Position numbers and translations under genes: made by a program. The notes beneath the pieces were generated by a model, which worked only from the letters and a program-made list of their open reading frames with translations, had not been told where the DNA came from and did no database searches. From Gracilibacillus orientalis (GTDB taxonomy: Bacteria > Bacillota > Bacilli > Bacillales > Amphibacillaceae): DNA of 64,000 bases. Shown in pieces: positions 1 to 64,000 of this stretch. Location: NCBI RefSeq assembly GCF_900114645.1, contig NZ_FOTR01000003.1, positions 310,001 through 374,000 of the forward strand. Direction: 5' to 3'. Position 1 is the first letter of the stretch; each line of letters begins with the position of its first letter.

Positions 1-297
1 CCTCTGCTTCATTCATATGATTTCTTCGATTTATTTGTTGTAAGGGACGATGGAATACTCCGTGGAACAAGTTTTGTAGCATGGGATAAAATAAAGTCCT
101 TCGAATTTGTTCGCATTGATATAAATCACAAAAACTATGGCTACTCTCAAGAAGTTAATGATAAATACGAATTAAGGATTAAATCCAAGTTCTGTACCAT
201 ACGTTGCATTGTTATGACAGATGAAATGAAGGAAAGATTAACGCGTGTGTTAGAGGAACAAGTGTCTAGTAATGAAAGGATAGTTTTGAAAAATTAA
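1..297 (+). CDS. C-terminal part of an unrecognised protein (cut by window edge)
   Basis: Open from the first base to TAA at 295-297, giving 98 residues with no start inside the window. The fragment has alternating beta-type segments (phrases such as DGILRGTSFVAWDKIKSF) and a charged C-terminal helix rich in E/R. This layout is often seen in PH-like tails of small Bacillus membrane proteins, but I do not recognise the family. A hairpin with a T-tail follows at once, which supports a real gene end. Function unknown. Confidence 0.6.
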   Translation, partial: PLLHSYDFFDLFVVRDDGILRGTSFVAWDKIKSFEFVRIDINHKNYGYSQEVNDKYELRIKSKFCTIRCIVMTDEMKERLTRVLEEQVSSNERIVLKN

Positions 298-330
298 AAA
301 GCCTAATTCCTTCGAGAAATTAGGCTTTTG
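297..330 (+). terminator. Rho-independent terminator after the partial gene
   Basis: AAAGCCTAATT and AATTAGGCTTT form a stem around a CCTTCGAG loop, with A and T runs on both sides. It lies between convergent genes and could serve both. Confidence 0.8.
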
Positions 331-363
331 ATGTTCAACAAACGCATTGTGGTATGAGTGCTC

Positions 364-1113
<750 letters not shown>

Positions 1114-1239
1114 TCACTTTTAACATTATTTTATGATTAGTATTCCGTTTATATTCTAGCATAAACAGAAACGTTTTGATGATGATCAAGCTCAATATAC
1201 TCGAGAATATCACTTTTGTAACCCTCATATCCAACTTGC

Positions 1240-1278
1240 AAAAAAACACTGATTTTATATATAGAATCAGTGTTTTTT
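1240..1278 (-). terminator. Terminator of the DUF2200 gene
   Basis: AAAAAACACTGATT and AATCAGTGTTTTTT form a 14-bp stem. It sits 13 bases past the DUF2200 stop, with a T-tail in the minus direction. Confidence 0.85.
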
Positions 1279-1290
1279 CATTTACCATTA

Positions 1291-1641
1291 TTATTTCCGC
1301 AAAATTTTCTCCATCGCTTTTCCTTTTGCTAATTCATCGATCAATTTATCCAAATAGCGAATTTCCTGCATAGTTGATTCTTCAATGTCTTCCACTCGAA
1401 CACCACAGACCACACCTTTGATCAAAGCCCGCGAAGGATTCAGTTGGGGAGCTTCCGCAAAGAAGGTCTCAAAGTCTGTCTGTTTTTCCAGTTGCGTTTC
1501 TAACTCTTCCTGGCTATATCCTGTCAACCAACGGATAATTTCGTCGACTTCTGTTTTTGTGCGTCCTTTTTTATCTGCCTTCGTAACATAATGGGGATAG
1601 ACACTTGCGAAACTCATTGTATAGATCTTATGTTTGGTCAT
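1291..1641 (-). CDS. DUF2200 family protein
   Basis: 116 residues starting [16 protein letters not shown], followed by [17 protein letters not shown]. These are the hallmark phrases of the DUF2200 family, a small cytosolic protein of unknown function. The ATG at 1641 is chosen because GAGGGTG lies 6 bases upstream. An in-frame GTG nine bases earlier overlaps that ribosome site and is unlikely. The second half ([17 protein letters not shown]) matches the family's usual C-terminal helical region. It is a single gene with its own terminator. Confidence 0.9.
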
Positions 1642-1778
1642 GATACACACCCTCGTTGATATGATTTTCTTTATTTTATCATGAAAAATAGTCGGACAAC
1701 ACCTTAGTGATTATTCCACTGTACTAATTGAACTGTCATCCTCCATAAAATTAACACAAGTGTCGTTCCTTTATACAA

Positions 1779-1962
1779 AACAAAGTTCGCGAATGTGCCT
1801 GAACTTTGTTGCCTCTTTCTTGGAATTCTTGTTCCCTTCCTTGGAAAAATGCACCGCTTCCTTGGAATTCTCTTTCTCTTCCTTGGAAATATTCATTTTT
1901 CCAAGGAACAGAAGCATTTTTCCAAGGAACAACACGAACATCAAACTTGATGTTCGTGTTTT
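1779..1962. repeat. Nested inverted repeat block with 21-bp periodic TTGGAA boxes
   Basis: The block fills most of the 454-base gap between DUF2200 and the VOC gene. An outer hairpin (AACAAAGTTC at 1779-1788 with GAACTTTGTT at 1801-1810) is followed by four TTGGAA boxes at 1820, 1841, 1862 and 1883, exactly 21 bp apart. Two inverted TTCCAA boxes follow at 1899 and 1920, again 21 bp apart. It ends in a 13-bp hairpin (1931-1960). A degenerate relative is at 61691-61755. No function is known to me. Confidence 0.75.
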
Positions 1963-1963
1963 G
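1931..1963 (+). terminator. Strong hairpin at the end of the repeat block
   Basis: AACACGAACATCA pairs with TGATGTTCGTGTT over 13 bp around an AACT loop and is followed by TTG. It is terminator-like, but no plus-strand gene lies upstream. Confidence 0.5.
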
Positions 1964-2095
1964 TCATAATTCGAGTACTTCTATCCGAGCCTCTAAACAC
2001 AGTTGTATATTTATACCAGTGAATGTGGTACATAAAGTTCTTCTTTTAAATAAAATGAATAGCGCTCTTTTTCTTAACAAAGTCCCCCTCAATAT

Positions 2096-2533
2096 TTAAT
2101 TAATTTGCTCTGCTAACTCTAAAATAATCCCTTCTGGCCCACGAATGTAGCATAATTTATAAGAGTTTTGGTAATTTTGTATCTCACCAAAAAGTTCCGC
2201 ACCTTTCTTTTTCAATTTGGCAACAACGGCTTCAATATCTTCAACAGCAAATGCAATATGCCGGATACCCAAGGTATTTGCAAAAGATAGCTGAATACCT
2301 TTTTCATCTGACGGAGTATGGAATTTGATCAGCTCCAAAGTTGCCTGGCCGTCTGGCACCCCTAACATTACAACTGTCTCTCTAACGTCATTAAGACCAA
2401 TTATCCGTTCCACCCACTCCCCTTTCACTTCTGTTTCCCCTAGCACTTCAAGTCCAAGGTCAAGAAAAAAGGCTTTAGCAGCAGGAAGATCATTAACAAT
2501 TACACCCACATGATCTATTCTATGGATCTTCAT
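2096..2533 (-). CDS. VOC (glyoxalase/bleomycin-resistance/epimerase) family protein
   Basis: 145 residues with two beta-alpha-beta-beta-beta modules. The metal-ligand pattern is visible as His8 (IDHVGV), Glu67 (ATLELI), His92 (IRHIAF) and Glu139 (ILELAE), so a metal-bound enzyme is likely. The phrases IDHVGVIV and GIRHIAFAVEDIE recall lactoylglutathione lyases and methylmalonyl-CoA epimerases, but the substrate cannot be read from sequence. It has no operon partner; its upstream side faces the bla promoter region. Confidence 0.85.
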   Translation of the reverse strand: MKIHRIDHVGVIVNDLPAAKAFFLDLGLEVLGETEVKGEWVERIIGLNDVRETVVMLGVPDGQATLELIKFHTPSDEKGIQLSFANTLGIRHIAFAVEDIEAVVAKLKKKGAELFGEIQNYQNSYKLCYIRGPEGIILELAEQIN

Positions 2534-2670
2534 ATCTCATACCTCCTATTTTCCTGAGTTTATCAAATATGTATCCTGAAGATTTCTTCTCAATTGCTTT
2601 AAAGCTTCTCCCCTTTTGTTTCAAAGTACATATCATTCCCTCTCGAAACACCTCAATCATAATTTTATGG

Positions 2671-2720
2671 TTGACTTTTTACTGATTACAAATGTAGTAT
2701 TGTATTACAGTTGTAATCAG
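2671..2720 (+). promoter_or_regulatory. Beta-lactamase promoter with two BlaI operator boxes
   Basis: A -35 TTGACT (2671-2676), an 18-base spacer and a -10 TAGTAT (2695-2700) are present. Box 1 (TACAAATGTA, 2687-2696) overlaps the -10. Box 2 is a perfect palindrome, ATTACAGTTGTAAT (2704-2717), at the expected transcription start. TACA-N2-TGTA is the core expected for BlaI/MecI dimers, so repression by the BlaI encoded at 5743 is likely. Confidence 0.85.
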
Positions 2721-2744
2721 TGTAATAGAAAAAAGGAGGAATAT

Positions 2745-2765
2745 ATGCTTACAAATAAAGATTAG
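2745..2765 (+). CDS. Possible six-codon leader peptide upstream of the beta-lactamase gene
   Basis: ATG-CTT-ACA-AAT-AAA-GAT-TAG (MLTNKD) follows a near-perfect ribosome site AAGGAGGA (2733-2740) with 4-base spacing. The site is stronger than that of the beta-lactamase itself. It could be a true leader or the remains of an older gene start. Translation is not shown. Confidence 0.3.
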   Translation: MLTNKD

Positions 2766-2818
2766 TATAGGAGAAGACAGATATAAAAAATTTACTTTAT
2801 ATAGAAAGAAGGTATCAT

Positions 2819-3748
2819 GTGGGAAAAACAAATTCATACAAGTCCAGCATGCTTAAGTTTATATTGTACATAGCATTACTGGCTCTACCAACACTTACTG
2901 CATGCACAAATGCGGACAATAAAGCTGATACATCATCTGACAAGAAAACCGAATCCGAGCAAACCATCAATAAAGATGAAGAGTTTGCTCAGGTCGAGAA
3001 TGAATTTGACGCACAACTTGGCATCTATGCAATCGATACAGGTAAGAATCAAATCGTTGAATACAATCCAGATGAGCGTTTTGCCTATTCATCCACTTTC
3101 AAAGTATTAGCAGCAGCAATCCTTCTAAAGCAAAATGAAATCGAAGAACTTGAAAAAGTTGTTACGTACAGTGAGGATGATTTGGTTACTTATTCTCCGG
3201 TTACCGAGAAACACGTGGATACCGGAATGACACTGTTAGAAGTTAGTGAAGCTGCCATTCGAAAAAGTGACAACACCGCTGGAAATCTATTACTTGAGGC
3301 ACTCGGAGGTCCCGATAAGTTTGAGCAAGCCTTACGAGACATCGGTGATGACATAACCGAACCCGAACGATACGAAACCGAATTAAATGAATTTACACCG
3401 GGGAGCAAAAGTGATACCAGTACACCGAGAGCTATGGCTACTAATCTGAAGAAAGTCGCACTTGGTGACTTTCTTCCAAGTAATAAGCGTGATTTACTTG
3501 TCGAATGGATGAAAGGAAATGCAACAGGTGATGCACTTATACGCGCAGGCCAACCTGAAGGATGGATCGTTGGAGACAAAAGCGGGGCCGGAAGCTACGG
3601 TACAAGAAATGACATTGCCATTGTATGGCCACCAAACAGAGCACCAATCGTCATTGCAGTTATGTCCAAGCATGATTCAAAGGATGCAGAATTTAACAAT
3701 GAGTTGGTTGCAAAGGCTGCCGAAATCACACTAAACGCTTTAAAATAA
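2819..3748 (+). CDS. blaP: Class A beta-lactamase, lipoprotein form
   Basis: 309 residues. It hydrolyses penicillins or cephalosporins through an acyl-serine. A lipoprotein signal ends at Cys29 (LTAC), so it is probably membrane-anchored outside the cell. Active-site motifs are Ser92-x-x-Lys95 (STFK), Ser150-Asp151-Asn152, Glu186 in the omega loop (ETELN) and Lys254-Ser255-Gly256 (KSG, where many relatives have KTG). Sequence resembles Bacillus licheniformis PenP/BlaP. The GTG at 2819 is used: GAAGG lies 6 bases upstream, and the ATG two bases earlier is out of frame and stops quickly. The next two genes encode its sensor and repressor. Confidence 0.95.
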   Translation: MGKTNSYKSSMLKFILYIALLALPTLTACTNADNKADTSSDKKTESEQTINKDEEFAQVENEFDAQLGIYAIDTGKNQIVEYNPDERFAYSSTFKVLAAAILLKQNEIEELEKVVTYSEDDLVTYSPVTEKHVDTGMTLLEVSEAAIRKSDNTAGNLLLEALGGPDKFEQALRDIGDDITEPERYETELNEFTPGSKSDTSTPRAMATNLKKVALGDFLPSNKRDLLVEWMKGNATGDALIRAGQPEGWIVGDKSGAGSYGTRNDIAIVWPPNRAPIVIAVMSKHDSKDAEFNNELVAKAAEITLNALK

Positions 3749-3757
3749 GAAAAGTCG

Positions 3758-3801
3758 GGAGCACACATGTCTGTCAAAACTGGCATGTGTGACTCTTCTT
3801 T
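3758..3801 (+). terminator. Terminator after the beta-lactamase gene
   Basis: ACACATG and CATGTGT, extended by GAG/CTC with a bulge, form a hairpin followed by TTCTTTATTT. It separates blaP from blaR1. Confidence 0.6.
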
Positions 3802-3947
3802 ATTTCGCTAACATACATCGGTTTACATACTAATGGAATTATCCCCCTGTTCATCATGTAAGCTCATCATTCAACATAGCCATTGACGCATGGCTAAAAG
3901 TGAGATACTTTAGGTAAATAACTTCTCGGTTAAGGAGCTGAAATAAG

Positions 3948-5720
3948 ATGTCTGCCCTCCACTTGGCTTTAAACATGTTTATATCTTCTTTCGTAGTCAT
4001 CATTGTCCTGCTGATCCGAAAGATTTTTAAGAACCAATTATCATCCAAATGGCAATATAATTTATGGTTTATTTTACTGACTGCATTAACACTTCCCGTA
4101 CTTCCAATCCAGTTATTGGATTTTGGCACTAAGTTCACGTGGAATGGGAATCAAAACAGTATTCCGTCATCATCCAATCCCACAACAGAAAACCTCGTAA
4201 CAGAAAGCGGGAGAAATTGGATGCAAGATTTCTCAATCTCCGTTAACCGGTTTGACCTGACATTTTTAAATCCTTTCATAACAATTGTATGGATTACAGG
4301 TATGCTGATCATGATTGCTTTAACCCTTAAAGCATGGATACAACTACAACGAATAAAAAAGTCCATAAGCATCGTAGAAAATCAAGAAATTCAAACATTA
4401 TTCGAACAGTGCAAACAAAGCCTACATATTTCGCAGAAGATTGAATTGGTGAATTCACCGCTTATAAAGTCGCCACTTACGTTCGGTATTTTCAAAACCT
4501 ACATTATTCTGCCACGTAATGCTGAAGCATGGCTGTCCAAGGATGATTTGAAATACATTTTGTTACATGAATTAAATCACTATAAATATAAGGACATTGC
4601 TACGAATTACTTGGTTGTCCTATTCCAGATTTTGTACTGGTATAACCCATTGATCTGGATTGCCTTCAGGGAAATGCGATTAGACCGGGAAATCGCCTGT
4701 GATAGTGCCGTCTTAAAAAGGCTCGATCAAAACCATTATAAAGCATACGGAAACACAATCATTAAGTTTGCTGATAAATCCTTTCTTCAAAGCCAGTTTG
4801 CAATGGCTAACCAGCTCGCTAGTTCCAAAAAGCAATTAAAAAAAAGAATGGAAAAGATTGCAACCTTCAAAACGGAATCAAAGCTTTTAAAACTAAAAAG
4901 TATCATGATTTTTATACTGCTGACAGGGGTTGTCATAAGTCAGATACCAGTTGTTTCTGCAATGTCTTATGGTGAGGACCGAATCAATTTTGATAATAAA
5001 CAGACCGTGTATGAGGATTTAAGCGCATTTTTCAATGAACATGACAGTAGCTTTGTACTCTATGATTTGCAGAAAGCACAATACCTTATCTATAATAAAG
5101 ACAAAGCCGTATTACGGGTTTCGCCGAACTCCACCTATAAAATTTACAGTGCATTATTCGCATTGGAGTCCGGTGTGATTACACAACATCAGACCTCCAT
5201 GGAGTGGAATGGAAAAACATATCCATACGAAAATTGGAACCAGAATCAAAATTTATTTACCGCCATGGAGAACTCCGTGAATTGGTATTTTCAAAAGCTA
5301 GACAAGAAGATGCGGAAAGAAAATATCCAAGCATATTTAAAAAAATTAAATTACGGAAATCAAAATGTGTCTGGTGGAATGGAAAACTATTGGCTAGAAT
5401 CTTCTTTAAAAATCTCACCAATTGAACAGGTGCAGACACTCAAAGACTTTTACACAAACCAATTTGGATTTGATGAGAAGAACGTTCAATTAATAAAAGA
5501 TACCATTAAGCTGGAGACGAAAAACAATGTAACACTATATGGAAAAACCGGCACAGGAACAGTCAACGGAAAAAATGTCAATGGCTGGTTTATAGGCTAT
5601 GTTGAAGCGAAAAACAACACTTATTTCTTTGCAACCAATATCGAAAACGACCATCACGCTAAAGGCAGTATAGCTGCTGACATTACTAAATCCATCTTGG
5701 AATACAAAGGCATTTATTAA
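3948..5720 (+). CDS. blaR1: BlaR1/MecR1-type beta-lactam sensor and metalloprotease
   Basis: 590 residues. The N-terminal half has membrane helices (about 10-30, 38-58, 108-130, 318-338) and an M56 zinc protease motif HELNH (His207, Glu208, His211) with the following KYKD. After about residue 345 comes an extracellular penicillin-binding sensor resembling class D beta-lactamases: Ser395-x-x-Lys398 (STYK), Ser443-Val-Asn445, and Lys533-Thr-Gly. Acylation of Ser395 should activate the protease and lead to loss of BlaI. AAGGAG lies about 10 bases before the ATG. It runs 22 bases ahead of blaI in the same direction. Here the order is blaP-blaR1-blaI all in one direction, unlike the divergent staphylococcal layout. 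Confidence 0.94.
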   Translation: MSALHLALNMFISSFVVIIVLLIRKIFKNQLSSKWQYNLWFILLTALTLPVLPIQLLDFGTKFTWNGNQNSIPSSSNPTTENLVTESGRNWMQDFSISVNRFDLTFLNPFITIVWITGMLIMIALTLKAWIQLQRIKKSISIVENQEIQTLFEQCKQSLHISQKIELVNSPLIKSPLTFGIFKTYIILPRNAEAWLSKDDLKYILLHELNHYKYKDIATNYLVVLFQILYWYNPLIWIAFREMRLDREIACDSAVLKRLDQNHYKAYGNTIIKFADKSFLQSQFAMANQLASSKKQLKKRMEKIATFKTESKLLKLKSIMIFILLTGVVISQIPVVSAMSYGEDRINFDNKQTVYEDLSAFFNEHDSSFVLYDLQKAQYLIYNKDKAVLRVSPNSTYKIYSALFALESGVITQHQTSMEWNGKTYPYENWNQNQNLFTAMENSVNWYFQKLDKKMRKENIQAYLKKLNYGNQNVSGGMENYWLESSLKISPIEQVQTLKDFYTNQFGFDEKNVQLIKDTIKLETKNNVTLYGKTGTGTVNGKNVNGWFIGYVEAKNNTYFFATNIENDHHAKGSIAADITKSILEYKGIY

Positions 5721-5742
5721 ATACGTAAAGGCAGGGATTCAC

Positions 5743-6126
5743 GTGACGAATAAAATACCCACTATTTCAGAATCGGAATGGGAAGTATTGAAAGTGCTTT
5801 GGCAAAAAGCACCGCGAACAGCAAATGAAATAATTTCGTCCTTGCCGGCAGAAACGAGCTGGAAGCCGAAAACAGTACGTACCCTGTTGGATCGACTCAC
5901 AAATAAAGAAGTCATAGGTGTTCACAAGGATCAGCGCGTCTATACATTCTATCCGCTATTTTCTCAGAACGAATGTCAGCGCGCCAAAACAGAGTCTTTT
6001 GTGAAACGATTCTATGACGGCACCTTAAAATCGATGCTCGTTCAATTTATTCAGGATGAGGACTTGTCTGAAGATGATATTAAAGAGCTGCGATCTATTT
6101 TGGATAATAGGGAGAATAAAGAATAA
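5743..6126 (+). CDS. blaI: BlaI/MecI family repressor
   Basis: 127 residues, GTG start with GGCAGGG upstream. The N-terminal winged helix (TISESEWEVLKVLWQKAPRT, then KTVRTLLDRLTNKE) binds TACA-N2-TGTA boxes such as those at 2687 and 2704. The C-terminal helices dimerise. The position matching the staphylococcal Asn101-Phe102 cleavage site reads Gln101-Phe102 here. It follows blaR1 closely and ends at a strong terminator, so the two form one operon. Confidence 0.93.
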   Translation: MTNKIPTISESEWEVLKVLWQKAPRTANEIISSLPAETSWKPKTVRTLLDRLTNKEVIGVHKDQRVYTFYPLFSQNECQRAKTESFVKRFYDGTLKSMLVQFIQDEDLSEDDIKELRSILDNRENKE

Positions 6127-6135
6127 AACTCACCC

Positions 6136-6170
6136 AAACGGGCGCATATCCTATTTTTGCGCCCGTTTCT
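6136..6170 (+). terminator. Terminator between blaI and the convergent Crp-type gene
   Basis: AAACGGGCGCA and TGCGCCCGTTT form an 11-bp GC-rich stem around a 12-base loop. T and A runs allow action in both directions. Confidence 0.9.
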
Positions 6171-6205
6171 TGAACAAATTTAATTTCTGTAAAACATGCT
6201 GTTCT

Positions 6206-6874
6206 CTAATTCTTAAACACCTCAGCAAGTTCATGCAAGGAATGGTACTGCTTAATTTGATAGTTCCTCCCTTGTTTTTGCAAGTATCCTTTATCACAAA
6301 ATTGCGCAAGCACATGCAGCAAGTGCCTGTAGGATACACCTAAATAATCACAAACCGTAACATGTCCCTCCTTATATATCCCTTCATCTGCAGTTTGCAA
6401 AATAAAATATGCAAGCCTGTTTTCCAGCGGGAATGCTAGACTTTGTGTATACTTAGCTGCCATAACAGAAGCTTTTACACTTAAAAATTTGGTTAATTCA
6501 CGTAGAAATTTCGCATCTTCAAGCAATTGTTTACGATAGTAATGAATCGGAAGAGCAAAACAAATCGTCTTCGTTGAGGCTTGAATCCCTTTTGTATAAT
6601 AGACATCATGTAATAATTCCATTTCCCCAATATATTCATTTGCATTGATAAAATTAATTAACGATACTTTCCCATTTTGATGTGTTATATATATCTTTGC
6701 TTTCCCCTCCAAGACGTAAAAGAGGAAATCTGGTCTCATGCCTTCTTGAATAATCCAATCATTTCGTTGATATTCATGTACTTCTATAAATTCCTCGACT
6801 GGAAAGGAAAATAAGTCAGCAATAGAATTCTTTTGCAAATATAGCCACTTTTTCTCACCTTTATAAATTTCCAT
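6206..6874 (-). CDS. Crp/Fnr family transcription regulator (YeiL-like)
   Basis: 222 residues. Residues about 30-115 form the cyclic-nucleotide-binding-type beta barrel (NDWIIQEG, YVLEGKAKIYI, EYIGEMELL). A C-terminal winged helix lies near 165-205 (VTVCDYLGVSYRHLLHVLAQFCDKGYLQ). There is no cysteine cluster at the N-terminus to suggest an Fnr-type iron-sulfur sensor. The gene is divergent from an MFS transporter, and a 20-bp palindrome lies between them, which suggests local control of that pair. Resemblance is to YeiL-type regulators; the ligand is unknown. Confidence 0.85.
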   Translation of the reverse strand: MEIYKGEKKWLYLQKNSIADLFSFPVEEFIEVHEYQRNDWIIQEGMRPDFLFYVLEGKAKIYITHQNGKVSLINFINANEYIGEMELLHDVYYTKGIQASTKTICFALPIHYYRKQLLEDAKFLRELTKFLSVKASVMAAKYTQSLAFPLENRLAYFILQTADEGIYKEGHVTVCDYLGVSYRHLLHVLAQFCDKGYLQKQGRNYQIKQYHSLHELAEVFKN

Positions 6875-6887
6875 TTATTCACCTCAA

Positions 6888-6907
6888 AATATGAGATATC
6901 TCATATT
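6888..6907. promoter_or_regulatory. Perfect 20-bp palindrome, likely operator of the Crp-type regulator
   Basis: AATATGAGAT and its exact complement ATCTCATATT meet at 6897/6898. It lies between the divergent regulator and transporter, 14 bases upstream of the regulator start, where a Crp-type dimer site is expected. Confidence 0.7.
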
Positions 6908-6956
6908 ATTTGTTTATACCTCCATGATATCATTCCATCTATGAGGGGGATACATA

Positions 6957-8129
6957 ATGAACACACAACGCTGGATGAGTATGCATTTTTTTAGTTTCTT
7001 TTTGACATGGGGCATTTTTCTACCTTATTGGTCAGGCTGGATGATTCATACAAAAGGAATTTCAGTCTCCGAAGCAAGTTTGATCATGAGCTTAGGACTG
7101 CTTGCAAGAGGACTTTCTACATTATTTGCGTTTCCGTATTTATCAGGGAAGATTAGCAGTAAAATGTTATTAAATATAATGGGGATCGGCACACTCGTTG
7201 CTATTGTCTGTTATATTCCAGTAAATTCCTTTACCGGTTTACTAATAGCAACAATTGCCTTACATCTATTTTATCCAACGCTGATGCCGGCATTAGATAG
7301 TGTTGCAGGTGTCCTTGTGCAAAGTAAACAATTAAAACATTATGGAAGAAGCAGGCAATGGGGATCGATTGGTTTTGTCTCTGTCGGTATGGTTTTAACC
7401 ATTTTTACAGGGATGCTTGGAGATGAAATCATTTTATGGGCACTACTACTTGGCGTAATCGGATTTGTGAGTCTTGGTTATATGCAAACACCAGTTATTT
7501 TATCTGAAAAGCCGCCAGTAGACCAAACACAAAAAGTAGGTATATTACACTTATTCCGTATCAAACACTTCAGTCTAGTACTCATTATTGTTATTTTATT
7601 GCAAGCAGCACATGCAACTTACTACAATTATGGCTATATTTTTTTACAAGAAATACAAGCACCAACCTATTTGATTGGTTTTATTATTAACATTGCTGTA
7701 ATTGCGGAAATTATATTCTTCTCCATTGCAGATAAAAAGTTTGATAAATTTTCGATTGGGTCGTTACTGACCATTGCAGCCATTGGTTCATCTCTTCGTT
7801 GGATACTAGTTTTCGCCTTTCCGAATGTGATTATTTTCTGTATAGCTCAAACATTGCATGCATTGTCGTTCGCTATGGCACATTATGCTTTTATGAAATA
7901 CTTAATCAAAAACATTCCACATCTACAGATACCAAAGGCACAAGGTGTATATTCTGCATTAGCACTTAGCTGGAGCACTGCTGTATTCACTATTTTGGGT
8001 GGCTATTTATACGAGATTGAGCCGAGATTATCGTTTATTGGAATGATTTTATGTACTATTCCTGCCATGTTGCTTGCGCTTATATATCGAAGGGTGGAAC
8101 ATGGAAAGGAAGTTTCGGTTTCTACTTAA
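6957..8129 (+). CDS. MFS transporter, 12 helices (MFS_1-like / HcaT-LacY group)
   Basis: 390 residues with about 12 hydrophobic helices. The N-terminus (MHFFSFFLTWGIFLPYWSGWM) and a central SRQWGSIGF segment resemble YwbF/HcaT-type proton symporters for small organic acids or nucleoside-like compounds. A GAGGGGG site lies about 8 bases before the ATG. It is divergent from the Crp-type regulator and shares its palindrome. Substrate unknown; import rather than export is usual for this subfamily. Confidence 0.85.
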   Translation: MNTQRWMSMHFFSFFLTWGIFLPYWSGWMIHTKGISVSEASLIMSLGLLARGLSTLFAFPYLSGKISSKMLLNIMGIGTLVAIVCYIPVNSFTGLLIATIALHLFYPTLMPALDSVAGVLVQSKQLKHYGRSRQWGSIGFVSVGMVLTIFTGMLGDEIILWALLLGVIGFVSLGYMQTPVILSEKPPVDQTQKVGILHLFRIKHFSLVLIIVILLQAAHATYYNYGYIFLQEIQAPTYLIGFIINIAVIAEIIFFSIADKKFDKFSIGSLLTIAAIGSSLRWILVFAFPNVIIFCIAQTLHALSFAMAHYAFMKYLIKNIPHLQIPKAQGVYSALALSWSTAVFTILGGYLYEIEPRLSFIGMILCTIPAMLLALIYRRVEHGKEVSVST

Positions 8130-8353
8130 TTAACAGTATAATGTAATGGGGCTAAAGTATAACTCGGGAAAAACATATTCAATTACAGATGGGTTGAATC
8201 ATAAGTCTCCCGAATAGATGAACACTCTTACTAAATCTGTACTAATTACACATACTAAGAGCATTATTTACTATTCCAACATCAACGATATGTTATTATA
8301 AAAAAACTAATGAAAACACCAAATTCGGGAAAGTAAAGAAAGAAAAATATAAA

Positions 8354-9109
8354 ATGAAACTTTCAGGAAATACAATATTGATAACTGGTGGAAGTGCTGG
8401 AATAGGCTTAGCTTTTGCTGAACGCTTTCTAAACGCAGGAAATAATGTCATTGTGTGCGGTCGGCGTGAAGAGGTCCTTCAAAAAGAAAAATTCCCTAGT
8501 TTGATTACTCATGTTAGTGATTTGGCTATGGAATCCGATCGTGTCGCATTGTTTGATTGGGTAACAACCAACTATCCCGATGTGAATGTATTAATTAACA
8601 AAGCAGGGATGCAACAACGATTTAACGTGTTAAAAGCGGATGCAAAAAATGATTGGAGCTATTTTAATAAAGAAATCACAACAAATATCGAAGCGCCTTT
8701 TCAACTCTCTATGCTATTCGCTCCGTTTTTTGCGAATAAAGAGGAAGCAACTATTATTAATGTGACATCCGGGTTAGCTTTTACTCCGCTTGTGATTGCT
8801 CCTATATATTCTGCAACGAAAGCAGCGTTTCATTCCTTTACAATGAGCCTTCGACACCAACTGTCTGATACTCCTGTAGAGGTAATTGAGATAGCTCCAC
8901 CGGCAGTGAATACAGATTTAGGCGGAGCAGGACTGCATACGAATGGAGAACCCTTGGATGCATTTGCAGATGGCATTTTCCAAGGATTAGAAGAGGGAAA
9001 AGAAGAAATCGGGTATGGTTCATCAGAGAATCGCTTACGTATGTCACGAGATGAAATCGATGAATACGCAGAGAAAATGTATCAAGCAACCAAAAATTCG
9101 ATTGAATAA
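8354..9109 (+). CDS. Short-chain dehydrogenase/reductase (DltE-like)
   Basis: 251 residues. The nucleotide-binding TGGSAGIG motif is at about 11-18, and the catalytic Tyr-x-x-x-Lys appears as YSATK. The usual NNAG is changed to NKAG. Similar proteins are annotated DltE in Bacillus, but no dlt genes are nearby, so a role in D-alanylation is not implied. The ribosome site is poor (only AAAGAAAG stretches), and the 224 bases upstream hold no gene. It has its own terminator. Confidence 0.88.
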   Translation: MKLSGNTILITGGSAGIGLAFAERFLNAGNNVIVCGRREEVLQKEKFPSLITHVSDLAMESDRVALFDWVTTNYPDVNVLINKAGMQQRFNVLKADAKNDWSYFNKEITTNIEAPFQLSMLFAPFFANKEEATIINVTSGLAFTPLVIAPIYSATKAAFHSFTMSLRHQLSDTPVEVIEIAPPAVNTDLGGAGLHTNGEPLDAFADGIFQGLEEGKEEIGYGSSENRLRMSRDEIDEYAEKMYQATKNSIE

Positions 9110-9133
9110 CGTATCCGTTATGTAACTCCTATG

Positions 9134-9179
9134 AAAAAAAGCAAGACTCGCCAATAATGCAGCGAGTCTTGCTTTTTTC
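9134..9179 (+). terminator. Bidirectional terminator between SDR and FMN reductase genes
   Basis: A 17-bp perfect stem, GCAAGACTCGC / GCGAGTCTTGC extended by A6/T6, with a ten-base loop. Confidence 0.92.
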
Positions 9180-9215
9180 TTGAATCATATTCTATTTAAA
9201 AACGATTATTTAGGT

Positions 9216-9770
9216 TCACCGAAGAACGCTTAATGCATTACTCCAGTTTATGACCTGTTCAAGCATGGCATGAACTGATTTTTCTTGGAAGGCAGCGGGC
9301 TTCAACTCACTGAAATTCTCAAAATCGGTGAAAAGAGAAAGTCGAACCTGAGCACGTACGTCGGCAACTTCCAATTCAGCCATAATCATCCTAAGATTTT
9401 CAACTGCAGTCGTAGCCCCAGCAGCTCCGTATCCGACAAAACCGGCCGCTTTATTATTCCATTCCTTATACAAGAAATCAATAGCATTCATAAGGGCAGG
9501 TGACGTTGCATGATTATACTCTGGCGTGACGAAAATAAAACCATCAAAAGTTTCTATTTTTTTGGACCAAGCCTTAGTATGTAATTTGGTATACTCCCCT
9601 GATGCTGCCCCCTTAGGTTCATCAAGCAGTGGCAATTCGTAGTCTGCAATGTCCACGATTTCAAATTCGGCATCACTACGTTGATTAGCTATCTCATATA
9701 CCCAATGGGCAACAGTCTCGCCGTTGCGCCCCGGACGTGTACTTCCAATAATAATTGCTATCTTACTCAT
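9216..9770 (-). CDS. NADPH-dependent FMN reductase
   Basis: 184 residues of flavodoxin-like fold. GSTRPGRNG near the N-terminus binds the FMN phosphate, and TPEYNHATSPALMNAID (about 81-98) is the family signature. Members reduce FMN, quinones, azo dyes or chromate. It is the last gene of a probable minus-strand run: TetR, DHA2 efflux, monooxygenase-like, this reductase. This suggests a role with the neighbouring oxidoreductase in dealing with quinone-like or aromatic toxins. That role is inferred. Confidence 0.9.
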   Translation of the reverse strand: MSKIAIIIGSTRPGRNGETVAHWVYEIANQRSDAEFEIVDIADYELPLLDEPKGAASGEYTKLHTKAWSKKIETFDGFIFVTPEYNHATSPALMNAIDFLYKEWNNKAAGFVGYGAAGATTAVENLRMIMAELEVADVRAQVRLSLFTDFENFSELKPAAFQEKSVHAMLEQVINWSNALSVLR

Positions 9771-9890
9771 GTTACATTCCTCCTATTAAAAATTGTGGAA
9801 TCATAGGGGCATAGCCCTTCAAGTAAACTTAAATATTTAGATATCTTCGTTCAAACAGCTTTTTAGCACTTCAAACAAAATACCTCTTTA

Positions 9891-10226
9891 CTAGCCTTCG
9901 ATCACTCGTGCAACTTGAAAGAAATCAACCTTCGCAGTTCTTGCTCCACAGCGCTTAATAACTTCAGCGATCGATTCTTTGGCGATGTCCAAACCAGTTG
10001 CCGAAGAACTTCTCATCCAGGATTCTTTTGACCGCCATTGACCATAGTTCACCACCCTTCGTCCATCATCACTCGCATGAAAACTTGCGGAAACAAATCC
10101 AGTAAAATGGGGAAAGTATTGATCGACTTGATCAGTAATTCCATCAATCAATACCTGTTGGAATTGTGGTTCCACTTCGAACTCAACCATCACTGTAAAG
10201 AATCGGTTTTCATCTATTGTCACCAT
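9891..10226 (-). CDS. Antibiotic biosynthesis monooxygenase (ABM) domain protein
   Basis: 111 residues in a dimeric ferredoxin-like fold. Typical phrases are FFTVMVEFEVEP and FTGFVSASFHASDDGRRVVNYGQWRSKESW. Cofactor-free quinone-forming monooxygenases of polyketide tailoring and YgiN-type quinol oxidases share this fold. A clear AGGAGG lies before the ATG. It lies 64 bases after the efflux gene and 120 bases before the FMN reductase, all on one strand. Substrate unknown. Confidence 0.88.
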   Translation of the reverse strand: MVTIDENRFFTVMVEFEVEPQFQQVLIDGITDQVDQYFPHFTGFVSASFHASDDGRRVVNYGQWRSKESWMRSSSATGLDIAKESIAEVIKRCGARTAKVDFFQVARVIEG

Positions 10227-10290
10227 TTTTTAATCCTCCTCTATTGTTACTACCACTGAGTGGCTATTTTCCTCTTATCAATGAATCGTA

Positions 10291-11694
10291 TTATGAGCGC
10301 TGCTCAGTCTGACTTGGTTTCTGTGTCATATTAAAACGCGTGCTTGACGCTCTCTGAAACTGGAAATAGTAAAGCAATATAATACTAACAAGCAAAAGAG
10401 CAAGGGAGAGATAAATATTACTGTAAACAAATCCGTCCGAAAACAAATTTACGGGATTCCAGTTCACAACTGCCCCCAGGTCAACTACCTTTCCGTATAC
10501 GGCTCCTGCAATGCTTCCTGCCATAAAGTTCAACATGGAGAAAATACCCATGCCAACCCCTATCTGTTCATTCGGTAATGTTTGTGAGATCGTGTTGGAC
10601 AGTGTAATGAGTATGAACGCTGCTCCGACATCACCAATGGTTAAAAAGACAGCAATGAAAATCGGCGAACTTCCCACAAAGGAAGATAATAAAAGAAAGG
10701 CTATCAACATTAACACGGTTGATAAGTAGAATAAGAATGGATTTCCTTTCGCATCCGCTAATTTACCACCTTTTTTTCCGAGAATAGCCGCAATGATGGC
10801 TGCTGGAACCATCACCATGCCAATCAGTTGTGGATCCAAATGATTGACGTCGGATAACAACAACGGACTAAGATAAACGAAGGAGAAACTGCTCCCACTG
10901 ACCAAAAAAGTGATCAATAATCCAAGAGAGTAACGCTTGTTTTGGAACAGTCGAGCTTGAACAAATGGTTCAGCTGCAGAACGAATGCGTACCATGAACA
11001 AGACGAACAAAATCAGACAGCAGATGGCAAGCATCCATCCTCCTTTCGTGACAGACAAGAGTAATAGCGCGATTGTTCCGGCAAACAGCCCACCGCCAAT
11101 CCAATCCACTTTGCTTCCATACCCTTGTTCATCATCCATATATTTACGGTAAAACGGCAATAAGAACAGCGAAAAAAGGGGCAGGCAGAACAACCATCGC
11201 CAATCAGCAATACTGACAATTAAAGCGGAAACAATTGGACCTAATACTCTGCCAAGCGCCAATCCGACGGCGACCATACCCAAAGCGCGACCGCGTCTCT
11301 CCGGTGGAAAATATCGTGCGGGAATAATCATAACCATTGCCGGAATGACTGAAGCCCCCACAGCCTGTAATATCCGACCAAGAAGCACCATCCAATAGGC
11401 TTGAGCGATCAGACCAACCATGGAGCCAAGTGAAAAAAAGATCAGTCCGAATGTCAACAAATTTTTAGGCTTACAGGTATCGGCCAATTTCCCATAGACG
11501 ACCGCTCCGATCCCATAAATCAACATATAAGCTGACGAAACCCAGCTCACTTGGGCAAAAGAAAGGTCAAGATCCATAGCGATATCTGGTAGCACGATAT
11601 TAAACACCGTTGCACTCATGACGGACAGGACAAGCGTGAACATCAATATACGCATTAGTTTTTCTCCCGTTTGTTGCTTTACCTCGTGCACCAT
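10291..11694 (-). CDS. DHA2-family MFS drug efflux transporter
   Basis: 467 residues with about 14 helices, as in TetL/QacA-type pumps. Motif A appears as GKLADTCKPKN after helix 2, and motif C is altered (GLALGRVLGPIVSALI). The start is set at 11694 because AAGGAG stands 9 bases upstream. The ATG at 11715 overlaps this ribosome site. An operator matching one before the TetR gene lies 42-63 bases upstream, so TetR control is likely. The drug is unknown. Confidence 0.9.
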   Translation of the reverse strand: MVHEVKQQTGEKLMRILMFTLVLSVMSATVFNIVLPDIAMDLDLSFAQVSWVSSAYMLIYGIGAVVYGKLADTCKPKNLLTFGLIFFSLGSMVGLIAQAYWMVLLGRILQAVGASVIPAMVMIIPARYFPPERRGRALGMVAVGLALGRVLGPIVSALIVSIADWRWLFCLPLFSLFLLPFYRKYMDDEQGYGSKVDWIGGGLFAGTIALLLLSVTKGGWMLAICCLILFVLFMVRIRSAAEPFVQARLFQNKRYSLGLLITFLVSGSSFSFVYLSPLLLSDVNHLDPQLIGMVMVPAAIIAAILGKKGGKLADAKGNPFLFYLSTVLMLIAFLLLSSFVGSSPIFIAVFLTIGDVGAAFILITLSNTISQTLPNEQIGVGMGIFSMLNFMAGSIAGAVYGKVVDLGAVVNWNPVNLFSDGFVYSNIYLSLALLLVSIILLYYFQFQRASSTRFNMTQKPSQTEQRS

Positions 11695-11735
11695 TTTGTT
11701 ATTTCTCCTTTCCATTTAGTAATTTCTTATTTTTA

Positions 11736-11757
11736 GACAGTCACTACTGACTGACAT
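11736..11757. promoter_or_regulatory. TetR-type operator before the efflux gene
   Basis: GACAGTCACT-N2-TGACTGACAT with palindromic core CAGTCA-N4-TGACTG. It matches the site at 12393-12414 (inverted) at 20 of 22 positions, differing only in the two centre bases. Confidence 0.85.
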
Positions 11758-11775
11758 ATAGTTTTTAAAAAATAA

Positions 11776-12366
11776 CTAGGGGGTTAAAGCCCTAGTAAAT
11801 ATCGAGATACTTTCTTCAATAAAGGATTCAATCGAAAAAGCTTCAAGAATGGGATCATTGTTGATTCTTCCCATGGCTGCACCATAATGCATATACAGGA
11901 AGACAACAGCCTGTCTTTTGGGATCTGTTTGAATGATCTCTCCCTTATTGTACATTTCTTCGAAGTACTCGGTTAAGAACTCTTTTAACTGTTGTGGGTG
12001 TTTGTGAGTAGATTCCTGAAAGCCAGGAAGATTCTCACGCTCTCTTCCACTAATTTGGATCAGTTTTCGATTCTGATGCATAATTCGATGGTAGTTTCGA
12101 CTAATCATCATCAAGTCTGTATGAAGATCCCAAGTTATCTCCTTGTCAAAGAGATCTTTCATCTCTTCCGCATAATGATAACGATGAAAAGCTGATTCTA
12201 ACAAATTTTGTTTGCTTTTAAAGTGTCTAAACAACGTTTTTTCACTAAATCCAGCTTTGGTTGCAATTTCTTCAGTCGTAACGCCGTTGTATCCTCTGTC
12301 TGCCATAAGGTCTATGGCAGCCATCATAATTTTATCAGCAGTGTCCTGTTTTTTAATAGAATTCAT
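11776..12366 (-). CDS. TetR family transcriptional repressor
   Basis: 196 residues. The N-terminal HTH (GYNGVTTEEIATKAGFSEKT then LFRHFKSKQNLL) is the TetR signature at about residues 25-55. The rest is a helical ligand-binding domain. It is upstream of, and on the same strand as, the DHA2 pump, the ABM protein and the FMN reductase. Nearly identical 22-bp operators flank this gene on both sides, which indicates self-repression plus control of the efflux operon. The inducer is unknown. Confidence 0.92.
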   Translation of the reverse strand: MNSIKKQDTADKIMMAAIDLMADRGYNGVTTEEIATKAGFSEKTLFRHFKSKQNLLESAFHRYHYAEEMKDLFDKEITWDLHTDLMMISRNYHRIMHQNRKLIQISGRERENLPGFQESTHKHPQQLKEFLTEYFEEMYNKGEIIQTDPKRQAVVFLYMHYGAAMGRINNDPILEAFSIESFIEESISIFTRALTP

Positions 12367-12392
12367 CTGAATGCCATCGACCTCTCCAATTA

Positions 12393-12414
12393 ATGTCAGT
12401 CATCAGTGACTGTC
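12393..12414. promoter_or_regulatory. TetR-type operator before the tetR gene
   Basis: Inverted copy of the operator at 11736, core CAGTCA-N4-TGACTG, placed 27 bases upstream of the TetR start where it would block transcription. Confidence 0.85.
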
Positions 12415-12698
12415 ACAAATTTACAATATCATATTAAAATTGTCAAGGTTAATTTGAAATTTTCATACATGTTCTTTGTTTATCTCTCTTCCTCAAGAAT
12501 TACGCCCGACTGTGGAACAACCAACAAAAATTATTTTAAAATTCTATTAAGACACGAATCATCAAATTCAAAAACTTCACTTTGTTGATTCCATCTATTA
12601 TCTCTTTTAAACTCACATGCCTTATTGATTCATGATTGTTCAATATTTGGATACACAACGAACGATAACTAATTTTTTATGATATATCACTCCGTTTC
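12415..12698. other. Intergenic stretch without recognisable gene
   Basis: 284 AT-rich bases between the TetR operator and the stop of the next MFS gene. No coding frame, repeat or convincing T-tailed hairpin was seen. Confidence 0.5.
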
Positions 12699-13916
12699 TT
12701 ACTTAGTTGGGATGCTTTTAAAATTATCCATCTGAAGCTGTGTACGAACGAAAATCACTGCAGCTCCCGCTATTAAGGACAGGATGGCAGTGAAGGTGGT
12801 CACTCCAAACGCCAATCCTGTATAATCGATGACGTAGCCTGCGCATACAGGTAAGAGGGCAGCAGGGATGTAACCGCCGATGTTGAGAACCGCGTTGGAC
12901 TCAGCCCTGCGATGCTCCGGAACATGAAGGCCAATGAGTGTCAGACCACCAAGTTGCCCGAGACCTTGACCAACACCAGCAAGAACTGCAGCGATCACGA
13001 GTAGCAGAACAACAGAGGTGTTGACAGCTCCTGCCATACTGAGCATAGACAGGATTGTTGATGTTGCACTAATCAAGAAAATGGTACGAACGGGCAGCTT
13101 CTTGAGCATGAATTGTACGCCGGTTGCCGCTAGGAACATGACACAGGCTGTGCCACCTGCGACAAGAGGGCTTGTTACATTCAGAAGCTTTGACAAAAGC
13201 GAAGGACCCAGTGATAAAACAAAGGATGTCGCAGTAATGCCCGGTGCGAAGACTGCAATCCCTAAAGCCAGATGCAAGCGGTTTGCTGACGGCACATTTG
13301 GCATACGCAAGCGCCATCTGTCCTGTTGAAGAGAGTCAATACGTCTTTTTGGAAGTTTACCCACAACAAGGTAGGCGCTCGCCAAGACAACAAGTTCGAC
13401 CATGAAGATTGGAAACACCGGGCGGGTCATGACCTCAGCCAATATACCCGCAAGCAGTGGTCCTAAACCCGCCCCTAACACCATTGTGACGGATGCAGCG
13501 AGTGATGCTAAAGGCTTTCGTTCGGATCCGCCAACATCCATGACCGAGGCCATCCCCGCCGAAACGATGACTCCGACAGCAACGCCCGAAAGAAAACGGG
13601 CGACAACAAGGGCGACCACCGAGGACGCTGTAGCAAACAGGATACAGGCGAGGAGAGCTGCCGTAAGACCCGGATACAGCACAGATTTGCGCCCGAACCG
13701 ATCAGAGAGCTGACCGGCGACAAGAAGCGTCACAAGCAGGCCAGCGATATAGACTGCAAAAACCAGTGTAAGTGTACCGTTGGAAAAGCCCATTTCCTGC
13801 TGCCAGTACACATAGAGTGGCGTGGGCAAGTTGGAGAGTATGAAGACCGCCGTTACCATCCAGGCGGATACCCATATACGTCGGATTTGAGTTTTTTCGT
13901 ACTTCGTTTGATACAT
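12699..13916 (-). CDS. MFS transporter of foreign base composition
   Basis: 405 residues with 12 predicted helices. Motif A is GQLSDRFGRKSVLYP after helix 2, and LAASVTMVLGAGLGPLLAG resembles motif C of drug antiporters. AGGAGG precedes the ATG. The gene is clearly GC-richer than its neighbours (many GCC, GGC and CCG codons), which suggests transfer from a higher-GC donor. It is divergent from a LysR-type regulator, a common pairing in which the regulator controls the pump. Substrate unknown. Confidence 0.87.
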   Translation of the reverse strand: MYQTKYEKTQIRRIWVSAWMVTAVFILSNLPTPLYVYWQQEMGFSNGTLTLVFAVYIAGLLVTLLVAGQLSDRFGRKSVLYPGLTAALLACILFATASSVVALVVARFLSGVAVGVIVSAGMASVMDVGGSERKPLASLAASVTMVLGAGLGPLLAGILAEVMTRPVFPIFMVELVVLASAYLVVGKLPKRRIDSLQQDRWRLRMPNVPSANRLHLALGIAVFAPGITATSFVLSLGPSLLSKLLNVTSPLVAGGTACVMFLAATGVQFMLKKLPVRTIFLISATSTILSMLSMAGAVNTSVVLLLVIAAVLAGVGQGLGQLGGLTLIGLHVPEHRRAESNAVLNIGGYIPAALLPVCAGYVIDYTGLAFGVTTFTAILSLIAGAAVIFVRTQLQMDNFKSIPTK

Positions 13917-14073
13917 TTCACATGCCTCCTTCGAGATTCAGTTTGAGCAACCGGACGTTTAAAGTTTGTTACTTTTCGCAATCCATCTATGTTCTCAAAC
14001 AACAAAGTAAAAAAATTATCCCTCAGAAACTTTGAACAGCTTCCAAATGATTTACTATTTGTTTTCATAATAT

Positions 14074-14091
14074 GTTATATTGATATATAAC
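14074..14091. promoter_or_regulatory. Palindrome upstream of the LysR gene
   Basis: GTTATAT-TGAT-ATATAAC, a perfect 7-bp inverted repeat in the LysR/MFS intergenic region. It fits a LysR-type box of two short arms, though AT-rich sequence makes chance matches easier. Confidence 0.45.
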
Positions 14092-14125
14092 TGAAATACT
14101 TTTTTTTGATGAAGGGGATAACCAA

Positions 14126-14992
14126 ATGGTTATGAATATGAACAACCTAAGAATATTTAAGAAAGTTGCCGAAAAAATGAATATTACTGAAGCTTCTAAT
14201 GAGCTGTTTATCTCACAACCAGCGGTAAGTAAAGCAGTGAAAAATTTAGAAGAATCCCTGAATATTAAACTGTTCATTAGGGATAAAAAAAATGGATTAA
14301 TGCTTACTGAAGTGGGGAAAGAAATTCTGATCCTGACGAGGAAAATGAAATTTATTGAGAACAAAATATATCAAGTTGCCAATAGAGAAAATAATATTTT
14401 AAGAGGCAAGGTTAAAGTGGGGTCTTTTCCTGCTGTATCAACAAATATCTTGCCTAAGGCCCTTGCTTTATTTAGGTCAAAATATCCACTAGTTAATATA
14501 GAACTCATGGAAGGCACCTCTAATCAAATAAAAGAATGGGTAGAGGAGCGAGTGGTTGATATCGGGATCGTTGCATCTCCTTTTGATCCATATGAATTTA
14601 AAATATTAAACAAGGATTACATGGTCGCCATCATTCCAGAAGGTCATGAAATAAATCAAGAAAAACAGATTGATCTGGAAAAATATCAGAATGAAATGAT
14701 TTTCTGTAAAGGTGGACATGAAATTGCTATATCAAAAATATTCCATAAAAATAATATTGAATTTAAAGAAAACCTAACCGTCCAAAATGCAGAAACGTTG
14801 ATTAATATGGTTAAAAATAACTTAGGTATAGGTATTGTTTCAAACTTTACACTTTCTTCTGTGTCACATCATTTAGTCATAAAGGATATTAATCCAAGGA
14901 TAACTCGTGATATCGGTATCATTACTCATTCATTTGATGAAGTCACACCTGCAACAAAAGAATTCATTAGCGTTATGAGCCAAACCAAATAA
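14126..14992 (+). CDS. LysR-type transcriptional regulator
   Basis: 288 residues. The N-terminal winged HTH is plain: NLRIFKKVAEKMNITEASNE, then LFISQPAVSKAVKNLEESLNIKLF. Residues about 95-285 form the periplasmic-binding-like effector domain (GKVKVGSFPAVSTNILPKAL). GAAGGGGA lies about 8 bases before the ATG; a second in-frame ATG is three codons later. It is AT-rich like the host, unlike the divergent MFS gene. It probably regulates that transporter, itself, or both. Confidence 0.92.
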   Translation: MVMNMNNLRIFKKVAEKMNITEASNELFISQPAVSKAVKNLEESLNIKLFIRDKKNGLMLTEVGKEILILTRKMKFIENKIYQVANRENNILRGKVKVGSFPAVSTNILPKALALFRSKYPLVNIELMEGTSNQIKEWVEERVVDIGIVASPFDPYEFKILNKDYMVAIIPEGHEINQEKQIDLEKYQNEMIFCKGGHEIAISKIFHKNNIEFKENLTVQNAETLINMVKNNLGIGIVSNFTLSSVSHHLVIKDINPRITRDIGIITHSFDEVTPATKEFISVMSQTK

Positions 14993-15056
14993 GATAACCC
15001 CCGCCTATTTCTGCTATGCCTGCAAGTATATATAATACAGTAGCAAATATCACATA
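14973..15056 (-). pseudogene. Truncated N-terminus of a UPF0060/YnfA-type small membrane protein
   Basis: On the minus strand a short frame reads VIFATVLYILAGIAEIGGGY followed by LIWFGS and a stop. LAGxAEIGGGYLIW is the opening of UPF0060/YnfA proteins, which normally continue LWLRE and reach about 108 residues. The rest is missing, and the stop overlaps the end of the LysR gene. This is a deletion scar rather than a working gene. Confidence 0.6.
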
Positions 15057-15133
15057 AAACTTTCTTTCAACTTTTTTTAATAACCTTAGCATGAAATAAT
15101 ATAAGACTAATAAACAAATAATAGATATATTCC

Positions 15134-15165
15134 TTGACCTTGAAGTATACTTCAAGGTTTAAAAT
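15134..15165 (+). promoter_or_regulatory. MerR-type promoter with operator in a long spacer
   Basis: TTGACC (15134-15139), a 19-base spacer, then TTAAAA/TAAAAT. A perfect 22-bp palindrome with core CTTGAAG-TATA-CTTCAAG fills the spacer (15137-15158). A 19-base spacer with dyad is the hallmark of MerR-family metal-responsive promoters. Confidence 0.85.
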
Positions 15166-15182
15166 GAACTTGAGGTGAAAAT

Positions 15183-15595
15183 ATGGCTTTACAAATAGGA
15201 GAAGTGGCAAAAAGAAGTTCAGTAAATAAAGACACAATTCGATACTATGAACGCTTGGGTCTAATACCTGAACCAACAAGAACAAATGCTGGGTACAGAA
15301 CTTATACAGAAGAATCGTTGAACGTCTAAGTTTTATTAGGAGAATGAAAGAACTCGGTTTTACTTTAAAAGAAATTAACAAACTTTTAGGAGTAGTGGAT
15401 AAAGATGAGACAAAATGTATTGATATAATTGAGTTTTCGAATAAAAAAATAAAAGATGTGCAAGAAAAAATAAAGGATTTGCAAAACGTTGAACGGATGT
15501 TAATGGACTTACAAACTTGTTGTGGTTCCCCAAATGAAACTGGAATATATGAATGCAAAATTATTGAAACAACGTTAACAGGTAAATCGAATTAA
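15183..15595 (+). pseudogene. merR: MerR family regulator broken by one frameshift
   Basis: The first frame (15183-15329) encodes MALQIGEVAKRSSVNKDTIR, a YYERLGLIPEP helix-turn-helix and then a premature TAA. Shifting one base near 15315 restores VERLSFIRRMKELGFTLKEI and a C-terminal part up to 15595. That part holds Cys and Cys-Cys (TKCIDI, LQTCCGSP, YECKI) where metal ligands are expected. The result is a complete ~137-residue MerR-type protein with one base missing. It is either an inactivated gene or a sequencing error. The matching promoter dyad lies just upstream. Confidence 0.85.
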
Positions 15596-15672
15596 GATAC
15601 AAAGTAAAAGACATTAGGGAGGGGAATACCTACGCATATTAATCGTTTTATAAATGGATCGGTTGGGGAGTT

Positions 15673-16071
15673 TTGGCAACTGTCGTGATGTCCATCATCA
15701 TGATTATAGGAAAAGTCACAGAGATGGCTCCAATGCCTGCACCTATCCCGATAGCTATTGTGAAAAATATAATAGGAGAGGCTACAAAACCGTTCATAAT
15801 GTTATTAGCAATTGTTGCTCATTTAGGATATGGGGGTGCATTCGGAGGCGCACTTGCATTGCTTATCGACCCAGTAACAGTAAAAAAAGCAGTTGGACTA
15901 AGCTTAGCACTTTGGATAATAATGCAAATTATCGTTCTTCCATTCATAGGATGGGGGGTTTTTGGTAGTGCCATCACACCTAAAATCGCTGTCGCTACTT
16001 TAATCCTGCATTTAGTCTATGGATTTGTTTTTGGAATTTTTATGGATAGAAAAAACATTGTAAAAGATTAA
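15673..16071 (+). CDS. Small membrane protein of the metal-resistance cluster
   Basis: 132 residues from a TTG, with about four hydrophobic segments (VVMSIIMIIG, FIMLLAIVAHLGYGGAFGGA, IIMQIIVLPFIGWGVFG, LILHLVYGFVFG). It resembles DUF6789-type proteins, though I am not certain. A strong ribosome site (GGGAGGGGA, about 15615) stands far upstream. The coding signal seems to begin earlier (INRFYKWIGWGVLATVV) if one T is added in the TTTT at 15646-15649, so the 5' end may carry a frameshift. It lies between MerR and a MerF-like gene in one run. Confidence 0.55.
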   Translation: MATVVMSIIMIIGKVTEMAPMPAPIPIAIVKNIIGEATKPFIMLLAIVAHLGYGGAFGGALALLIDPVTVKKAVGLSLALWIIMQIIVLPFIGWGVFGSAITPKIAVATLILHLVYGFVFGIFMDRKNIVKD

Positions 16072-16102
16072 ATAATTTTCACTATTAGTTAGGAGGGGGA
16101 AA

Positions 16103-16336
16103 ATGAAAGATAATAAGTTATTTGCAACGGGGATAAGCGCTTTTAGTTTATGTGTACTATGTTGTATTGCTCCTTTTTTGGCTATCAGTTTAGGAGGAAT
16201 AGGTCTTGGTTTTCTAACTGGATATTATATTACCATTCCTGTCTTTGCAGCATTGATAGGAGTAATCTTTTATAAATTGAAAAAAGATAAAAAGGCTAAG
16301 TCTTTATGCACAACTGGTAAATGTTCTTCTTCATAG
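16103..16336 (+). CDS. MerF-like mercuric ion uptake protein
   Basis: 77 residues with two membrane helices. Helix 1 holds a vicinal Cys pair followed by Pro (CVLCCIAPFLA), as in MerF/MerT, which pass Hg(II) inward. A second CTTGKC pair is near the C-terminus. LGGIGLGFLTGYYI matches the MerF-type turn. AGGAGGGGG precedes the ATG. It sits downstream of a MerR-type gene and promoter, which supports the role. No mercuric reductase is present, so its substrate might be another soft metal. Confidence 0.75.
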   Translation: MKDNKLFATGISAFSLCVLCCIAPFLAISLGGIGLGFLTGYYITIPVFAALIGVIFYKLKKDKKAKSLCTTGKCSSS

Positions 16337-16430
16337 TACGAATCTAGCTAACAATAAAGCTATTCTAAAAAAAAGCTGAAGCAAATTAAGACGCATTGTC
16401 TACTTCCATACAGTTAAATGAAACAGGAGG

Positions 16431-16464
16431 TAAAAGCAAAAGACGAAGGTTTATCCTTCGTCTT
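16431..16464 (-). terminator. Terminator at the 3' end of the mannoside operon
   Basis: AAGACGAAGG and CCTTCGTCTT form a 10-bp stem with a five-base loop. In the minus direction TTTTGCTTTT follows. Confidence 0.8.
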
Positions 16465-16547
16465 GGATACTTTTATAATCAAACTCATCTAAGTTGAGGA
16501 AAAAGGCATATTAGTTGCGTATTTATTAGTTTTTTTCGAGAACAACT

Positions 16548-19010
16548 TTAAGAGAGATTATTCAGTCTAAAGCAGGTAGTTCCAATATTTAAGCTCTGGC
16601 ATAGTTGAATTGCCTTATTCGCTGAATCAATCTGATCTCCCCACTGGACAATATAGCGAAATTCATAGAAACCACCTAGCGTGCCTTTAAAATTTGTTTC
16701 CCAATAATTTGTTAAAGGCCATGAATATAAGTGATTAGCTTCATCTCCTGTTTGTTGACCATGCACGAGTCTCTGACCATGTTCCAAAGGACCCAGTTGG
16801 ATTAGAGGTGTGTCTGGTGTAGCGATTAATAATCCACCCTCTTCTGACATATAAGCCAAACCTTCTTGAATACTATAGTAATCTGTTGCGGTTCCTGGTA
16901 ACTGGTCTACAGAAGGTCGTATTAATGCTCCTGCTTTTTCTAGCCAAAGTTCATCAGATGCTCTATTTCCGGTACAAAAAGGCATAGATATATATACATT
17001 TTCAGGATCCCATACACTATCCTTATGTATCCGAACTGAAACATCCACTCTTGGTAAATCGTGATAGACCTTTAAAAATAAAGAATAATGACTTATTCCT
17101 TCTACCTTGTAAAGAAGCTCAACAACGCAGTATAGTTCACCATTTGAAATCTCCTTTACACCTTTTAAAGTTCCAATCGATCTTTGAACATTCATACCTT
17201 TGCGATTTCTACCCATTTTCCTGCGCACTTCAGCCATTTGATCCTCTGACCCAGCAGGTGTTACCTCATACACTGGAGTGAAAGCTGCGTGACTCTGCTC
17301 ATCTTTAAGCAATTCGTTTCCTGTGCTCTTATCTATCCATGAATAAATTCCTTTATCAGCTTGCCATTTAATACGGACAAATGGAGATTCGATACCAGTC
17401 TCCGTTAACTTTATTTTAGATGATGTTTTATCACCTACATTCAAGAGATCATCCATATCATAAACGCCATCGTTCCCTTTAAGACGTGTACTTTTTGTTG
17501 TAAGTCCTGCTTTATTACTTGTCTCGCGCAATGAGAAAATCTTTTCCTCTTCTTGCTTTAGCTTAACAACTACAGAAATTTGATTTCCCTCACTTACTAC
17601 ATCCATTTGATGTGGAACTACTTCACCCGTTTGCTCGTCAATCACCTCAAGTCCATTCTTGAATAAAGATGGTTCCCATCCATCTAAATACATATATATA
17701 ATATCTTCCACATCATGATTAAATGGATTCAGAACTTTATATCTGAATGGTCTGTCTGGAGAAAGTAAAGCTTCCCCTTTAGTGTGCTTCAAATGATCTA
17801 AAGCTGTAAATATCATACGACTCGCATTTGCTGCATATGCAGCTTTTCTGACTTCCAATGACTGAACCATCGGATGCCATGGTTCATAAACGGATGAATG
17901 ATATCCCCATGTATGTTCCGCATACATTGTTAATTGATATTCGATATCCTCCATCGTTTCCTTTGATACCATGTCGTTGTTCTTATCGAGATTTTTGACC
18001 AGACGCAAGTTCCTTTGAGCATCTCGAAAAATTTGTGTATTCATAGCAGTGGAAGCCACTCCATCAGACCACCAGTCTGGCCAGTCACCTTTGTAGACGG
18101 GAATTTCACATTCCTGACTCTTGACGTGCTCAAAAAACGGAGTTAACGTAGTCATTTCGATTTCAACATCATTCCCATATTCCGTATTCCAACGATGAAT
18201 AAAATCCATAATCTTCCCGTTTGGTGCGGCATTATCTCTTAATAATCCCATTACATTAACAAGGGCAAAATCATATGGATAGTCCTCTTTTTCAAGCTGA
18301 CAGAGATAGCGCATAATACGAGTTTCAGCCATTTCCCAGTGATTTTCCATGTTAGGTGTAGTGTCAAAATCATCACGAATAGAGTAAGACAAAACTGCTC
18401 CAGGAGAAATGCCTAGCTCGTTTCCTAGCATGTAATGTTCTCCATTCCAAACAAGCAATTTATCTCCCTTTGGAGTTTCCCAATAAAAAGGAGTCTGCTT
18501 CCTTCCAATTGCATACATACCATGATGCGTATGAACACATGATAGTAAATTTCGAATCCCCGCATCATACATTGCTTGTGAATAGCCCCAACTATAGCCA
18601 TTAATATCAGCGGTCATAGCGGAATTTACTGGGACACCAGACACTTCAGCTAAGCTTTTAGCTTTTAAAAATAACTTTTTCAATATGTCATAATCAATTA
18701 ATTCAGTCATATTTAAGTATGTTCCTGAAAGTTCTATATCTCCTTTTTGTAACGCTTCCATAAATTGTTCTTGAGTTTCTGATGAAGCTTGCTCCAGAAA
18801 TTTCTCTACCGCCCAAAATGTCTCACATGTCCATTTAAACCCTTTCCATTCAGGTCGTGAACCATCGCGTGCCTTATTGATAATTTCAATTGCTTGCTTG
18901 ATATAATCAATATGAAAATATTCAATTTTCTCTTGCCTTTCAGTATAACCAATGTCTGTATGCGAGTGATGAATCACAAATATTTTCCATTTTTTCTTTG
19001 GGAGTTGCAT
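16548..19010 (-). CDS. GH38 alpha-mannosidase (first copy)
   Basis: 820 residues, no signal peptide, so cytosolic. The GH38 zinc motif His-x-His-x-Asp (HHSHTDIGYT) is at about 14-23. The nucleophile Asp is at about 135 (MTADINGYSWGYSQ). The remainder is the usual helical bundle and beta-sandwich part. It should release mannose from imported alpha-mannosides. The ATG at 19010 is chosen for the AGGAAGG 5 bases upstream; an ATG 21 bases earlier has none. It is the last gene of the operon that starts near 29.3 kb. Only distantly similar to the second GH38 at 26.3 kb, so linkage preference may differ. Confidence 0.92.
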   Translation of the reverse strand: MQLPKKKWKIFVIHHSHTDIGYTERQEKIEYFHIDYIKQAIEIINKARDGSRPEWKGFKWTCETFWAVEKFLEQASSETQEQFMEALQKGDIELSGTYLNMTELIDYDILKKLFLKAKSLAEVSGVPVNSAMTADINGYSWGYSQAMYDAGIRNLLSCVHTHHGMYAIGRKQTPFYWETPKGDKLLVWNGEHYMLGNELGISPGAVLSYSIRDDFDTTPNMENHWEMAETRIMRYLCQLEKEDYPYDFALVNVMGLLRDNAAPNGKIMDFIHRWNTEYGNDVEIEMTTLTPFFEHVKSQECEIPVYKGDWPDWWSDGVASTAMNTQIFRDAQRNLRLVKNLDKNNDMVSKETMEDIEYQLTMYAEHTWGYHSSVYEPWHPMVQSLEVRKAAYAANASRMIFTALDHLKHTKGEALLSPDRPFRYKVLNPFNHDVEDIIYMYLDGWEPSLFKNGLEVIDEQTGEVVPHQMDVVSEGNQISVVVKLKQEEEKIFSLRETSNKAGLTTKSTRLKGNDGVYDMDDLLNVGDKTSSKIKLTETGIESPFVRIKWQADKGIYSWIDKSTGNELLKDEQSHAAFTPVYEVTPAGSEDQMAEVRRKMGRNRKGMNVQRSIGTLKGVKEISNGELYCVVELLYKVEGISHYSLFLKVYHDLPRVDVSVRIHKDSVWDPENVYISMPFCTGNRASDELWLEKAGALIRPSVDQLPGTATDYYSIQEGLAYMSEEGGLLIATPDTPLIQLGPLEHGQRLVHGQQTGDEANHLYSWPLTNYWETNFKGTLGGFYEFRYIVQWGDQIDSANKAIQLCQSLNIGTTCFRLNNLS

Positions 19011-19125
19011 GATATCCTTCCTCTCTACCATAAGATTTTAAAAACATTTCATAATGTACTGTAAAAATTTTATTTCATTAGAACACATTTAGTTTTAACA
19101 TCGTATTCTTCTTGGAATATATGAT

Positions 19126-19166
19126 ATCCAACCATTCATATTATCCCACTACTATGAATGGTTGAT
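19126..19166 (-). other. Intercistronic stem-loop between ROK kinase and first GH38 genes
   Basis: CAACCATTCATA and TATGAATGGTTG pair around a 12-base loop. There is no T-run in the direction of transcription, so it looks like an mRNA processing or stability hairpin rather than a full terminator. Confidence 0.5.
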
Positions 19167-19170
19167 AGAT

Positions 19171-20097
19171 TTAATTTATTAGATTATTAGCCCCAGCGAA
19201 TGTACTAATAAGCGGCGTGTCGGAAACTTTTACCTTCAATTCATCTGTATAAATCATATTTTCGCTGAATGAAGATTCAAATTGCTTAAAACTTTTGGAA
19301 ATTTGCCCGCCAAAAACTATTATTTCCGGTTTGAAGGAATATATAAATGGATTAACAGCTTCTGCTAGACATACTCCAAAATCATTGAATACTTTTTCAG
19401 CATCGGTATGGCCGTCTTTAGCTAGTTCTGCCAATTCTCTTACATTAATATCGCTACTGAAACCATGTTGTAATGCCAGATTGGAAATTCCTTTTTTAGA
19501 TATATAATCTTCAACTATACCTTTTTTATAGGGAGCATTATAAATAAAACCGCTATCAGGTATGCCGAATTCGCCCTTAACCACTCTTCCCTCACAAATA
19601 AAAGTTGAGCCAATTCCAGTACCTAGAGTAAAGCAAGCTATTCTTTTAATACCTATATTTTTATATTTAATAAATTCGCCGACAGCAAACAACGTAGCGT
19701 CATTTCCCAAATGGATTGAAAAATTTTTTGACAAATATTTAGGAATAAAGAGATTGTCCGATATTGTATTAAACAACGCTTTCTTGATATTTACTTTATA
19801 CAAAGAATCATATTTTTCTAATCCTTTGATATAGGAAACACCTTCGTTGTAATCAGCCGGACCTGGAAAAGCTATTCCCACTCCTTTGATTTTTATAGTT
19901 TTATTAATTTGCAATTTTAATAGTTCTTTTATTTGATCTTCAACAATATCTTTTAAGTGGTTGATAATTACTTGTTTATCCTTGTTTGCGTAGGAATCAT
20001 ATGTGGTGATTGTATTTGTTTGAATAACTCCATCTGACAGTACTGCCGCATGAATAGTAGTCCCACCCACATCTATTGATATGACATAACTCAACAA
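19171..20097 (-). CDS. ROK family sugar kinase, probably mannose- or fructose-directed
   Basis: 308 residues. The ATP phosphate motif DVGGTT is at about 9-14, a second glycine-rich motif GTGIGS is near 159, and the catalytic Asp lies in LGNDATL. The zinc-binding CxCGxxGC motif of most ROK kinases and repressors is absent; the segment reads EGRVVKGEFGIPDSGFIYNA. There is no N-terminal HTH, so it is a kinase, not a NagC/XylR repressor. Between mannosidase and isomerase genes, phosphorylation of mannose to mannose-6-phosphate is the natural reading. Confidence 0.82.
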   Translation of the reverse strand: MLSYVISIDVGGTTIHAAVLSDGVIQTNTITTYDSYANKDKQVIINHLKDIVEDQIKELLKLQINKTIKIKGVGIAFPGPADYNEGVSYIKGLEKYDSLYKVNIKKALFNTISDNLFIPKYLSKNFSIHLGNDATLFAVGEFIKYKNIGIKRIACFTLGTGIGSTFICEGRVVKGEFGIPDSGFIYNAPYKKGIVEDYISKKGISNLALQHGFSSDINVRELAELAKDGHTDAEKVFNDFGVCLAEAVNPFIYSFKPEIIVFGGQISKSFKQFESSFSENMIYTDELKVKVSDTPLISTFAGANNLIN

Positions 20098-20170
20098 TAA
20101 TTCACCTCCAACAAACGCTTTTCTGAGACTTGACCTATGCCTTTAATAAAATAGGTCCACCATTAAATAC

Positions 20171-20905
20171 CTAGGTAAAATCAATATAGTAACGATATTC
20201 ACTGCCAATGTAATAACATTCGGTATACTCCACAAAATCAGTGTTTTTTTGTGACGCTACCCGAACACGAATTAAAATCGGCTCACTTTCGTCAACATTT
20301 AAATTTTCTATTACCTCTTGAGTTGGTCGTGCTGCTTCAATATATTCTGTGATTTCATTTACGATAACGCCCTTTGATTTAAGAACTTCATAAAAAGACT
20401 GATAATAATCATCTGCATCTAAAGAATATACATCGTCGTAAGGGATATAAGTTTTGAAATAAACAAACCCTCTATTATTCACCCCTCTAACGCGATTTAG
20501 TTCCATGACTCTATCACCTTCAGCTACTTTTAATTTAGAAGCCAAAAAGCTGTTTGCTGAGATAAGCTTTACTTCAGCTTTTAAAGTTACTGCACGCTTC
20601 CCCATTTCAGCCATTTCTTTTGTGAAACTTCTTACATAAGTGAAATGCTCCTGGTTTTTCGAATTAGAAGGATCTAGTACAAAAGTTCCTTTTGCTCTTT
20701 CACGTTCAAGTAAATTTTCAAAAACAAGTTGATCTATAGCTTTACGTATAGTAATACGACTTACATTATATATATCACAAAGATCTACTTCTGCTGGGAT
20801 TTTGTCTCCAGTTTTCCACATACCGAGTTCAATTCTATGTCGAATTTCCTCTGCAATTTGCGCATACAGTGGAGATGCCTCTTTCCCCTTATCTAATTTC
20901 ACCAT
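20171..20905 (-). CDS. GntR family, HutC-type transcriptional regulator
   Basis: 244 residues. The GntR winged helix is at about 10-75 (PLYAQIAEEIRHRIELGMWK, KIPAEVDLCDIYNVSRITIR, then KAIDQL). A UTRA/HutC effector domain follows (MELNRVRGVNNRGFVYFKTY, ending YIGSEYRYYIDF). Such regulators sense sugar phosphates or similar small molecules. It lies inside the mannoside operon between the isomerase and the ROK kinase, so it probably regulates the operon. Its operator was not identified with confidence. Confidence 0.93.
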   Translation of the reverse strand: MVKLDKGKEASPLYAQIAEEIRHRIELGMWKTGDKIPAEVDLCDIYNVSRITIRKAIDQLVFENLLERERAKGTFVLDPSNSKNQEHFTYVRSFTKEMAEMGKRAVTLKAEVKLISANSFLASKLKVAEGDRVMELNRVRGVNNRGFVYFKTYIPYDDVYSLDADDYYQSFYEVLKSKGVIVNEITEYIEAARPTQEVIENLNVDESEPILIRVRVASQKNTDFVEYTECYYIGSEYRYYIDFT

Positions 20906-21105
20906 TCAATTACTCCTTTCTTCTTCTGCTGATTTATGTTTTCCTAATCTCGCATTAAGTGAGGTCAGTTTTTATAAGTTACCTTAAGTAATTGCAACAG
21001 TTCAAGCGTGAAGAAAAAATAATTCTTAAACTAAACCTGGAACGTTTAAGCAACAAATAAGTCGCCCTTGCAATGTAAAGCTACCTCTTCTATTACTCCT
21101 GTTTA

Positions 21106-22875
21106 CTAGTGTCTCACATATGCCTTAATTGTTGTAATTTGTTTTCCCTCACTTTTTCCATAAGGTCTAATTGAATAGGGACCTACAGAAGCTGGAATAA
21201 TAAATGATTCCGCATAATGTACGACATAAGGTTCAAAAGCATTGTTAGGACTTTCTACTATAGCTTCTTCACCTTCGACCAGATTAAGTACGTTGACACC
21301 ACCATTTGTGTTATGGTGGACAGTTTTAGTTGACCAATGCCTTCTTGTTTCAATAAACTCCCGTTCATGAAGACCGGTTTTTTCTTCAATCCAGCCATCT
21401 CCAGAACTAATTGATTCTACAGTGTCGATTAAATTTTTATCTACCCATTCTTTTGTCCTATCCCATTGGAGCGCCTTTTCCCCATTTTCAATATGGACAG
21501 GTCTTGGTTTACCATCCAGATCTACTCGTCCCCAGTCCCAGAGTTTAAATGTAAAAATATAAACAGAAGAACTAATTTCTAATACCATACAATTCTTCCC
21601 TGAACAATGAATCGTGCCTGCCGGTATTGAAAAATGGTCGTGTTTTTGGACAGGATACTTATTAATGTACTTTTCATCTGGAAATGAAATTTCTCCATTA
21701 TTAGCACGTTTCAAATCGTTCACTAATTCATTACTATTTATATTCTCTTTAAATCCAAGATAAACAACCGCATCGTCTTTAGCATCCAATAAATAATAAC
21801 TTTCATCTTGAGTATAATGCATGCCAAATTGTTCTTGTATTTGCTCTGTTGGTGGGTGGACTTGCAAACTCAAATTTTGTCCATCCATGGTATCTAAAAA
21901 ATCAAATCTTATAGGAAATTCTAAGCCAAATCGAGCATGCACTCTGTTTCCAAGCAACTCAACAGGTTTGTAATAAACTACGTTCATAGATGGTATTTCA
22001 ACCCGTACTTTTCCATAATCTAGGTATAAACTATTTTCCTCTGGAACGCAATCAAAAGCCCAAGCATAGTTTACTTTACTACGATCTAAGTCACACACTT
22101 CCTTCATCCATTGTCCGCCCCAAACGCCCGGTTTAAAATAAGGAACAACCCGAAATGGACGTGCAGACACCTGTTGCAAACCATTTAATAAAGCCTCTTT
22201 CGTAATCATTTTAGGATGGCTATCCAAATTCGTATCAATTAAATAATCAAGATTAGTAAGAAGTTCTTTCTTTAGACGATCTGCTATGCGCCATTCAAAA
22301 AAATATCCTCTTTTATACTTTGACAATGAATCTGCATTTCTATTATTAGCTTTCCAGTTTCCTTTTTCTTTACTTTCATAACGTTTTTGGATTTCCCACC
22401 TCGCTAAATCTGCATATAATAACAAATCAGACTCAGATATCAAGCTAGCTCCTACGCCATAAATCAGGACGTTTCCAGCTTCTAATTCTTCGATTTGATT
22501 TTGAATGAGGCGAATTTTATTATTATCAAAAAAATCAGATAAACTATAAGGAGTCATTACACCAAAAACTCTGTCATCCGTAAGTTGCCTTTCAATAATA
22601 TTGGTTACTTGTTCAGAATCATAAGAAGCTTTATCAGCGTTTATAATAAGATCGAAGTTTAAATAATTAGTGAATTCCTGTAACACTTCTTCTTCTCTTA
22701 CCCCAGGATAACATTCTATAGTAATAATTTTCTTTTCCTGATTAATGTTTGCAATAGCTTTGTCTATTTCATTTGAAATATTCTCGTATCCTTCCCATAC
22801 CTGTTCATCATAACCTTTAATTTCAACACTCGGGTGTTTCTCATAGTTTGATTTTCGCTCTACAGAAGTTTTCAT
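21106..22875 (-). CDS. Class I mannose-6-phosphate isomerase fused to an N-terminal kinase-like domain
   Basis: 589 residues, nearly double a typical ~315-residue Bacillus ManA. The C-terminal part (about 230-589) has the cupin zinc ligands Gln338 and His340 (LQVHPP), Glu358 (DESYY) and His423 (AGTIHC), and should convert mannose-6-phosphate to fructose-6-phosphate. Residues about 45-205 look like a nucleoside-kinase or PRK-type alpha/beta fold (IITIECYPGVREEEVL, VLIYGVGASLI, YFFEWRIADRLKKE). The Walker A position reads YPGVREEE without GK(S/T), so it is probably catalytically dead. It lies directly downstream of the sugar permeases and supplies the last step of mannose entry to glycolysis. 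Confidence 0.85.
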   Translation of the reverse strand: MKTSVERKSNYEKHPSVEIKGYDEQVWEGYENISNEIDKAIANINQEKKIITIECYPGVREEEVLQEFTNYLNFDLIINADKASYDSEQVTNIIERQLTDDRVFGVMTPYSLSDFFDNNKIRLIQNQIEELEAGNVLIYGVGASLISESDLLLYADLARWEIQKRYESKEKGNWKANNRNADSLSKYKRGYFFEWRIADRLKKELLTNLDYLIDTNLDSHPKMITKEALLNGLQQVSARPFRVVPYFKPGVWGGQWMKEVCDLDRSKVNYAWAFDCVPEENSLYLDYGKVRVEIPSMNVVYYKPVELLGNRVHARFGLEFPIRFDFLDTMDGQNLSLQVHPPTEQIQEQFGMHYTQDESYYLLDAKDDAVVYLGFKENINSNELVNDLKRANNGEISFPDEKYINKYPVQKHDHFSIPAGTIHCSGKNCMVLEISSSVYIFTFKLWDWGRVDLDGKPRPVHIENGEKALQWDRTKEWVDKNLIDTVESISSGDGWIEEKTGLHEREFIETRRHWSTKTVHHNTNGGVNVLNLVEGEEAIVESPNNAFEPYVVHYAESFIIPASVGPYSIRPYGKSEGKQITTIKAYVRH

Positions 22876-22954
22876 ATGACATTTCCTTTCGAATAGTTTC
22901 AGAAATATACAAATTAAATATCTCTGTAATGATTTTAAAATGTGAAATAATTAT

Positions 22955-23782
22955 CTATTTAGTCGATATTATAAAACCTTTCTCGAAACTTTTACTTAGA
23001 ACCATAAAAATCACTAAAGTGGGAATAGAAGCTATAAAAGCAGCCAATAGAACTGCTGGTATATTATTTCCTGCCCCACCAAGCATGGACAAGGAAGCCA
23101 TTATGGGCCTTGTTTCTTCTGATTTTGATAATGTCATTCCAAATAATAAGTCATTCCATACCCACGTGAATTGAAACAGAAATAATGCTGCAATTGGTGC
23201 TTTGGCCATAGGTACGTAAATTTTCCGTAATATCGTCAGGTCTTTAGCTCCATCCATTTTTGCAGCTTCAACTAGTTCTTTTGGCAATGTATAGAAAAAA
23301 TTTCTTAAGACAAAGAGACAAAACGGCATACATATAGCAATATAAAAGATTATTAATCCAAACTTAGTGTCGTATATTCCCGTAAACGAGTAGAAACGAA
23401 AAGTAGGGATTAAATACATTTGAAAAGGAAAAATAGTTCCAGAGTAAATTAGTAAAAACCAAAACAATCTTCCTCTGATATTCAGTGTAGATATAGCATA
23501 TGCAGCTAACACAGAAAAAGCTATAGCCAAAAAAGCAGCAACAAGTCCATAAACTAGACTATTCATAAAACCACTTAACAAATCAATTTTTGTAGCGAGA
23601 TATTCATAATTTTCAACAATAGAGAATGTAGTCGGCAGATCCCAGAAATTCCCTAGATTGTACTCTTGGCCAGATTTTAAGCTGTTAAAGACAACAAATA
23701 AGAAAGGGAAAAGCCACATAAAAGCTAATAGGGACAAAAAGGTGTTTATAACTGGTGCTCTGCTCTCAACCGAATTTTTCAT
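22955..23782 (-). CDS. Carbohydrate ABC transporter permease, MalG type
   Basis: 275 residues with six helices. The EAA loop that contacts the ATPase is visible as EAAKMDGAKDLTILRKIYVP MAK-type sequence (about 190-215). It pairs with the MalF-type permease 10 bases upstream and the binding protein at 24951. No ATP-binding subunit is encoded in the cluster, so a shared MsmX/UgpC-type ATPase elsewhere is needed. It imports the sugar, inferred to be an alpha-mannoside, across the membrane. Confidence 0.93.
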   Translation of the reverse strand: MKNSVESRAPVINTFLSLLAFMWLFPFLFVVFNSLKSGQEYNLGNFWDLPTTFSIVENYEYLATKIDLLSGFMNSLVYGLVAAFLAIAFSVLAAYAISTLNIRGRLFWFLLIYSGTIFPFQMYLIPTFRFYSFTGIYDTKFGLIIFYIAICMPFCLFVLRNFFYTLPKELVEAAKMDGAKDLTILRKIYVPMAKAPIAALFLFQFTWVWNDLLFGMTLSKSEETRPIMASLSMLGGAGNNIPAVLLAAFIASIPTLVIFMVLSKSFEKGFIISTK

Positions 23783-23791
23783 AAGATAACT

Positions 23792-24733
23792 TTACTCCTC
23801 TCCCTTAAAAGTATCTTTTAAAAAGAACCATGAAATAGCTAAAGTAATAATAGATAAAAATATGGCCACTGCTGATCCATAACCGAGTTCGTTATTAACA
23901 AAAGCTTCTTTATACATTGTAACTGCTAATGTTTCAGAGGTACGATAAGGTCCCCCACCTGTCATAACCCATATAACATCAAACGTTTTAAAACTGTTAA
24001 CCAAAGACATAAGTAGTACTATCAATGTAGTAGGTTTTAGAAGTGGTAATATCAATTTTGTATACAGCGTTAATCCACTTGCTCCATCCAACTTTGCAGC
24101 TTCGATTGGCTCCGTTGGTATGTTGTTTAAACCTACTATAAAAAGAATTAAGTTAATCCCGATTCCCTGCCAAGCACCTGAAGCTACCATGATTAGGGTG
24201 TTAACATAAGGTATGTTTAACCAGTTGGTTTGCAAACTATCAAGACCTAACATACCCATTACTTGTGGAAGACCATATAAACTTAGAAGCACTGTCATAA
24301 TAATACCTGCAATAGTAGGTGAGAGCGCATTCGGTAAATAGAAAATATTTTTAAACGCAGATCCAAATCGACTTTTAGTAATTGCAATTGCTAAGATTAA
24401 CGGAATCAATACAGGAATTATTAAACCACCCAATACCCATATCACAGTATTTAAACAAGCGATAAGAAAATTAGGATCGTTAAACATTTCTATGTAATTT
24501 TCAAAACCGACAAATTGTATATCATTCACACCATCCCATTTAGTAAAGCTAATGAAAAAAGTGAATACAATAGAGAAAATAAAAAATAGTAAACTCAGCG
24601 TCACTGCTGGTAAAAGATATAAATACGGGGTCCACTCTATCTTACGATTTTTTCTAGATTTAGAATGAGAGATTGGTTTTTTTTGCACTCCCTTATTGTT
24701 TGGTTCATTTGATATTTCATTAGTTAGAGACAC
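23792..24733 (-). CDS. Carbohydrate ABC transporter permease, MalF type
   Basis: 313 residues. A basic, cytosolic N-terminus of about 30 residues (KKPISHSKSRKNRK) precedes six helices. The EAA motif reads EAAKLDGASGLTLYTKLILP. The start is GTG at 24733 with GGGGGG about 9 bases upstream. It forms the heterodimer with the MalG-type permease and follows the binding-protein gene, but is separated from it by a 217-base structured spacer. Confidence 0.93.
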   Translation of the reverse strand: MSLTNEISNEPNNKGVQKKPISHSKSRKNRKIEWTPYLYLLPAVTLSLLFFIFSIVFTFFISFTKWDGVNDIQFVGFENYIEMFNDPNFLIACLNTVIWVLGGLIIPVLIPLILAIAITKSRFGSAFKNIFYLPNALSPTIAGIIMTVLLSLYGLPQVMGMLGLDSLQTNWLNIPYVNTLIMVASGAWQGIGINLILFIVGLNNIPTEPIEAAKLDGASGLTLYTKLILPLLKPTTLIVLLMSLVNSFKTFDVIWVMTGGGPYRTSETLAVTMYKEAFVNNELGYGSAVAIFLSIITLAISWFFLKDTFKGEE

Positions 24734-24758
24734 GTTATTTACCCCCCTTAGTGAAGTT

Positions 24759-24790
24759 AAGCCTATATTAAATCATATCAATATAGGCTT
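24759..24790 (-). other. Stem-loop just upstream of the MalF-type permease
   Basis: AAGCCTATAT and ATATAGGCTT, ten perfect base pairs with a 12-base loop. The T-run lies on the plus side only, so in the operon's direction it is more likely a stability or attenuation hairpin than a terminator. Confidence 0.55.
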
Positions 24791-24821
24791 TTTATAAAGT
24801 GAGACTATGATCAGAGGGGTT

Positions 24822-24946
24822 TTGACCCCCACCAATCATTAGCCATCAGGGTGTTAGTTAGCGTCTGATATCCCCCACTTAGCTTCCTTATGTAACTTGA
24901 AGCTTGAAGTGGAGAGCTTACAGACGGTTAGCACCGTGATAAATGG
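24822..24946 (-). ncRNA. Highly structured RNA-like element inside the ABC operon
   Basis: Read on the minus strand: a CACC/GGTG hairpin, then a long compound hairpin (CGTCTG with CAGACG, CTCTCCACTT with AAGTGGGGGA, AGCTTC with GAAGCT), then CTAACTAACACCCTGATGGC and a GGGG-TCAAAA-CCCC hairpin. Compensating arms and repeated GCTAAC joints are unlike random spacer. It may be an intercistronic regulator or the right-end/omega-RNA-like remnant of an IS200/IS605-type element. I cannot decide which. Confidence 0.5.
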
Positions 24947-24950
24947 TGGT

Positions 24951-26207
24951 CTAATTAGAAAAAGCCTTTTCTGATTCAGCCTGAATAGTCTTTAAAGTGT
25001 TTTCTATACTAGAAGTACTTGGGTCATATACGAATTCCCAAAGACTAGTTGTTGCCGCGTCTACAATTGTTGCTGGTGTTGCCTCATAATATCGAATCAT
25101 TGAAAGGTGATCATCGCTATTGGCCTTTTCAGTGATATTCTGGTTTGTTTCATTTCCTAATTCAACACCCTCTAAGAAACCAATACCCATTTGATCTGCG
25201 TAAGCTTGTTGTTGTTCCTCTCCATAATATTCTCTCAATATCTTAATTGCGTTATCCTTTTCTGAACTGGCAGATGAGATTGCGATCGGAGAAGTTTCAT
25301 AGAATATTACAGGTTTTTGAGAACTTTCCATTGAAGGCAATATAAATCTACTATAATCTTTCTCAGCCTCTAACCCAAAATCTTCCTCTAAATTTTTTGT
25401 GAATCGAGTAGATTCATATGTCATAGCAACATCACCATTCGAAAACTGTTTTGCTCTAGTCATATGGTCTACTGGTTCTGCAAAGTAGCCGTTATCTAGC
25501 ATTGATTGCCATATTTCCATAACCTCAACTACTTGTTCATCTTGATATGAAATTTCTCCATTAACTAAACTTGTGTACAATTCTGGATTATAAGCTGCTA
25601 TCAATTGTTGGAACCATAAAAAACTTGCCCATCCAGCATCTTGCATCCCAATTGGAGTGATATCTTCAGATTTTAAAGTCTCACACAATGCAAGAAATTC
25701 ATCAAAAGTTTTAGGAACTTCTAAATTATATTTCTCAAATATTTCCTGGTTATAATATATTCCATTGTATAAAACGGTGGCGGGAGCACCATATATTTTG
25801 CCATCTACTTTAAAAGCTTCGGCTAAATCGGGATTTACTCCAGCTGGAATATAATATTCTTCCCATTCGCTTGTTAAATCTTCAATATTACCTGATTTAG
25901 CTATATCTTCCATCCGGTATCCGCTCCACCATGTAAACATACCAGGAGAATTTTCCTGTCCAAGTGATTGTTGGACAGCTGTTTGGAAAGCAGTCGTATC
26001 AGAATAGCCGACAAAATTCAATTCCACCCCGATATCTTCATTAATTAACTCTGAAATTTCACTATATGCTGCTTCATCGTCAACTTTATCGGAAAAGAAA
26101 TCTACTGTTTCATTTCCCGATCCCGAAGACTTTTCATTTTCCCCGCTACAAGCAGTAAATAAAACTAATAAACTAGTGATAATAGACCCCAATAATATTT
26201 TTTTCAT
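24951..26207 (-). CDS. Extracellular sugar-binding lipoprotein of the ABC importer
   Basis: 418 residues from the ATG at 26207. AAGGGG is about 7 bases upstream, whereas the ATG at 26213 is too close to it. The signal peptide ends in lipobox LFTAC, after which the Cys is lipidated. The rest is a type 1 solute-binding fold (GVELNFVGYSDTTAFQTAVQ, DGKIYGAPATVLYNGIYYN). It captures the oligosaccharide for the two permeases. Context with two GH38 enzymes suggests alpha-mannosides such as trimmed N-glycans or plant and fungal mannans. Confidence 0.93.
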   Translation of the reverse strand: MKKILLGSIITSLLVLFTACSGENEKSSGSGNETVDFFSDKVDDEAAYSEISELINEDIGVELNFVGYSDTTAFQTAVQQSLGQENSPGMFTWWSGYRMEDIAKSGNIEDLTSEWEEYYIPAGVNPDLAEAFKVDGKIYGAPATVLYNGIYYNQEIFEKYNLEVPKTFDEFLALCETLKSEDITPIGMQDAGWASFLWFQQLIAAYNPELYTSLVNGEISYQDEQVVEVMEIWQSMLDNGYFAEPVDHMTRAKQFSNGDVAMTYESTRFTKNLEEDFGLEAEKDYSRFILPSMESSQKPVIFYETSPIAISSASSEKDNAIKILREYYGEEQQQAYADQMGIGFLEGVELGNETNQNITEKANSDDHLSMIRYYEATPATIVDAATTSLWEFVYDPSTSSIENTLKTIQAESEKAFSN

Positions 26208-26333
26208 TTTCATTCCCCTTTTTTAAGTTAGTAAAAAGAACGTATCATTCGCTTAATTACTTTATTACGAAATGTTTTTACAAACCCTTATACGGCTAAT
26301 GGAAATTTCACCGCGTTATATGATATTAGTTTT

Positions 26334-29294
26334 TTAAATATTAATTAAGACAGTTTGTATATCATTTTTGTTCACCTTAACTGTTATACTGTTGTCTTTG
26401 CTTTTAGTTTTTTGCAAATCACCATTTGCAATGTTAGAAGTATAAGCATTTTTTATGGCTACATCTTTAAAATTCAAGGTTACGGTAGTATCTACACCCG
26501 CGATTTCTTGAAGACGAACATTAAACAGATTACTTCCTGTTTTTCTTATCGCTAAGATTTGGATATTATCTTTATCTGACGTAACAAACGAGTCACCGGA
26601 ATTCTCAATATTATACGGAACTGTTACACTGGATAATGGATGTTGGACTTTTGATCCAAACTTATATGCTTCTATCGGATCGAAGTCACCGGAATGACTT
26701 GAAATACTATAATGAAATTCAATTTCTCCCCCTTGTTTATTCGGAAAGTTTGTATCCCATATATTGTGTAAGGCATACGAATATATAGTTTGAGCTTCAT
26801 TTACAGGAAGAGTTGTTTCAAATGGTGCATAAGGAATATGAATATTTTCTAGTTGAATTAATGGTGCCTCCATTGTCCCCCAGAGCACTGTGTACTCAGG
26901 ATTGCTGACTGAAAGCCAATGTTGAATGGCTTTCATATAATGACATGAACCTGGTACGTGAGGATCTTCTGGCGACACATAATCACCAGTTGTTTCATAT
27001 CTTAACTTTCCACCTTCCACATTAAATGGAAATGGTATATAAACTGCTTCCTTTGATTCTGTTTCCGCTTTCATTAATCGGTTAACGATATCTATTCTCT
27101 TTAAATTCCTATACAAAGTTACCTCTTGTTCAATCCACTCACAGCCAGGAGCATGTAGAGTGATTTTCATCTTTTGAAAAACGGCATTTGATTCACTTTG
27201 CTCTACTTTTGCAAGATGTGCCGTACTACGTTTTCCCAGAGTATTTGAATCACCTGTTGTACGAGAAGATAAGTGATTAAAACGTGGAGCTGTAGTATAA
27301 CTGTCATAGACATATTGATTTAATTGAAAAGGTGATTTGGAATTTACAATCTCTTGATTAATTTCCTTATCTATTATGTTAGTAATCCCACCTGTTTCTT
27401 GATCAAAAATGATCTTGTAAAATCCATTCTCTAATATATTAGATTCGTTATCTATTACATCTGAGTGATACACATCCTCATTAGTGGTCTCTAAAACATG
27501 ATAGGTTTTATATCCAAATGAAGGAGTGTTTTCTGCAACAAACTTGATAAACGCTCCACGTGGCTTTGGTGTGCTTTCCATTCGTAAGTTGATAGAAAAA
27601 GTAATCTCCTCACCACTCATGTTATCAACAACATGAAAAGGTTTCCTAACATCAATTTTTCCAAATGGAATAAAAACAGTTACTATGTCGGTTCTTTCAA
27701 ACGACTCTGGATTATAAACTACAATAGAACTCATGTTTTCAACATGTTCGCAGTCTAACAGGTTAAGCAGTAAATGCTTAGACCTTCTATATTCAGTTAA
27801 ACTCTGATTATATGCATTCAGCGCAAAACCCTTTTTAGTGCTCCATTGAATTTGTCCTGAAGTATTATTTGATAGTGATTTGTCCCACGGATTCCAAGCT
27901 CCCCAAGTATGTTCATCAAATAGCACCATATTATCAAATGCTGACTGAAGTTCTTGTTGTGGATAATCATACGTATTATCATGCATAGCTGCTATAGAAT
28001 GAAAAGCCTCTGCAAATCTCAAAAGATGATGAGACTTACGATTTATACCGTTCGGATATGCTCCCTGGCCAATACCATCTGCCCACCAGTCGCTCCAGTC
28101 TCCTTTGAAAGTAGGTATATCTAGATTTTCTTTAGCTTCAACGCTTTCAAAGAACTGCTTGTTTGTAGAAGTTACTATCTTGGGATAAGCCCATTTTTCA
28201 TTCCATTGTTTGGCGACTTCTGATGGAATTATACTTGGTCCAGCATTATCCCAATGGGAACCTTGAACCCGAAGATGTAATGTATCTAATGTATAATCCT
28301 CCTCTGCTAATTGTTCAAACAACTCAGGTAACTTCCTGAAAGTCTCTTCATAACTATCAGCGATTCCCAGTCGATTTCCCTCCATGTAAATACCGTGCGG
28401 TGTATCTGTATACCATACTAGAACCTTTTGCCCGTTTTCTTGGAGCCAATAAAAGGGGCGTTGCAATTTTTCGCCTGGAAGTAAATGAGGAATGGACCGC
28501 CCTGCATAATTATGAGCTACGGACAAATATTTAATATCCATTTGAGTTAAACATTTTAAAAATCCCTTAGTATGACCAGGAACATCAGTCTGTAAAACTG
28601 TATCTATTTCGATACCATATTCATCCCGAAGTTGCTGGGTTGTTTCAAAGGTCCGCGCTAGTTCATCTATGTGGTACGCTTCGGTGTGCATACTCATATA
28701 GGCTCCCGCTACTTCGATACGTCCTTCTTTAATTCTCTGCAACATCTTTTCAATCTGTCCCTTTGGTCGGCTTTTCAACCAATATTTTAGAGGCCAGGTT
28801 ACTTCTATTACCCATTTAAAATTGGTATCCATGTTTTTTTCGTCTATATCACATAACTCTAGAACTTGGTCTAGGTATAACAAATGATGTTCTAATACCT
28901 CATATTGGGGATCGGTATATCCAACATCTAGATGAGAATGTTGTACTACATGAACAGTCCAATGTTTTTCTGGTAAAACTGTGACTGTATCTCCCATTTC
29001 ATTCGAATTCCAACGTAATACTACACGATAACTGGTTGGTTCACTTACTTCAGGAACATACATCTCTAAAGTTGACCGTCCCGCCCCAATTTGTCCAACA
29101 TATTCAACAATTTTGTCATGTTTACTAGTGAGAACCAATTCCGCACCAGAAATTCTTTCTTCCAATTCAATATTTACTAAAACAACTTGTTTTAATTCAC
29201 TCTCTTTTCTTACAAAAAATACTGTATTCTCTGCAGAGAAACTTATAACTTTTGCAGAATTTTGAGAATCTTTAATTTTGGCATTATTTGTCAA
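26334..29294 (-). CDS. GH38 alpha-mannosidase (second, longer copy)
   Basis: About 986 residues, no signal peptide. An N-terminal beta domain (about 1-115) precedes the GH38 catalytic domain with zinc motif His-x-His-x-Asp (QHSHLDVGYTD, near 119-123) and nucleophile Asp near 237 (LQTDVPGHTKGF). Long C-terminal beta-sandwich domains follow. The start is uncertain: ATG at 29309 overlaps GGAGG, which would serve the TTG at 29294 with 8-base spacing, so TTG is preferred. It is the first gene of the mannoside operon, downstream of a good promoter and a cre-like site. Confidence 0.92.
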   Translation of the reverse strand: MTNNAKIKDSQNSAKVISFSAENTVFFVRKESELKQVVLVNIELEERISGAELVLTSKHDKIVEYVGQIGAGRSTLEMYVPEVSEPTSYRVVLRWNSNEMGDTVTVLPEKHWTVHVVQHSHLDVGYTDPQYEVLEHHLLYLDQVLELCDIDEKNMDTNFKWVIEVTWPLKYWLKSRPKGQIEKMLQRIKEGRIEVAGAYMSMHTEAYHIDELARTFETTQQLRDEYGIEIDTVLQTDVPGHTKGFLKCLTQMDIKYLSVAHNYAGRSIPHLLPGEKLQRPFYWLQENGQKVLVWYTDTPHGIYMEGNRLGIADSYEETFRKLPELFEQLAEEDYTLDTLHLRVQGSHWDNAGPSIIPSEVAKQWNEKWAYPKIVTSTNKQFFESVEAKENLDIPTFKGDWSDWWADGIGQGAYPNGINRKSHHLLRFAEAFHSIAAMHDNTYDYPQQELQSAFDNMVLFDEHTWGAWNPWDKSLSNNTSGQIQWSTKKGFALNAYNQSLTEYRRSKHLLLNLLDCEHVENMSSIVVYNPESFERTDIVTVFIPFGKIDVRKPFHVVDNMSGEEITFSINLRMESTPKPRGAFIKFVAENTPSFGYKTYHVLETTNEDVYHSDVIDNESNILENGFYKIIFDQETGGITNIIDKEINQEIVNSKSPFQLNQYVYDSYTTAPRFNHLSSRTTGDSNTLGKRSTAHLAKVEQSESNAVFQKMKITLHAPGCEWIEQEVTLYRNLKRIDIVNRLMKAETESKEAVYIPFPFNVEGGKLRYETTGDYVSPEDPHVPGSCHYMKAIQHWLSVSNPEYTVLWGTMEAPLIQLENIHIPYAPFETTLPVNEAQTIYSYALHNIWDTNFPNKQGGEIEFHYSISSHSGDFDPIEAYKFGSKVQHPLSSVTVPYNIENSGDSFVTSDKDNIQILAIRKTGSNLFNVRLQEIAGVDTTVTLNFKDVAIKNAYTSNIANGDLQKTKSKDNSITVKVNKNDIQTVLINI

Positions 29295-29344
29295 GATATA
29301 TTCCTCCATTCTAAATGCTTCATAATTTAGTTACCTCCCATACT

Positions 29345-29358
29345 ATAAACCGCTTTCA
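29345..29358 (-). promoter_or_regulatory. Candidate cre (CcpA) site in the mannoside operon leader
   Basis: TGAAAGCGGTTTAT on the minus strand fits the cre consensus TGWAANCGNTNWCA except for the last two bases. It lies about 80 bases downstream of the probable start point, where CcpA can block elongation under glucose. Confidence 0.55.
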
Positions 29359-29436
29359 AAGTTCAATAAGTAAACTGACAACTATTTCATTTCTACCTAA
29401 ATTGTCATTTCGATATATTGTTATAACATTATGTTC

Positions 29437-29465
29437 ATATTAAGCATATATTTATAAAAAGTCAA
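29437..29465 (-). promoter_or_regulatory. Sigma-A promoter of the mannoside operon
   Basis: On the minus strand: TTGACT, a 17-base spacer, TAATAT. It is about 140 bases before the second GH38 gene. The rest of the 29310-29590 gap holds the cre candidate and nothing else recognised. Confidence 0.75.
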
Positions 29466-29589
29466 TATCATTCTTGTAATTATATTTTAAAAATTAAGCA
29501 AAATGAGGTAATTGCTAACTATTACTTGGTTATCATGACCCTATTTATCTTGAGCATTACCTCCATCTTAGAAATGTTCAATAAAACAT

Positions 29590-29626
29590 AAAAACTGCCT
29601 CAAATTTAATATTGAGGCAGTTTTAT
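29590..29626 (-). terminator. Terminator of the M6-like protease gene
   Basis: AAAACTGCCTCAA and TTGAGGCAGTTTT, a 13-bp perfect stem with an eight-base loop and T-tail. Confidence 0.92.
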
Positions 29627-29660
29627 TCATAAGGTTTTCCTATACTCTCAGAATAGGAAA

Positions 29661-31727
29661 TTATTTATTTTTCTTATCCTTCATAACTACTTCATAGTCA
29701 TACTCTGCACTTCCACCCTTACCTGCTTCTGGTGCATAAGTAACCATCATTAATACTTTAGAGTATTGAGAGCTTTGTAACATATCACCAAGTTCTACCC
29801 TATCACTTTTTCTCATATTTAGTAGATCTGGGAATTTAATGACTTTAACATGATTGTCTTTACCTTTAGCTTTCCCTTTCTTAAATCCGATGAACTGAAC
29901 TTGATAATCGACATATTCCTTTGTTACTTGTTCTAAACTCATAAAACCATCAGTAGTTTCCATTGCATCAATTAACTCGTCATTTATTTTAAGGTTGGAT
30001 AAGTACCATCCAGCATCATTATAACCCCAGTCTGTCATGTAACGGAATGCCAAATGTACCTTTTGACCAGCATATGGAGAAAGATCAAAACTCTCTGTTG
30101 TCCAACCATTTGAGCTTCCGGTTAAGCCTGGTACATTTTCTTTGATAGTTGGATATCCATCTTCAACTATATCACTACTTGTGTTTTCATTTTCCAAGGA
30201 AGTCCATGTTTCTCCATCATCCGTTGATACTTGAACAACACCGAAATCCCACTGTTCTTCAATCTCATATTTTGTTTCAAAAGATAGGGTTGGATTTGTT
30301 TCACCTGTTAGATCAAGCTCTTTTATTAAGAAATTATCTGCCTGATCTCCTTGATTCCCCCAAAGTACCTCACCTTTATCCGGATCACTTGTTGTTGTCC
30401 AGTTTGTGCCAAGGAAATCAATACCTTTAAAATATAAATGATCTACCTTCTTATCAGGTGTAATGAATTTAACATCTGTTCCCCAAGCCGGTGCAACAGC
30501 TTCTAATTCTGCTGCTACATCTAAATCAGGGTCTAAGTCTATTGAATTAAAATTAAAGGTTTTACTATCCCCTTGATAGTTTCCATCTAACATTAATGCG
30601 ATCATAAAATCTTGATAAACTGCATGAAAATCCCGATCGCTTCCCATCTCTTCAAGAACTGCATTAATACTATCGATCCCTTGTAATTGATGTTCAAATT
30701 CTTTATCAAGAAATTCTGGTCCATATTGTTCATATAAATAAAGTTGGAATAGATAAGCAATTCCATAGTCACCTAGAATTTGAAGATCTGACTGATCTCC
30801 CCATTGCGTTAAGGAGTTTTTAAGATTACTCATAAGAAAATCAACGTGTGATGTGGAATGGCCATATCCCACTAGATATTGTGCAAAATCTGATAACCCT
30901 TCATTTATAAAATTTTCTTCTGCCGAGTCACTGTCTCGGTGAAGTAAATGTTGGAATTCATGTGCAAAAGTTCCTTCATACATGAAAGGTCTTTCAGCAT
31001 CAGGACCTGTACGATTTGCCCAATCAAAACTGTCAATTGTCATAACATTTCGATCCGTAAAATCACTGATAGTAGAAGAAAAATATCCTGCAATATAACT
31101 AGGATAGTTCGGCTCATAATAACTATCATCTTTTATATTATCTATTAAGATTACGACACGCCCAGATTCATCTTGATGATATTCAGGAAAAGTCGCCTGT
31201 TCTCCCTTTCTTTCAGTAGGAGCATCAAAAAATTCAACTTCTTGTTCATATATATTTTCATCAAACTCATTTAATAGATAGTTCACTTGTTCATCGGTAA
31301 CTGCTGATACTCCATCAGCATTCCTTGGATCTCCTTCAGGATACTCCAGATTATTTGCAACCCATACCTCTCCATGTTCACCTACGCCTTTGAGCGTAAA
31401 TTCTGTAAGTACATATTGTCCTGTTACATTATTAACAGTAACCCACGGTTTAGTAACACCTACATCATCGGGTGTAACGGCTGAAGATGCCTTAGCTTGT
31501 CCACTTTCTGACAATTCTTCTTTGCTTACATCATACTCGTCAAAATCAACCTTCCCTTCCCTTAAGACCTCTTCAACAGTTTTAGATCGAAAATCTGAAT
31601 CTACCTCTTGCACTTCCGGATTTGCGTTATATCCCTTCGCTTTTGCACTTACTATAGTAGGGAAAAACATACTACCTACTAGAACACTAATAGATAAAAC
31701 GGATAAAATCTTTCTTGATTTTTTCAT
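29661..31727 (-). CDS. Secreted zinc metalloprotease, immune inhibitor A (M6)-like
   Basis: 688 residues. A classical signal peptide (KKSRKILSVLSISVLVGSMF, cut after about VSAKA) is followed by a propeptide. Zinc motif His256-Glu257-x-x-His260 (AHEFQHLLHRD) is followed by NEGLSD, whose Glu is a likely third ligand. After about 430 the protein has a jelly-roll binding module (LIKELDLTGETNPTLSFETK, then SYDDAGWYLSN-like text), as in choice-of-anchor-J domains. It probably degrades proteins or glycoproteins outside the cell, which would fit next to a glycan-uptake locus. It has its own terminator. Confidence 0.85.
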   Translation of the reverse strand: MKKSRKILSVLSISVLVGSMFFPTIVSAKAKGYNANPEVQEVDSDFRSKTVEEVLREGKVDFDEYDVSKEELSESGQAKASSAVTPDDVGVTKPWVTVNNVTGQYVLTEFTLKGVGEHGEVWVANNLEYPEGDPRNADGVSAVTDEQVNYLLNEFDENIYEQEVEFFDAPTERKGEQATFPEYHQDESGRVVILIDNIKDDSYYEPNYPSYIAGYFSSTISDFTDRNVMTIDSFDWANRTGPDAERPFMYEGTFAHEFQHLLHRDSDSAEENFINEGLSDFAQYLVGYGHSTSHVDFLMSNLKNSLTQWGDQSDLQILGDYGIAYLFQLYLYEQYGPEFLDKEFEHQLQGIDSINAVLEEMGSDRDFHAVYQDFMIALMLDGNYQGDSKTFNFNSIDLDPDLDVAAELEAVAPAWGTDVKFITPDKKVDHLYFKGIDFLGTNWTTTSDPDKGEVLWGNQGDQADNFLIKELDLTGETNPTLSFETKYEIEEQWDFGVVQVSTDDGETWTSLENENTSSDIVEDGYPTIKENVPGLTGSSNGWTTESFDLSPYAGQKVHLAFRYMTDWGYNDAGWYLSNLKINDELIDAMETTDGFMSLEQVTKEYVDYQVQFIGFKKGKAKGKDNHVKVIKFPDLLNMRKSDRVELGDMLQSSQYSKVLMMVTYAPEAGKGGSAEYDYEVVMKDKKNK

Positions 31728-31920
31728 TTTCTTCCTCCTTCACTTTTATGTAATACCTACTATAGTATCAATAGATTTGTGAATATTTTGTCATAATTAG
31801 ACTAGTAGATTCGTTTTTTTATCGTTAAAATCTTATCTTTTTCAGCAACTATTTTAGAAAGAATATTTTCATGTTGTAATGAGTATCGAAGGTTTAGTGC
31901 TGAGGGCCGTTATGTAGAAA
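31728..31920. other. Intergenic leader of the protease gene, nothing else recognised
   Basis: AT-rich sequence carrying the protease ribosome site (AGGAGGAAG near 31735) and presumably its promoter. No coding sequence recognised. Repeat copy A follows. Confidence 0.4.
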
Positions 31921-31922
31921 AC

Positions 31923-32034
31923 AGGTCTTAAGCGGGATGCCATAGGATGTTAGGTAGTGGTCTTTGTCTTTGCTGCCTTACAACCTATGAGCAGACCTTT
32001 AGGCAACCCCATTCTTTATCTTTGTATAACTTCC
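31923..32034. repeat. Structured repeat, copy A
   Basis: About 110 bp with a highly conserved core shared with copy B at 42603-42726: GATGCCATAGGATGTTAGG, then CTGCCTTAC, then TATGAGCAGACCTTTAGGC and AACCCC, ending TTATCTTTGTATAACT. Copy A has an extra TCTTTG after GGTC. Arms such as CATAGG/CCTATG, GGTCT/AGACC and GCTGCC/GGCAAC can pair in overlapping ways, which allows a pseudoknot. It is in the same orientation as copy B. Unknown element, MITE-like or a small RNA. Confidence 0.7.
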
Positions 32035-32261
32035 CTAACCCATATGGGAATAGACTCAGACATTATCATTCTTCAACCTCCTTTAGTTTATATATAAAGA
32101 GGCAAATAAACTGTATAATAAACTTCCTCCTCTATCTAGGTAACATTTAAACATGTGTTTTTTTCTCTTTATCTATAAATCAAAACTACTTATTTTTATA
32201 CATTGGAGGTGGAAATATGAGTGATAACATCTAAAAAAGCAATATCTAGAGGGTTCAAACA
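32035..32261. other. Gap between repeat A and the ECF operon
   Basis: No gene recognised. A good ribosome site (GGAGGTGG, 32205) precedes a five-codon ATG frame at 32217-32234 that stops at once. It is probably the leftover start of a lost gene. Confidence 0.35.
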
Positions 32262-32292
32262 AAAAAAGGGGAAGTATAATGACTCCCCCCTG
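32262..32292 (-). terminator. Terminator of the ECF sigma operon
   Basis: GGGGAG and CTTCCCC pair (one G-T or bulge) around about eight bases and are followed by TTTTTTTG in the minus direction. Confidence 0.65.
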
Positions 32293-32304
32293 ATACTCTC
32301 ACAC

Positions 32305-32619
32305 TTACGTAGTGGTTCTTTGATTTTTTAATTTTGGCAACAAGACCCATAAATAGGGAACTAACATTAGCGCAGCAGGAATGATATAAAAAACCCATAA
32401 TCCGTATACACCTAAAATAATTCCTATAATTATTAAAAAACCATCTATGTTTCCTTTATTTTCTATTTTAAAAGAACCAATAATCCCCATAACACTTCCT
32501 ATAATCGCTAATATACCAAAGTTACCCAATGTATAGGAATCATCTACAAAGGCAAATAACATAGCTGTTAAAGATATTAATATCCCTAATAAACCACCAA
32601 TCCTAATTATAACTTTCAT
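32305..32619 (-). CDS. Small four-helix membrane protein of the ECF operon
   Basis: 104 residues with four hydrophobic segments (IIRIGGLLGILISLTAMLFA, NFGILAIIGSVMGIIG, FLIIIGIILGVYGLWVF, IIPAALMLVPYLWVLLP) and a basic tail. No domain recognised with certainty; it is similar in build to DUF4064-type proteins. It lies 15 bases after the anti-sigma gene and is probably cotranscribed with it, so it may modify sensing or be the sigma factor's target. Confidence 0.7.
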   Translation of the reverse strand: MKVIIRIGGLLGILISLTAMLFAFVDDSYTLGNFGILAIIGSVMGIIGSFKIENKGNIDGFLIIIGIILGVYGLWVFYIIPAALMLVPYLWVLLPKLKNQRTTT

Positions 32620-32634
32620 TAAATATACCTCCTA

Positions 32635-33114
32635 TTAGTTAAAAAATAATTTTAATATATCATCTAAAAACATCAATACAATAAGATCCCAGATTAATAC
32701 TGTCCAAAAGAACTTACCTCTATAAAATATAAATATAACACTATTCACTATTCCTACGAATGGAAAATAATAAAAGACTAGGTTTGCTACTAGCATAGAA
32801 AAACTATGGTCATGTGAAGAAGCCCATGTGCTGATTACGAGTCCAATGATAGCTAATCGAGCAACTATTAATACAAAGAATATTGATATTTTAAAGCGAT
32901 TTAATAATTTAAATGGTTTAATATTATCTTTCATGTGTAAATTTGTGTCACTATCACCTCTTAGCTCCTTGAAATTATCTTCAAATTGATCAAAACTTGT
33001 TTTGCATTCCGCACAGTTCTCAACGTGTTTATCTATAATTATTTTGCTTTCTTTATCTACCTCGTCATAAAGCGGAATTAACTCTTGAACTAATTGATGA
33101 ATTTCTTGCTTCAT
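32635..33114 (-). CDS. Putative zinc-finger anti-sigma factor
   Basis: 159 residues. The N-terminal cytosolic part has the anti-sigma zinc motif His30-x3-Cys34-x2-Cys37 (KHVENCAEC). After residue about 70 there are three or four membrane helices, with no large extracellular sensor domain. Its start overlaps the sigma gene stop by four bases (ATGA type), a typical sigma/anti-sigma coupling. It should hold the ECF factor inactive until a membrane signal appears. Confidence 0.85.
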   Translation of the reverse strand: MKQEIHQLVQELIPLYDEVDKESKIIIDKHVENCAECKTSFDQFEDNFKELRGDSDTNLHMKDNIKPFKLLNRFKISIFFVLIVARLAIIGLVISTWASSHDHSFSMLVANLVFYYFPFVGIVNSVIFIFYRGKFFWTVLIWDLIVLMFLDDILKLFFN

Positions 33115-33608
33115 AAGAATTCTCCTTTCTCTGATTTTATAATTCTCTTCCTTACTCTGAACAAACGGGTTTTTACTGCATTAGGAGAAAGAGAAACGAA
33201 AGTCGATATTTCTTCATATTTGAAACCATAATATTCTTTTGCAATTAATATAGTTTTATCTAGATGATGTAGTTTTTCGAATATATTGACTAAACTGGCA
33301 TTAACTTGAGTAATAGATTCTGGATCAGCATTAGAAATTAAGAGGTTACTAATAATTTCATCGTCTTCGAGTAATGTAGGGCTTTTTTTTCTGTAATAAT
33401 CAATGTAAGCATTCTTTGCGCTTTTACCCAGCCAACTCTTCAAGTAATTTATTTCTTTGATTTGTTCAGGATTTTTAAGAAGCTTTGAAAATACTTCTTG
33501 AATTATATCTTCAGAAATAAATTCATCTTTAGTTAACGTTATTAAAATTTTTTTTAGATACCAATAATTTTCTTTATAAATGTCCTCAATACGTTGAAAA
33601 GTATCCAT
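33111..33608 (-). CDS. ECF-type RNA polymerase sigma factor
   Basis: 165 residues. Region 2 is at about 8-75 (FISEDIIQEVFSKLLKNPEQ, YLKSWLGKSAKNAYIDYYRK). Region 4 is at about 105-160 (KLHHLDKTILIAKEYYGFKY, EEISTFVSLSPNAVKTRLFR). It directs polymerase to a small stress regulon, often including its own operon. AAGGAAGG stands upstream of the ATG. The three genes sigma, anti-sigma and membrane protein form one unit. The inducing signal is unknown. Confidence 0.92.
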   Translation of the reverse strand: MDTFQRIEDIYKENYWYLKKILITLTKDEFISEDIIQEVFSKLLKNPEQIKEINYLKSWLGKSAKNAYIDYYRKKSPTLLEDDEIISNLLISNADPESITQVNASLVNIFEKLHHLDKTILIAKEYYGFKYEEISTFVSLSPNAVKTRLFRVRKRIIKSEKGEFL

Positions 33609-33651
33609 ACATATTTATCCTTCCTTTACCCTTATATGTGAGACGGTCCTC

Positions 33652-33770
33652 AAATAAAAAAGTTACAAGTCTCGGAGCAAAAGGCGCTCCTGTAACAGTC
33701 ATTATAAAAAATGATGGAAATATTAAAGTAATTAAAGGATTTAATAAGCAAGATTTGTTTGAAAAAAGCA
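33652..33770 (+). pseudogene. Possible C-terminal remnant of a glutaredoxin/NrdH-like protein
   Basis: An open frame reads SLGAKGAPVTVIIKNDGNIK and VIKGFNKQDLF, then runs without a stop into the tRNA fragment. The APVTVI...KGFNKQDL pattern resembles the end of NrdH/glutaredoxin-type proteins. There is no start or N-terminal part, so this looks like a gene cut by an insertion or deletion. The assignment is weak. Confidence 0.35.
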
Positions 33771-33818
33771 AAGGTCTGCAAAACCTTAATCCTCGGTTCG
33801 AATCCGAGTGCTACCTCT
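33768..33818 (+). other. 3' two-thirds of a tRNA-Cys gene (likely attachment-site scar)
   Basis: The sequence holds an anticodon stem-loop AAGGT-CTGCAAA-ACCTT with anticodon GCA (Cys). It continues with a T-arm CTCGG-TTCGAAT-CCGAG and a 3' acceptor strand TGCTACC followed by T, the Cys discriminator. The 5' acceptor and D arm are missing; upstream sequence is protein-like. A 3'-terminal tRNA piece is the classic duplicated att site left at one end of an integrated element. Confidence 0.8.
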
Positions 33819-33840
33819 ATTATTTCACTAAAGAAATTAT

Positions 33841-33880
33841 AAAAAATTGTAGTGGAGATATTATCCACTACAATTTTTTT
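33841..33880 (+). terminator. Terminator after the tRNA-Cys fragment
   Basis: AAAAATTGTAGTGGA and TCCACTACAATTTTT, a 15-bp stem with a seven-base loop and T7 tail. It probably belonged to the tRNA unit. Confidence 0.85.
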
Positions 33881-34078
33881 AGTTAAATTATTTCATTTTT
33901 TCTCTCTTTATAGGATCTAAATAGAATTTAGCTGAAGGGTGTCTCAATACTCAAACACCTATTCTATTTTAATATTTTGATTTTTAGATAAGAATTGAGA
34001 CGCTTATAATAGGGAATTGAAAGAGAATATTTCTGATACAATACAATTAAACAAACGGGCCAGTTAACGGAATAAGAA
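33881..34078. other. Gap without recognised gene
   Basis: About 200 AT-rich bases between two terminators. GTGTCTCAATACTCAAACACC and a nearby TTGAGACGC form only partial pairing. Nothing else seen. Confidence 0.4.
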
Positions 34079-34117
34079 TAAAAGATGAATCCGAATAAAA
34101 ATCGAAATCATCTTTTT
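34079..34117 (-). terminator. Terminator of the HxlR-type gene
   Basis: AAAGATGA and TCATCTTT, extended by partly paired TCCG/CGAA, with a T-run on each side. It sits 14 bases past the HxlR stop. Confidence 0.65.
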
Positions 34118-34130
34118 TATTTTGCCCTAT

Positions 34131-34484
34131 CTACTGCTTACTCATATAGGCATTGCCCCATGACTTTATGGATTTAAGCACTGGGACAAAATCTTCTCCA
34201 AGAGCCGTCAAATAATATAAAACCTTCTTTGGGTTATCGTTTGTTTCTTTTCTTTCAATGATGCCATCTACTTCTAGGTTTCTAAGTTGTAGTGTAAGAA
34301 TGCGTTGGGTAATTCCTGGTATTTCACGGCGCATTGCGTTGTAATACATTGGTGAATGTGACAATAAATATAGAATGATTCCCTTCCATTTACTTCCTAC
34401 TACATGCATCGCTAACTCAATTGGGCAAGCGCGCTCCACGGTTAACGTACAGGTACCATATTGATCGTTTTTAAAGTCTGGCAT
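34131..34484 (-). CDS. HxlR family transcriptional regulator
   Basis: 117 residues forming one winged helix. Signature phrases are CPIELAMHVVGSKWKGIILY LL-type opening, NAMRREIPGITQRILTLQLR and NLEVDGIIERK. A single Cys precedes Pro near the N-terminus (ACPIE), the position where HypR/YodB-type members sense electrophiles or disulfide stress. It is divergent from an MBL-fold hydrolase gene with about 105 bases between, so it probably controls that gene pair and itself. Confidence 0.93.
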   Translation of the reverse strand: MPDFKNDQYGTCTLTVERACPIELAMHVVGSKWKGIILYLLSHSPMYYNAMRREIPGITQRILTLQLRNLEVDGIIERKETNDNPKKVLYYLTALGEDFVPVLKSIKSWGNAYMSKQ

Positions 34485-34589
34485 TTTCCCACCTCCAATG
34501 GGTAGTTACAAAAATGTGCCTTCTTGTTACTACCCTTTTTTCTTACTAAACTTATAATATCAAATAAATGAAAGGAAGGTAAATATCAA

Positions 34590-35249
34590 TTGGAATTTGT
34601 ACAAATCTCTGAGCATGTTTATAAACTTACTTATGAAACTGTCGTTGGCATTCCTGTTAAAATCAATACATGGTACGTGGTGGATGGTGAGGATGTTTAC
34701 ATTATTGATACCGGAATGGAAGACCATGCACAAATGCAGTTGAATGCGGCAAAATCTTTGGGTGTTCCCAAAAGTATCTTACTGACACATGGTCATCTGG
34801 ATCATATTAATGGTGCCAAGTATTTACAAGATGAATTAAACATTCCTATTTATGCGCACGAAGTCGAAATTCCGTTTATTAATGGTGAAAAGCCATATCC
34901 AAACAAATCAGAAAAGGAGACAACTGGTGTTGAATATCGAGTCGAGGCTTTGAGTGACAATATCATCAAAACGTTACCTTTGGACCTATATTTAACACCC
35001 GGTCATGCACCAGGACATGTAATATATCATCATAAAGATGATAATGTTTTGCTAGCTGGAGATTTATTTATTTCTCGTTCTAAAACCTTACATCCGCCAA
35101 TTAAAAATTTCACGGTCGATATGAGTGAAAATATTAATAGCGGAAAAGTTATAGATGAAATTAAACCTTCTATCATATCTTCAGCACATGGCGAAGATGT
35201 TAAATACAATGATGAATTGTATACCATTTATAAATTTATATATGAATAG
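34590..35249 (+). CDS. MBL-fold metallo-hydrolase
   Basis: 219 residues. The zinc motif H-x-H-x-D-H (THGHLDHINGAKYL) is at about 67-72. Further ligands appear as TPGHAPGHVI (His), AGDLFIS (Asp) and SSAHGED (His). This is the glyoxalase II/lactonase-like layout. The start is TTG at 34590, after AAGGAAGG about 11 bases upstream. It is divergent from the HxlR-type regulator and 11 bases ahead of a carbon-nitrogen hydrolase, so the two enzymes form an operon. Substrate unknown. Confidence 0.9.
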   Translation: MEFVQISEHVYKLTYETVVGIPVKINTWYVVDGEDVYIIDTGMEDHAQMQLNAAKSLGVPKSILLTHGHLDHINGAKYLQDELNIPIYAHEVEIPFINGEKPYPNKSEKETTGVEYRVEALSDNIIKTLPLDLYLTPGHAPGHVIYHHKDDNVLLAGDLFISRSKTLHPPIKNFTVDMSENINSGKVIDEIKPSIISSAHGEDVKYNDELYTIYKFIYE

Positions 35250-35260
35250 GAGATAGAAAG

Positions 35261-36067
35261 ATGAAAATACAATTATTTCAAATTGAAATTATAGAAGGAG
35301 AAGTTAAACAAAACGAAAATCATATTAAAACTTTATTTGAAGAAAAGCTCGAAACTGATACTGAGATTGTTGTAATCCCTGAAATGTGGAATAACGGTTA
35401 TGATTTACAGCATTTAGTAGAAAAAGCTGATATCGATTTAACAAGAAGTCTTCCTTTTATCCAGAGCTTAGCCACCAAATATCATGTGGATATTATTGCA
35501 GGTTCAGTTTCAAATAAACGTGATGACAATATATATAATACGGCTTTTGCAGTATCAAAAACGGGCGAGCTGCTTTATCAAAAAGATAAAACCCATCTCG
35601 TGCCAATGTTAGATGAACATTATTATTTAACAGGTGGAAATGGTGTTCCAGAAGTATTTGAAATTAACGATACCAAGGCGAGCCAAATTATATGTTATGA
35701 CTTACGTTTCCCAGAAATTACACGTTACCCAGCATATCAGGGTGCAAAGATTGTATTCTATGTTGCGCAATGGACAACAAAAAATTTAAACCATTGGAGA
35801 TCACTATTGAAAGCTAGAGCAATAGAAAATGGCATCTATGTCATTGCATGCAACAGTGTGGGGGATGTGAATAATGAAAATCATGTCGGTAACACGTATG
35901 CGGGACACTCAATTGTCATTGATCCAAACGGAAACATTGTAGAAGAAGCAGGCAACCAAGAAGCAACCCTAACAGCAGAAGTCGATATACAAAAGGTAGC
36001 AGAACAACAACAAAACATTCCCATATTTGAAAACCTGAGACCAGATGTTTATAAGTATGCGGAGTAG
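35261..36067 (+). CDS. Carbon-nitrogen hydrolase, omega-amidase (MtnU/YkrU)-like
   Basis: 268 residues of nitrilase fold with the Glu-Lys-Cys triad: Glu in VVIPEMWNNGYDL, Lys in YQKDKTHLVPM, Cys in QIICYDLRFPE. Overall sequence follows Bacillus subtilis YkrU/MtnU, which hydrolyses 2-oxo-acid amides (for example ketoglutaramate) released by aminotransferases. GAGATAGAAAG precedes the ATG. It is in an operon with the MBL hydrolase. A link to the methionine block 8 kb downstream is possible but not shown. Confidence 0.88.
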   Translation: MKIQLFQIEIIEGEVKQNENHIKTLFEEKLETDTEIVVIPEMWNNGYDLQHLVEKADIDLTRSLPFIQSLATKYHVDIIAGSVSNKRDDNIYNTAFAVSKTGELLYQKDKTHLVPMLDEHYYLTGGNGVPEVFEINDTKASQIICYDLRFPEITRYPAYQGAKIVFYVAQWTTKNLNHWRSLLKARAIENGIYVIACNSVGDVNNENHVGNTYAGHSIVIDPNGNIVEEAGNQEATLTAEVDIQKVAEQQQNIPIFENLRPDVYKYAE

Positions 36068-36101
36068 TGATGTGTATATAGAGTAAGGGTAACATTTCCG
36101 A

Positions 36102-36139
36102 ACACGGGAAGGTGTAAAATATCCTTCCCGTGTATTTTT
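36102..36139 (+). terminator. Terminator after the omega-amidase-like gene
   Basis: ACACGGGAAGG and CCTTCCCGTGT form an 11-bp stem with a ten-base loop, then ATTTTTG. Confidence 0.92.
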
Positions 36140-36222
36140 GTCATTTGTACCGTGTTTCCTTGTATTTTTAATACTACACTAACCCCTTTTTCACCAAACG
36201 GGCGCAATTGTGGCAAACCATC

Positions 36223-36263
36223 AGTCTAATTTTTCCTTTAAAAGAAGGAGAGATTGGGCTTTT
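36223..36263 (+). terminator. Second terminator-like hairpin
   Basis: A 16-pair stem with several G-T pairs (AGTCTAATTTTTCCTT with AAGGAGAGATTGGGCT) is followed by TTT. It may back up the first one or be left from a lost gene. Confidence 0.5.
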
Positions 36264-36338
36264 CATATTTATTTCCAGTGCAAAATAAAATCTAAACTGA
36301 CATATATGCCCTTGTTTATACATTTTGTTTGCTTTATT

Positions 36339-36533
36339 TTATTCATTTTTTTCTGTTGAAATTACAGGAGATCCATTCTGATCTAACAAAGGAGTTAAAC
36401 CTCCTGAATAACGATCCCAACTGTATAAATAATTTATCCCCGTCTCTTTATCTACTAATATTTTACAACCAGAGCTTGATCCATTTTTATAAATAACCTT
36501 AAACCTGCTATTTGATTTTGACTTATTAAACAT
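36339..36533 (-). CDS. DUF6440 family small protein
   Basis: 64 residues: MFNKSKSNSRFKVIYKNGSS, then GCKILVDKETGINYLYSWDR and GGLTPLLDQNGSPVI. The pair 'ILVDKETGxNYL' and 'GGLTPLLDxxGxPVI' is typical of this small, beta-rich Bacillota family. Function unknown. GGAGA lies before the ATG. It stands alone between terminators. Confidence 0.85.
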   Translation of the reverse strand: MFNKSKSNSRFKVIYKNGSSSGCKILVDKETGINYLYSWDRYSGGLTPLLDQNGSPVISTEKNE

Positions 36534-36583
36534 GTCCGTTTCTCCTCTCTATATTCTAAGCTATGAAAACTTACTCTTACAAC

Positions 36584-36622
36584 AAAAGAGAATCAAGGGT
36601 TGAGTAAATCTTTGATTCTCTT
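36584..36622. terminator. Terminator-like inverted repeat
   Basis: AAGAGAATCAA and TTGATTCTCTT form an 11-bp stem with a 15-base loop. The T-run is weak, and there is no clear gene served. Confidence 0.4.
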
Positions 36623-36721
36623 CTGTAATGTCAATCACTAAACATATATTCTTGTTTGGCCATTAATAAACTATTTTTTCGTGTTGCTATAAGGCTCTCA
36701 GTTGCATTTTCTTTTTAAAAA

Positions 36722-36850
36722 TTGCTTACTGATAAAGAAATGTCGATTGCTGCAATTACGGATTGCTTCCCGATAAGCCGTACTGCCGTAAACAAACATC
36801 TGCATGTTCTTTTTGAGGCTGGACAGGAAACTGAATTATTTCACTGGTGA
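36722..36850 (+). pseudogene. ArsR-type HTH remnant
   Basis: A 42-codon frame reads LLTDKEMSIAAITDCFPISR, TAVNKHLHVLFEAGQ and then unrelated residues to TGA. The helix pair before SRTAVNKHLHVL and the following EAG are typical of ArsR-family winged helices. The start and the wing are missing, so this is a degraded fragment. Confidence 0.7.
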
Positions 36851-36898
36851 GCAAAAATAGAGGGAAGTTTTTTTTAAAACTGGGAGAGAGAATAATAT

Positions 36899-36934
36899 AA
36901 AAGGGTTGTTTAGAGTTTTTAAACAACCTTTTTA
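36899..36934 (+). terminator. Terminator-like hairpin before the resolvase remnant
   Basis: GGTTGTTTA and TAAACAACC form a 9-bp stem with a seven-base loop, followed by TTTTTA. Confidence 0.75.
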
Positions 36935-37028
36935 CTATCTGAAACCTTATTGGAACAAACGTAAATGAGTGGTAAAATGAGGTTTCCACATGTCCCATGT
37001 GACTTGTTTCAAAATAGGAATGGAAATT

Positions 37029-37556
37029 ATGAGAAGAATCGGTTGTGTAAGGGTCAGTTCGATTGATCAGAATCCTGCAAGACAATACAAGCAACTCGAA
37101 GAAATAGGAATGGATATCATATTTGAAGAAAAGTTATCCGGAGCTACAAAAAATGTTAGATGAACTACAGGCCGATGATACGATTTTTGTTACAGACCTT
37201 ACCCGGAGTACAAGAGATTTATTTGAATTGGTCGATGACATCAAGCAAAAGAAGGCAAATTTGAAGTCCTTGAAAGATACCTAGTTAGATTTATCCGAAG
37301 ACAATCCCTATAGTGAGTTTTTAATGACTATCATGGGAGGCTTAATCAATTAGAACGTGATCTTATTGAAGGAATAGGACTTGCCAAAAAAGAGGGGAAA
37401 TATCGGGGGCGGGTAAAAAAATATCATTCGAAACATGAAGGCATTAACTATGCAGTGGAACTTTACAGAGAGAGAAATATGACTGTTAAAAAAATTTGTA
37501 AAATCACAAATGTGTCAAGATCGGCTTTGTACAGAAAATTGGCAGAAAGAAAGTAA
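37029..37556 (+). pseudogene. Degenerate serine recombinase (Tn3-resolvase/invertase type)
   Basis: The order of pieces is intact but the frame is broken at least twice. First comes MRRIGCVRVSSIDQNPARQY with the catalytic Ser (RVSS) and KLSGATK. Then LQKMLDELQADDTIFVTDLT and RSTRDLFELVD follow, with a TAG where relatives have Trp (KDT-stop-LDLSEDNPYS). Then LERDLIEGIGLAKKEGKYRG and a C-terminal HTH (MTVKKICKITNVSRSALYRK) follow. It is a dead resolvase that marks an old mobile element next to the GC-richer module downstream. Confidence 0.88.
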
Positions 37557-37738
37557 AGAAGCTAACCACATTAAAAGGTAAATATTTCCTATAGTGGCCC
37601 TTCAATCCTCGAATCGTTTCCGTACCCCCACCATAGGTGAAACATTAATCTATGATATATTAATGAGGAGTAATTCTTTGTTACCTCAAATTATTTTATT
37701 TACAACAGTCAAATTTGCGACACTAGGAGGCTGGCTCG
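37557..37738. other. Leader of the two-component operon
   Basis: No established gene. A TTG frame at 37678-37764 (28 codons, GAGGAG 7 bases upstream) ends inside the response-regulator start. It may be a translationally coupled leader peptide; this is speculative. Confidence 0.35.
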
Positions 37739-38422
37739 ATGAAGATAAACATATTTGTTGTTGAAGATGATGATGCTTTGTTTGCTGCGTTGAAGAAAGG
37801 TCTAGAGGCTTGGTCGTTCCGGGTCACGAGACCAGATGATTTTGAAGGTGTGATGCGTTCATTTCTTGAACAACAGCCTCAGCTCGTCATCATGGATGTC
37901 ATACTCCCGAAATTTGACGGTTTTCATTGGTGTCGCGAGATTCGCGCTGTATCCAAAGTACCCATTGTTTTCCTTTCCTCCCGCGATCACCCATTGGATA
38001 TGGTCATGGCACTGAACATGGGGGCGGACGACTTCATCCAGAAGCCGTTTCATACAGACGTGCTTTATGCCAAAATTCAAGCCGTTCTCCGGAGGACATA
38101 TGCTTATGGCGAAGAGCAATCGAATATTCTTGAATGGAACGGCGCCTTGATTGATTTGAATCGAGGTGTAATTCGAAACGCTGGGAAAGAAGTGGATTTA
38201 ACAAAAAACGAATTTTTTATACTGATCACGCTCGTGAGATCGAACAATGTCATTATCTCGCGCCATGACTTGATACGAAAGCTGTGGGAGGACGAGCAGT
38301 TCGTGAACGACAATACCCTCACGGCGAATATAACCCGTTTGCGGCATAAGCTGGAGACGATCGATTTGGCAGACACTATTGTGACAAAAAAAGGGCTGGG
38401 TTATATGGCCATCACTTTATAG
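37739..38422 (+). CDS. OmpR-type response regulator, BceR-like
   Basis: 227 residues. The receiver domain has acidic residues EDDD near 10, phospho-acceptor Asp53 (IMDVILP), and Lys in the PFHTD-preceding QKPF. The C-terminal winged helix (VDLTKNEFFILITLVRSNNV, ending KKGLGYMAI) binds DNA. AGGAGG precedes the ATG. It is followed by the kinase, an ABC ATPase and a FtsX-type permease, the set used by Bacillaceae to sense and resist cell-wall peptide antibiotics. The likely target is the palindrome at 39551. Confidence 0.92.
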   Translation: MKINIFVVEDDDALFAALKKGLEAWSFRVTRPDDFEGVMRSFLEQQPQLVIMDVILPKFDGFHWCREIRAVSKVPIVFLSSRDHPLDMVMALNMGADDFIQKPFHTDVLYAKIQAVLRRTYAYGEEQSNILEWNGALIDLNRGVIRNAGKEVDLTKNEFFILITLVRSNNVIISRHDLIRKLWEDEQFVNDNTLTANITRLRHKLETIDLADTIVTKKGLGYMAITL

Positions 38423-38458
38423 AGATTATAAACATGTACTGATAGGAGGAACCGTGCC

Positions 38459-39493
38459 GTGTTTATCCGTTACGTTGATGCAAGGAAAAGTTGGATTTTA
38501 CTATTTGTCGGCTTACTCGGCTTAGCTAATGCTCTGATCCTGCTTGATCAAGGCATCCAGGTCACATCTACTTCTCTCTTTTATTTTAACGCCTCATTTA
38601 TTCTGTCCTTTCTCTTGTTTTTTATATGGCGCTTCAAGAGAGAAACAAAATATGCCACCGCGTTGGCTGCTCTGCAGGAAGACATGGCCTTAGATTGGAT
38701 CGAGACTCTTCCTGAGCCTGGGGACGGTCTAGATAAGATAACCAATGACATCTTACAGGAGGCCTCCCTTCAGTTCAAACGAAAGCTTTCTGACTATAAA
38801 GAAACTCAACTGATCGAGAATGAATTCACGGCCTCATGGATCCATGAGGTGAAGACTCCTCTCACCGCCATGAAGCTAATCCTGGACGCCCGGCCAAGTG
38901 ATCCAGAAATACGTAAAATTGAAGCGGAATGGTTGCGGGTGTATTTGTTGGTCGACCGTCAGCTGCATATGACACGTCTGCCCGCGATCGAATCAGACTA
39001 TGTTCTTGAATTGGCCTCCATACAGCGCCTTGCCGCGGAAGAAGTACGGGAGCTGGCGCCATGGTGTATGGAAAAAAATCTGGCGGTCAGTATCGAAGGA
39101 ACGGATGTAAAGGCCATTACAGACCGAAAATGGTGCCGCTTCATCCTTCGGCAATTGTTGACGAATGCCGTGAAATATAATCCTGCGAATACGGCACTTA
39201 TGATCGTGACGGATGTAACGGAGACAGGCCAAGTCTTTTTGGATGTCATCGATGAAGGACCGGGAATACAGCCGCACGAATTGCCGCGTATCTTTGACAA
39301 AGGCTTCACGGGCGAAAACGGCAGGATTCAAAATGCTGCGACCGGACTTGGGCTCTATCTTGCAAAAACCGTTGCAGATAAATTAGAAATTACCCTCAAA
39401 GCGCAACCCGGTCAAACGAAAGGTACGGTGATGCGAATGATTTTTGTCAATCCCAACGCATTCGAAGCTGTCCGAAGAGGGGCGGGCGAGTAA
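38459..39493 (+). CDS. Intramembrane-sensing histidine kinase, BceS-like
   Basis: 344 residues from GTG with AGGAGGA 8 bases upstream. Only two N-terminal helices (about 12-30 and 40-57) with a very short outside loop are present, the hallmark of kinases that sense through their partner ABC transporter. Phospho-acceptor His129 lies in SWIHEVKTPLTAMKL. The ATPase part has RQLLTNAVKYNP (N box), DEGPGI (G1) and TGLGLYLAK (G2). It phosphorylates the upstream regulator when the transporter engages its peptide. Confidence 0.93.
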   Translation: MFIRYVDARKSWILLFVGLLGLANALILLDQGIQVTSTSLFYFNASFILSFLLFFIWRFKRETKYATALAALQEDMALDWIETLPEPGDGLDKITNDILQEASLQFKRKLSDYKETQLIENEFTASWIHEVKTPLTAMKLILDARPSDPEIRKIEAEWLRVYLLVDRQLHMTRLPAIESDYVLELASIQRLAAEEVRELAPWCMEKNLAVSIEGTDVKAITDRKWCRFILRQLLTNAVKYNPANTALMIVTDVTETGQVFLDVIDEGPGIQPHELPRIFDKGFTGENGRIQNAATGLGLYLAKTVADKLEITLKAQPGQTKGTVMRMIFVNPNAFEAVRRGAGE

Positions 39494-39550
39494 TATCCAG
39501 CTATGAAGCAGTCAGGATTGCTCCTGGCTGTTTTTGGTGTGGAATAGTGA

Positions 39551-39627
39551 ACGTGACAATATTGTCACGTTGTCTTGCCAGATTGTCATGCAAAACGTAC
39601 GACAAGCGGAAAATCCAACCGTATAAT
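39551..39627 (+). promoter_or_regulatory. Response-regulator operator and promoter of the ABC genes
   Basis: A perfect 20-bp palindrome ACGTGACAAT/ATTGTCACGT (39551-39570) and a further GATTGTCATG half site lie upstream of a -10 TATAAT (39622-39627) with no good -35. This layout suits an activator-dependent BceR-type promoter in front of bceAB-like genes. Confidence 0.8.
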
Positions 39628-39668
39628 AAAGCTATTATCAAGCAACAATTATGATTTGGAGGTACGTT

Positions 39669-40454
39669 ATGGATCAGTTGAATGTAGGAGAAACCGTTTT
39701 ACAAGCACGAAATGTCCACAAAACATTTGGTACCAAAGGAAATGCACAGCATGTATTAAAAGGAATAGATTTACGCGTAACCCGCAGTGAATTTGTCGGC
39801 ATTATGGGCCCTTCCGGCTCAGGCAAGACGACATTGCTTAACGTCTTAGCCACGATTGATCATACTACGGACGGAACGGTTTTAATCGACGACGCAGATA
39901 TATCCAAGCTGAGTAATACCGCGCTTTCCGCCTTTCGGCGCAACAAGCTGGGATTCATCTTCCAGGATTACAATCTACTGGACACGTTGACAGTGAAGGA
40001 AAATATACTGCTGCCCATCTCCCTTAGCAAAATGAGCAAGCGGAAAGCGGAAAGCGAGTTCACAGCCATCGCCGATGTGTTTGACATTAAAGCACTGTCG
40101 CACAAATATCCGCATGAAATATCAGGAGGCCAGAAACAACGGACAGCTGCCGGGCGCGCTCTGATCCACCAGCCTTCGATCGTGTTTGCGGACGAACCGA
40201 CCGGTGCACTGGATTCCAAATCCGCTTCCTCGTTACTGGACGTGATGGAGAAGGTGAATCAGCAGCGAGGCGTCACCGTTGTCATGGTGACACATGATCC
40301 GGTAGCCTCCAGCTATTGCAGCCGTGTTGTGTTTTTAAGAGACGGGAAGATTTATTCCGAGCTGTACCGCGGCGATAAAACAAGACATGCCTTCTTTAAT
40401 GAAATTATGGACGTGCAAGCTGTACTGGGGGGTGACCATGTTGACGGTTTTTGA
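39669..40454 (+). CDS. ABC transporter ATP-binding protein, BceA-like
   Basis: 261 residues. Walker A is GPSGSGKTT, the signature is ISGGQKQRTAAGRAL, and Walker B is VFADEPTGALD. It belongs to the MacB/BceA group that powers FtsX-type permeases. ATG at 39669 is used because GGAGG stands 6 bases upstream. Its stop overlaps the permease start by 17 bases, so translation is coupled. It should drive removal or target protection against peptide antibiotics such as bacitracin-like compounds. Confidence 0.94.
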   Translation: MDQLNVGETVLQARNVHKTFGTKGNAQHVLKGIDLRVTRSEFVGIMGPSGSGKTTLLNVLATIDHTTDGTVLIDDADISKLSNTALSAFRRNKLGFIFQDYNLLDTLTVKENILLPISLSKMSKRKAESEFTAIADVFDIKALSHKYPHEISGGQKQRTAAGRALIHQPSIVFADEPTGALDSKSASSLLDVMEKVNQQRGVTVVMVTHDPVASSYCSRVVFLRDGKIYSELYRGDKTRHAFFNEIMDVQAVLGGDHVDGF

Positions 40455-42366
40455 ATTAGCGCTTCGCAGCATGCGGCAAAATGTGAAGCATTATTATTTG
40501 TACTTCTTTGCGCTGATCTTTAGTATGAGCCTATATTTTGTCTTCACCTCACTACAGCACGATCAGGCTGTTCTGAATATGACACATCCGAGCGTTGACT
40601 TCACTGCCGGGTTTCAAATTGCGGGAGTCATGCTGATTGTGATCGTTGGGATCTTTACCGTCTCGGCCAACGGCATTTTCCTGCGTCGGCGCAGTCGAGA
40701 AATCGGACTATACCAGCTGGTTGGTCTTTCCAAAGGCTGGGTAGCCCGATATCTAATGATCGAGAATATACTGCTTGGCTTAGGTGCACTACTTGCTGCG
40801 ATCATTTGCGGCGCGTTGATTTCAAGGCTGTTCGTCCTGATTTTGTTGAATCTGCTCGGCTTAGAAGGGATTGTCGGCATCAGCTTCTCCGTACCAGCGG
40901 CTTTTAAAACGTCGATGGTCTATCTTCTCATCATCGTCATCACTTCCATTCAGATGATGCTGAAGGTTTATCGCAGCACCCTTCTGAATCTGTTTCAAGC
41001 TGACAAGCAGCCTGACCTCACTAAGCCGCCCAAAGCGGTGGCATCTGCTATTTTCGCCCTGCTCGGTCTGGCGCTGATTGGATACGGCTATGAATTATCG
41101 GGTCATATCAATGAACAGTTATTCCTCAACGCACCATTGGTACTCGGATCCATCGTTGCAGGGACTTACTTATTGTTTCGCGTTACGATCAGACGGTGCT
41201 TTTACCGGTTCCGCAAACGTAAAGATGGACACCTAGGCTTAACAAACAGCCTGTCGATGGCTCCGCTGATGCACCATACGAAAGCAAATGCCAACTCACT
41301 TACCTTGATTACGGTGTTGTCGGCCATGGCCATCACGCTGATTTCCATGGCTTACTCCTTCTACTACTCCGTAGAGCAAGAGACCCGCCACGATTTCCCT
41401 GATGATTTTATGTTTGAAAACGAGCCGCAGGAGGCGCTGTCGTTCAAGATGGAGCTGGAGAAGGAAGGCATCGATGTTAATCACCACGTCGTTCAAGCGG
41501 TTCTGACGATGGGCATCATCCTTGATCCGAATGACGAATCCCGTAAGGTTGAAGAAAGTTTGTTATGGCTTCCGGCCGAACAGCTTAAACAAACAGGCGC
41601 AGACCTCAACGTGCCGCCAGATGGCGAAGCCATTTTGTACAATGCTGGGGCCTCACTTGCCGGGGACTTAGATGAGCAGTCGAAGCGATATCCAACCGAA
41701 ATAGTGCTGGAGCAGCATGGACAGACTGTTATGTATACATTGAGGACAGTGATGGAAAGGAACATCATGAATTTAAATGCTCCCGGCAGTCAGCTGCTAG
41801 TGTCAGAAGCGACGATGGACAAAATCGCAGTACAAATGGCCGATACGCCCGGTTATAAAATAATTCGCTTTGATACGTTTCAAGTTCCGGACAAGGAAGA
41901 GCTCGCCATAGCTTCCTCTCTATACGCAAAATCCGTCAGTGACGAACTATTATATTATTTCTATGCGCAGTACAAAGAAGTGCTGCAGACGACAGGCTTG
42001 CTCATTTTCATCGCAGCTTTCCTTGGACTTGTCTTTTTGATCTCAACCGGCAGCATCTTGTACTTCAAGCAAATGACCGAAGCCGAGCAGGAAAAGCAAA
42101 GCTTTAAGACGTTGCGTCAGCTCGGATTTGACGTGGATATGATCATGAAAGGCATTATACGAAAGCAGGCCATCGTGTTCCTTCTCCCTCTATCGATCGG
42201 TATGCTGCATTCGATCTTTGCTATCAAGGCGGCTTCATTTATGATCCGGTCGGATACCATGTTTCCGGCATCCATCGTCATGGCGATTTACACGGTTATC
42301 TATTTTGTATTCGCTCTGTTTACCATAGGCTACTACCGCAACATTGTAAAAAACGCTATGTCATAA
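40438..42366 (+). CDS. FtsX-domain ABC permease, BceB-like
   Basis: 642 residues. Predicted topology is ten helices with a large extracellular loop (about residues 310-510) between helices 7 and 8, as in BceB-type peptide sensors and exporters. FtsX domains are visible as VTANGIFLRRRSREIGLYQL VGLSK-like text near 80-105 and KQSFKTLRQLGFDVDM near 560. ATG at 40438 follows GGGGTGA. It partners the ATPase and signals to the BceS-like kinase. The block 37.7-42.4 kb is visibly GC-richer than its flanks. Confidence 0.93.
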   Translation: MLTVFELALRSMRQNVKHYYLYFFALIFSMSLYFVFTSLQHDQAVLNMTHPSVDFTAGFQIAGVMLIVIVGIFTVSANGIFLRRRSREIGLYQLVGLSKGWVARYLMIENILLGLGALLAAIICGALISRLFVLILLNLLGLEGIVGISFSVPAAFKTSMVYLLIIVITSIQMMLKVYRSTLLNLFQADKQPDLTKPPKAVASAIFALLGLALIGYGYELSGHINEQLFLNAPLVLGSIVAGTYLLFRVTIRRCFYRFRKRKDGHLGLTNSLSMAPLMHHTKANANSLTLITVLSAMAITLISMAYSFYYSVEQETRHDFPDDFMFENEPQEALSFKMELEKEGIDVNHHVVQAVLTMGIILDPNDESRKVEESLLWLPAEQLKQTGADLNVPPDGEAILYNAGASLAGDLDEQSKRYPTEIVLEQHGQTVMYTLRTVMERNIMNLNAPGSQLLVSEATMDKIAVQMADTPGYKIIRFDTFQVPDKEELAIASSLYAKSVSDELLYYFYAQYKEVLQTTGLLIFIAAFLGLVFLISTGSILYFKQMTEAEQEKQSFKTLRQLGFDVDMIMKGIIRKQAIVFLLPLSIGMLHSIFAIKAASFMIRSDTMFPASIVMAIYTVIYFVFALFTIGYYRNIVKNAMS

Positions 42367-42392
42367 CCATCACTTAAAGGGGGATAAGCTAT

Positions 42393-42431
42393 ATGGGGTA
42401 CCGCCAACATTTCGGACATTTTGTACGCTAA
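42393..42431 (+). CDS. Possible 12-residue peptide after the permease gene
   Basis: ATG-GGG-TAC-CGC... encodes MGYRQHFGHFVR followed by TAA, with AAAGGGGGA 7 bases upstream and before the operon terminator. Small size makes chance likely. It could be a residue of a longer gene. Confidence 0.25.
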   Translation: MGYRQHFGHFVR

Positions 42432-42446
42432 GCATATTTCCAACCT

Positions 42447-42487
42447 AAAAAAATCGATTCCTTATCGTACAGGGAATCGATTTTTTG
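42447..42487 (+). terminator. Terminator of the Bce-type operon
   Basis: AAAAAAATCGATTCC and GGAATCGATTTTTT, 14-bp stem with about eleven loop bases and T-tail. Confidence 0.93.
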
Positions 42488-42602
42488 TTTTACAATCGCG
42501 CTCGTTGAATAGAGCTTCCTTAACGTTGTTAAAAACGAGGTTAGCGTCCGTGGAATATGCTTAACGTTGTAAATCCGCATTTATCTGATGCTACCCCTTA
42601 TC

Positions 42603-42726
42603 GAGGTATTAAGAGTGAAGCGAGATGCCATAGGATGTTAGGTAGAGGTCTTTGCTGCCTTACGACTTATGAGCAGACCTTTAGGCAACCCCAAAAGCGC
42701 TATTTATTCATTATCTTTGTATAACT
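42603..42726. repeat. Structured repeat, copy B
   Basis: Same direction and core as copy A at 31923-32034, with few mismatches in the core. It differs by lacking TCTTTG after GGTC and by about 11 extra bases (AAAAGCGCTAT) before the shared TTATCTTTGTATAACT end. The upstream 42510-42600 stretch carries CTTAACGTTGT twice. Together the copies bracket 10.7 kb that includes the tRNA scar, the resolvase remnant and the GC-rich module. Confidence 0.7.
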
Positions 42727-42780
42727 AATCTTAAAATATTTTCCAATACAATTATAAAAGTCATCAGTAATTTTTCCTGT

Positions 42781-43023
42781 TCACTTCCATCCAACAAAAA
42801 TTGCAAGAGTTGCCAAAAACGCTAACACAATTGCAGGCAATGAAAAAGTGCTAAAGTCGTCACCACCATTTATTTCACTTTCAATTGTTTTAATTACATT
42901 AGGATCTGTATTTTCTAAAAACCTTTTTACTTGGGATATTTCCCAAGCACTAAACTTTCCTTGAACAATTTCTTCGTTAAATTTAAAATCACCATCTTCC
43001 ACAGTTATAGCTTGCGATAACAA
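42781..43023 (-). CDS. Doubtful small membrane-anchored protein
   Basis: 80 residues from a TTG without a ribosome site, preceded in frame by a stop. The soluble part (IVQGKFSAWEISQVKRFLEN, TIESEINGG) ends in one membrane helix (LPAIVLAFLATLAIFVGW). The text looks protein-like, but the start is weak, so it may be the 3' end of a broken gene. No family recognised. Confidence 0.35.
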   Translation of the reverse strand: MLSQAITVEDGDFKFNEEIVQGKFSAWEISQVKRFLENTDPNVIKTIESEINGGDDFSTFSLPAIVLAFLATLAIFVGWK

Positions 43024-43190
43024 CTGTTTTTTTTAGTAACGATGGAATTAAAAGGAAAATAGATATACTTTTATATTTGTACTTGGTGTCGTGGTCAAAT
43101 TGATTGATGCGCTCAATTACATATTCACTTTTTTTCTTTATAAATTTTAAGGATTTTGTCTGCCATGAATTTATCCCTTAGCTCATGTTG

Positions 43191-43403
43191 TCAATGAGAG
43201 TTTAATAACTGTTTCTTAAGGAACACTTCACACGTTTTTAAACACCAACACCTTGTATCATTAATCACTAGATCAGGCTCAGGAATAATCCCTCTTTTGA
43301 TGTACATGCTTAATTTTCCAGCAGAACAATTCAATCCATTTTCATTTAAAAAAGAGACAAAACGGCTTTGATTGAAGTATTGAAGCAAAAAAGTCCGAAC
43401 CAT
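43191..43403 (-). CDS. Small HTH-like protein or fragment
   Basis: 70 residues. KLSMYIKRGIIPEPDLVIND followed by TRCW resembles the compact 'YxxRGxIPxPD...RxW' pattern of AlpA/MerR-like DNA-binding proteins. The nominal ATG (43403) lies inside the terminator hairpin of the oxidase gene, so the true start is probably lost and this is likely a remnant of a mobile-element regulator. Confidence 0.4.
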   Translation of the reverse strand: MVRTFLLQYFNQSRFVSFLNENGLNCSAGKLSMYIKRGIIPEPDLVINDTRCWCLKTCEVFLKKQLLNSH

Positions 43404-43436
43404 GATTCAAAAAATTGAATCAGTTCGGACTTTTTT
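43387..43436 (-). terminator. Terminator of the met transport/oxidase operon
   Basis: AAAAAAGTCCGAAC and GTTCGGACTTTTTT pair, enclosing a second stem TGATTCAA/TTGAATCA: a long, nearly perfect hairpin with T-tail 45 bases after the oxidase stop. Confidence 0.92.
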
Positions 43437-43480
43437 CACACGTTAAGAAGTATAAAATTTTTTATCAAACCCGACCATAT

Positions 43481-44596
43481 TCATGTTCCTTCGGGTGTTG
43501 ACATACGTCTGATAAACGTATGATCTACTTGATTTACATCATTAATACCCATTAGTTGCAACGTTTTGGTAAGGTCATTCGTGATATTTTCTAGTACGTT
43601 TTCCACTCCTGACTGCCCAGAAATGGCCAATCCATATACAAAAGGTCTCCCTAAAAGAACAGCATCTGCTCCTAATGCTAATGCCGTAACAATGTCTGGG
43701 CCTGAGCGTATACCGCTATCCAACAGAATCGTTAGTTGATCTTGAACTCTAGCTTTGATTAAAGGTAAAGCATCGATCGAAGCAATACAACGATCTAATT
43801 GACGTCCACCATGATTGGAAACGACAATTCCATCAATACCTAATTCCACTGCCTTCTCCGTATCATCTGGATGCAGTACACCCTTAATATAAATAGGAAG
43901 GGACGTTGCCTTGCGCAGTTGTTGTATATGTTGCCAATTTAAATCTGGCTTAAAAAATACTTTTTGCATTTCTGCCAGCACATCTTCTTGTGAATAACCT
44001 CTTAGATATGATTGAAAAATAGGATCATTTGTATAATTACTCATGCCTTTACCTAAACGAAAGGGAGAATATTTATTTGTTAAGTCTTTTTCACGATGTC
44101 CCAGTGTTGCCATGTCAATAGTTACCACAATCGCTTTATACCCAGCTTTTTCAGCACGTTGAACAAAGCTTTTAGCAAGTGCCTCATCATTAGGATAGTA
44201 TAACTGAAACCACCGCTCTGCGTCAGGACATGCTTCGGCTATGTCTTCGAGCGAATAGGACGATACCGTACTTGCCATAAATGGCATTCCAAACTTGTGG
44301 GCAGCACTTACACTTGCCTTTTCACCATTTACATTAGCTAAAGCTTGCATGCCGACTGGAGCTAATAAAATAGGTGATTGGATCGTTTCACCGTGAATCT
44401 TTTTATCTAAAGAAACAGTAGAAACATCTGCTCCAAATCGTGGGACTAATTGCCACTTTTCAAAAGACGTTTCATTCGTTCGTAACGTTTCTTCTCTACC
44501 GCCACCACTTTGAATATAGCCAAAAACCTTTGGTTCCAGTCGATCTTGGGCTTGCTGTTCTAAATCTTGAAACCTTATAGGAAATGATGCTGTCAT
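43481..44596 (-). CDS. FMN-dependent alpha-hydroxy-acid oxidase
   Basis: 371 residues of TIM barrel. FMN and substrate residues are visible: LLAPVGMQALAN near 77-88, Lys238 (YIKGV), catalytic His262 in SNHGGRQLD, and LDSGIRSGPDIV then LGADAVLLGRPF. The family oxidises L-2-hydroxy acids such as lactate to 2-oxo acids. It starts 10 bases after metI and ends at the operon terminator, so it is cotranscribed with the S-box-controlled methionine transporter. A methionine-related hydroxy acid is therefore an attractive substrate. That is inference; lactate oxidase-type activity is the conservative call. Confidence 0.9.
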   Translation of the reverse strand: MTASFPIRFQDLEQQAQDRLEPKVFGYIQSGGGREETLRTNETSFEKWQLVPRFGADVSTVSLDKKIHGETIQSPILLAPVGMQALANVNGEKASVSAAHKFGMPFMASTVSSYSLEDIAEACPDAERWFQLYYPNDEALAKSFVQRAEKAGYKAIVVTIDMATLGHREKDLTNKYSPFRLGKGMSNYTNDPIFQSYLRGYSQEDVLAEMQKVFFKPDLNWQHIQQLRKATSLPIYIKGVLHPDDTEKAVELGIDGIVVSNHGGRQLDRCIASIDALPLIKARVQDQLTILLDSGIRSGPDIVTALALGADAVLLGRPFVYGLAISGQSGVENVLENITNDLTKTLQLMGINDVNQVDHTFIRRMSTPEGT

Positions 44597-44606
44597 AAAT
44601 TTCTCC

Positions 44607-45281
44607 TTAATCTTTCTTCAATCTAGCTGATACACGGTTACCGAATGTTTGTACACCTTGTACCAAAATAATTAAGATAATGACCGTTACATACATGATA
44701 TCAGTCTGATAGCGTAAATGACCATATCGATAAGCTAAATCACCAAGACCACCAGCACCGACTAAGCCTGCCATTGCTGTTGCACCTATAAGACCAATTG
44801 TCGCAATCGTTAAACCTAATATAATCGATGAGCGTGCTTCTCCAATCAGAACATGCCAAATAATATGGCGTGTTTTAATCCCCATTGCTTCATAAGCTTC
44901 AATCACACCGCGATCAACCTCTAATAAACTCGACTCCATGAGACGAGCTATATAAGGTGCAGTAAACACAACTAATGGCACAATTACACCTCGGACACCA
45001 ATTGTTGTACCAGCTACTAGGTCCGTGAACGGTAATATAAAGAATAATAGAATAATAAATGGAATGGAACGCAATATATTGATGACCGTATTTAAAATTT
45101 GATAAATAATCTTATTTTCAAGTGCTTTACCTGGCCCTGTTAATGTTAACAACACACCTAACGGTAGACCAATAAGAATCGCAAGTGTTAACGAAACACC
45201 TACCATGATCATCGTATCAATAAAAGACATCCAAATTTCGGCTCCCCAGTTGTCCATAAAATCCGTAATACTAGTTACCAT
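44607..45281 (-). CDS. metI: Methionine ABC transporter permease
   Basis: 224 residues with five or six helices. The ATPase-contact motif reads EAYEAMGIKTRHIIWHVLIG. The fold matches MetI of the D-methionine MUT family (IYQILNTVINILRSIPFIIL). ATG at 45281 is taken because AAGGAGG stands about 9 bases upstream. It overlaps the metN stop by 11 bases. It forms the membrane channel of MetNIQ. Confidence 0.94.
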   Translation of the reverse strand: MVTSITDFMDNWGAEIWMSFIDTMIMVGVSLTLAILIGLPLGVLLTLTGPGKALENKIIYQILNTVINILRSIPFIILLFFILPFTDLVAGTTIGVRGVIVPLVVFTAPYIARLMESSLLEVDRGVIEAYEAMGIKTRHIIWHVLIGEARSSIILGLTIATIGLIGATAMAGLVGAGGLGDLAYRYGHLRYQTDIMYVTVIILIILVQGVQTFGNRVSARLKKD

Positions 45282-46305
45282 GGGTTGGATCCTCCTTTGT
45301 GTATGCCTCAACGATTACGCCACTTTCCTCTAAATAATGGATCGCCTTTTGTGCTTCACTCTCACTTCCGTCTAAGTGAACGATTAAACGTCCAAATGGT
45401 CGCTCTTTTAAATCGGTAATATTTCCACCTAATATAGACGGGAATACATCATATTTTTTCGTAACCATCGCAAGTGCCGGATCACCAGCAGATTCACCAA
45501 TAAACGATAAAGAAACTAGCTTGCCATTGGTTTTTAATTTCCTGAAAAGGTCACCTGGAATATCATCATTAAATAACGAATGAATAAAACGTTTAGCTGT
45601 TTCGGTTTGCGGTTTAGAGAAGACATCAATCACAGATCCTTGCTCAATCACTTCACCTTGTTCCATCACAGCTACTTCATGACAAATCTTCTGTACAACA
45701 TTCATTTCATGTGTAATCAATAAAATCGTGATACCTAATTCTTTATTAATTTTGCTCAATAGTTCTAAAATAGCTTCCGTCGTATCTGGGTCAAGTGCAC
45801 TTGTTGCTTCATCACACAATAATACTTTTGGTTCATGAGCTAATGCACGTGCAATCGCCACGCGTTGTTTTTGCCCCCCAGATAGTTGGGCAGGATAAAC
45901 CTTTAATTTATCCTGCAAACCGACTATTTGAATGTATTGTGCTACACGTTTGTCAATCTCCGCTTTTGGTACGCCAGTTAACTTTAAAGGCAAGGCAATA
46001 TTATCATAGACTGTACCTGTTTTAAGAAGATTAAATGATTGAAAAATCATTCCCATTTGTTGTCTTACATCATTTAATTGGCTGCCGCTTAACTTGATCA
46101 AATCTTTTCCTTCAAATAGAACTTGGCCAGAAGTTGGCTTTTCTAATAAATTAGCCATTCTAACTAAAGTACTCTTGCCAGCTCCACTATACCCTATTAC
46201 ACCGAAAATGGATCCTTCTTTCACTTGTAATGAAACGTCATGAAGGGCTTTTACTTCTCTTTTCTTATCTTGAAAAACTTTCGTTAGGTTTTTAAATTCT
46301 ATCAT
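45271..46305 (-). CDS. metN: Methionine ABC transporter ATP-binding protein
   Basis: 344 residues. Walker A is GYSGAGKST, signature LSGGQKQRVAIARAL, Walker B VLLCDEATSALD. After about residue 265 comes the NIL domain (GKLVSLSFIGESAGDPALAM, then ERPFGRLIVHLDG), which senses internal methionine and inhibits transport in this family. It is 18 bases downstream of metQ and overlaps metI. It powers methionine uptake. Confidence 0.95.
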   Translation of the reverse strand: MIEFKNLTKVFQDKKREVKALHDVSLQVKEGSIFGVIGYSGAGKSTLVRMANLLEKPTSGQVLFEGKDLIKLSGSQLNDVRQQMGMIFQSFNLLKTGTVYDNIALPLKLTGVPKAEIDKRVAQYIQIVGLQDKLKVYPAQLSGGQKQRVAIARALAHEPKVLLCDEATSALDPDTTEAILELLSKINKELGITILLITHEMNVVQKICHEVAVMEQGEVIEQGSVIDVFSKPQTETAKRFIHSLFNDDIPGDLFRKLKTNGKLVSLSFIGESAGDPALAMVTKKYDVFPSILGGNITDLKERPFGRLIVHLDGSESEAQKAIHYLEESGVIVEAYTKEDPTHGN

Positions 46306-46323
46306 GCTGCATATGCCCCTCTC

Positions 46324-47121
46324 TTACCAAGAAGTAATAACTGAATCTGCAAAATTCTCCTCGATAAATTGTTTTACCTCCTCAGAACGGTAAATATCAA
46401 TCAATTGTTGAATATTTTCATCTTCTACATTCTCTTCTCTTGTCGCTAGAACGTTTACCCATGGAGACTCTTTTGGTTCCATGTGAAGCGAATCTTCTGT
46501 CGGAACTCGGCCACTTTCAAGTGCATAGTTTGTATTAATCGCTGCAATTTGTACTTCTCCTAATTGTCTAGGTATTTGAGATGCTTCTAGTAGTACAAAT
46601 TCTAAGTTTAATGGGTTTTCTTGTATGTCTTTAACCGTTACATCTACTCCAGCATCTTCTGGTAATGTAATTAAACCAGCTTCCTCAAATAACATTAATG
46701 CACGAGGCTCACCTGAAGAGTGGTTTGGCAACCCAACCTTGTCACCTTCTTGCAACTCATCCAAGCTAGAATATTGATCAGAATAAATCCCCATTGGGAA
46801 GTTTACCGTATCTGCTACTTTAACTAAATCTAATTCACCTTCATCACGAGCATTGTTCATAAACGGTTCATGTTGAAAAATGTTCGCATCTAATTCACCT
46901 TCATCTAATGCTGTGTTAGGCATTACATAATCGTTAAACACATGAACCTCAATGTCTAATCCTTCTTCTGCTGCTAATTCTTTTACATGATTCACAATAT
47001 CCTCATGTGGTCCTGCAGTCACACCGACATCTAATTTTCCATTACTATCCGCATTGTTATTTCCACAAGCTGCTAAAATAAGAATGATTGCTACACTAAT
47101 TAATCCAACAAGTTTCTTCAT
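46324..47121 (-). CDS. metQ: Methionine-binding lipoprotein
   Basis: 265 residues. The signal peptide ends with lipobox LILAAC (Cys20). The NLPA-type binding fold is plain (DVGVTAGPHEDIVNHVKELA, NIFQHEPFMN, VGLPNHSSGEPRALMLFEEA). It captures methionine, often also the D-isomer and sulfoxides, outside the cell for MetNI. Transcription starts about 220 bases upstream and passes the S-box riboswitch. Confidence 0.95.
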   Translation of the reverse strand: MKKLVGLISVAIILILAACGNNNADSNGKLDVGVTAGPHEDIVNHVKELAAEEGLDIEVHVFNDYVMPNTALDEGELDANIFQHEPFMNNARDEGELDLVKVADTVNFPMGIYSDQYSSLDELQEGDKVGLPNHSSGEPRALMLFEEAGLITLPEDAGVDVTVKDIQENPLNLEFVLLEASQIPRQLGEVQIAAINTNYALESGRVPTEDSLHMEPKESPWVNVLATREENVEDENIQQLIDIYRSEEVKQFIEENFADSVITSW

Positions 47122-47157
47122 GTTGTTATCCCCCTACTATTCTATTATAAAATACCA

Positions 47158-47326
47158 TTAAAAAAATCCCTATCTTCACCGAGAGATAGAGAATTCTACT
47201 TTAATCAATAGTTCTTCTCTTATCTCCCAAACAGCTAAACTGTTTGCTGGAATTAGCACCTTTCTATAAAAAAATAGATGGTTGCCGGGTTTCGCAGGGC
47301 CAGTCCCTCCACCACTCTCGATAAGC
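47158..47326 (-). promoter_or_regulatory. S-box (SAM-I) riboswitch with terminator
   Basis: On the minus strand: CTTATCGAGAGTGGTGGAGG, then GACTGGCCC, GAAACCCGGCAACC, GGTGCTAATTCC, and closing GGGAGATAAG (aptamer 47219-47325). Downstream, a stem CTATCT/AGATAG with T7 (47158-47190) is the terminator. High SAM should stop transcription of metQ-metN-metI-oxidase. Confidence 0.96.
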
Positions 47327-47350
47327 ATGATTTAATTTTTTATGATAATA

Positions 47351-47379
47351 AGTATAGCGTAAACAAGAACTTAAGTCAA
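47351..47379 (-). promoter_or_regulatory. Sigma-A promoter of the S-box operon
   Basis: TTGACT, 17-base spacer, TATACT on the minus strand, placing the start about 20 bases before the aptamer. Confidence 0.9.
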
Positions 47380-47404
47380 TCATTAACAGAAAATTCAGTT
47401 TAAA

Positions 47405-47433
47405 TTGACACTTATTCATTCAGGTGGCATACT
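47405..47433 (+). promoter_or_regulatory. Likely promoter of the dehydrogenase-aminotransferase operon
   Basis: TTGACA (47405-47410), 17-base spacer, CATACT. It is divergent from the S-box promoter; no riboswitch is seen on this side. Confidence 0.6.
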
Positions 47434-47465
47434 TTTTACCATATAAAAATCATCGAGGTGAACAT

Positions 47466-48548
47466 ATGGATACTTTACATATCAAAGGAGCCCCTAACTA
47501 TTATCAATGCCGAAACGGTCTATTAAACGATCTATTTGATTTGTTACAAGAACACGACTTCAACCAACTACTTGTTATTCATGGGGATCAATCATGGGAA
47601 AAAGTAAAAACTTACTTTACTGACCCTGCACTACCTTGCCAATTTGTTGCCTATCAAGGACAATGTTCACATAATGAAGTAAAACGCATTGCTGAGTTAA
47701 CTCAAGCAGAGACAACTGCTGTGATCGGTATAGGTGGTGGAAAAATATTAGACATTGCCAAAGCATGTGGGGATCAATTAAAATTACCAACTATTTTAGC
47801 ACCTACATTAGCATCTAATTGCGCACCATGGACACCATTATCCGTTTTTTATGATCAACAAGGGAATTTTCAAGAATATATTATCTTCAATCAAAGTACT
47901 TATATGTTATTAGTAGATCCTGAGGTGATTTTGGATGCACCAAGAGCCTATTTCCGTGCTGGAATTGGTGATACGATTGCTAAGTGGTATGAAGCGGATG
48001 TCTTAACACGTGAGCTACCGCAGAAACCTGTTTCATTAGATATCGCACTACATGCAGCAAGACTATGTCGAGACGTGCTTATCGAAGAAGGAGAAGAAGC
48101 ATTGGCAGCCATTGATAACCAATCATATAGCCATTCCTTTTTGCGCTCGGTTGAAACGATCATCATGACTGGTGGAATGGTAGGTGGCTTTGGTGATCAT
48201 TATGGTCGTGTATCTGGTGCTCACTCGATTCATAACGGACTAACACACCTTGCTGAAACGCATGATACATTGCATGGAGACAAAGTAGCTTATGGTGTCT
48301 TGGTTCAATTAGCGATTGAAAAAAGGCTAGATGAAGTCGAAAAGCTATTACCTTTCTATAAACGCATGCAACTACCAACTAGTTTACACGATATAGGCGT
48401 AGAGGATATCACAGAGGAAAAAGTGGACTTATTAAGCAAAGGTGCTACGAAACCGAAAGAATCTATCCATTTTATGAATGTATCTGATCCTAAAGTTGTT
48501 CGAGACGCTGTATTTCAGTTGGAAGCATTCATTCTTGATATAAAATAA
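47466..48548 (+). CDS. Metal-dependent alcohol/hydroxy-acid dehydrogenase (glycerol dehydrogenase-like)
   Basis: 360 residues from the ATG at 47466 (GAGGTGA upstream). The NAD motif GIGGGKILDIAK is at about 79-90. Metal ligands are expected at Asp of AGIGDTIAKWYE and His of SGAHSIHNGLTHL and ETHDTLHGDKVAYG, all present. This is the iron-containing ADH superfamily, closest in feel to glycerol dehydrogenases. It lies 35 bases before an MtnE-like aminotransferase and is divergent from the methionine operon. A role in oxidising a 2-hydroxy acid (for example the D-form) to a 2-oxo acid is an inference from that context. Confidence 0.87.
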   Translation: MDTLHIKGAPNYYQCRNGLLNDLFDLLQEHDFNQLLVIHGDQSWEKVKTYFTDPALPCQFVAYQGQCSHNEVKRIAELTQAETTAVIGIGGGKILDIAKACGDQLKLPTILAPTLASNCAPWTPLSVFYDQQGNFQEYIIFNQSTYMLLVDPEVILDAPRAYFRAGIGDTIAKWYEADVLTRELPQKPVSLDIALHAARLCRDVLIEEGEEALAAIDNQSYSHSFLRSVETIIMTGGMVGGFGDHYGRVSGAHSIHNGLTHLAETHDTLHGDKVAYGVLVQLAIEKRLDEVEKLLPFYKRMQLPTSLHDIGVEDITEEKVDLLSKGATKPKESIHFMNVSDPKVVRDAVFQLEAFILDIK

Positions 48549-48583
48549 GATTTACTAATAGAAATCTAGATGGAGATGAAGAT

Positions 48584-49756
48584 ATGCTAGAATTCGAATA
48601 TTCGAATACATTAAAAAGATTACCAGAACAATTTTTTGCGAAGTTAGTAAAAACAACACAAGCTCTGAAAAAGGAAGGTCATGATGTTATAAATCTTGGC
48701 CAGGGAAATCCCGATTTACCAACACCAAACTTTATTGTGGAAGCATTACAAGAGGCAAGTCAACATGAAGCCTTTCATAAATACTCTCCGTTTCAAGGCT
48801 ATCCTTTTTTAAAAGAAGCTGTGGCTAACTTCTATAAAAGTGAGTATGAGGTAGACGTTGATCCAAAGACAGAAGTTGCAATTTTGTTCGGATCAAAAAC
48901 AGGGCTAGTTGAGATTAGTCAATGCCTATTAAACCCTCAAGAAAAGGTGCTAGTCCCTGACCCTGGCTATCCGGATTATATGTCAGGTATTGCACTAGCA
49001 GATGCTGAACCTATACATATGCCATTAAAAAAGGAAAATCAATTTTTGCCTGATTATCAGAATATTTCTGATGAAGACTTAGCAGAAGCAAAATTAATGT
49101 TTTTAAATTACCCAAACAACCCAACCGCTGCTACTGCAACTAAAGATTTCTTTGACCAAACTATTGAAGTGGCACAAGAAAACCATATTTGTGTCGTTCA
49201 TGATTTTGCTTATGGAGCAATTGGATTTGAAAATGAAAAACCTCAAAGCTTCTTGCAATCAGAAGGAGCAAAAGACGTTGGTATCGAGATGTATACATTA
49301 TCCAAATCATTTAATATGGCTGGATGGCGAGTAGCATTTGCTGTCGGGAATCCATCTGTTATTAAAGCACTCGAATTAATTCAAGACCACTATTATGTCA
49401 GTATTTTTGGTGCTATTCAATCCGCTGCGAAAACTGCGCTTGATCAAGGTCATGACGCGATAGTTGAATTAAACAATACCTATCAGGAAAGAAGAGATGC
49501 CTTCCTACAACAAGCAGAGAAAATCGGTTGGCATGGTGGTACTGCGAATGGTTCTTTCTTTGTCTGGATGCCAACTCCAACAGGATATACCTCAGAATCA
49601 TTTGCCAATCTTCTATTAGAGAAAGCACATGTAGTTGTTGCTCCTGGCAATGGGTTTGGAACATCAGGTGAAGGATATGTCCGCATTGGCTTATTAGATG
49701 AACCTGAGCGCTTGCGTGAAGCATGCGATCGGATTGAGAAGCTATCCTTATTTTAA
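48584..49756 (+). CDS. mtnE: PLP-dependent aminotransferase, MtnE (YkrV)-like
   Basis: 390 residues, class I fold. The PLP lysine is in YTLSKSFNMAGWR (about 239), with partner residues in NYPNNPTAA and HDFAYG. Sequence tracks Bacillus subtilis MtnE, which turns 2-oxo-4-methylthiobutyrate into methionine. Phrases such as LPEQFFAKLV, DVINLGQGNPDLPTP and HKYSPFQGYPFLKEA are characteristic. It follows the dehydrogenase gene in one operon and ends at a terminator. No other methionine-salvage genes (mtnK, mtnA, mtnW) are in the window. Confidence 0.9.
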   Translation: MLEFEYSNTLKRLPEQFFAKLVKTTQALKKEGHDVINLGQGNPDLPTPNFIVEALQEASQHEAFHKYSPFQGYPFLKEAVANFYKSEYEVDVDPKTEVAILFGSKTGLVEISQCLLNPQEKVLVPDPGYPDYMSGIALADAEPIHMPLKKENQFLPDYQNISDEDLAEAKLMFLNYPNNPTAATATKDFFDQTIEVAQENHICVVHDFAYGAIGFENEKPQSFLQSEGAKDVGIEMYTLSKSFNMAGWRVAFAVGNPSVIKALELIQDHYYVSIFGAIQSAAKTALDQGHDAIVELNNTYQERRDAFLQQAEKIGWHGGTANGSFFVWMPTPTGYTSESFANLLLEKAHVVVAPGNGFGTSGEGYVRIGLLDEPERLREACDRIEKLSLF

Positions 49757-49774
49757 CCTGTCTTACAAAGAGAA

Positions 49775-49817
49775 AAGAACTAAGTATCCCCCGATAGGCA
49801 TACTTAGTTCTCTTGTT
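49775..49817 (+). terminator. Terminator after the aminotransferase gene
   Basis: AGAACTAAGTAT and ATACTTAGTTCT, 12-bp stem with 12-base loop, then CTTGTTT. It overlaps the end of the convergent small gene. Confidence 0.8.
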
Positions 49818-49977
49818 TATATAATATTCTTCTCAATATACCTATTGTAAAACCAAAAATAAGAATGATAATAAACAGGTAATTGATTGATATTTCTTTT
49901 CTAAATAAAACAATAAAAGTTACCGAAACAACTATTACAAATAGCAACAAGAACCAGTCAAGCTTATCAAATTTCAT
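49804..49977 (-). CDS. Small two-helix membrane protein
   Basis: 57 residues from ATG at 49977, with GGTGGGG upstream; a GTG five codons earlier is the alternative. Two hydrophobic segments (WFLLLFVIVVSVTFIVLF and LFIIILIFGFTIGILRRI) lie either side of a short KEIS link. No family recognised. The stop lies in the terminator stem of the convergent aminotransferase gene. Confidence 0.55.
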   Translation of the reverse strand: MKFDKLDWFLLLFVIVVSVTFIVLFRKEISINYLFIIILIFGFTIGILRRILYKQEN

Positions 49978-49992
49978 AAACCATTTCCCCAC

Positions 49993-50343
49993 CCAACTTC
50001 ATATTACACACATATTTTTTAAGATGATTAATCGATATATTGTATTAAAATGTACCAGCATTAAGCCTGTGTTGTCTTCTTTACTTAACTAATGACGAAC
50101 ATTTACCATCAACAAAGGCGATCCAGCTTATGGCTGGTTTCAAAGCTCATAGCCGTTTGACAGACAGCCTACCACGAACGTCGGAGAGATTTGGGTGTAT
50201 ACACGTAGTGCAAGAACGGGAGAAATACAAGATTTAGTACAACTTAGAGTTTACTTCTAGGTTATTTCGTAAATCTCATTAAAAACTTATTATACATGAA
50301 GGCTATAACTTTTTGACAAAAACCAACTAATTATAACTATAGA
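49993..50343. other. Gap with an unexplained 50.10-50.24 kb segment
   Basis: No gene recognised. The 50100-50240 part is less AT-rich and reads in one plus frame as GEIWVYTRSARTGEIQDLVQ after a stop, so it may be a coding remnant. It also has a short hairpin (CCAGC/GCTGG near 50130). Confidence 0.35.
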
Positions 50344-51852
50344 TTACTCATTAAATACTGTAATCCTTCCGTCAATGGTCTCATGAATTACCTCTGATTT
50401 TTCAGCATACTCAATCAACACTTCCGCATCTGTTCGAGCATTTGTCTCATCAACAACTAACATACTTTGACTAAACATAGTAAACCCGTCTCCACCATTA
50501 AATAGATAATTGGGCATTGCTACTGTATAGTCTTTTTGTAAGTCAAGCGGTTCCTTATTTACCAAAATATTATCTACTCTTGATCCTTCTGGGTTATTTC
50601 GTTGATAGGAGTATTTCAAACCTGAAACTTGTAAGAAACCACCGCCAAGATTTTCTACGTTAGATACGCCGTTTTCTAAAGCAGCTCGAATAGTATCTCC
50701 TGGAACAGTAGCCAGGATCACTTTATTCCGAAACGGCAGGATTGAATAGGCATCACGCAATGTGAACTCACCTGCTGGTACACTCGTACGAATACCGCCA
50801 CCGTTCATAAAGCCAATATCCGCATTAAAATAAGAACGATAACTATCAGCAACGAAATTACCAATATTCGTTTCTTGATATCTTGACTCTTGGTTAATGA
50901 GTGGTGTTTCTAATTGGGCAATGGATTGTCCTAAATCCCCCTCCAACTTGTCCTCGTAGTAATCTGCAAACTCCTTTAATTCTGGATCCTCCGGCACGGT
51001 GTGATCGACTTCTATGATTTCTGGAATCAATTGAATATCCTTACCTTTTTTATGAATATCCAATCGAATCATCGAACCTATATTACCTGCTGGAGCAAAA
51101 ATATAACGATTATCATATTCATACACAAAAGATTGGTATTCCGCCTTTTCTTCTGTAAAAACGGCATCAATTTCAGGAACAGCTGATAATAATTGTTTGT
51201 CTTTCGCTAAGTTTTCCTGTGTTAAAGCAATAATAACATCCACTTTTTTTGTTTCCTTCATTTGTGCAACTGCATTTTGGGCTGACTGAATGATATCCTG
51301 CTGTTCAACTTGATCATCAGCTGTTGTCGTATTCATGTTATCCGTAAGTCCAATGACTCCCATTTTAATGCCACGTTCATTAAAAATTTTATAGGTTGAA
51401 ACACCGGCAAAAGGGCTTCCTTCTGCATCTGTTAAATTAGAAGAAATCCAAGGAAAATCTGATTCCTCAACTAACTCTTTTGTAACATGAGAACCGAAGT
51501 CAAAATCATGCTGTCCAAAATTAGCAAGATCAATATCAATTCGATTAAAAGCTTCTACAACGGGAAATCCTTGATATACTCCACCGAATAGTGTTCCTCC
51601 TCCTAAGTCACCACCAAAGGCTACAAGTGTATGCTTATTCTCCTCCCGAACATGGTCAATAGCTGTTTTAAGCTTCGCCACTCCACCTCGATCCCCGTCC
51701 TCGTTTTCGTTTACAACCGGGCCCACTTCATGAGCATCATTAAAATACAGAATGGTCGCTTTTCTAGAGCTATTCTTTGCTTCAACATCATCTGTCAAAA
51801 AGGCACTTACAGTTAAAACAAATAATAACAGCACTATCAAAAGTCTTTTCAT
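50344..51852 (-). CDS. Secreted 5'-nucleotidase / UshA-type metallophosphatase
   Basis: 502 residues from ATG at 51852 (GAGGGGAGA upstream). Signal peptide MKRLLIVLLLFVLTVSAFL is cut near VEA. N-terminal metallophosphatase motifs: FNDAHE (D-x-H), GGDLGG, and GQHDFDFG in place of the usual GNHEFD. The C-terminal substrate domain has MNGGGIRTSVPAG and NYLFNGGDGF. It releases phosphate and nucleosides from nucleotides outside the cell. No wall-anchor motif is seen. It stands alone. Confidence 0.9.
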   Translation of the reverse strand: MKRLLIVLLLFVLTVSAFLTDDVEAKNSSRKATILYFNDAHEVGPVVNENEDGDRGGVAKLKTAIDHVREENKHTLVAFGGDLGGGTLFGGVYQGFPVVEAFNRIDIDLANFGQHDFDFGSHVTKELVEESDFPWISSNLTDAEGSPFAGVSTYKIFNERGIKMGVIGLTDNMNTTTADDQVEQQDIIQSAQNAVAQMKETKKVDVIIALTQENLAKDKQLLSAVPEIDAVFTEEKAEYQSFVYEYDNRYIFAPAGNIGSMIRLDIHKKGKDIQLIPEIIEVDHTVPEDPELKEFADYYEDKLEGDLGQSIAQLETPLINQESRYQETNIGNFVADSYRSYFNADIGFMNGGGIRTSVPAGEFTLRDAYSILPFRNKVILATVPGDTIRAALENGVSNVENLGGGFLQVSGLKYSYQRNNPEGSRVDNILVNKEPLDLQKDYTVAMPNYLFNGGDGFTMFSQSMLVVDETNARTDAEVLIEYAEKSEVIHETIDGRITVFNE

Positions 51853-52003
51853 AAATATAAATCTCCCCTCTCTATCATTTCTCAATAAAAATTCTAGCAA
51901 ATGAATGTTAAATAATAGTAAGATTCTTGTGAATTTTCGTCATACTAAAGAATCAAATTTCTTTTAAATACTCGATTATTCACAGGGGTTGAAGGCGTTT
52001 TCG

Positions 52004-52040
52004 AAAAAAATCGACAGATACCATACCTGTCGATTTTTTT
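52004..52040 (-). terminator. Terminator of the GH43/ricin-domain gene
   Basis: AAAAAAATCGACAG and CTGTCGATTTTTTT, 14-bp perfect stem with a nine-base loop. Confidence 0.93.
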
Positions 52041-52043
52041 AAA

Positions 52044-53900
52044 TTATTCATCGATTTTATAAAACACCCACATTTGTGCTGGTCCATCAGCGATATCTTC
52101 CCATGTCCCCATGTTTGCACCACTGTCAATACTAGCCCCAGCTACATCTAATGCATTTCCGTTCGCCATATTTATCAGCTTGTAATAACTATCATTATAC
52201 TTTTTAAATTCCCACTTTTGAGAAGCAGTACCATCCCAAGCCTGCACATTGACATTTGCCCATGCTTCAGTCGGATCACCATCTAAAGATAAAAATTTTC
52301 CACTCTCAATATTTTTCAGTTTATAACTACCATCATTCAACTCAATAAACTCCCAGGTTTGAGATTCGTCGCCATTTGAATTATCCCAAGTAAGGACATT
52401 TTTACCTTCTTGTGACACATCTAGTGCTTTACCACCATTAGGATTAATCAGTTTATATTTAAAACCAGATTTAACAGTGAACTCTACTTCGCCTGATATT
52501 TCTATATAGTCTAGTTCAACAGCATGTTTATCTTTCATAAATTTAATTGTGTTGTTAAATCCTTTATTAAGTTCAACTTGAATGGATGCGCTTTCAAAAT
52601 TTCCCTTACCTGTATACGGATATTTTAGAGTTGATACTTTGCCATTTACAGTTACGAAACTTGAAGCATCTGGTCTAGCATAATTAGAATAATTAATAGT
52701 TAAAGTATAGACTCCTGCTTCTGGTACATTAACATCTTCAAAAAGTAGAGAACTGTTTTTATTATTTATTGTAACAGTCTGCTGTTCTGAGTTATATTTG
52801 TTATTCTTTATTCTCACTTTGTTTGGTATAGCGTGTTCAGCTTCTATTCGATAATCACTAGATGGAGTGTCCATCGGCCCATTAGTTGGTACACCGAAAT
52901 CCGGAGCTCCATCACCATTCCAAGTAAACTTTTGTAATCTGGTTGGACGAGGTCCGCATCCTAGGTCAGGGCCGCTATTTCCGTGGTAAACAATCCAATC
53001 TTCAGTACCGTCTTTCGATTTAACAAAAGAATTGTGACCTGGACCATAAACACCGTTTTCAATGGATTTACTAAATAGTGGTTCTGTCGATTTTGACCAT
53101 GAATTTGGATCAAGTAAGTTACTATTTTCAGAAGCTGTCAGCATACCGATTGCATAATCATCTTCCCAACAAGCACTTCCAGAGTATACAAGAAATATTT
53201 TTTCGTTTCGCTTTAGGATAACTGCACCTTCATTAACGTGCATTCCTTTCTTTTCCCAATCATATTCTGGATAAGTTAAGATGACGTTCTCTCCACTTAA
53301 CGTCCATGGGTTAGACATTGGTGCAATAGCAATAGAACTGCCATGTTCACCAGACCAATCACCATATGCCGCATACATAAAATATAGCTCATCTTTATGC
53401 TCAAAAACGGAACCGTCTAACCCCGCATATTGAGTGTTAACTTTTCCTTTTTCAACCCATTCTCCTTCTAAAGGGTCAGAAGCAGAATTTTCAAGAACAT
53501 ATACCCCTCTACAATCGTCTCCACAACCTGTATTTGCTGTGTAGTAGATATACCATTTTCCATCAATATGGTGAATTTCAGGCGCCCAAATATCGTTTAA
53601 ATCTGTTGGTTTCTCCCAAATTGTTTTTCTCTCACCAAGGTCTATTCCAGTTAGAGTCCTTGATTTCCATATATCTATGCGGTTACCTAATGTACGGGTA
53701 AAATAATAATATCCATCCGTGTGCAACATAACATATGGATCAGCACCTGCTGTATTAATTGGATTTGAAAATGTATAGGTAGATGAAGCTATAGAGTTTG
53801 ACTCGGAAGTACTCTCAGCATTGTATGTGGAAGTAAATAAAATTGAAATAAAAAGAAATAGTAACGATATCTTAATAGTTTCCCCTTTAATAGTAATCAC
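52044..53900 (-). CDS. Secreted GH43 glycosidase with CBM35/6-like and ricin-type lectin domains
   Basis: About 618 residues. Signal peptide KISLLFLFISILFTSTYNA, then a GH43 five-bladed propeller (about 40-350) with ADPYVMLHTDGYYYF (base Asp), LDGSVFEHKDELYF (Asp) and NEGAVILKRNEKIF (acid Glu), and GPGHNSF. Residues about 355-475 form a CBM35/6-like beta sandwich (RIEAEHAIPNK...LDYIEISG). The last 140 residues are a ricin-type trefoil with QTWEF, QKWEF and AQMWVF repeats. Likely an arabinofuranosidase or xylosidase acting on plant polysaccharide. The start is uncertain: GTG at 53900 sits very close to AAAGGA, and no ATG precedes the signal peptide. Confidence 0.87.
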   Translation of the reverse strand: MITIKGETIKISLLFLFISILFTSTYNAESTSESNSIASSTYTFSNPINTAGADPYVMLHTDGYYYFTRTLGNRIDIWKSRTLTGIDLGERKTIWEKPTDLNDIWAPEIHHIDGKWYIYYTANTGCGDDCRGVYVLENSASDPLEGEWVEKGKVNTQYAGLDGSVFEHKDELYFMYAAYGDWSGEHGSSIAIAPMSNPWTLSGENVILTYPEYDWEKKGMHVNEGAVILKRNEKIFLVYSGSACWEDDYAIGMLTASENSNLLDPNSWSKSTEPLFSKSIENGVYGPGHNSFVKSKDGTEDWIVYHGNSGPDLGCGPRPTRLQKFTWNGDGAPDFGVPTNGPMDTPSSDYRIEAEHAIPNKVRIKNNKYNSEQQTVTINNKNSSLLFEDVNVPEAGVYTLTINYSNYARPDASSFVTVNGKVSTLKYPYTGKGNFESASIQVELNKGFNNTIKFMKDKHAVELDYIEISGEVEFTVKSGFKYKLINPNGGKALDVSQEGKNVLTWDNSNGDESQTWEFIELNDGSYKLKNIESGKFLSLDGDPTEAWANVNVQAWDGTASQKWEFKKYNDSYYKLINMANGNALDVAGASIDSGANMGTWEDIADGPAQMWVFYKIDE

Positions 53901-54062
53901 GTTCCTTTCTAAAAAATAAATTGTAAGCAACGATAGATGAAGCTTTAGCTTATTCGTGGCCTCAAGATTATATTGCCAGCATTTAAAAACAAAAATTTAC
54001 ACTTCATCAAATTTATAAGACAACTAAACTATTTATTCATATTGACACCTCCTTTTATCAAC

Positions 54063-54106
54063 TTAATTACAAATAAATTGTAATAAATCAATTTATTTGT
54101 AATTAA
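54063..54106. promoter_or_regulatory. 18-bp perfect inverted repeat upstream of the GH43 gene
   Basis: TTAATTACAAATAAATTG and its complement are separated by TAATAAAT. It may be an operator; the ATTTGT/ACAAAT content recalls AraR sites, but spacing differs. The sequence is very AT-rich, so the match should be treated with care. Confidence 0.55.
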
Positions 54107-54321
54107 ATATAAGAATACACTTATATAAAATGAAATTCAATAGCTGGTGGAATATTATTGTTAAGTATCCATTTTTGAACTATCACCCATGAAAAGTAAT
54201 GTTGCTGCTTCGAGAAGAAACGTATCATCACATAATTGAAGCCATTGTAGAAGTCCAAAAAAGATATGATTTCCCTAAATTATGACGGGAATCATATCTT
54301 CTTTTAATTATTATTACTAAA
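54107..54321. other. Gap with a terminator-like hairpin
   Basis: A stem AAGATATGAT/ATCATATCTT with partly paired TCCC/GGGA lies at 54260-54302, with T-rich sequence on both sides. A 28-codon ATG frame (54199-54285) runs into it and is probably not a gene. Confidence 0.5.
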
Positions 54322-54456
54322 TTAACAACGAAAGTCTCCATCGCCACTTGTCCCATCATCTGCTACCACTTCTGCTGATGAACTGTTGATGATTTCTGGT
54401 ATGATTTGCTCTTTTTGTTTAAGTTATCCCAACTCGTAACTTTTTCTTCATCCTCA
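54322..54456 (-). pseudogene. Remnant of a glycanase C-terminal region
   Basis: On the minus strand, DEEKVTSWDNL is followed, after a frame change and a gap, by EQIIPEIINSSSAEVVAD. These match the arabinanase at 56.0 kb (AEKVTNWDNLRVVY...EEIIPESVEDSTAEVIAE). It is a decayed piece of a second copy of that gene. Confidence 0.65.
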
Positions 54457-54475
54457 TTCTTCACAATCAAGTATT

Positions 54476-55567
54476 TCAGCTACTAATTTTTAATATAGGT
54501 TTAATTGCTTTTCCACTTTTTGAATCTTCGAATGCTTGGTTGATATCATGGAACTCGTAAAATTCCACTAATTTATCAAACGGGAATAATCCTTCCTTAT
54601 AGTACTCCAATAGCTTAGGTATAAACACCTGAGGTACCGAATCTCCTTCAACAACCCCGACCATTGTTTTTCCTTCAGCCATAATTTCTTCATGGACATG
54701 AATGTTCACTTCCGGAGTTGCTCCTACGACTGCAAGTGCCCCAAGCGGTCGAAGCGCTTGAAGACCTTGATGGACAACTGACGGTACACCTGTTGTTTCT
54801 ACACCGTAATGGGCTCCCCCATTTGTTATCTCCTTGATCTGCTCCACTACCTTTCCATCTCTTCCATTAATAACGTGTGTAGCCCCCAGTTCCCTCGCAA
54901 TATCTAACCGGCTGTCATGAAGGTCAACAGCAATAATATGTTTACAACCCGTTATTTTTGCCGCCATAATTGCACTTAAACCTACTGATCCTGCACCGCA
55001 AATAACGATAGCGGTTCCGAACTCCGGCCTTAGGCGGTTCAGTACTGTTCCGCTACCTGTCTGAATACCACAACCTAAAGGTCCTAATAAGGCGAGATCC
55101 ACATCCTTGTCCACCTTCACTATATTTCTTTCATTTGCAACCGCGTAGGTACCAAAAGAGGACTGTCCGAAAAAGGTAGAAAGGTCATTTCCTTCCTTTT
55201 GTAAACGGTGTGTCTGATCTTCCATTCTCCCACCGAAATTCAGTGTATTAAAATCCGTACACACCGTCGGATGTCCAGTTAGACAGTTTTCACAGTGGCC
55301 ACAGTGAGCAAACGATAAAACAACATGATCACCTGGCTGTAAAATTTTTACCCCGTCACCTGTTTTCTCCACTATTCCTGCTCCTTCGTGACCCAATACA
55401 ACAGGATAGGGAGTCATTCCACCATCACGAGCAACAGCGTCTGTATGACAGACACCAGTAGCAACAATTTTCACTAAAACCTCGTTTGCCTTGGGTTCGG
55501 ATAGCTCCACTTCTTCAATTGTAAAATCTTTTTCCTGGCTGTGTGTAACAGCTGCTTTTATCTTCAA
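54476..55567 (-). CDS. Zinc-dependent alcohol dehydrogenase (aryl-alcohol type)
   Basis: 363 residues from TTG at 55567, which has AAGGAG 9 bases upstream and gives the family's usual KIKAAVTH start; an ATG at 55603 lacks a good site. Catalytic zinc ligands: Cys in GVCHTD, His in GHEGAG, Cys in PLGCGIQTG. Structural zinc: CGHCENCLTGHPTVC. NAD motif: GAGSVGLSAIMAAK. It resembles benzyl/aryl-alcohol dehydrogenases that oxidise alcohols to aldehydes. A broken DUF779 gene lies upstream. The aldehyde dehydrogenase normally found with DUF779 is absent. Confidence 0.9.
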   Translation of the reverse strand: MKIKAAVTHSQEKDFTIEEVELSEPKANEVLVKIVATGVCHTDAVARDGGMTPYPVVLGHEGAGIVEKTGDGVKILQPGDHVVLSFAHCGHCENCLTGHPTVCTDFNTLNFGGRMEDQTHRLQKEGNDLSTFFGQSSFGTYAVANERNIVKVDKDVDLALLGPLGCGIQTGSGTVLNRLRPEFGTAIVICGAGSVGLSAIMAAKITGCKHIIAVDLHDSRLDIARELGATHVINGRDGKVVEQIKEITNGGAHYGVETTGVPSVVHQGLQALRPLGALAVVGATPEVNIHVHEEIMAEGKTMVGVVEGDSVPQVFIPKLLEYYKEGLFPFDKLVEFYEFHDINQAFEDSKSGKAIKPILKISS

Positions 55568-55744
55568 CTCTTTCAGCTCCTTCGATGATTGGTTACTATG
55601 CATGCTATAACCCCAGAAATATCTATGTCTCCGACTACTTTTTTATTGTTTTCCGTTGCAACATAATCCATTCAACAATTCACACAAAATTTCATCGATT
55701 TGAAGGATTATTTTTCTATATAAAAAGATGAAGTCAATAAATTT

Positions 55745-55914
55745 TTAAAGTTTCCAGTATTCAAATTGACCTTTCGACATATAAATAGGGGACCTAATAA
55801 AACATCTAAATTACCAACTCGAAAGTCTCCTCTTGGATAGCACATCGGCGAGCTTTCGTCACAGCAACCACCAGACTGATGTAACAGATCCATAAACTCC
55901 AACGCCTCATCCAT
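55745..55914 (-). pseudogene. DUF779 gene fragment with frameshift
   Basis: MDEALEFMDLLHQSGGCCDE, SSPMCYPRGDFRVGNLDVLL is the DUF779 core with its Cys-Cys and Cys. One base shift then restores PIYMSKGQFEYWK before a stop. The last third is missing. DUF779 genes usually accompany aldehyde or alcohol dehydrogenases, which fits the neighbour. Confidence 0.8.
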
Positions 55915-56005
55915 TGCCAAAAACTCAAAGGGAGGTCTAACTATATCTTATTTGCTTTTTTACAACTACTTACCATCGCATTTCAGAGTATCCATCAGGT
56001 ATATC
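55915..56005. other. Short gap, nothing recognised
   Basis: A GGGAGG-like ribosome site (on the plus strand, near 55930) has no gene behind it. No repeats seen. Confidence 0.35.
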
Positions 56006-56043
56006 AAATAAAAGAACCCCTGACTACTTAGCCAAGGGGTTCA
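56006..56043 (-). terminator. Terminator of the arabinanase gene
   Basis: GAACCCCT and AGGGGTTC, extended by one pair, with a 12-base loop and TTTTATTT in the minus direction, 10 bases past the stop. Confidence 0.85.
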
Positions 56044-56052
56044 CTCCATACA

Positions 56053-59000
56053 TTAATTAGCAGTATTTTTTCTTCCTCTTACCGTTAAAAACACACCTAA
56101 ACCTACAGCGATTAATAATAGCCCAAGCGCCAACCAATTATATTGATTCGTCGCAGTATCTGGTAACGTTTCTCCATCGCCTTCTGTTTGCTCATCATTA
56201 CCTGCAGAACTATCATCACCTGTTTCACTGCCATTATCTGTTGAACCATCGTCTTCTGATCCACCTTCAGTACCTGATGGATCTTCACTACCTGTTCCAT
56301 CTCCTGTTGGACCGTCACCGTTTGTGTCATCAGCAACTTCAACTACGCCATAGATACTGAAGTGAGACACTTCTGCTATCACTTCTGCGGTTGAATCTTC
56401 GACACTTTCTGGAATGATTTCCTCTTGTAGCTCACCATTCTCATCCATATAGACAACTCTTAAGTTGTCCCAATTCGTAACTTTTTCTGCGTCCACGTTA
56501 AATGTTAAGGTTACAGGTGAATCAAAGCTTATCTCTTTATCACCAGATGTTAAGGTGAAATCATATAAGTCACTTACTGCATTGGCATATTTGGACTTAA
56601 TCGTTTCCGATACCTCTCCCAATTCAAATACAATATCCTCTTTACCTTTGAGAATCGATACTGGAATTTTCACTTGAACATGATCCATTTGTAATGCAAT
56701 AAAAGCTGTTTCATCTAGCTGATCAACCACTTCTTTTTTGATAATGGTTTTTTTCATGTCTACATTCGTTTGATAGACATTATTTACTTTCTCTAAATCG
56801 TCTACTTTACTAATAACTTTGTCTTCCGTTTCCTGTCCATCTTCTTCTGATGAGCCATCTTCTCCGTTCTCCTCTTCATTGTCAGATGATTCTTCACCTT
56901 CAAGGTTTTCATAAAGATCCTGCACTTCTTCTACTGGAAGTGCGACTCCATCATAAACACGAACCTCATCCATTAACCCTTTAAACGGAGTATCCCAAAA
57001 ATTTACCCCTAAACTAAATTGTGCATCTACAGTAGTAAAGATATCAGGGAAATTGGCATCAGAGAACTTCTCTTCCCCATTAATATATACTTTTGCTTCT
57101 CCTTCATTTACAGTAAAAGCAAAGTGTGTCCACTCACCTGCAGGAATAATGGAATCGGATACTGCATCATACCAATCATCGCCATTATGGGCCCATACCT
57201 TGGTAACATTCTCTGCATTTGGTACAAGGCTAATCCAATTATTTTCTGTTCTAGCACCAAAAAATGTTGTGGTGAATTCCGTTATTTCCTCTGGTTTCAT
57301 CCATAAAGAAATAGAATATTGATCACTACTAATTAAACCGTCTGCCAACTTCAATCCGGATTCGCCATCGAATTTAGCAGCCTGACCTTCGATACCGTCA
57401 GCAAAGGTAATCTCACCGCCAGTATTATGAATGCGATCTCCAGTGACCGTAGCATCTTCTTGCTTACCAGAGTTATCTGATAAACCATCGCTGAAGTCAT
57501 AATAAGCTGATACGCCAGCTTCCCCTTTTACGGGAACAGTTATCGTTACTGTTAGCGTTTCTGTAACTTCTCCTAAAGAGATCGTCGCTGTCAAATCTAC
57601 ATTAGCATCATCAGAGCCAAATGCCGGTCTATTGACAGCTCCTTCCGATGATATAACTTCTGGCTGAGAAGATTCCCATGTAATTTCTGTTCCTTGTGTT
57701 GCCAATGTCGGTAAGTTTAGGTCAGAAATTGCACGCTCGGAAAGGCTTTCACTTAATTCTTGTTTTATACCATCTACAACTTCTTGCTCACCTTTACTTT
57801 CTACATGACTTCCCCATACCACTACACCTTGATTGGACATTGCACTAAACGTCATGACCCATTCCTCAGATGTCGGATCATACTGACGTATGAACACACC
57901 GTCGTATGTTGCGTCATCAACTGTCAATTCCACTCTGTAATCATCATATAGCTCCCATGTCCCTGTAACAGCACCAGTGACAGTATGGTCTTCATTTAAT
58001 TTGACCCATGTCGATTCAGTTAACTCACCAGTAATTTCTTTACCATGGTTCAAATATTTATAATCGCCAACCACGTCTGATTCTGAAACCGCTTCTATTT
58101 CTTCGTCAGCATAGTGATACGGTGTTGGTACTGGCCATTGGTCACTATTTTTAAACGTTTGGTGTACACGAACTTCATGCATTTCTCCTTCTTGAGGAAA
58201 ACGTGTATGTGTAACTATAAACTCTTTTCCAAGATCTTCGTCAATTAGATAAGAATTGTGCCCCGGTGCCATATATCCTGTACCGATTCCTGAACCTTCT
58301 TCACCAAAATCTCTCTTAAACTGGAAGTTCCCCATCATTTTATTACCAATTTCTTTATGATCATCATTTCCAGGGAAATTACCTACACCGATATCAAAGC
58401 TTTCAGGAAAAACAGCTTCATTACCAGCAGCATCTACATAAGGACCATCAATACTCTCTGATCTAAACTGTCGCATTTGATAACCACCATCAGAAGCTAA
58501 CCCACCATACGTAATATAGAGGTAATAATAACCGGTTTCTTCATCGTAAACCGCATACGTCCCCTCACCTGATCTTCCATATCCACCAGCAATCTTCGTA
58601 CCAAAATATCGATCAATCATTCTACCATCAGAAGTTTCTCCATCTTCACCAGGATAAATCGGTGTACCCGTTTCTTTATCCAATTCTAAAATAAAAGTTC
58701 CACCAGACCATGAACCATACGTCATATACAAGTCGCCATTCTCATCATAGAGAATATTGGCATCAATCGCATTGGTATAAAGCGCATTGTTGAAGTCACC
58801 ATCTTCAGTAAAATAGTCTGGATTGACTTCATCAATAATTCCCTCGTCAATAAGCTCAGAGAGATTAGTATTTTCCCAATGCTTATTCACATCACTGTTA
58901 TCGTCATAGCTTTCATAATTAGTAAAACCAGAATACATAATAGTGTCGGTATATTCATATGGACCTTCCATATCTTTTGATACCGCTATACCTATACCTG

Positions 59001-59448
59001 AGCGGATATAAGTAGAGGAAACACTATAATATAGCATATAAGCACCTGTTGAACCATCTTTCCACACGTAATCTTTGTTCCAGAAAATATCTGGTGCCCA
59101 AACAGCAAAACCTCCTGAGCTATCAGCATCATCTTCCCCAGCCCATTCAAATGACTCCGCTAGATTAGAAGATAAGTCTCCATAGATAGGGTTATTTTCA
59201 GGGGTTTGGTATTCTCGATCTACTATAGAATTCCAGTTACTCAAATCATTTGATTTAGCAACCGCTATATGCGAACCAAACACGTAGTAAGTACCATCGT
59301 CACCTTTAATAATGGATGGATCATGTACAGAAGCACGGTCAAAATCTTTTGATTCCGTATCATTTTCTTCATCACCAAAAACTGTAGTCGGTATGAACAA
59401 CATCAATAAAAGACCGACCATTGATATCCTTTTTACAAAACTTATCAT
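56053..59448 (-). CDS. Cell-wall-anchored GH43 endo-arabinanase, multidomain
   Basis: 1131 residues. Signal peptide to about 25 (LLMLFIPTTVFG). GH43 propeller about 38-450: VHDPSIIKGDDGTYY (base Asp), IDANILYDENGDLY (Asp), SGEGTYAVYDEETGYYYLYI (acid Glu), APGHNS. A lipocalin-like C-domain as in Abn2-type enzymes follows (GDYKYLNHGKEITG...GVVVWGSHVES). Next are a bacterial Ig-like repeat (about 565-650), a LamG/concanavalin module (about 660-850), an acidic linker, a beta domain and a Gly/Asp/Ser-rich spacer. The end is a sortase signal: LPDTA, hydrophobic helix, RGRK. It displays arabinan-degrading activity on the wall. A cre-like site lies upstream. Confidence 0.9.
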   Translation of the reverse strand: MISFVKRISMVGLLLMLFIPTTVFGDEENDTESKDFDRASVHDPSIIKGDDGTYYVFGSHIAVAKSNDLSNWNSIVDREYQTPENNPIYGDLSSNLAESFEWAGEDDADSSGGFAVWAPDIFWNKDYVWKDGSTGAYMLYYSVSSTYIRSGIGIAVSKDMEGPYEYTDTIMYSGFTNYESYDDNSDVNKHWENTNLSELIDEGIIDEVNPDYFTEDGDFNNALYTNAIDANILYDENGDLYMTYGSWSGGTFILELDKETGTPIYPGEDGETSDGRMIDRYFGTKIAGGYGRSGEGTYAVYDEETGYYYLYITYGGLASDGGYQMRQFRSESIDGPYVDAAGNEAVFPESFDIGVGNFPGNDDHKEIGNKMMGNFQFKRDFGEEGSGIGTGYMAPGHNSYLIDEDLGKEFIVTHTRFPQEGEMHEVRVHQTFKNSDQWPVPTPYHYADEEIEAVSESDVVGDYKYLNHGKEITGELTESTWVKLNEDHTVTGAVTGTWELYDDYRVELTVDDATYDGVFIRQYDPTSEEWVMTFSAMSNQGVVVWGSHVESKGEQEVVDGIKQELSESLSERAISDLNLPTLATQGTEITWESSQPEVISSEGAVNRPAFGSDDANVDLTATISLGEVTETLTVTITVPVKGEAGVSAYYDFSDGLSDNSGKQEDATVTGDRIHNTGGEITFADGIEGQAAKFDGESGLKLADGLISSDQYSISLWMKPEEITEFTTTFFGARTENNWISLVPNAENVTKVWAHNGDDWYDAVSDSIIPAGEWTHFAFTVNEGEAKVYINGEEKFSDANFPDIFTTVDAQFSLGVNFWDTPFKGLMDEVRVYDGVALPVEEVQDLYENLEGEESSDNEEENGEDGSSEEDGQETEDKVISKVDDLEKVNNVYQTNVDMKKTIIKKEVVDQLDETAFIALQMDHVQVKIPVSILKGKEDIVFELGEVSETIKSKYANAVSDLYDFTLTSGDKEISFDSPVTLTFNVDAEKVTNWDNLRVVYMDENGELQEEIIPESVEDSTAEVIAEVSHFSIYGVVEVADDTNGDGPTGDGTGSEDPSGTEGGSEDDGSTDNGSETGDDSSAGNDEQTEGDGETLPDTATNQYNWLALGLLLIAVGLGVFLTVRGRKNTAN

Positions 59449-59616
59449 TATTTTTCTCCTTTCGCTTACCTATTTGAAAGCGTGGTCATTTTTGGAAATA
59501 ATATGTGTTTTCTTAACAGCTTCCTGTTAAATACAGTAAGGTAATTAATTATTTCTATTAGCAGCTATTCTTCTCATATGCTAAAAGCAATCTCCTCCTT
59601 TATTTTTTACACATAT
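59449..59616. other. Leader of the arabinanase gene
   Basis: Carries the ribosome site (AAAGGAG near 59460) and probably the promoter; no gene recognised. Confidence 0.4.
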
Positions 59617-59630
59617 ATAAATCGCTTACA
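59617..59630 (-). promoter_or_regulatory. Candidate cre (CcpA) site before the arabinanase gene
   Basis: TGTAAGCGATTTAT on the minus strand matches the cre consensus TGWAANCGNTNWCA at 12 of 14 positions. It would bring catabolite repression to the secreted enzyme. Confidence 0.65.
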
Positions 59631-60002
59631 AAACCATCCACAAATAGATTACTATAAATGTATCATTTACTCAATAAATATCTATTAAAAAAATAATTTC
59701 ATTAATTTCCTATTGTTTAATTGCTCAATTAGTTATCTCATTCATTTATCAAATAAAACTTGATATTTATTTATTCAACTTCAATCAAATACACTTGAGA
59801 TAATATTAGATGAACTCAACTTATCTGTTTTAAAGTTTTTTCATTAAGGTTCTATCTTTTGGATTGCAGTATTTCACTCGATGCAGCTTTAAAGAAGGCA
59901 TAACCAGTTTGGTAGATAAATGAATAGATGGATTGTTATAATAATTGCAGTGCATAGGGTGGTGGCCTACTCCTTGTATTTCAAAAGCTAGGAGGTTTTT
60001 TT
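59631..60002. other. AT-rich gap, nothing recognised
   Basis: About 370 bases without a convincing frame, repeat or strong hairpin. The end holds AGGAGG (59990-59995) for the next gene. Confidence 0.45.
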
Positions 60003-60234
60003 ATGAAAATTGGGAATTAACAGAGATGAAAAATTAGTGCTCGAAGATTATGAAAAAGCAGATAAAGTCTGGATCTATGTCAGATGGGGAGATCTCTATA
60101 CGAAATGGTTTGGGGATAATTATTATGACCTTGATCGGGCACGAGTATTATATGAAAAAGCGCTAGAAATTGCTGACGACAGATCAAAACTGGATGCGGA
60201 ATTGCGTATCAAAGACTTAGAAGAGGGGCAATAA
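60003..60234 (+). CDS. Short helical protein with an apparent frameshift at its start
   Basis: AGGAGG is 7 bases before ATG-AAA-ATT-GGG-AAT-TAA, which stops after five codons. One base less in AAAA would give MKLGINRDEKLVLEDYEKAD, continuing KVWIYVRWGDLYTKWFGDNY and DLDRARVLYEKALEIADDRS. The main frame is open from a TTG at 60010 to 60234. The DRARVLYEKALEIA part looks like one TPR-type helical hairpin. It is probably a real small gene with a one-base error or a recent mutation. Family unknown. Confidence 0.55.
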
Positions 60235-60290
60235 CTTTGCCTCCCCTTTTATCTCGTTTAGGCGATTAAGCTTTTTAACACTGGCTCGCT

Positions 60291-60701
60291 TTATATATAA
60301 AATAACTTATCCGCATCTAGATGTTTCTCCAGTTTCACTTTCAGTTGATTCACTTCCATTAATTGCTTTGAAAAAAGCTTGAAATTCGATTCATCCTTAT
60401 TATCAAGTGCTTGATCAATTTGAAAGTTTAAATAATTTAAATTCAATTCTATATCTTCCATTGCAAGAATCTGTCCCTTAGTATAATAATGTTCCAAATC
60501 CTCAAGAGCTATATAAAAATAATAATGATCGTCTACAATAGCCTTACAATACCATCCGTTATGGACTATATATTTACGTTCATTGGTAACTCTAATGATA
60601 TCCGCTTGCTCCACTCTTAATACTTCAGTATGTATAGACCCTGGACAGAAACAATCGATTAGATGCGAGAAAGATTGTACCACGATAAAATCTCGATTCA
60701 T
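60291..60701 (-). CDS. IDEAL-domain protein
   Basis: 136 residues. The N-terminal two thirds are beta-rich (SIHTEVLRVEQADIIRVTNE, YIVHNGWYCKAIVDDHYYFY). Residues about 92-120 (LNFQIDQALDNKDESNFKLF, SKQL) match the IDEAL motif found in Bacillaceae proteins of the YpiB/ComK group, thought to mediate protein contacts. GAGGGTG precedes the ATG. No operon partner with a known role; the zinc-ribbon gene is divergently spaced upstream on the same strand. Confidence 0.75.
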   Translation of the reverse strand: MNRDFIVVQSFSHLIDCFCPGSIHTEVLRVEQADIIRVTNERKYIVHNGWYCKAIVDDHYYFYIALEDLEHYYTKGQILAMEDIELNLNYLNFQIDQALDNKDESNFKLFSKQLMEVNQLKVKLEKHLDADKLFYI

Positions 60702-60773
60702 TTCATCACCCTCCTATTACAGTTTTAAATTAAACATCTTAAGCCTTCATGATAGTTGTAACTAGATAAACTA

Positions 60774-60908
60774 TTATTGATTTCCTTCCATCTCAGTATC
60801 AAACGCGCCACAACAAAGACATTCATGATTATCATTGATATATTCGTCATAAACAAATTCCTGTTCAGATACAAAACCACACAACATACATACATGAAAT
60901 TCTATCAT
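60774..60908 (-). CDS. Tiny zinc-ribbon protein
   Basis: 44 residues: MIEFHVCMLCGFVSEQEFVY, then DEYINDNHECLCCGAFDTEM. Two Cys-x2-Cys pairs, 20 residues apart, form a rubredoxin/zinc-ribbon knuckle pair. GAAGG lies 5 bases before the ATG. It lies next to Fur boxes shared with the flavodoxin gene, so it may be iron-regulated and bind iron or zinc. Too short to assign further. Confidence 0.7.
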   Translation of the reverse strand: MIEFHVCMLCGFVSEQEFVYDEYINDNHECLCCGAFDTEMEGNQ

Positions 60909-60964
60909 GGATACCTTCTTTCTTAATACTTAGATAAGTTAGTTTAATGCACTACAAAACAATA

Positions 60965-60983
60965 TTGAGAATGATTATCAATT
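60965..60983. promoter_or_regulatory. Fur box 1
   Basis: TTGAGAATGATTATCAATT, a good match to the GATAATGATTATCATTATC Fur consensus, placed before the divergent zinc-ribbon gene. Confidence 0.8.
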
Positions 60984-61002
60984 ACTTCACTTGATTATAG
61001 TT

Positions 61003-61021
61003 GATAAACATTATCATTGTC
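61003..61021. promoter_or_regulatory. Fur box 2
   Basis: GATAAACATTATCATTGTC, Fur-like, between the zinc-ribbon and flavodoxin genes. Confidence 0.7.
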
Positions 61022-61082
61022 AAACTATTTTACCTGATATACAACTGACGAAATTATTATCCCGCTGACCGATATTTTTATT

Positions 61083-61103
61083 TGACAATGATAATCATTT
61101 TCA
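61083..61103. promoter_or_regulatory. Fur box 3
   Basis: ATGATAATCATT core flanked by TGACA and TTTCA, about 40 bases before the flavodoxin start; the -35-like TTGACA overlaps it. Confidence 0.85.
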
Positions 61104-61143
61104 ATTAACATGGTGGATGAAACCTTAAAGGAGGTATCAGTAC

Positions 61144-61605
61144 ATGCCAAAAGTGATCTTATTGTTTTGCAGTATGTCTGGCAATACGGAGGAAATAGCT
61201 GAAAACATTGAAACAAGTATTAGCCATCATGGATTAGAAGTACACAAATTTCAAATAGATATGGACGATATTACGGTTACGGATTTACTTGAGTATGAAG
61301 CAATACTATTCGGGACATATACATGGGGAGATGGAGATATTCCGTATGAATTAGAGGATTTTTATGATGACATGGATGACATGGATTTAACCGGAAAAGT
61401 AGTAGCGCTATTTGGTTCATGCGATTCCATGTATCCGAATTATGGAGGAGCGATTGAAACATTTGCAAAACGATTCAAAGAACGTGGCGCAGCAAATGTC
61501 TTGTATCACCTAAAAGTAGATTTGACTCCTGATCAAGATGATGTGAAACGATGCGAAAAATTTGCTGAAGACTTTGTGGAGCAGCTTAATGTGTTCGCTG
61601 AATAA
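61144..61605 (+). CDS. Flavodoxin (YkuN/YkuP type)
   Basis: 153 residues. FMN phosphate loop SMSGNTEEIAE is at about 10-20. FMN ring loops are FGTYTWGDGDIP (about 57) and FGSCDSMYPNYGGA (about 92). It carries single electrons in place of ferredoxin under iron shortage. A clean AAAGGAGG stands before the ATG, and three Fur boxes precede it, which matches iron-repressed flavodoxins of Bacillus. Confidence 0.94.
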   Translation: MPKVILLFCSMSGNTEEIAENIETSISHHGLEVHKFQIDMDDITVTDLLEYEAILFGTYTWGDGDIPYELEDFYDDMDDMDLTGKVVALFGSCDSMYPNYGGAIETFAKRFKERGAANVLYHLKVDLTPDQDDVKRCEKFAEDFVEQLNVFAE

Positions 61606-61690
61606 TGGTGAAAATCAATAAATTGTAAAATTTGAGAATTGATTTAACCTGAATAATTATATGAGTTAAGCTTTGATTATTTCGTTTTTC

Positions 61691-61755
61691 CTCCTGGATT
61701 TTTGTGCTCTTCCTGGGAGTTCTCTTTCTTGGATATACCGTTTATCCAAGGAAAT
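61691..61755. repeat. Degenerate relative of the TTGGAA repeat block
   Basis: CCTGGA, TCCTGGGA and TTCTTGGA are followed by inverted ATCCAAGGAAA. It has the same word types as the block at 1820-1927 but with uneven spacing (19 and 16 bp). Confidence 0.5.
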
Positions 61756-61792
61756 CGCACACTTATGTCTCAGCTTCATTAGTGAATAGCGG

Positions 61793-61823
61793 AAAAAGAC
61801 ACCCTTATCCTTCAAGGGTGCCT
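61793..61823 (-). terminator. Terminator of the GH1 gene
   Basis: GGCACCCTT and AAGGGTGTC form a stem with a seven-base loop, followed by TTTTTCC in the minus direction. Confidence 0.8.
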
Positions 61824-61829
61824 GCCACT

Positions 61830-63278
<1,449 letters not shown>

Positions 63279-64000
63279 ATGCTGTTAAAGTATAAGAACT
63301 TTTTTTCCGTTCTGGTTCTCTGGATTATCTTTGGAAGCATAATTGGTATAGTTGTAGGCTCGACAACGACTTTCCTTTTAGAGACAAACGATTATCTAGG
63401 TGATGAGATACGATTAAAAAGAGATTGGCTTATCTTCCTTCTTCCCTTGGGAGGAATAATCATAGGATACATATATATGAACTACGGAAAGGTATTTCTG
63501 AATAATACTTTGAATGACACTGCTAAACTAAATAATCTGGTAATAGACTCCGTGCACGGAAAAAAAGAGGCACCGCTGAGAATGGGGCCTATCGTCTATT
63601 TCGCGACTTTTATTACAGTCCTTTTTGGGGGTTCTACGGGTAGGGAAGGTGCAGCTGTCCAAATGGGAGGAAGTGTAGCTGCAGCGGTCAACAGATTTTT
63701 CAAGATAAACAAATTCGACAAGAAAATTTTAATGATGAGCAGCATAAGTGCTGGTTTCGGATCTGCCTTTGGAGCGCCCATCACTGGGGCTATTTTTGGC
63801 ATGGAAATAGCTGCTATGGGAAAACTGAAATTGGAAGCATTTGTTCCTTGTCTTACCGCAAGCTTTGTTGGTCACTATGTAACTACAGCAGCTTGGGGAC
63901 ATAAACATGAAGAATTCACCATACAAACCGTACCGGAAATATCTATTACTACATTTATAATCGTTATTCTTCTATCAGTCATTTTTAGCCTAATAAGTGT
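63279..64000 (+). CDS. ClC-type chloride channel/transporter, N-terminal part
   Basis: 240 residues to the window edge, no stop reached. Several membrane helices. ClC signatures: GGSTGREGAAVQMGGS (with the gating Glu of GREG) and GFGSAFGAPITGAIFGMEIA. The expected early GSGIP motif is not evident; the region reads LVIDSVHGKKEAPLRMGPIV. This suits the smaller voltage-gated chloride channel/ferret fluoride-like ClC branches, but the full sequence is needed. The start at 63279 has GAGG 11 bases upstream; another start nearby is possible. Confidence 0.88.
   Translation, partial: MLLKYKNFFSVLVLWIIFGSIIGIVVGSTTTFLLETNDYLGDEIRLKRDWLIFLLPLGGIIIGYIYMNYGKVFLNNTLNDTAKLNNLVIDSVHGKKEAPLRMGPIVYFATFITVLFGGSTGREGAAVQMGGSVAAAVNRFFKINKFDKKILMMSSISAGFGSAFGAPITGAIFGMEIAAMGKLKLEAFVPCLTASFVGHYVTTAAWGHKHEEFTIQTVPEISITTFIIVILLSVIFSLIS

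Follow-up and report, generated by a model that had tools for sequence, protein, structure and literature searches.

We report a locus of Gracilibacillus orientalis, lying in the 64,000-nucleotide stretch of DNA analysed here (the window), in which genes for a methionine-type importer and an FMN-dependent 2-hydroxy-acid oxidase share one S-box operon, and a dehydrogenase and an MtnE-type aminotransferase are encoded divergently beside it. Judged from its genes and their conservation, this locus is probably a methionine-hydroxy-acid salvage unit, a reading to which we give a probability of about two in three. Such a unit would take up 2-hydroxy-4-methylthiobutyrate (HMTB), oxidise its two enantiomers with two enzymes and transaminate the product to methionine. 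A limited search of open-licence papers returned no description of such a gene set.

Gene content and transcription signals

The locus comprises the following features, given by position in the window.

43384..43441 (-): intrinsic terminator at the 3' end of the S-box operon, hairpin and T-run; -27.5 kcal/mol, z -7.57
43481..44596 (-): FMN-dependent 2-hydroxy-acid oxidase; PF01070 (FMN_dh), 405 bits
44607..45281 (-): metI, permease; PF00528; NF008049 best model, below its cut-off
45271..46305 (-): metN, ATPase with NIL domain; PF00005 and PF09383; TIGR02314 best model, below its cut-off
46324..47121 (-): metQ, substrate-binding lipoprotein; PF03180, 274 bits; MetQ/NlpA models best, below their cut-offs
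47167..47192 (-): terminator-like hairpin and T-run between the S-box aptamer and metQ; consensus match only
47217..47327 (-): SAM riboswitch (S-box) aptamer; Rfam RF00162, 90 bits, E 4.1e-20
47351..47379 (-): promoter-like site upstream of the S-box, TTGACT-17-TATACT; matched by consensus only
47405..47433 (+): promoter-like site facing the dehydrogenase, TTGACA-17-CATACT with TG before; consensus match only
47466..48548 (+): iron-containing alcohol dehydrogenase family protein, YbdH-like (DH); PF00465; NF007880 best, 309 of 429 bits
48584..49756 (+): MtnE-type aminotransferase (predicted to convert 2-oxo-4-methylthiobutyrate to methionine); NF005977, PDB 6l1l

The sequence-only reading of this DNA had placed metQ, metN, metI and, 10 bases further on, the oxidase in a single S-box operon, with a dehydrogenase and an MtnE-like aminotransferase divergent from it, and the Rfam hit, the ORF coordinates and the family models confirm both arrangements. 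The aptamer exceeds the gathering score of its covariance model (44.4), metI starts at ATG 45281, just inside the 3' end of metN, and 35 bases separate DH from the aminotransferase gene. The possibility raised earlier, that the oxidase gene falls outside the S-box transcript, sits poorly with the sequence, which would place it inside: the gap before it is short, and the strong terminator lies only 3' of the oxidase, with none of 200 shuffles reaching as low an energy as its hairpin. One relative (L280), in which an S-box stands immediately upstream of the oxidase, supports the oxidase as an S-box-led gene. Consensus matches to promoters and terminators are no commoner in this region than in shuffles (26 versus a mean of 23.7, and 4 versus 4.5, respectively).

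On the DH side of the window the Rfam scan found no S-box, and the promoter-like site lies so close to the DH start, taken as ATG 47466 (the listed ORF begins at GTG 47424), that there is no room for a riboswitch between them. The earlier description of a unit under S-box control holds for the transporter-oxidase arm and fails for the DH-mtnE pair of the window, though DH is S-box-led in many relatives. The block 43501-49756 aligns as a single unit, at 84% DNA identity, to a congeneric genome (G035), and window positions 35001-60000 have no other match to the 16 kb stretch fetched from that genome.

The encoded proteins and a candidate route

A NIL-domain ATPase, a MetI-like permease and an NlpA-type lipoprotein in one operon mark out a putative MetNIQ importer, for which the methionine-specific NCBIfam models score best, below their cut-offs. 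The window's genome holds a second S-box metN-metI-metQ operon (L166), which lacks the oxidase in the 8 kb read. The oxidase carries the full catalytic set of its family, the FMN-dependent L-2-hydroxy-acid oxidases (Y27, Y133, R168, K238, H262 and R265), the catalytic Tyr, Tyr, Arg, Lys, His and Arg. Y133, D161, R168, K238, H262 and R265 are invariant across 17 aligned rows. Its solved relatives include human HAO1 (276 bits), which is also its best eukaryotic match, lactate 2-monooxygenase (268) and single-copy lactate oxidase chains (about 210). The L-lactate oxidase and dehydrogenase models match it, every one below its cut-off (265.5 versus 645.5 bits for the L-lactate oxidase model TIGR02708). 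A second S-box-led FMN_dh protein (L165:1956-2873) was considered as a partner oxidase and rejected, as the catalytic Lys and the His-Gly-Gly-Arg stretch were not seen in it; that protein is probably not an oxidase.

The best NCBIfam model for DH, NF007880, which we take to be that of E. coli YbdH/HcxA, leaves it under the cut-off and outside that model's membership. DH matches glycerol dehydrogenases in the PDB, and in the alignment one Asp and two His of DH fall at the metal-ligand positions of those enzymes. The aminotransferase passes the MtnE model NF005977 (645 versus a cut-off of 494 bits), and its best PDB match, at 422 bits, is 6l1l, presumably B. subtilis MtnE.

A search of the window's genome for mtnK and ARD/mtnD found no mtnK and no ARD/mtnD match at E 0.001, so ordinary MTA salvage is rejected as the reason for MtnE, and 2-oxo-4-methylthiobutyrate (KMTB) would need another source. 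More broadly, mtnK is over its cut-off in 1 of 33 family genomes with an oxidase in a methionine context (G110), versus 17 of 126 other family genomes; the matching controls, E. coli and B. subtilis, are both above cut-off. ARD/mtnD matches at 0.001 in 17 of 159 family genomes, of which one passes the cut-off (27.5 versus 27 bits), and in 5 of 14 controls, B. subtilis among them, of which 2 pass.

We propose the following route. At low SAM, a signal that we infer from the riboswitch family, the S-box would let transcription proceed into metQ-metN-metI-oxidase, and MetQNI would bring in methionine and also its hydroxy analogue HMTB. The FMN oxidase would convert L-HMTB and O2 to KMTB and H2O2, while DH, a putative hydroxy-acid dehydrogenase, would oxidise the other form, probably D, using NAD(P). 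MtnE would then aminate KMTB to L-methionine.

Recurrence in relatives and rival readings

Counting that of the window, 52 of the 105 oxidases examined stand in a methionine context (hereafter linked), in 23 genera and 8 families, and an S-box leads into the operon of all 52 and of none of the other 53. Among the 104 fetched oxidases, 51 are linked: in 50 of them metN/metI share the strand of the oxidase, and the remaining one, L280, is a single case of an S-box followed by the oxidase alone. The survey for S-box operons containing this oxidase that the sequence-only reading had suggested finds the association to be recurrent, with the same gene set in 23 genera. S-boxes occur elsewhere in 3 of the 53 unlinked stretches (L129, L141, L282), none leading into the oxidase. 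Y133, R168, K238, H262 and R265 are kept in all 52 linked rows, and Y27 in 45.

The Fisher value for S-box against linkage (6e-31) assumes independence among genomes that are in fact related, and metNI operons are often S-box-led anyway, so the case rests on recurrence in differing gene orders. We find S-box-metQNI-oxidase-DH in 5 loci, S-box-DH-metQNI-oxidase in 5, S-box-metN-metI-oxidase-DH-metQ in one, and S-box-mtnE-DH-metQNI-oxidase-aminotransferase in a single case (L294). An extra metQ adjoins the oxidase or DH in L089, L101 and L122, which favours salvage. DH frequently has an S-box to itself, and it lies behind an S-box in 25 of the 41 fetched DH loci, 14 of which were fetched because of their DH, and mtnE is within the same fetched stretch in 27. 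Omega-amidase is the expected partner of a glutamine-dependent MtnE, and of the 41 loci, 20 have a gene for an omega-amidase-like CN hydrolase no more than 300 bases from DH, while 4 others have one no more than 450 bases from mtnE (24 of 41 in total); for the 4 such genes checked by HMM, the best model was NF007757, below its cut-off. Omega-amidase is described as rendering glutamine-driven amination irreversible (PMC6302742).

Two aspects of the distribution count against salvage: only 3 of 17 genomes within the genus have a linked oxidase (G000, that of the window, G034 and G035), and the linked oxidases fail to group as a single clade. A single origin was sought and not found: labels change 4 times on a 65-row tree and 5 times, versus 34.9 when shuffled, on a 104-row quick tree that omits the fragment L147, with at least 2 changes forced by well-supported branches. 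Outside the family, 19 of 40 oxidases sampled within the order are linked, a count that is not a frequency since the sample, 20 best places and 20 hand-picked lower ones, is non-random. Among the best 80 of 596 relatives, in named genomes from which near relatives may be missing, tblastn with the window's six proteins (1e-20) found none with metI, metQ, DH or mtnE besides the oxidase, and 7 of the 80 with a metN-like match (30-42% identity).

Ten of the 51 fetched linked operons contain enoyl-CoA hydratase and CoA-transferase III genes (L089, L093-L095, L098, L101, L102, L275-L277; 9 of 10 within 170 bases of the oxidase), and 3 contain a 2-oxopent-4-enoate-hydratase-like gene; the hydratase and transferase families were checked by HMM in L095, and the transferase also in L101. 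Simple salvage does not need these genes, which therefore hint at another fate. One such fate would be breakdown of the methylthio chain, in which the oxidase, perhaps behaving as a lactate 2-monooxygenase does, or the H2O2 that it makes would convert the hydroxy acid to 3-methylthiopropionate, and the CoA-transferase and crotonase would lead to methanethiol, re-used for methionine. Only 2 of the 53 unlinked loci (L284, L290) have both genes, weaker and at least 1.2 kb off, and lactate 2-monooxygenase is among the oxidase's nearest solved relatives. The monooxygenase is also compatible with the Gly found at the LOX-Ala95 place in 104 of 105 oxidase rows (the other has a gap). In work of Yorita from 1996, A95G is said to turn lactate oxidase into a long-chain hydroxy-acid oxidase; we rejected this Gly as a specificity residue, since linked and unlinked rows share it. 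Breakdown is nevertheless unlikely, as its genes are absent from the window's unit and from 41 of the 51 fetched linked loci, DH, MtnE and the amidase turn up more often as partners, and it should need an acyl-CoA dehydrogenase, none of which was recognised in the operons (no dedicated search was made).

It is quite unlikely that the enzymes serve instead as a keto-acid buffer, in which DH would reduce KMTB or 2-oxobutyrate to the hydroxy acid and the oxidase would revert it, with no salvage of outside HMTB. E. coli HcxA/YbdH is reportedly an NADPH-dependent 2-oxo-acid reductase with no reverse activity, which speaks for buffering and against salvage, and DH is paired with MtnE both in enterics and in the window; however, the S-box and co-transcription with an importer argue for gaining scarce methionine, not for discarding its keto acid. 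That an ordinary L-lactate or glycolate oxidase shares the operon by chance is very unlikely: although the lactate models match, below cut-off, and half of the examined relatives are located elsewhere, the oxidase recurs next to metNI across 23 genera while the order of the genes varies, and its residue at the LOX-Ala95 place is Gly, not Ala, though unlinked relatives have the same Gly.

Implications and comparison with known systems

If true, the salvage reading would supply a physiological substrate for two groups of enzymes that have lactate oxidase/dehydrogenase and glycerol dehydrogenase as their closest named models, explain the persistence of MtnE without MTA salvage in the window's genome, and give the S-box regulon a new role. 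The hydroxy analogue of methionine is a feed additive. Moreover, 4-methylthio-2-hydroxybutyrate is described as an intermediate of DMSP synthesis (PMC10989797). Given these two roles, HMTB-salvaging bacteria would be of nutritional and marine-sulfur interest.

We consider it an even bet that Bacillales carry a dedicated, riboswitch-governed capture of HMTB (both enantiomers) as a methionine source, with enteric ybdH-mtnE as its MetJ-governed counterpart. Such a counterpart would account for the reported ability of an E. coli methionine auxotroph to grow alike on methionine and the hydroxy analogue (PMC3274233). It also makes the HMTB idea cheap to test.

The animal D-2-hydroxy-acid dehydrogenase belongs to a different family from the window's DH. 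Animals are described as converting DL-HMTBA by the same split that we propose, with an L-2-hydroxy-acid oxidase and a D-2-hydroxy-acid dehydrogenase followed by transamination (PMC10136669). Unlike the products of the window, these enzymes are peroxisomal or mitochondrial and come without operon, riboswitch or dedicated importer.

In B. subtilis, the MTA salvage genes are under S-box control, and the products of mtnK, A, W, X, B and D make KMTB out of MTA. As in the proposed route, this pathway is described as ending in KMTB amination, for which it uses a glutamine transaminase partnered by an omega-amidase (PMC6302742). It uses mtnK and mtnD, neither of which was found in the window's genome.

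Enterics are reported to retain ybdH and mtnE under shared metboxes after loss of the salvage cluster (PMC3228920). The E. coli pair ybdH-ybdL (hcxA-mtnE) resembles the window in joining a YbdH-type DH to MtnE, with methionine-status regulation exerted by the MetJ repressor where the window operon has an S-box; the passages of that source on the pair describe neither metNIQ nor an FMN oxidase with it, and give the function of ybdH as unknown (PMC3228920). In uropathogenic E. coli in urine, ybdH and ybdL are reported to be up together with methionine genes, while their mutants, unlike met mutants, showed no significant fitness defect, which counts against salvage (PMC5404293). Finally, plain S-box metNIQ operons share with the window a riboswitch-led MetNIQ importer, and the window operon differs from them by its added FMN oxidase.

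Layout and conservation of the unit

The predicted methionine unit lies in a 4.61-Mb genome of 29 contigs (G000), with the window at G000:C13:310001-374000. When its genes, S-box and strands were re-located, the coordinates from the sequence-only reading proved correct, as did its proposal that a riboswitch leads metQ-metN-metI and, 10 bases after metI, a 2-hydroxy-acid oxidase.

43481-47327, minus strand: S-box, metQ, metN, metI and FMN-dependent 2-hydroxy-acid oxidase, in this order
47217-47327, minus strand: S-box (90 bits), the first element, upstream of metQ
47466-48548, plus strand: iron-containing alcohol dehydrogenase family gene (DH)
48584-49756, plus strand: MtnE-type aminotransferase, 35 bases after DH

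By consensus matches only, the S-box has a promoter-like site upstream and a terminator-like hairpin downstream. A strong hairpin with a T-run closes the minus-strand unit after the oxidase. On the DH side, a promoter-like site (also a consensus match only) ends about 30 bases upstream of the ATG and therefore leaves no room for a riboswitch. Elsewhere in the window (37739-42366, plus strand), a response regulator, sensor kinase, ABC ATPase and large permease, judged by eye, follow consecutively in what we take to resemble a bacitracin-type sensing and export module.

Among 159 family genomes, the oxidase occurs in 63 and DH in 54 (both at E 1e-60), and the aminotransferase in 118 (E 1e-100). 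We fetched 80 stretches, of which 64 surround an oxidase found outside the window and the other 16 were chosen for DH or mtnE. Half of these oxidases (32 of 64) have metN or metI within 2.5 kb on the same strand, and a covariance model built from the window genome's own 13 S-boxes found 47 S-boxes in the 80 stretches. Across the order, 90 of 397 genomes carry oxidase matches (1e-95), and in a sample of 40 loci from beyond the family (the 20 top-scoring matches plus 20 lower ones) 18 show metN/metI linkage, with one more (L280) having an S-box directly before the oxidase. The sequence-only reading had proposed a survey for S-box operons containing this oxidase, and its outcome was positive: 52 of 105 oxidases, window included, stand in methionine context, spanning 23 genera and eight families, and an S-box leads into the oxidase operon in 51/51 fetched linked loci versus 0/53 others.

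This linkage is strongly clustered but lacks a single origin on our trees, where its label changes four times on the 65-row tree (about 22 when shuffled) and five times on the 104-row tree (about 35), with at least two changes forced by well-supported branches. The unit is patchy even within the genus, since an 84%-identical mtnE gene in G028 (L163) stands without adjoining metQNI, oxidase or DH; some 2 kb away is a gene related to the one at 50344-51900 in the window.

A constant gene set in shuffled order is what a shared pathway predicts. The commonest order is that of the window's minus strand, S-box-metQ-metN-metI-oxidase, and others are listed below.

Other gene orders among fetched loci
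S-box-metQNI-oxidase-DH: five loci
S-box-DH-metQNI-oxidase: five loci, one (L269) with a 1.6-kb gap before metN
S-box-metN-metI-oxidase-metQ: three loci
S-box-metN-metI-oxidase-DH-metQ: one locus
S-box-mtnE-DH-metQNI-oxidase-second aminotransferase: L294
S-box-oxidase with divergent S-box-DH-metQ-metN: L280

Among the 41 DH loci fetched, a non-random sample given that 14 were chosen on account of their DH, 25 have DH downstream of an S-box, and in 15 of the 25 it is the first recognised gene after the S-box (after 640 bases in L148). At six loci (L086-L089, L101, L122) metQ adjoins the oxidase or DH, as an additional copy in L089, L101 and L122, and may encode a hydroxy-acid binding protein.

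The window genome has further S-box loci. One (L166) is a second operon, metN-metI-metQ; the 8 kb read there contain no oxidase. Another precedes a second FMN_dh-fold protein (L165:1956-2873) that, from its sequence, seems to lack the catalytic Lys and the His-Gly-Gly-Arg stretch; this type occurs in 11 of the 159 family genomes (E 1e-70), all of the same genus, with an S-box before it in 11/11 loci (L253-L263). In L168, tandem S-boxes at 7693 and 7889 lie upstream of thiolase, acetoacetate-CoA-ligase, thiolase-like and sodium-symporter genes, which is unusual S-box company, and in L167 genes for a short-chain dehydrogenase and a Na+/H+-antiporter-family transporter follow an S-box at 6639.

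The three enzymes

The oxidase is nearest in the PDB to human hydroxyacid oxidase 1 (276 bits) and lactate 2-monooxygenase (268 bits). Chains 7f22 and 7f20 top the list because each matched twice; single-copy lactate oxidases score lower, at about 210 bits, and the window oxidase falls far below the lactate-oxidase curated cut-off. In the alignment, Arg, Lys, His, Arg and a second Tyr are present in all 52 linked oxidases and the first active-site Tyr in 45, all six being residues that we take to be catalytic. A clade of six linked oxidases (L118, L119, L124, L127, L131, L134) has His at the first Tyr, and L101 has Phe. The place aligned with lactate oxidase Ala95, located by alignment numbering and what we presume to be a six-residue offset, is Gly in the window oxidase, and the A95G change reportedly converts lactate oxidase into a long-chain hydroxy-acid oxidase. 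Because 104 of 105 rows have this Gly (the other has a gap), it speaks for the pocket size of the whole subfamily without bearing on methionine linkage.

The best curated model for DH is NF007880, presumably E. coli YbdH, although its score is under that model's cut-off. D-specificity of DH is presumed here, and E. coli HcxA is reported to act as a reductase only, which speaks against easy oxidation by DH. The aminotransferase exceeds its curated model's cut-off and strongly matches PDB 6l1l.

Partner genes and alternative roles

Twenty of the 41 DH loci have a carbon-nitrogen hydrolase no more than 300 bases from DH, and four more have one no more than 450 bases from mtnE; none was recognised in the window unit. 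Four examined by HMM are all PF00795, with best model NF007757 (which we take to be E. coli YafV), under its cut-off. According to PMC6302742, glutamine-driven amination of 2-oxo-4-methylthiobutyrate would be expected to go together with an omega-amidase.

There are other partners too. Among the 51 fetched linked loci, ten (L089, L093-L095, L098, L101, L102, L275-L277) have enoyl-CoA hydratase and CoA-transferase III genes next to the oxidase, the families being assigned by HMM in L095 and, for the transferase, L101; three (L091, L119, L127) have a 2-oxopent-4-enoate-hydratase-like gene within 130 bases of it. The products of these genes may act on 3-methylthiopropionate or some other by-product, which is the main reason that a rival explanation is kept.

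On sequence grounds, ordinary MTA salvage in the window genome is without support from mtnK or mtnD, neither of which has a match there at E 0.001, and no mtn cluster was recognised behind its 13 S-boxes in the stretches read, where most genes were judged by eye. Family-wide, mtnK is over cut-off in 18 of 159 genomes and mtnD (ARD) in one, barely, in contrast to MtnE in 118.

Comparison with known systems

In animals, as described in part of PMC10136669, L-2-hydroxy-4-methylthiobutyrate (HMTBA) is oxidised by L-2-hydroxy-acid oxidase and the D-form by D-2-hydroxy-acid dehydrogenase, with transamination following. With a predicted importer, an oxidase of the L-type, another dehydrogenase and an aminotransferase, the window unit appears equipped for such a conversion: MetQNI would import HMTBA, the oxidase would act on the L-form and DH on the other, and the aminotransferase would yield methionine. 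A review (PMC3274233) states that methionine and its hydroxy analogue supported growth of an E. coli methionine auxotroph equally well, and passages of PMC10989797 name natural 4-methylthio-2-hydroxybutyrate as the DsyB substrate in DMSP synthesis.

Among the matches listed, we found no description of an S-box/metNIQ/oxidase operon in the open-licence literature; for S-box or riboswitch with hydroxy-acid or lactate oxidase, the one listed paper to contain either regulator term deals with a 2-hydroxyglutarate enzyme and mentions riboswitch once. In uropathogenic E. coli, ybdH and ybdL are strongly induced in urine, and the mutants have no significant fitness defect there (passages of PMC5404293), which counts against the E. 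coli parallel. That parallel comes from parts of the MetJ paper (PMC3228920), in which ybdH and mtnE came together after loss of the salvage cluster, with metboxes in common, a similar retention of MtnE. We judge the window unit to be a previously undescribed version of the known S-box methionine operons.
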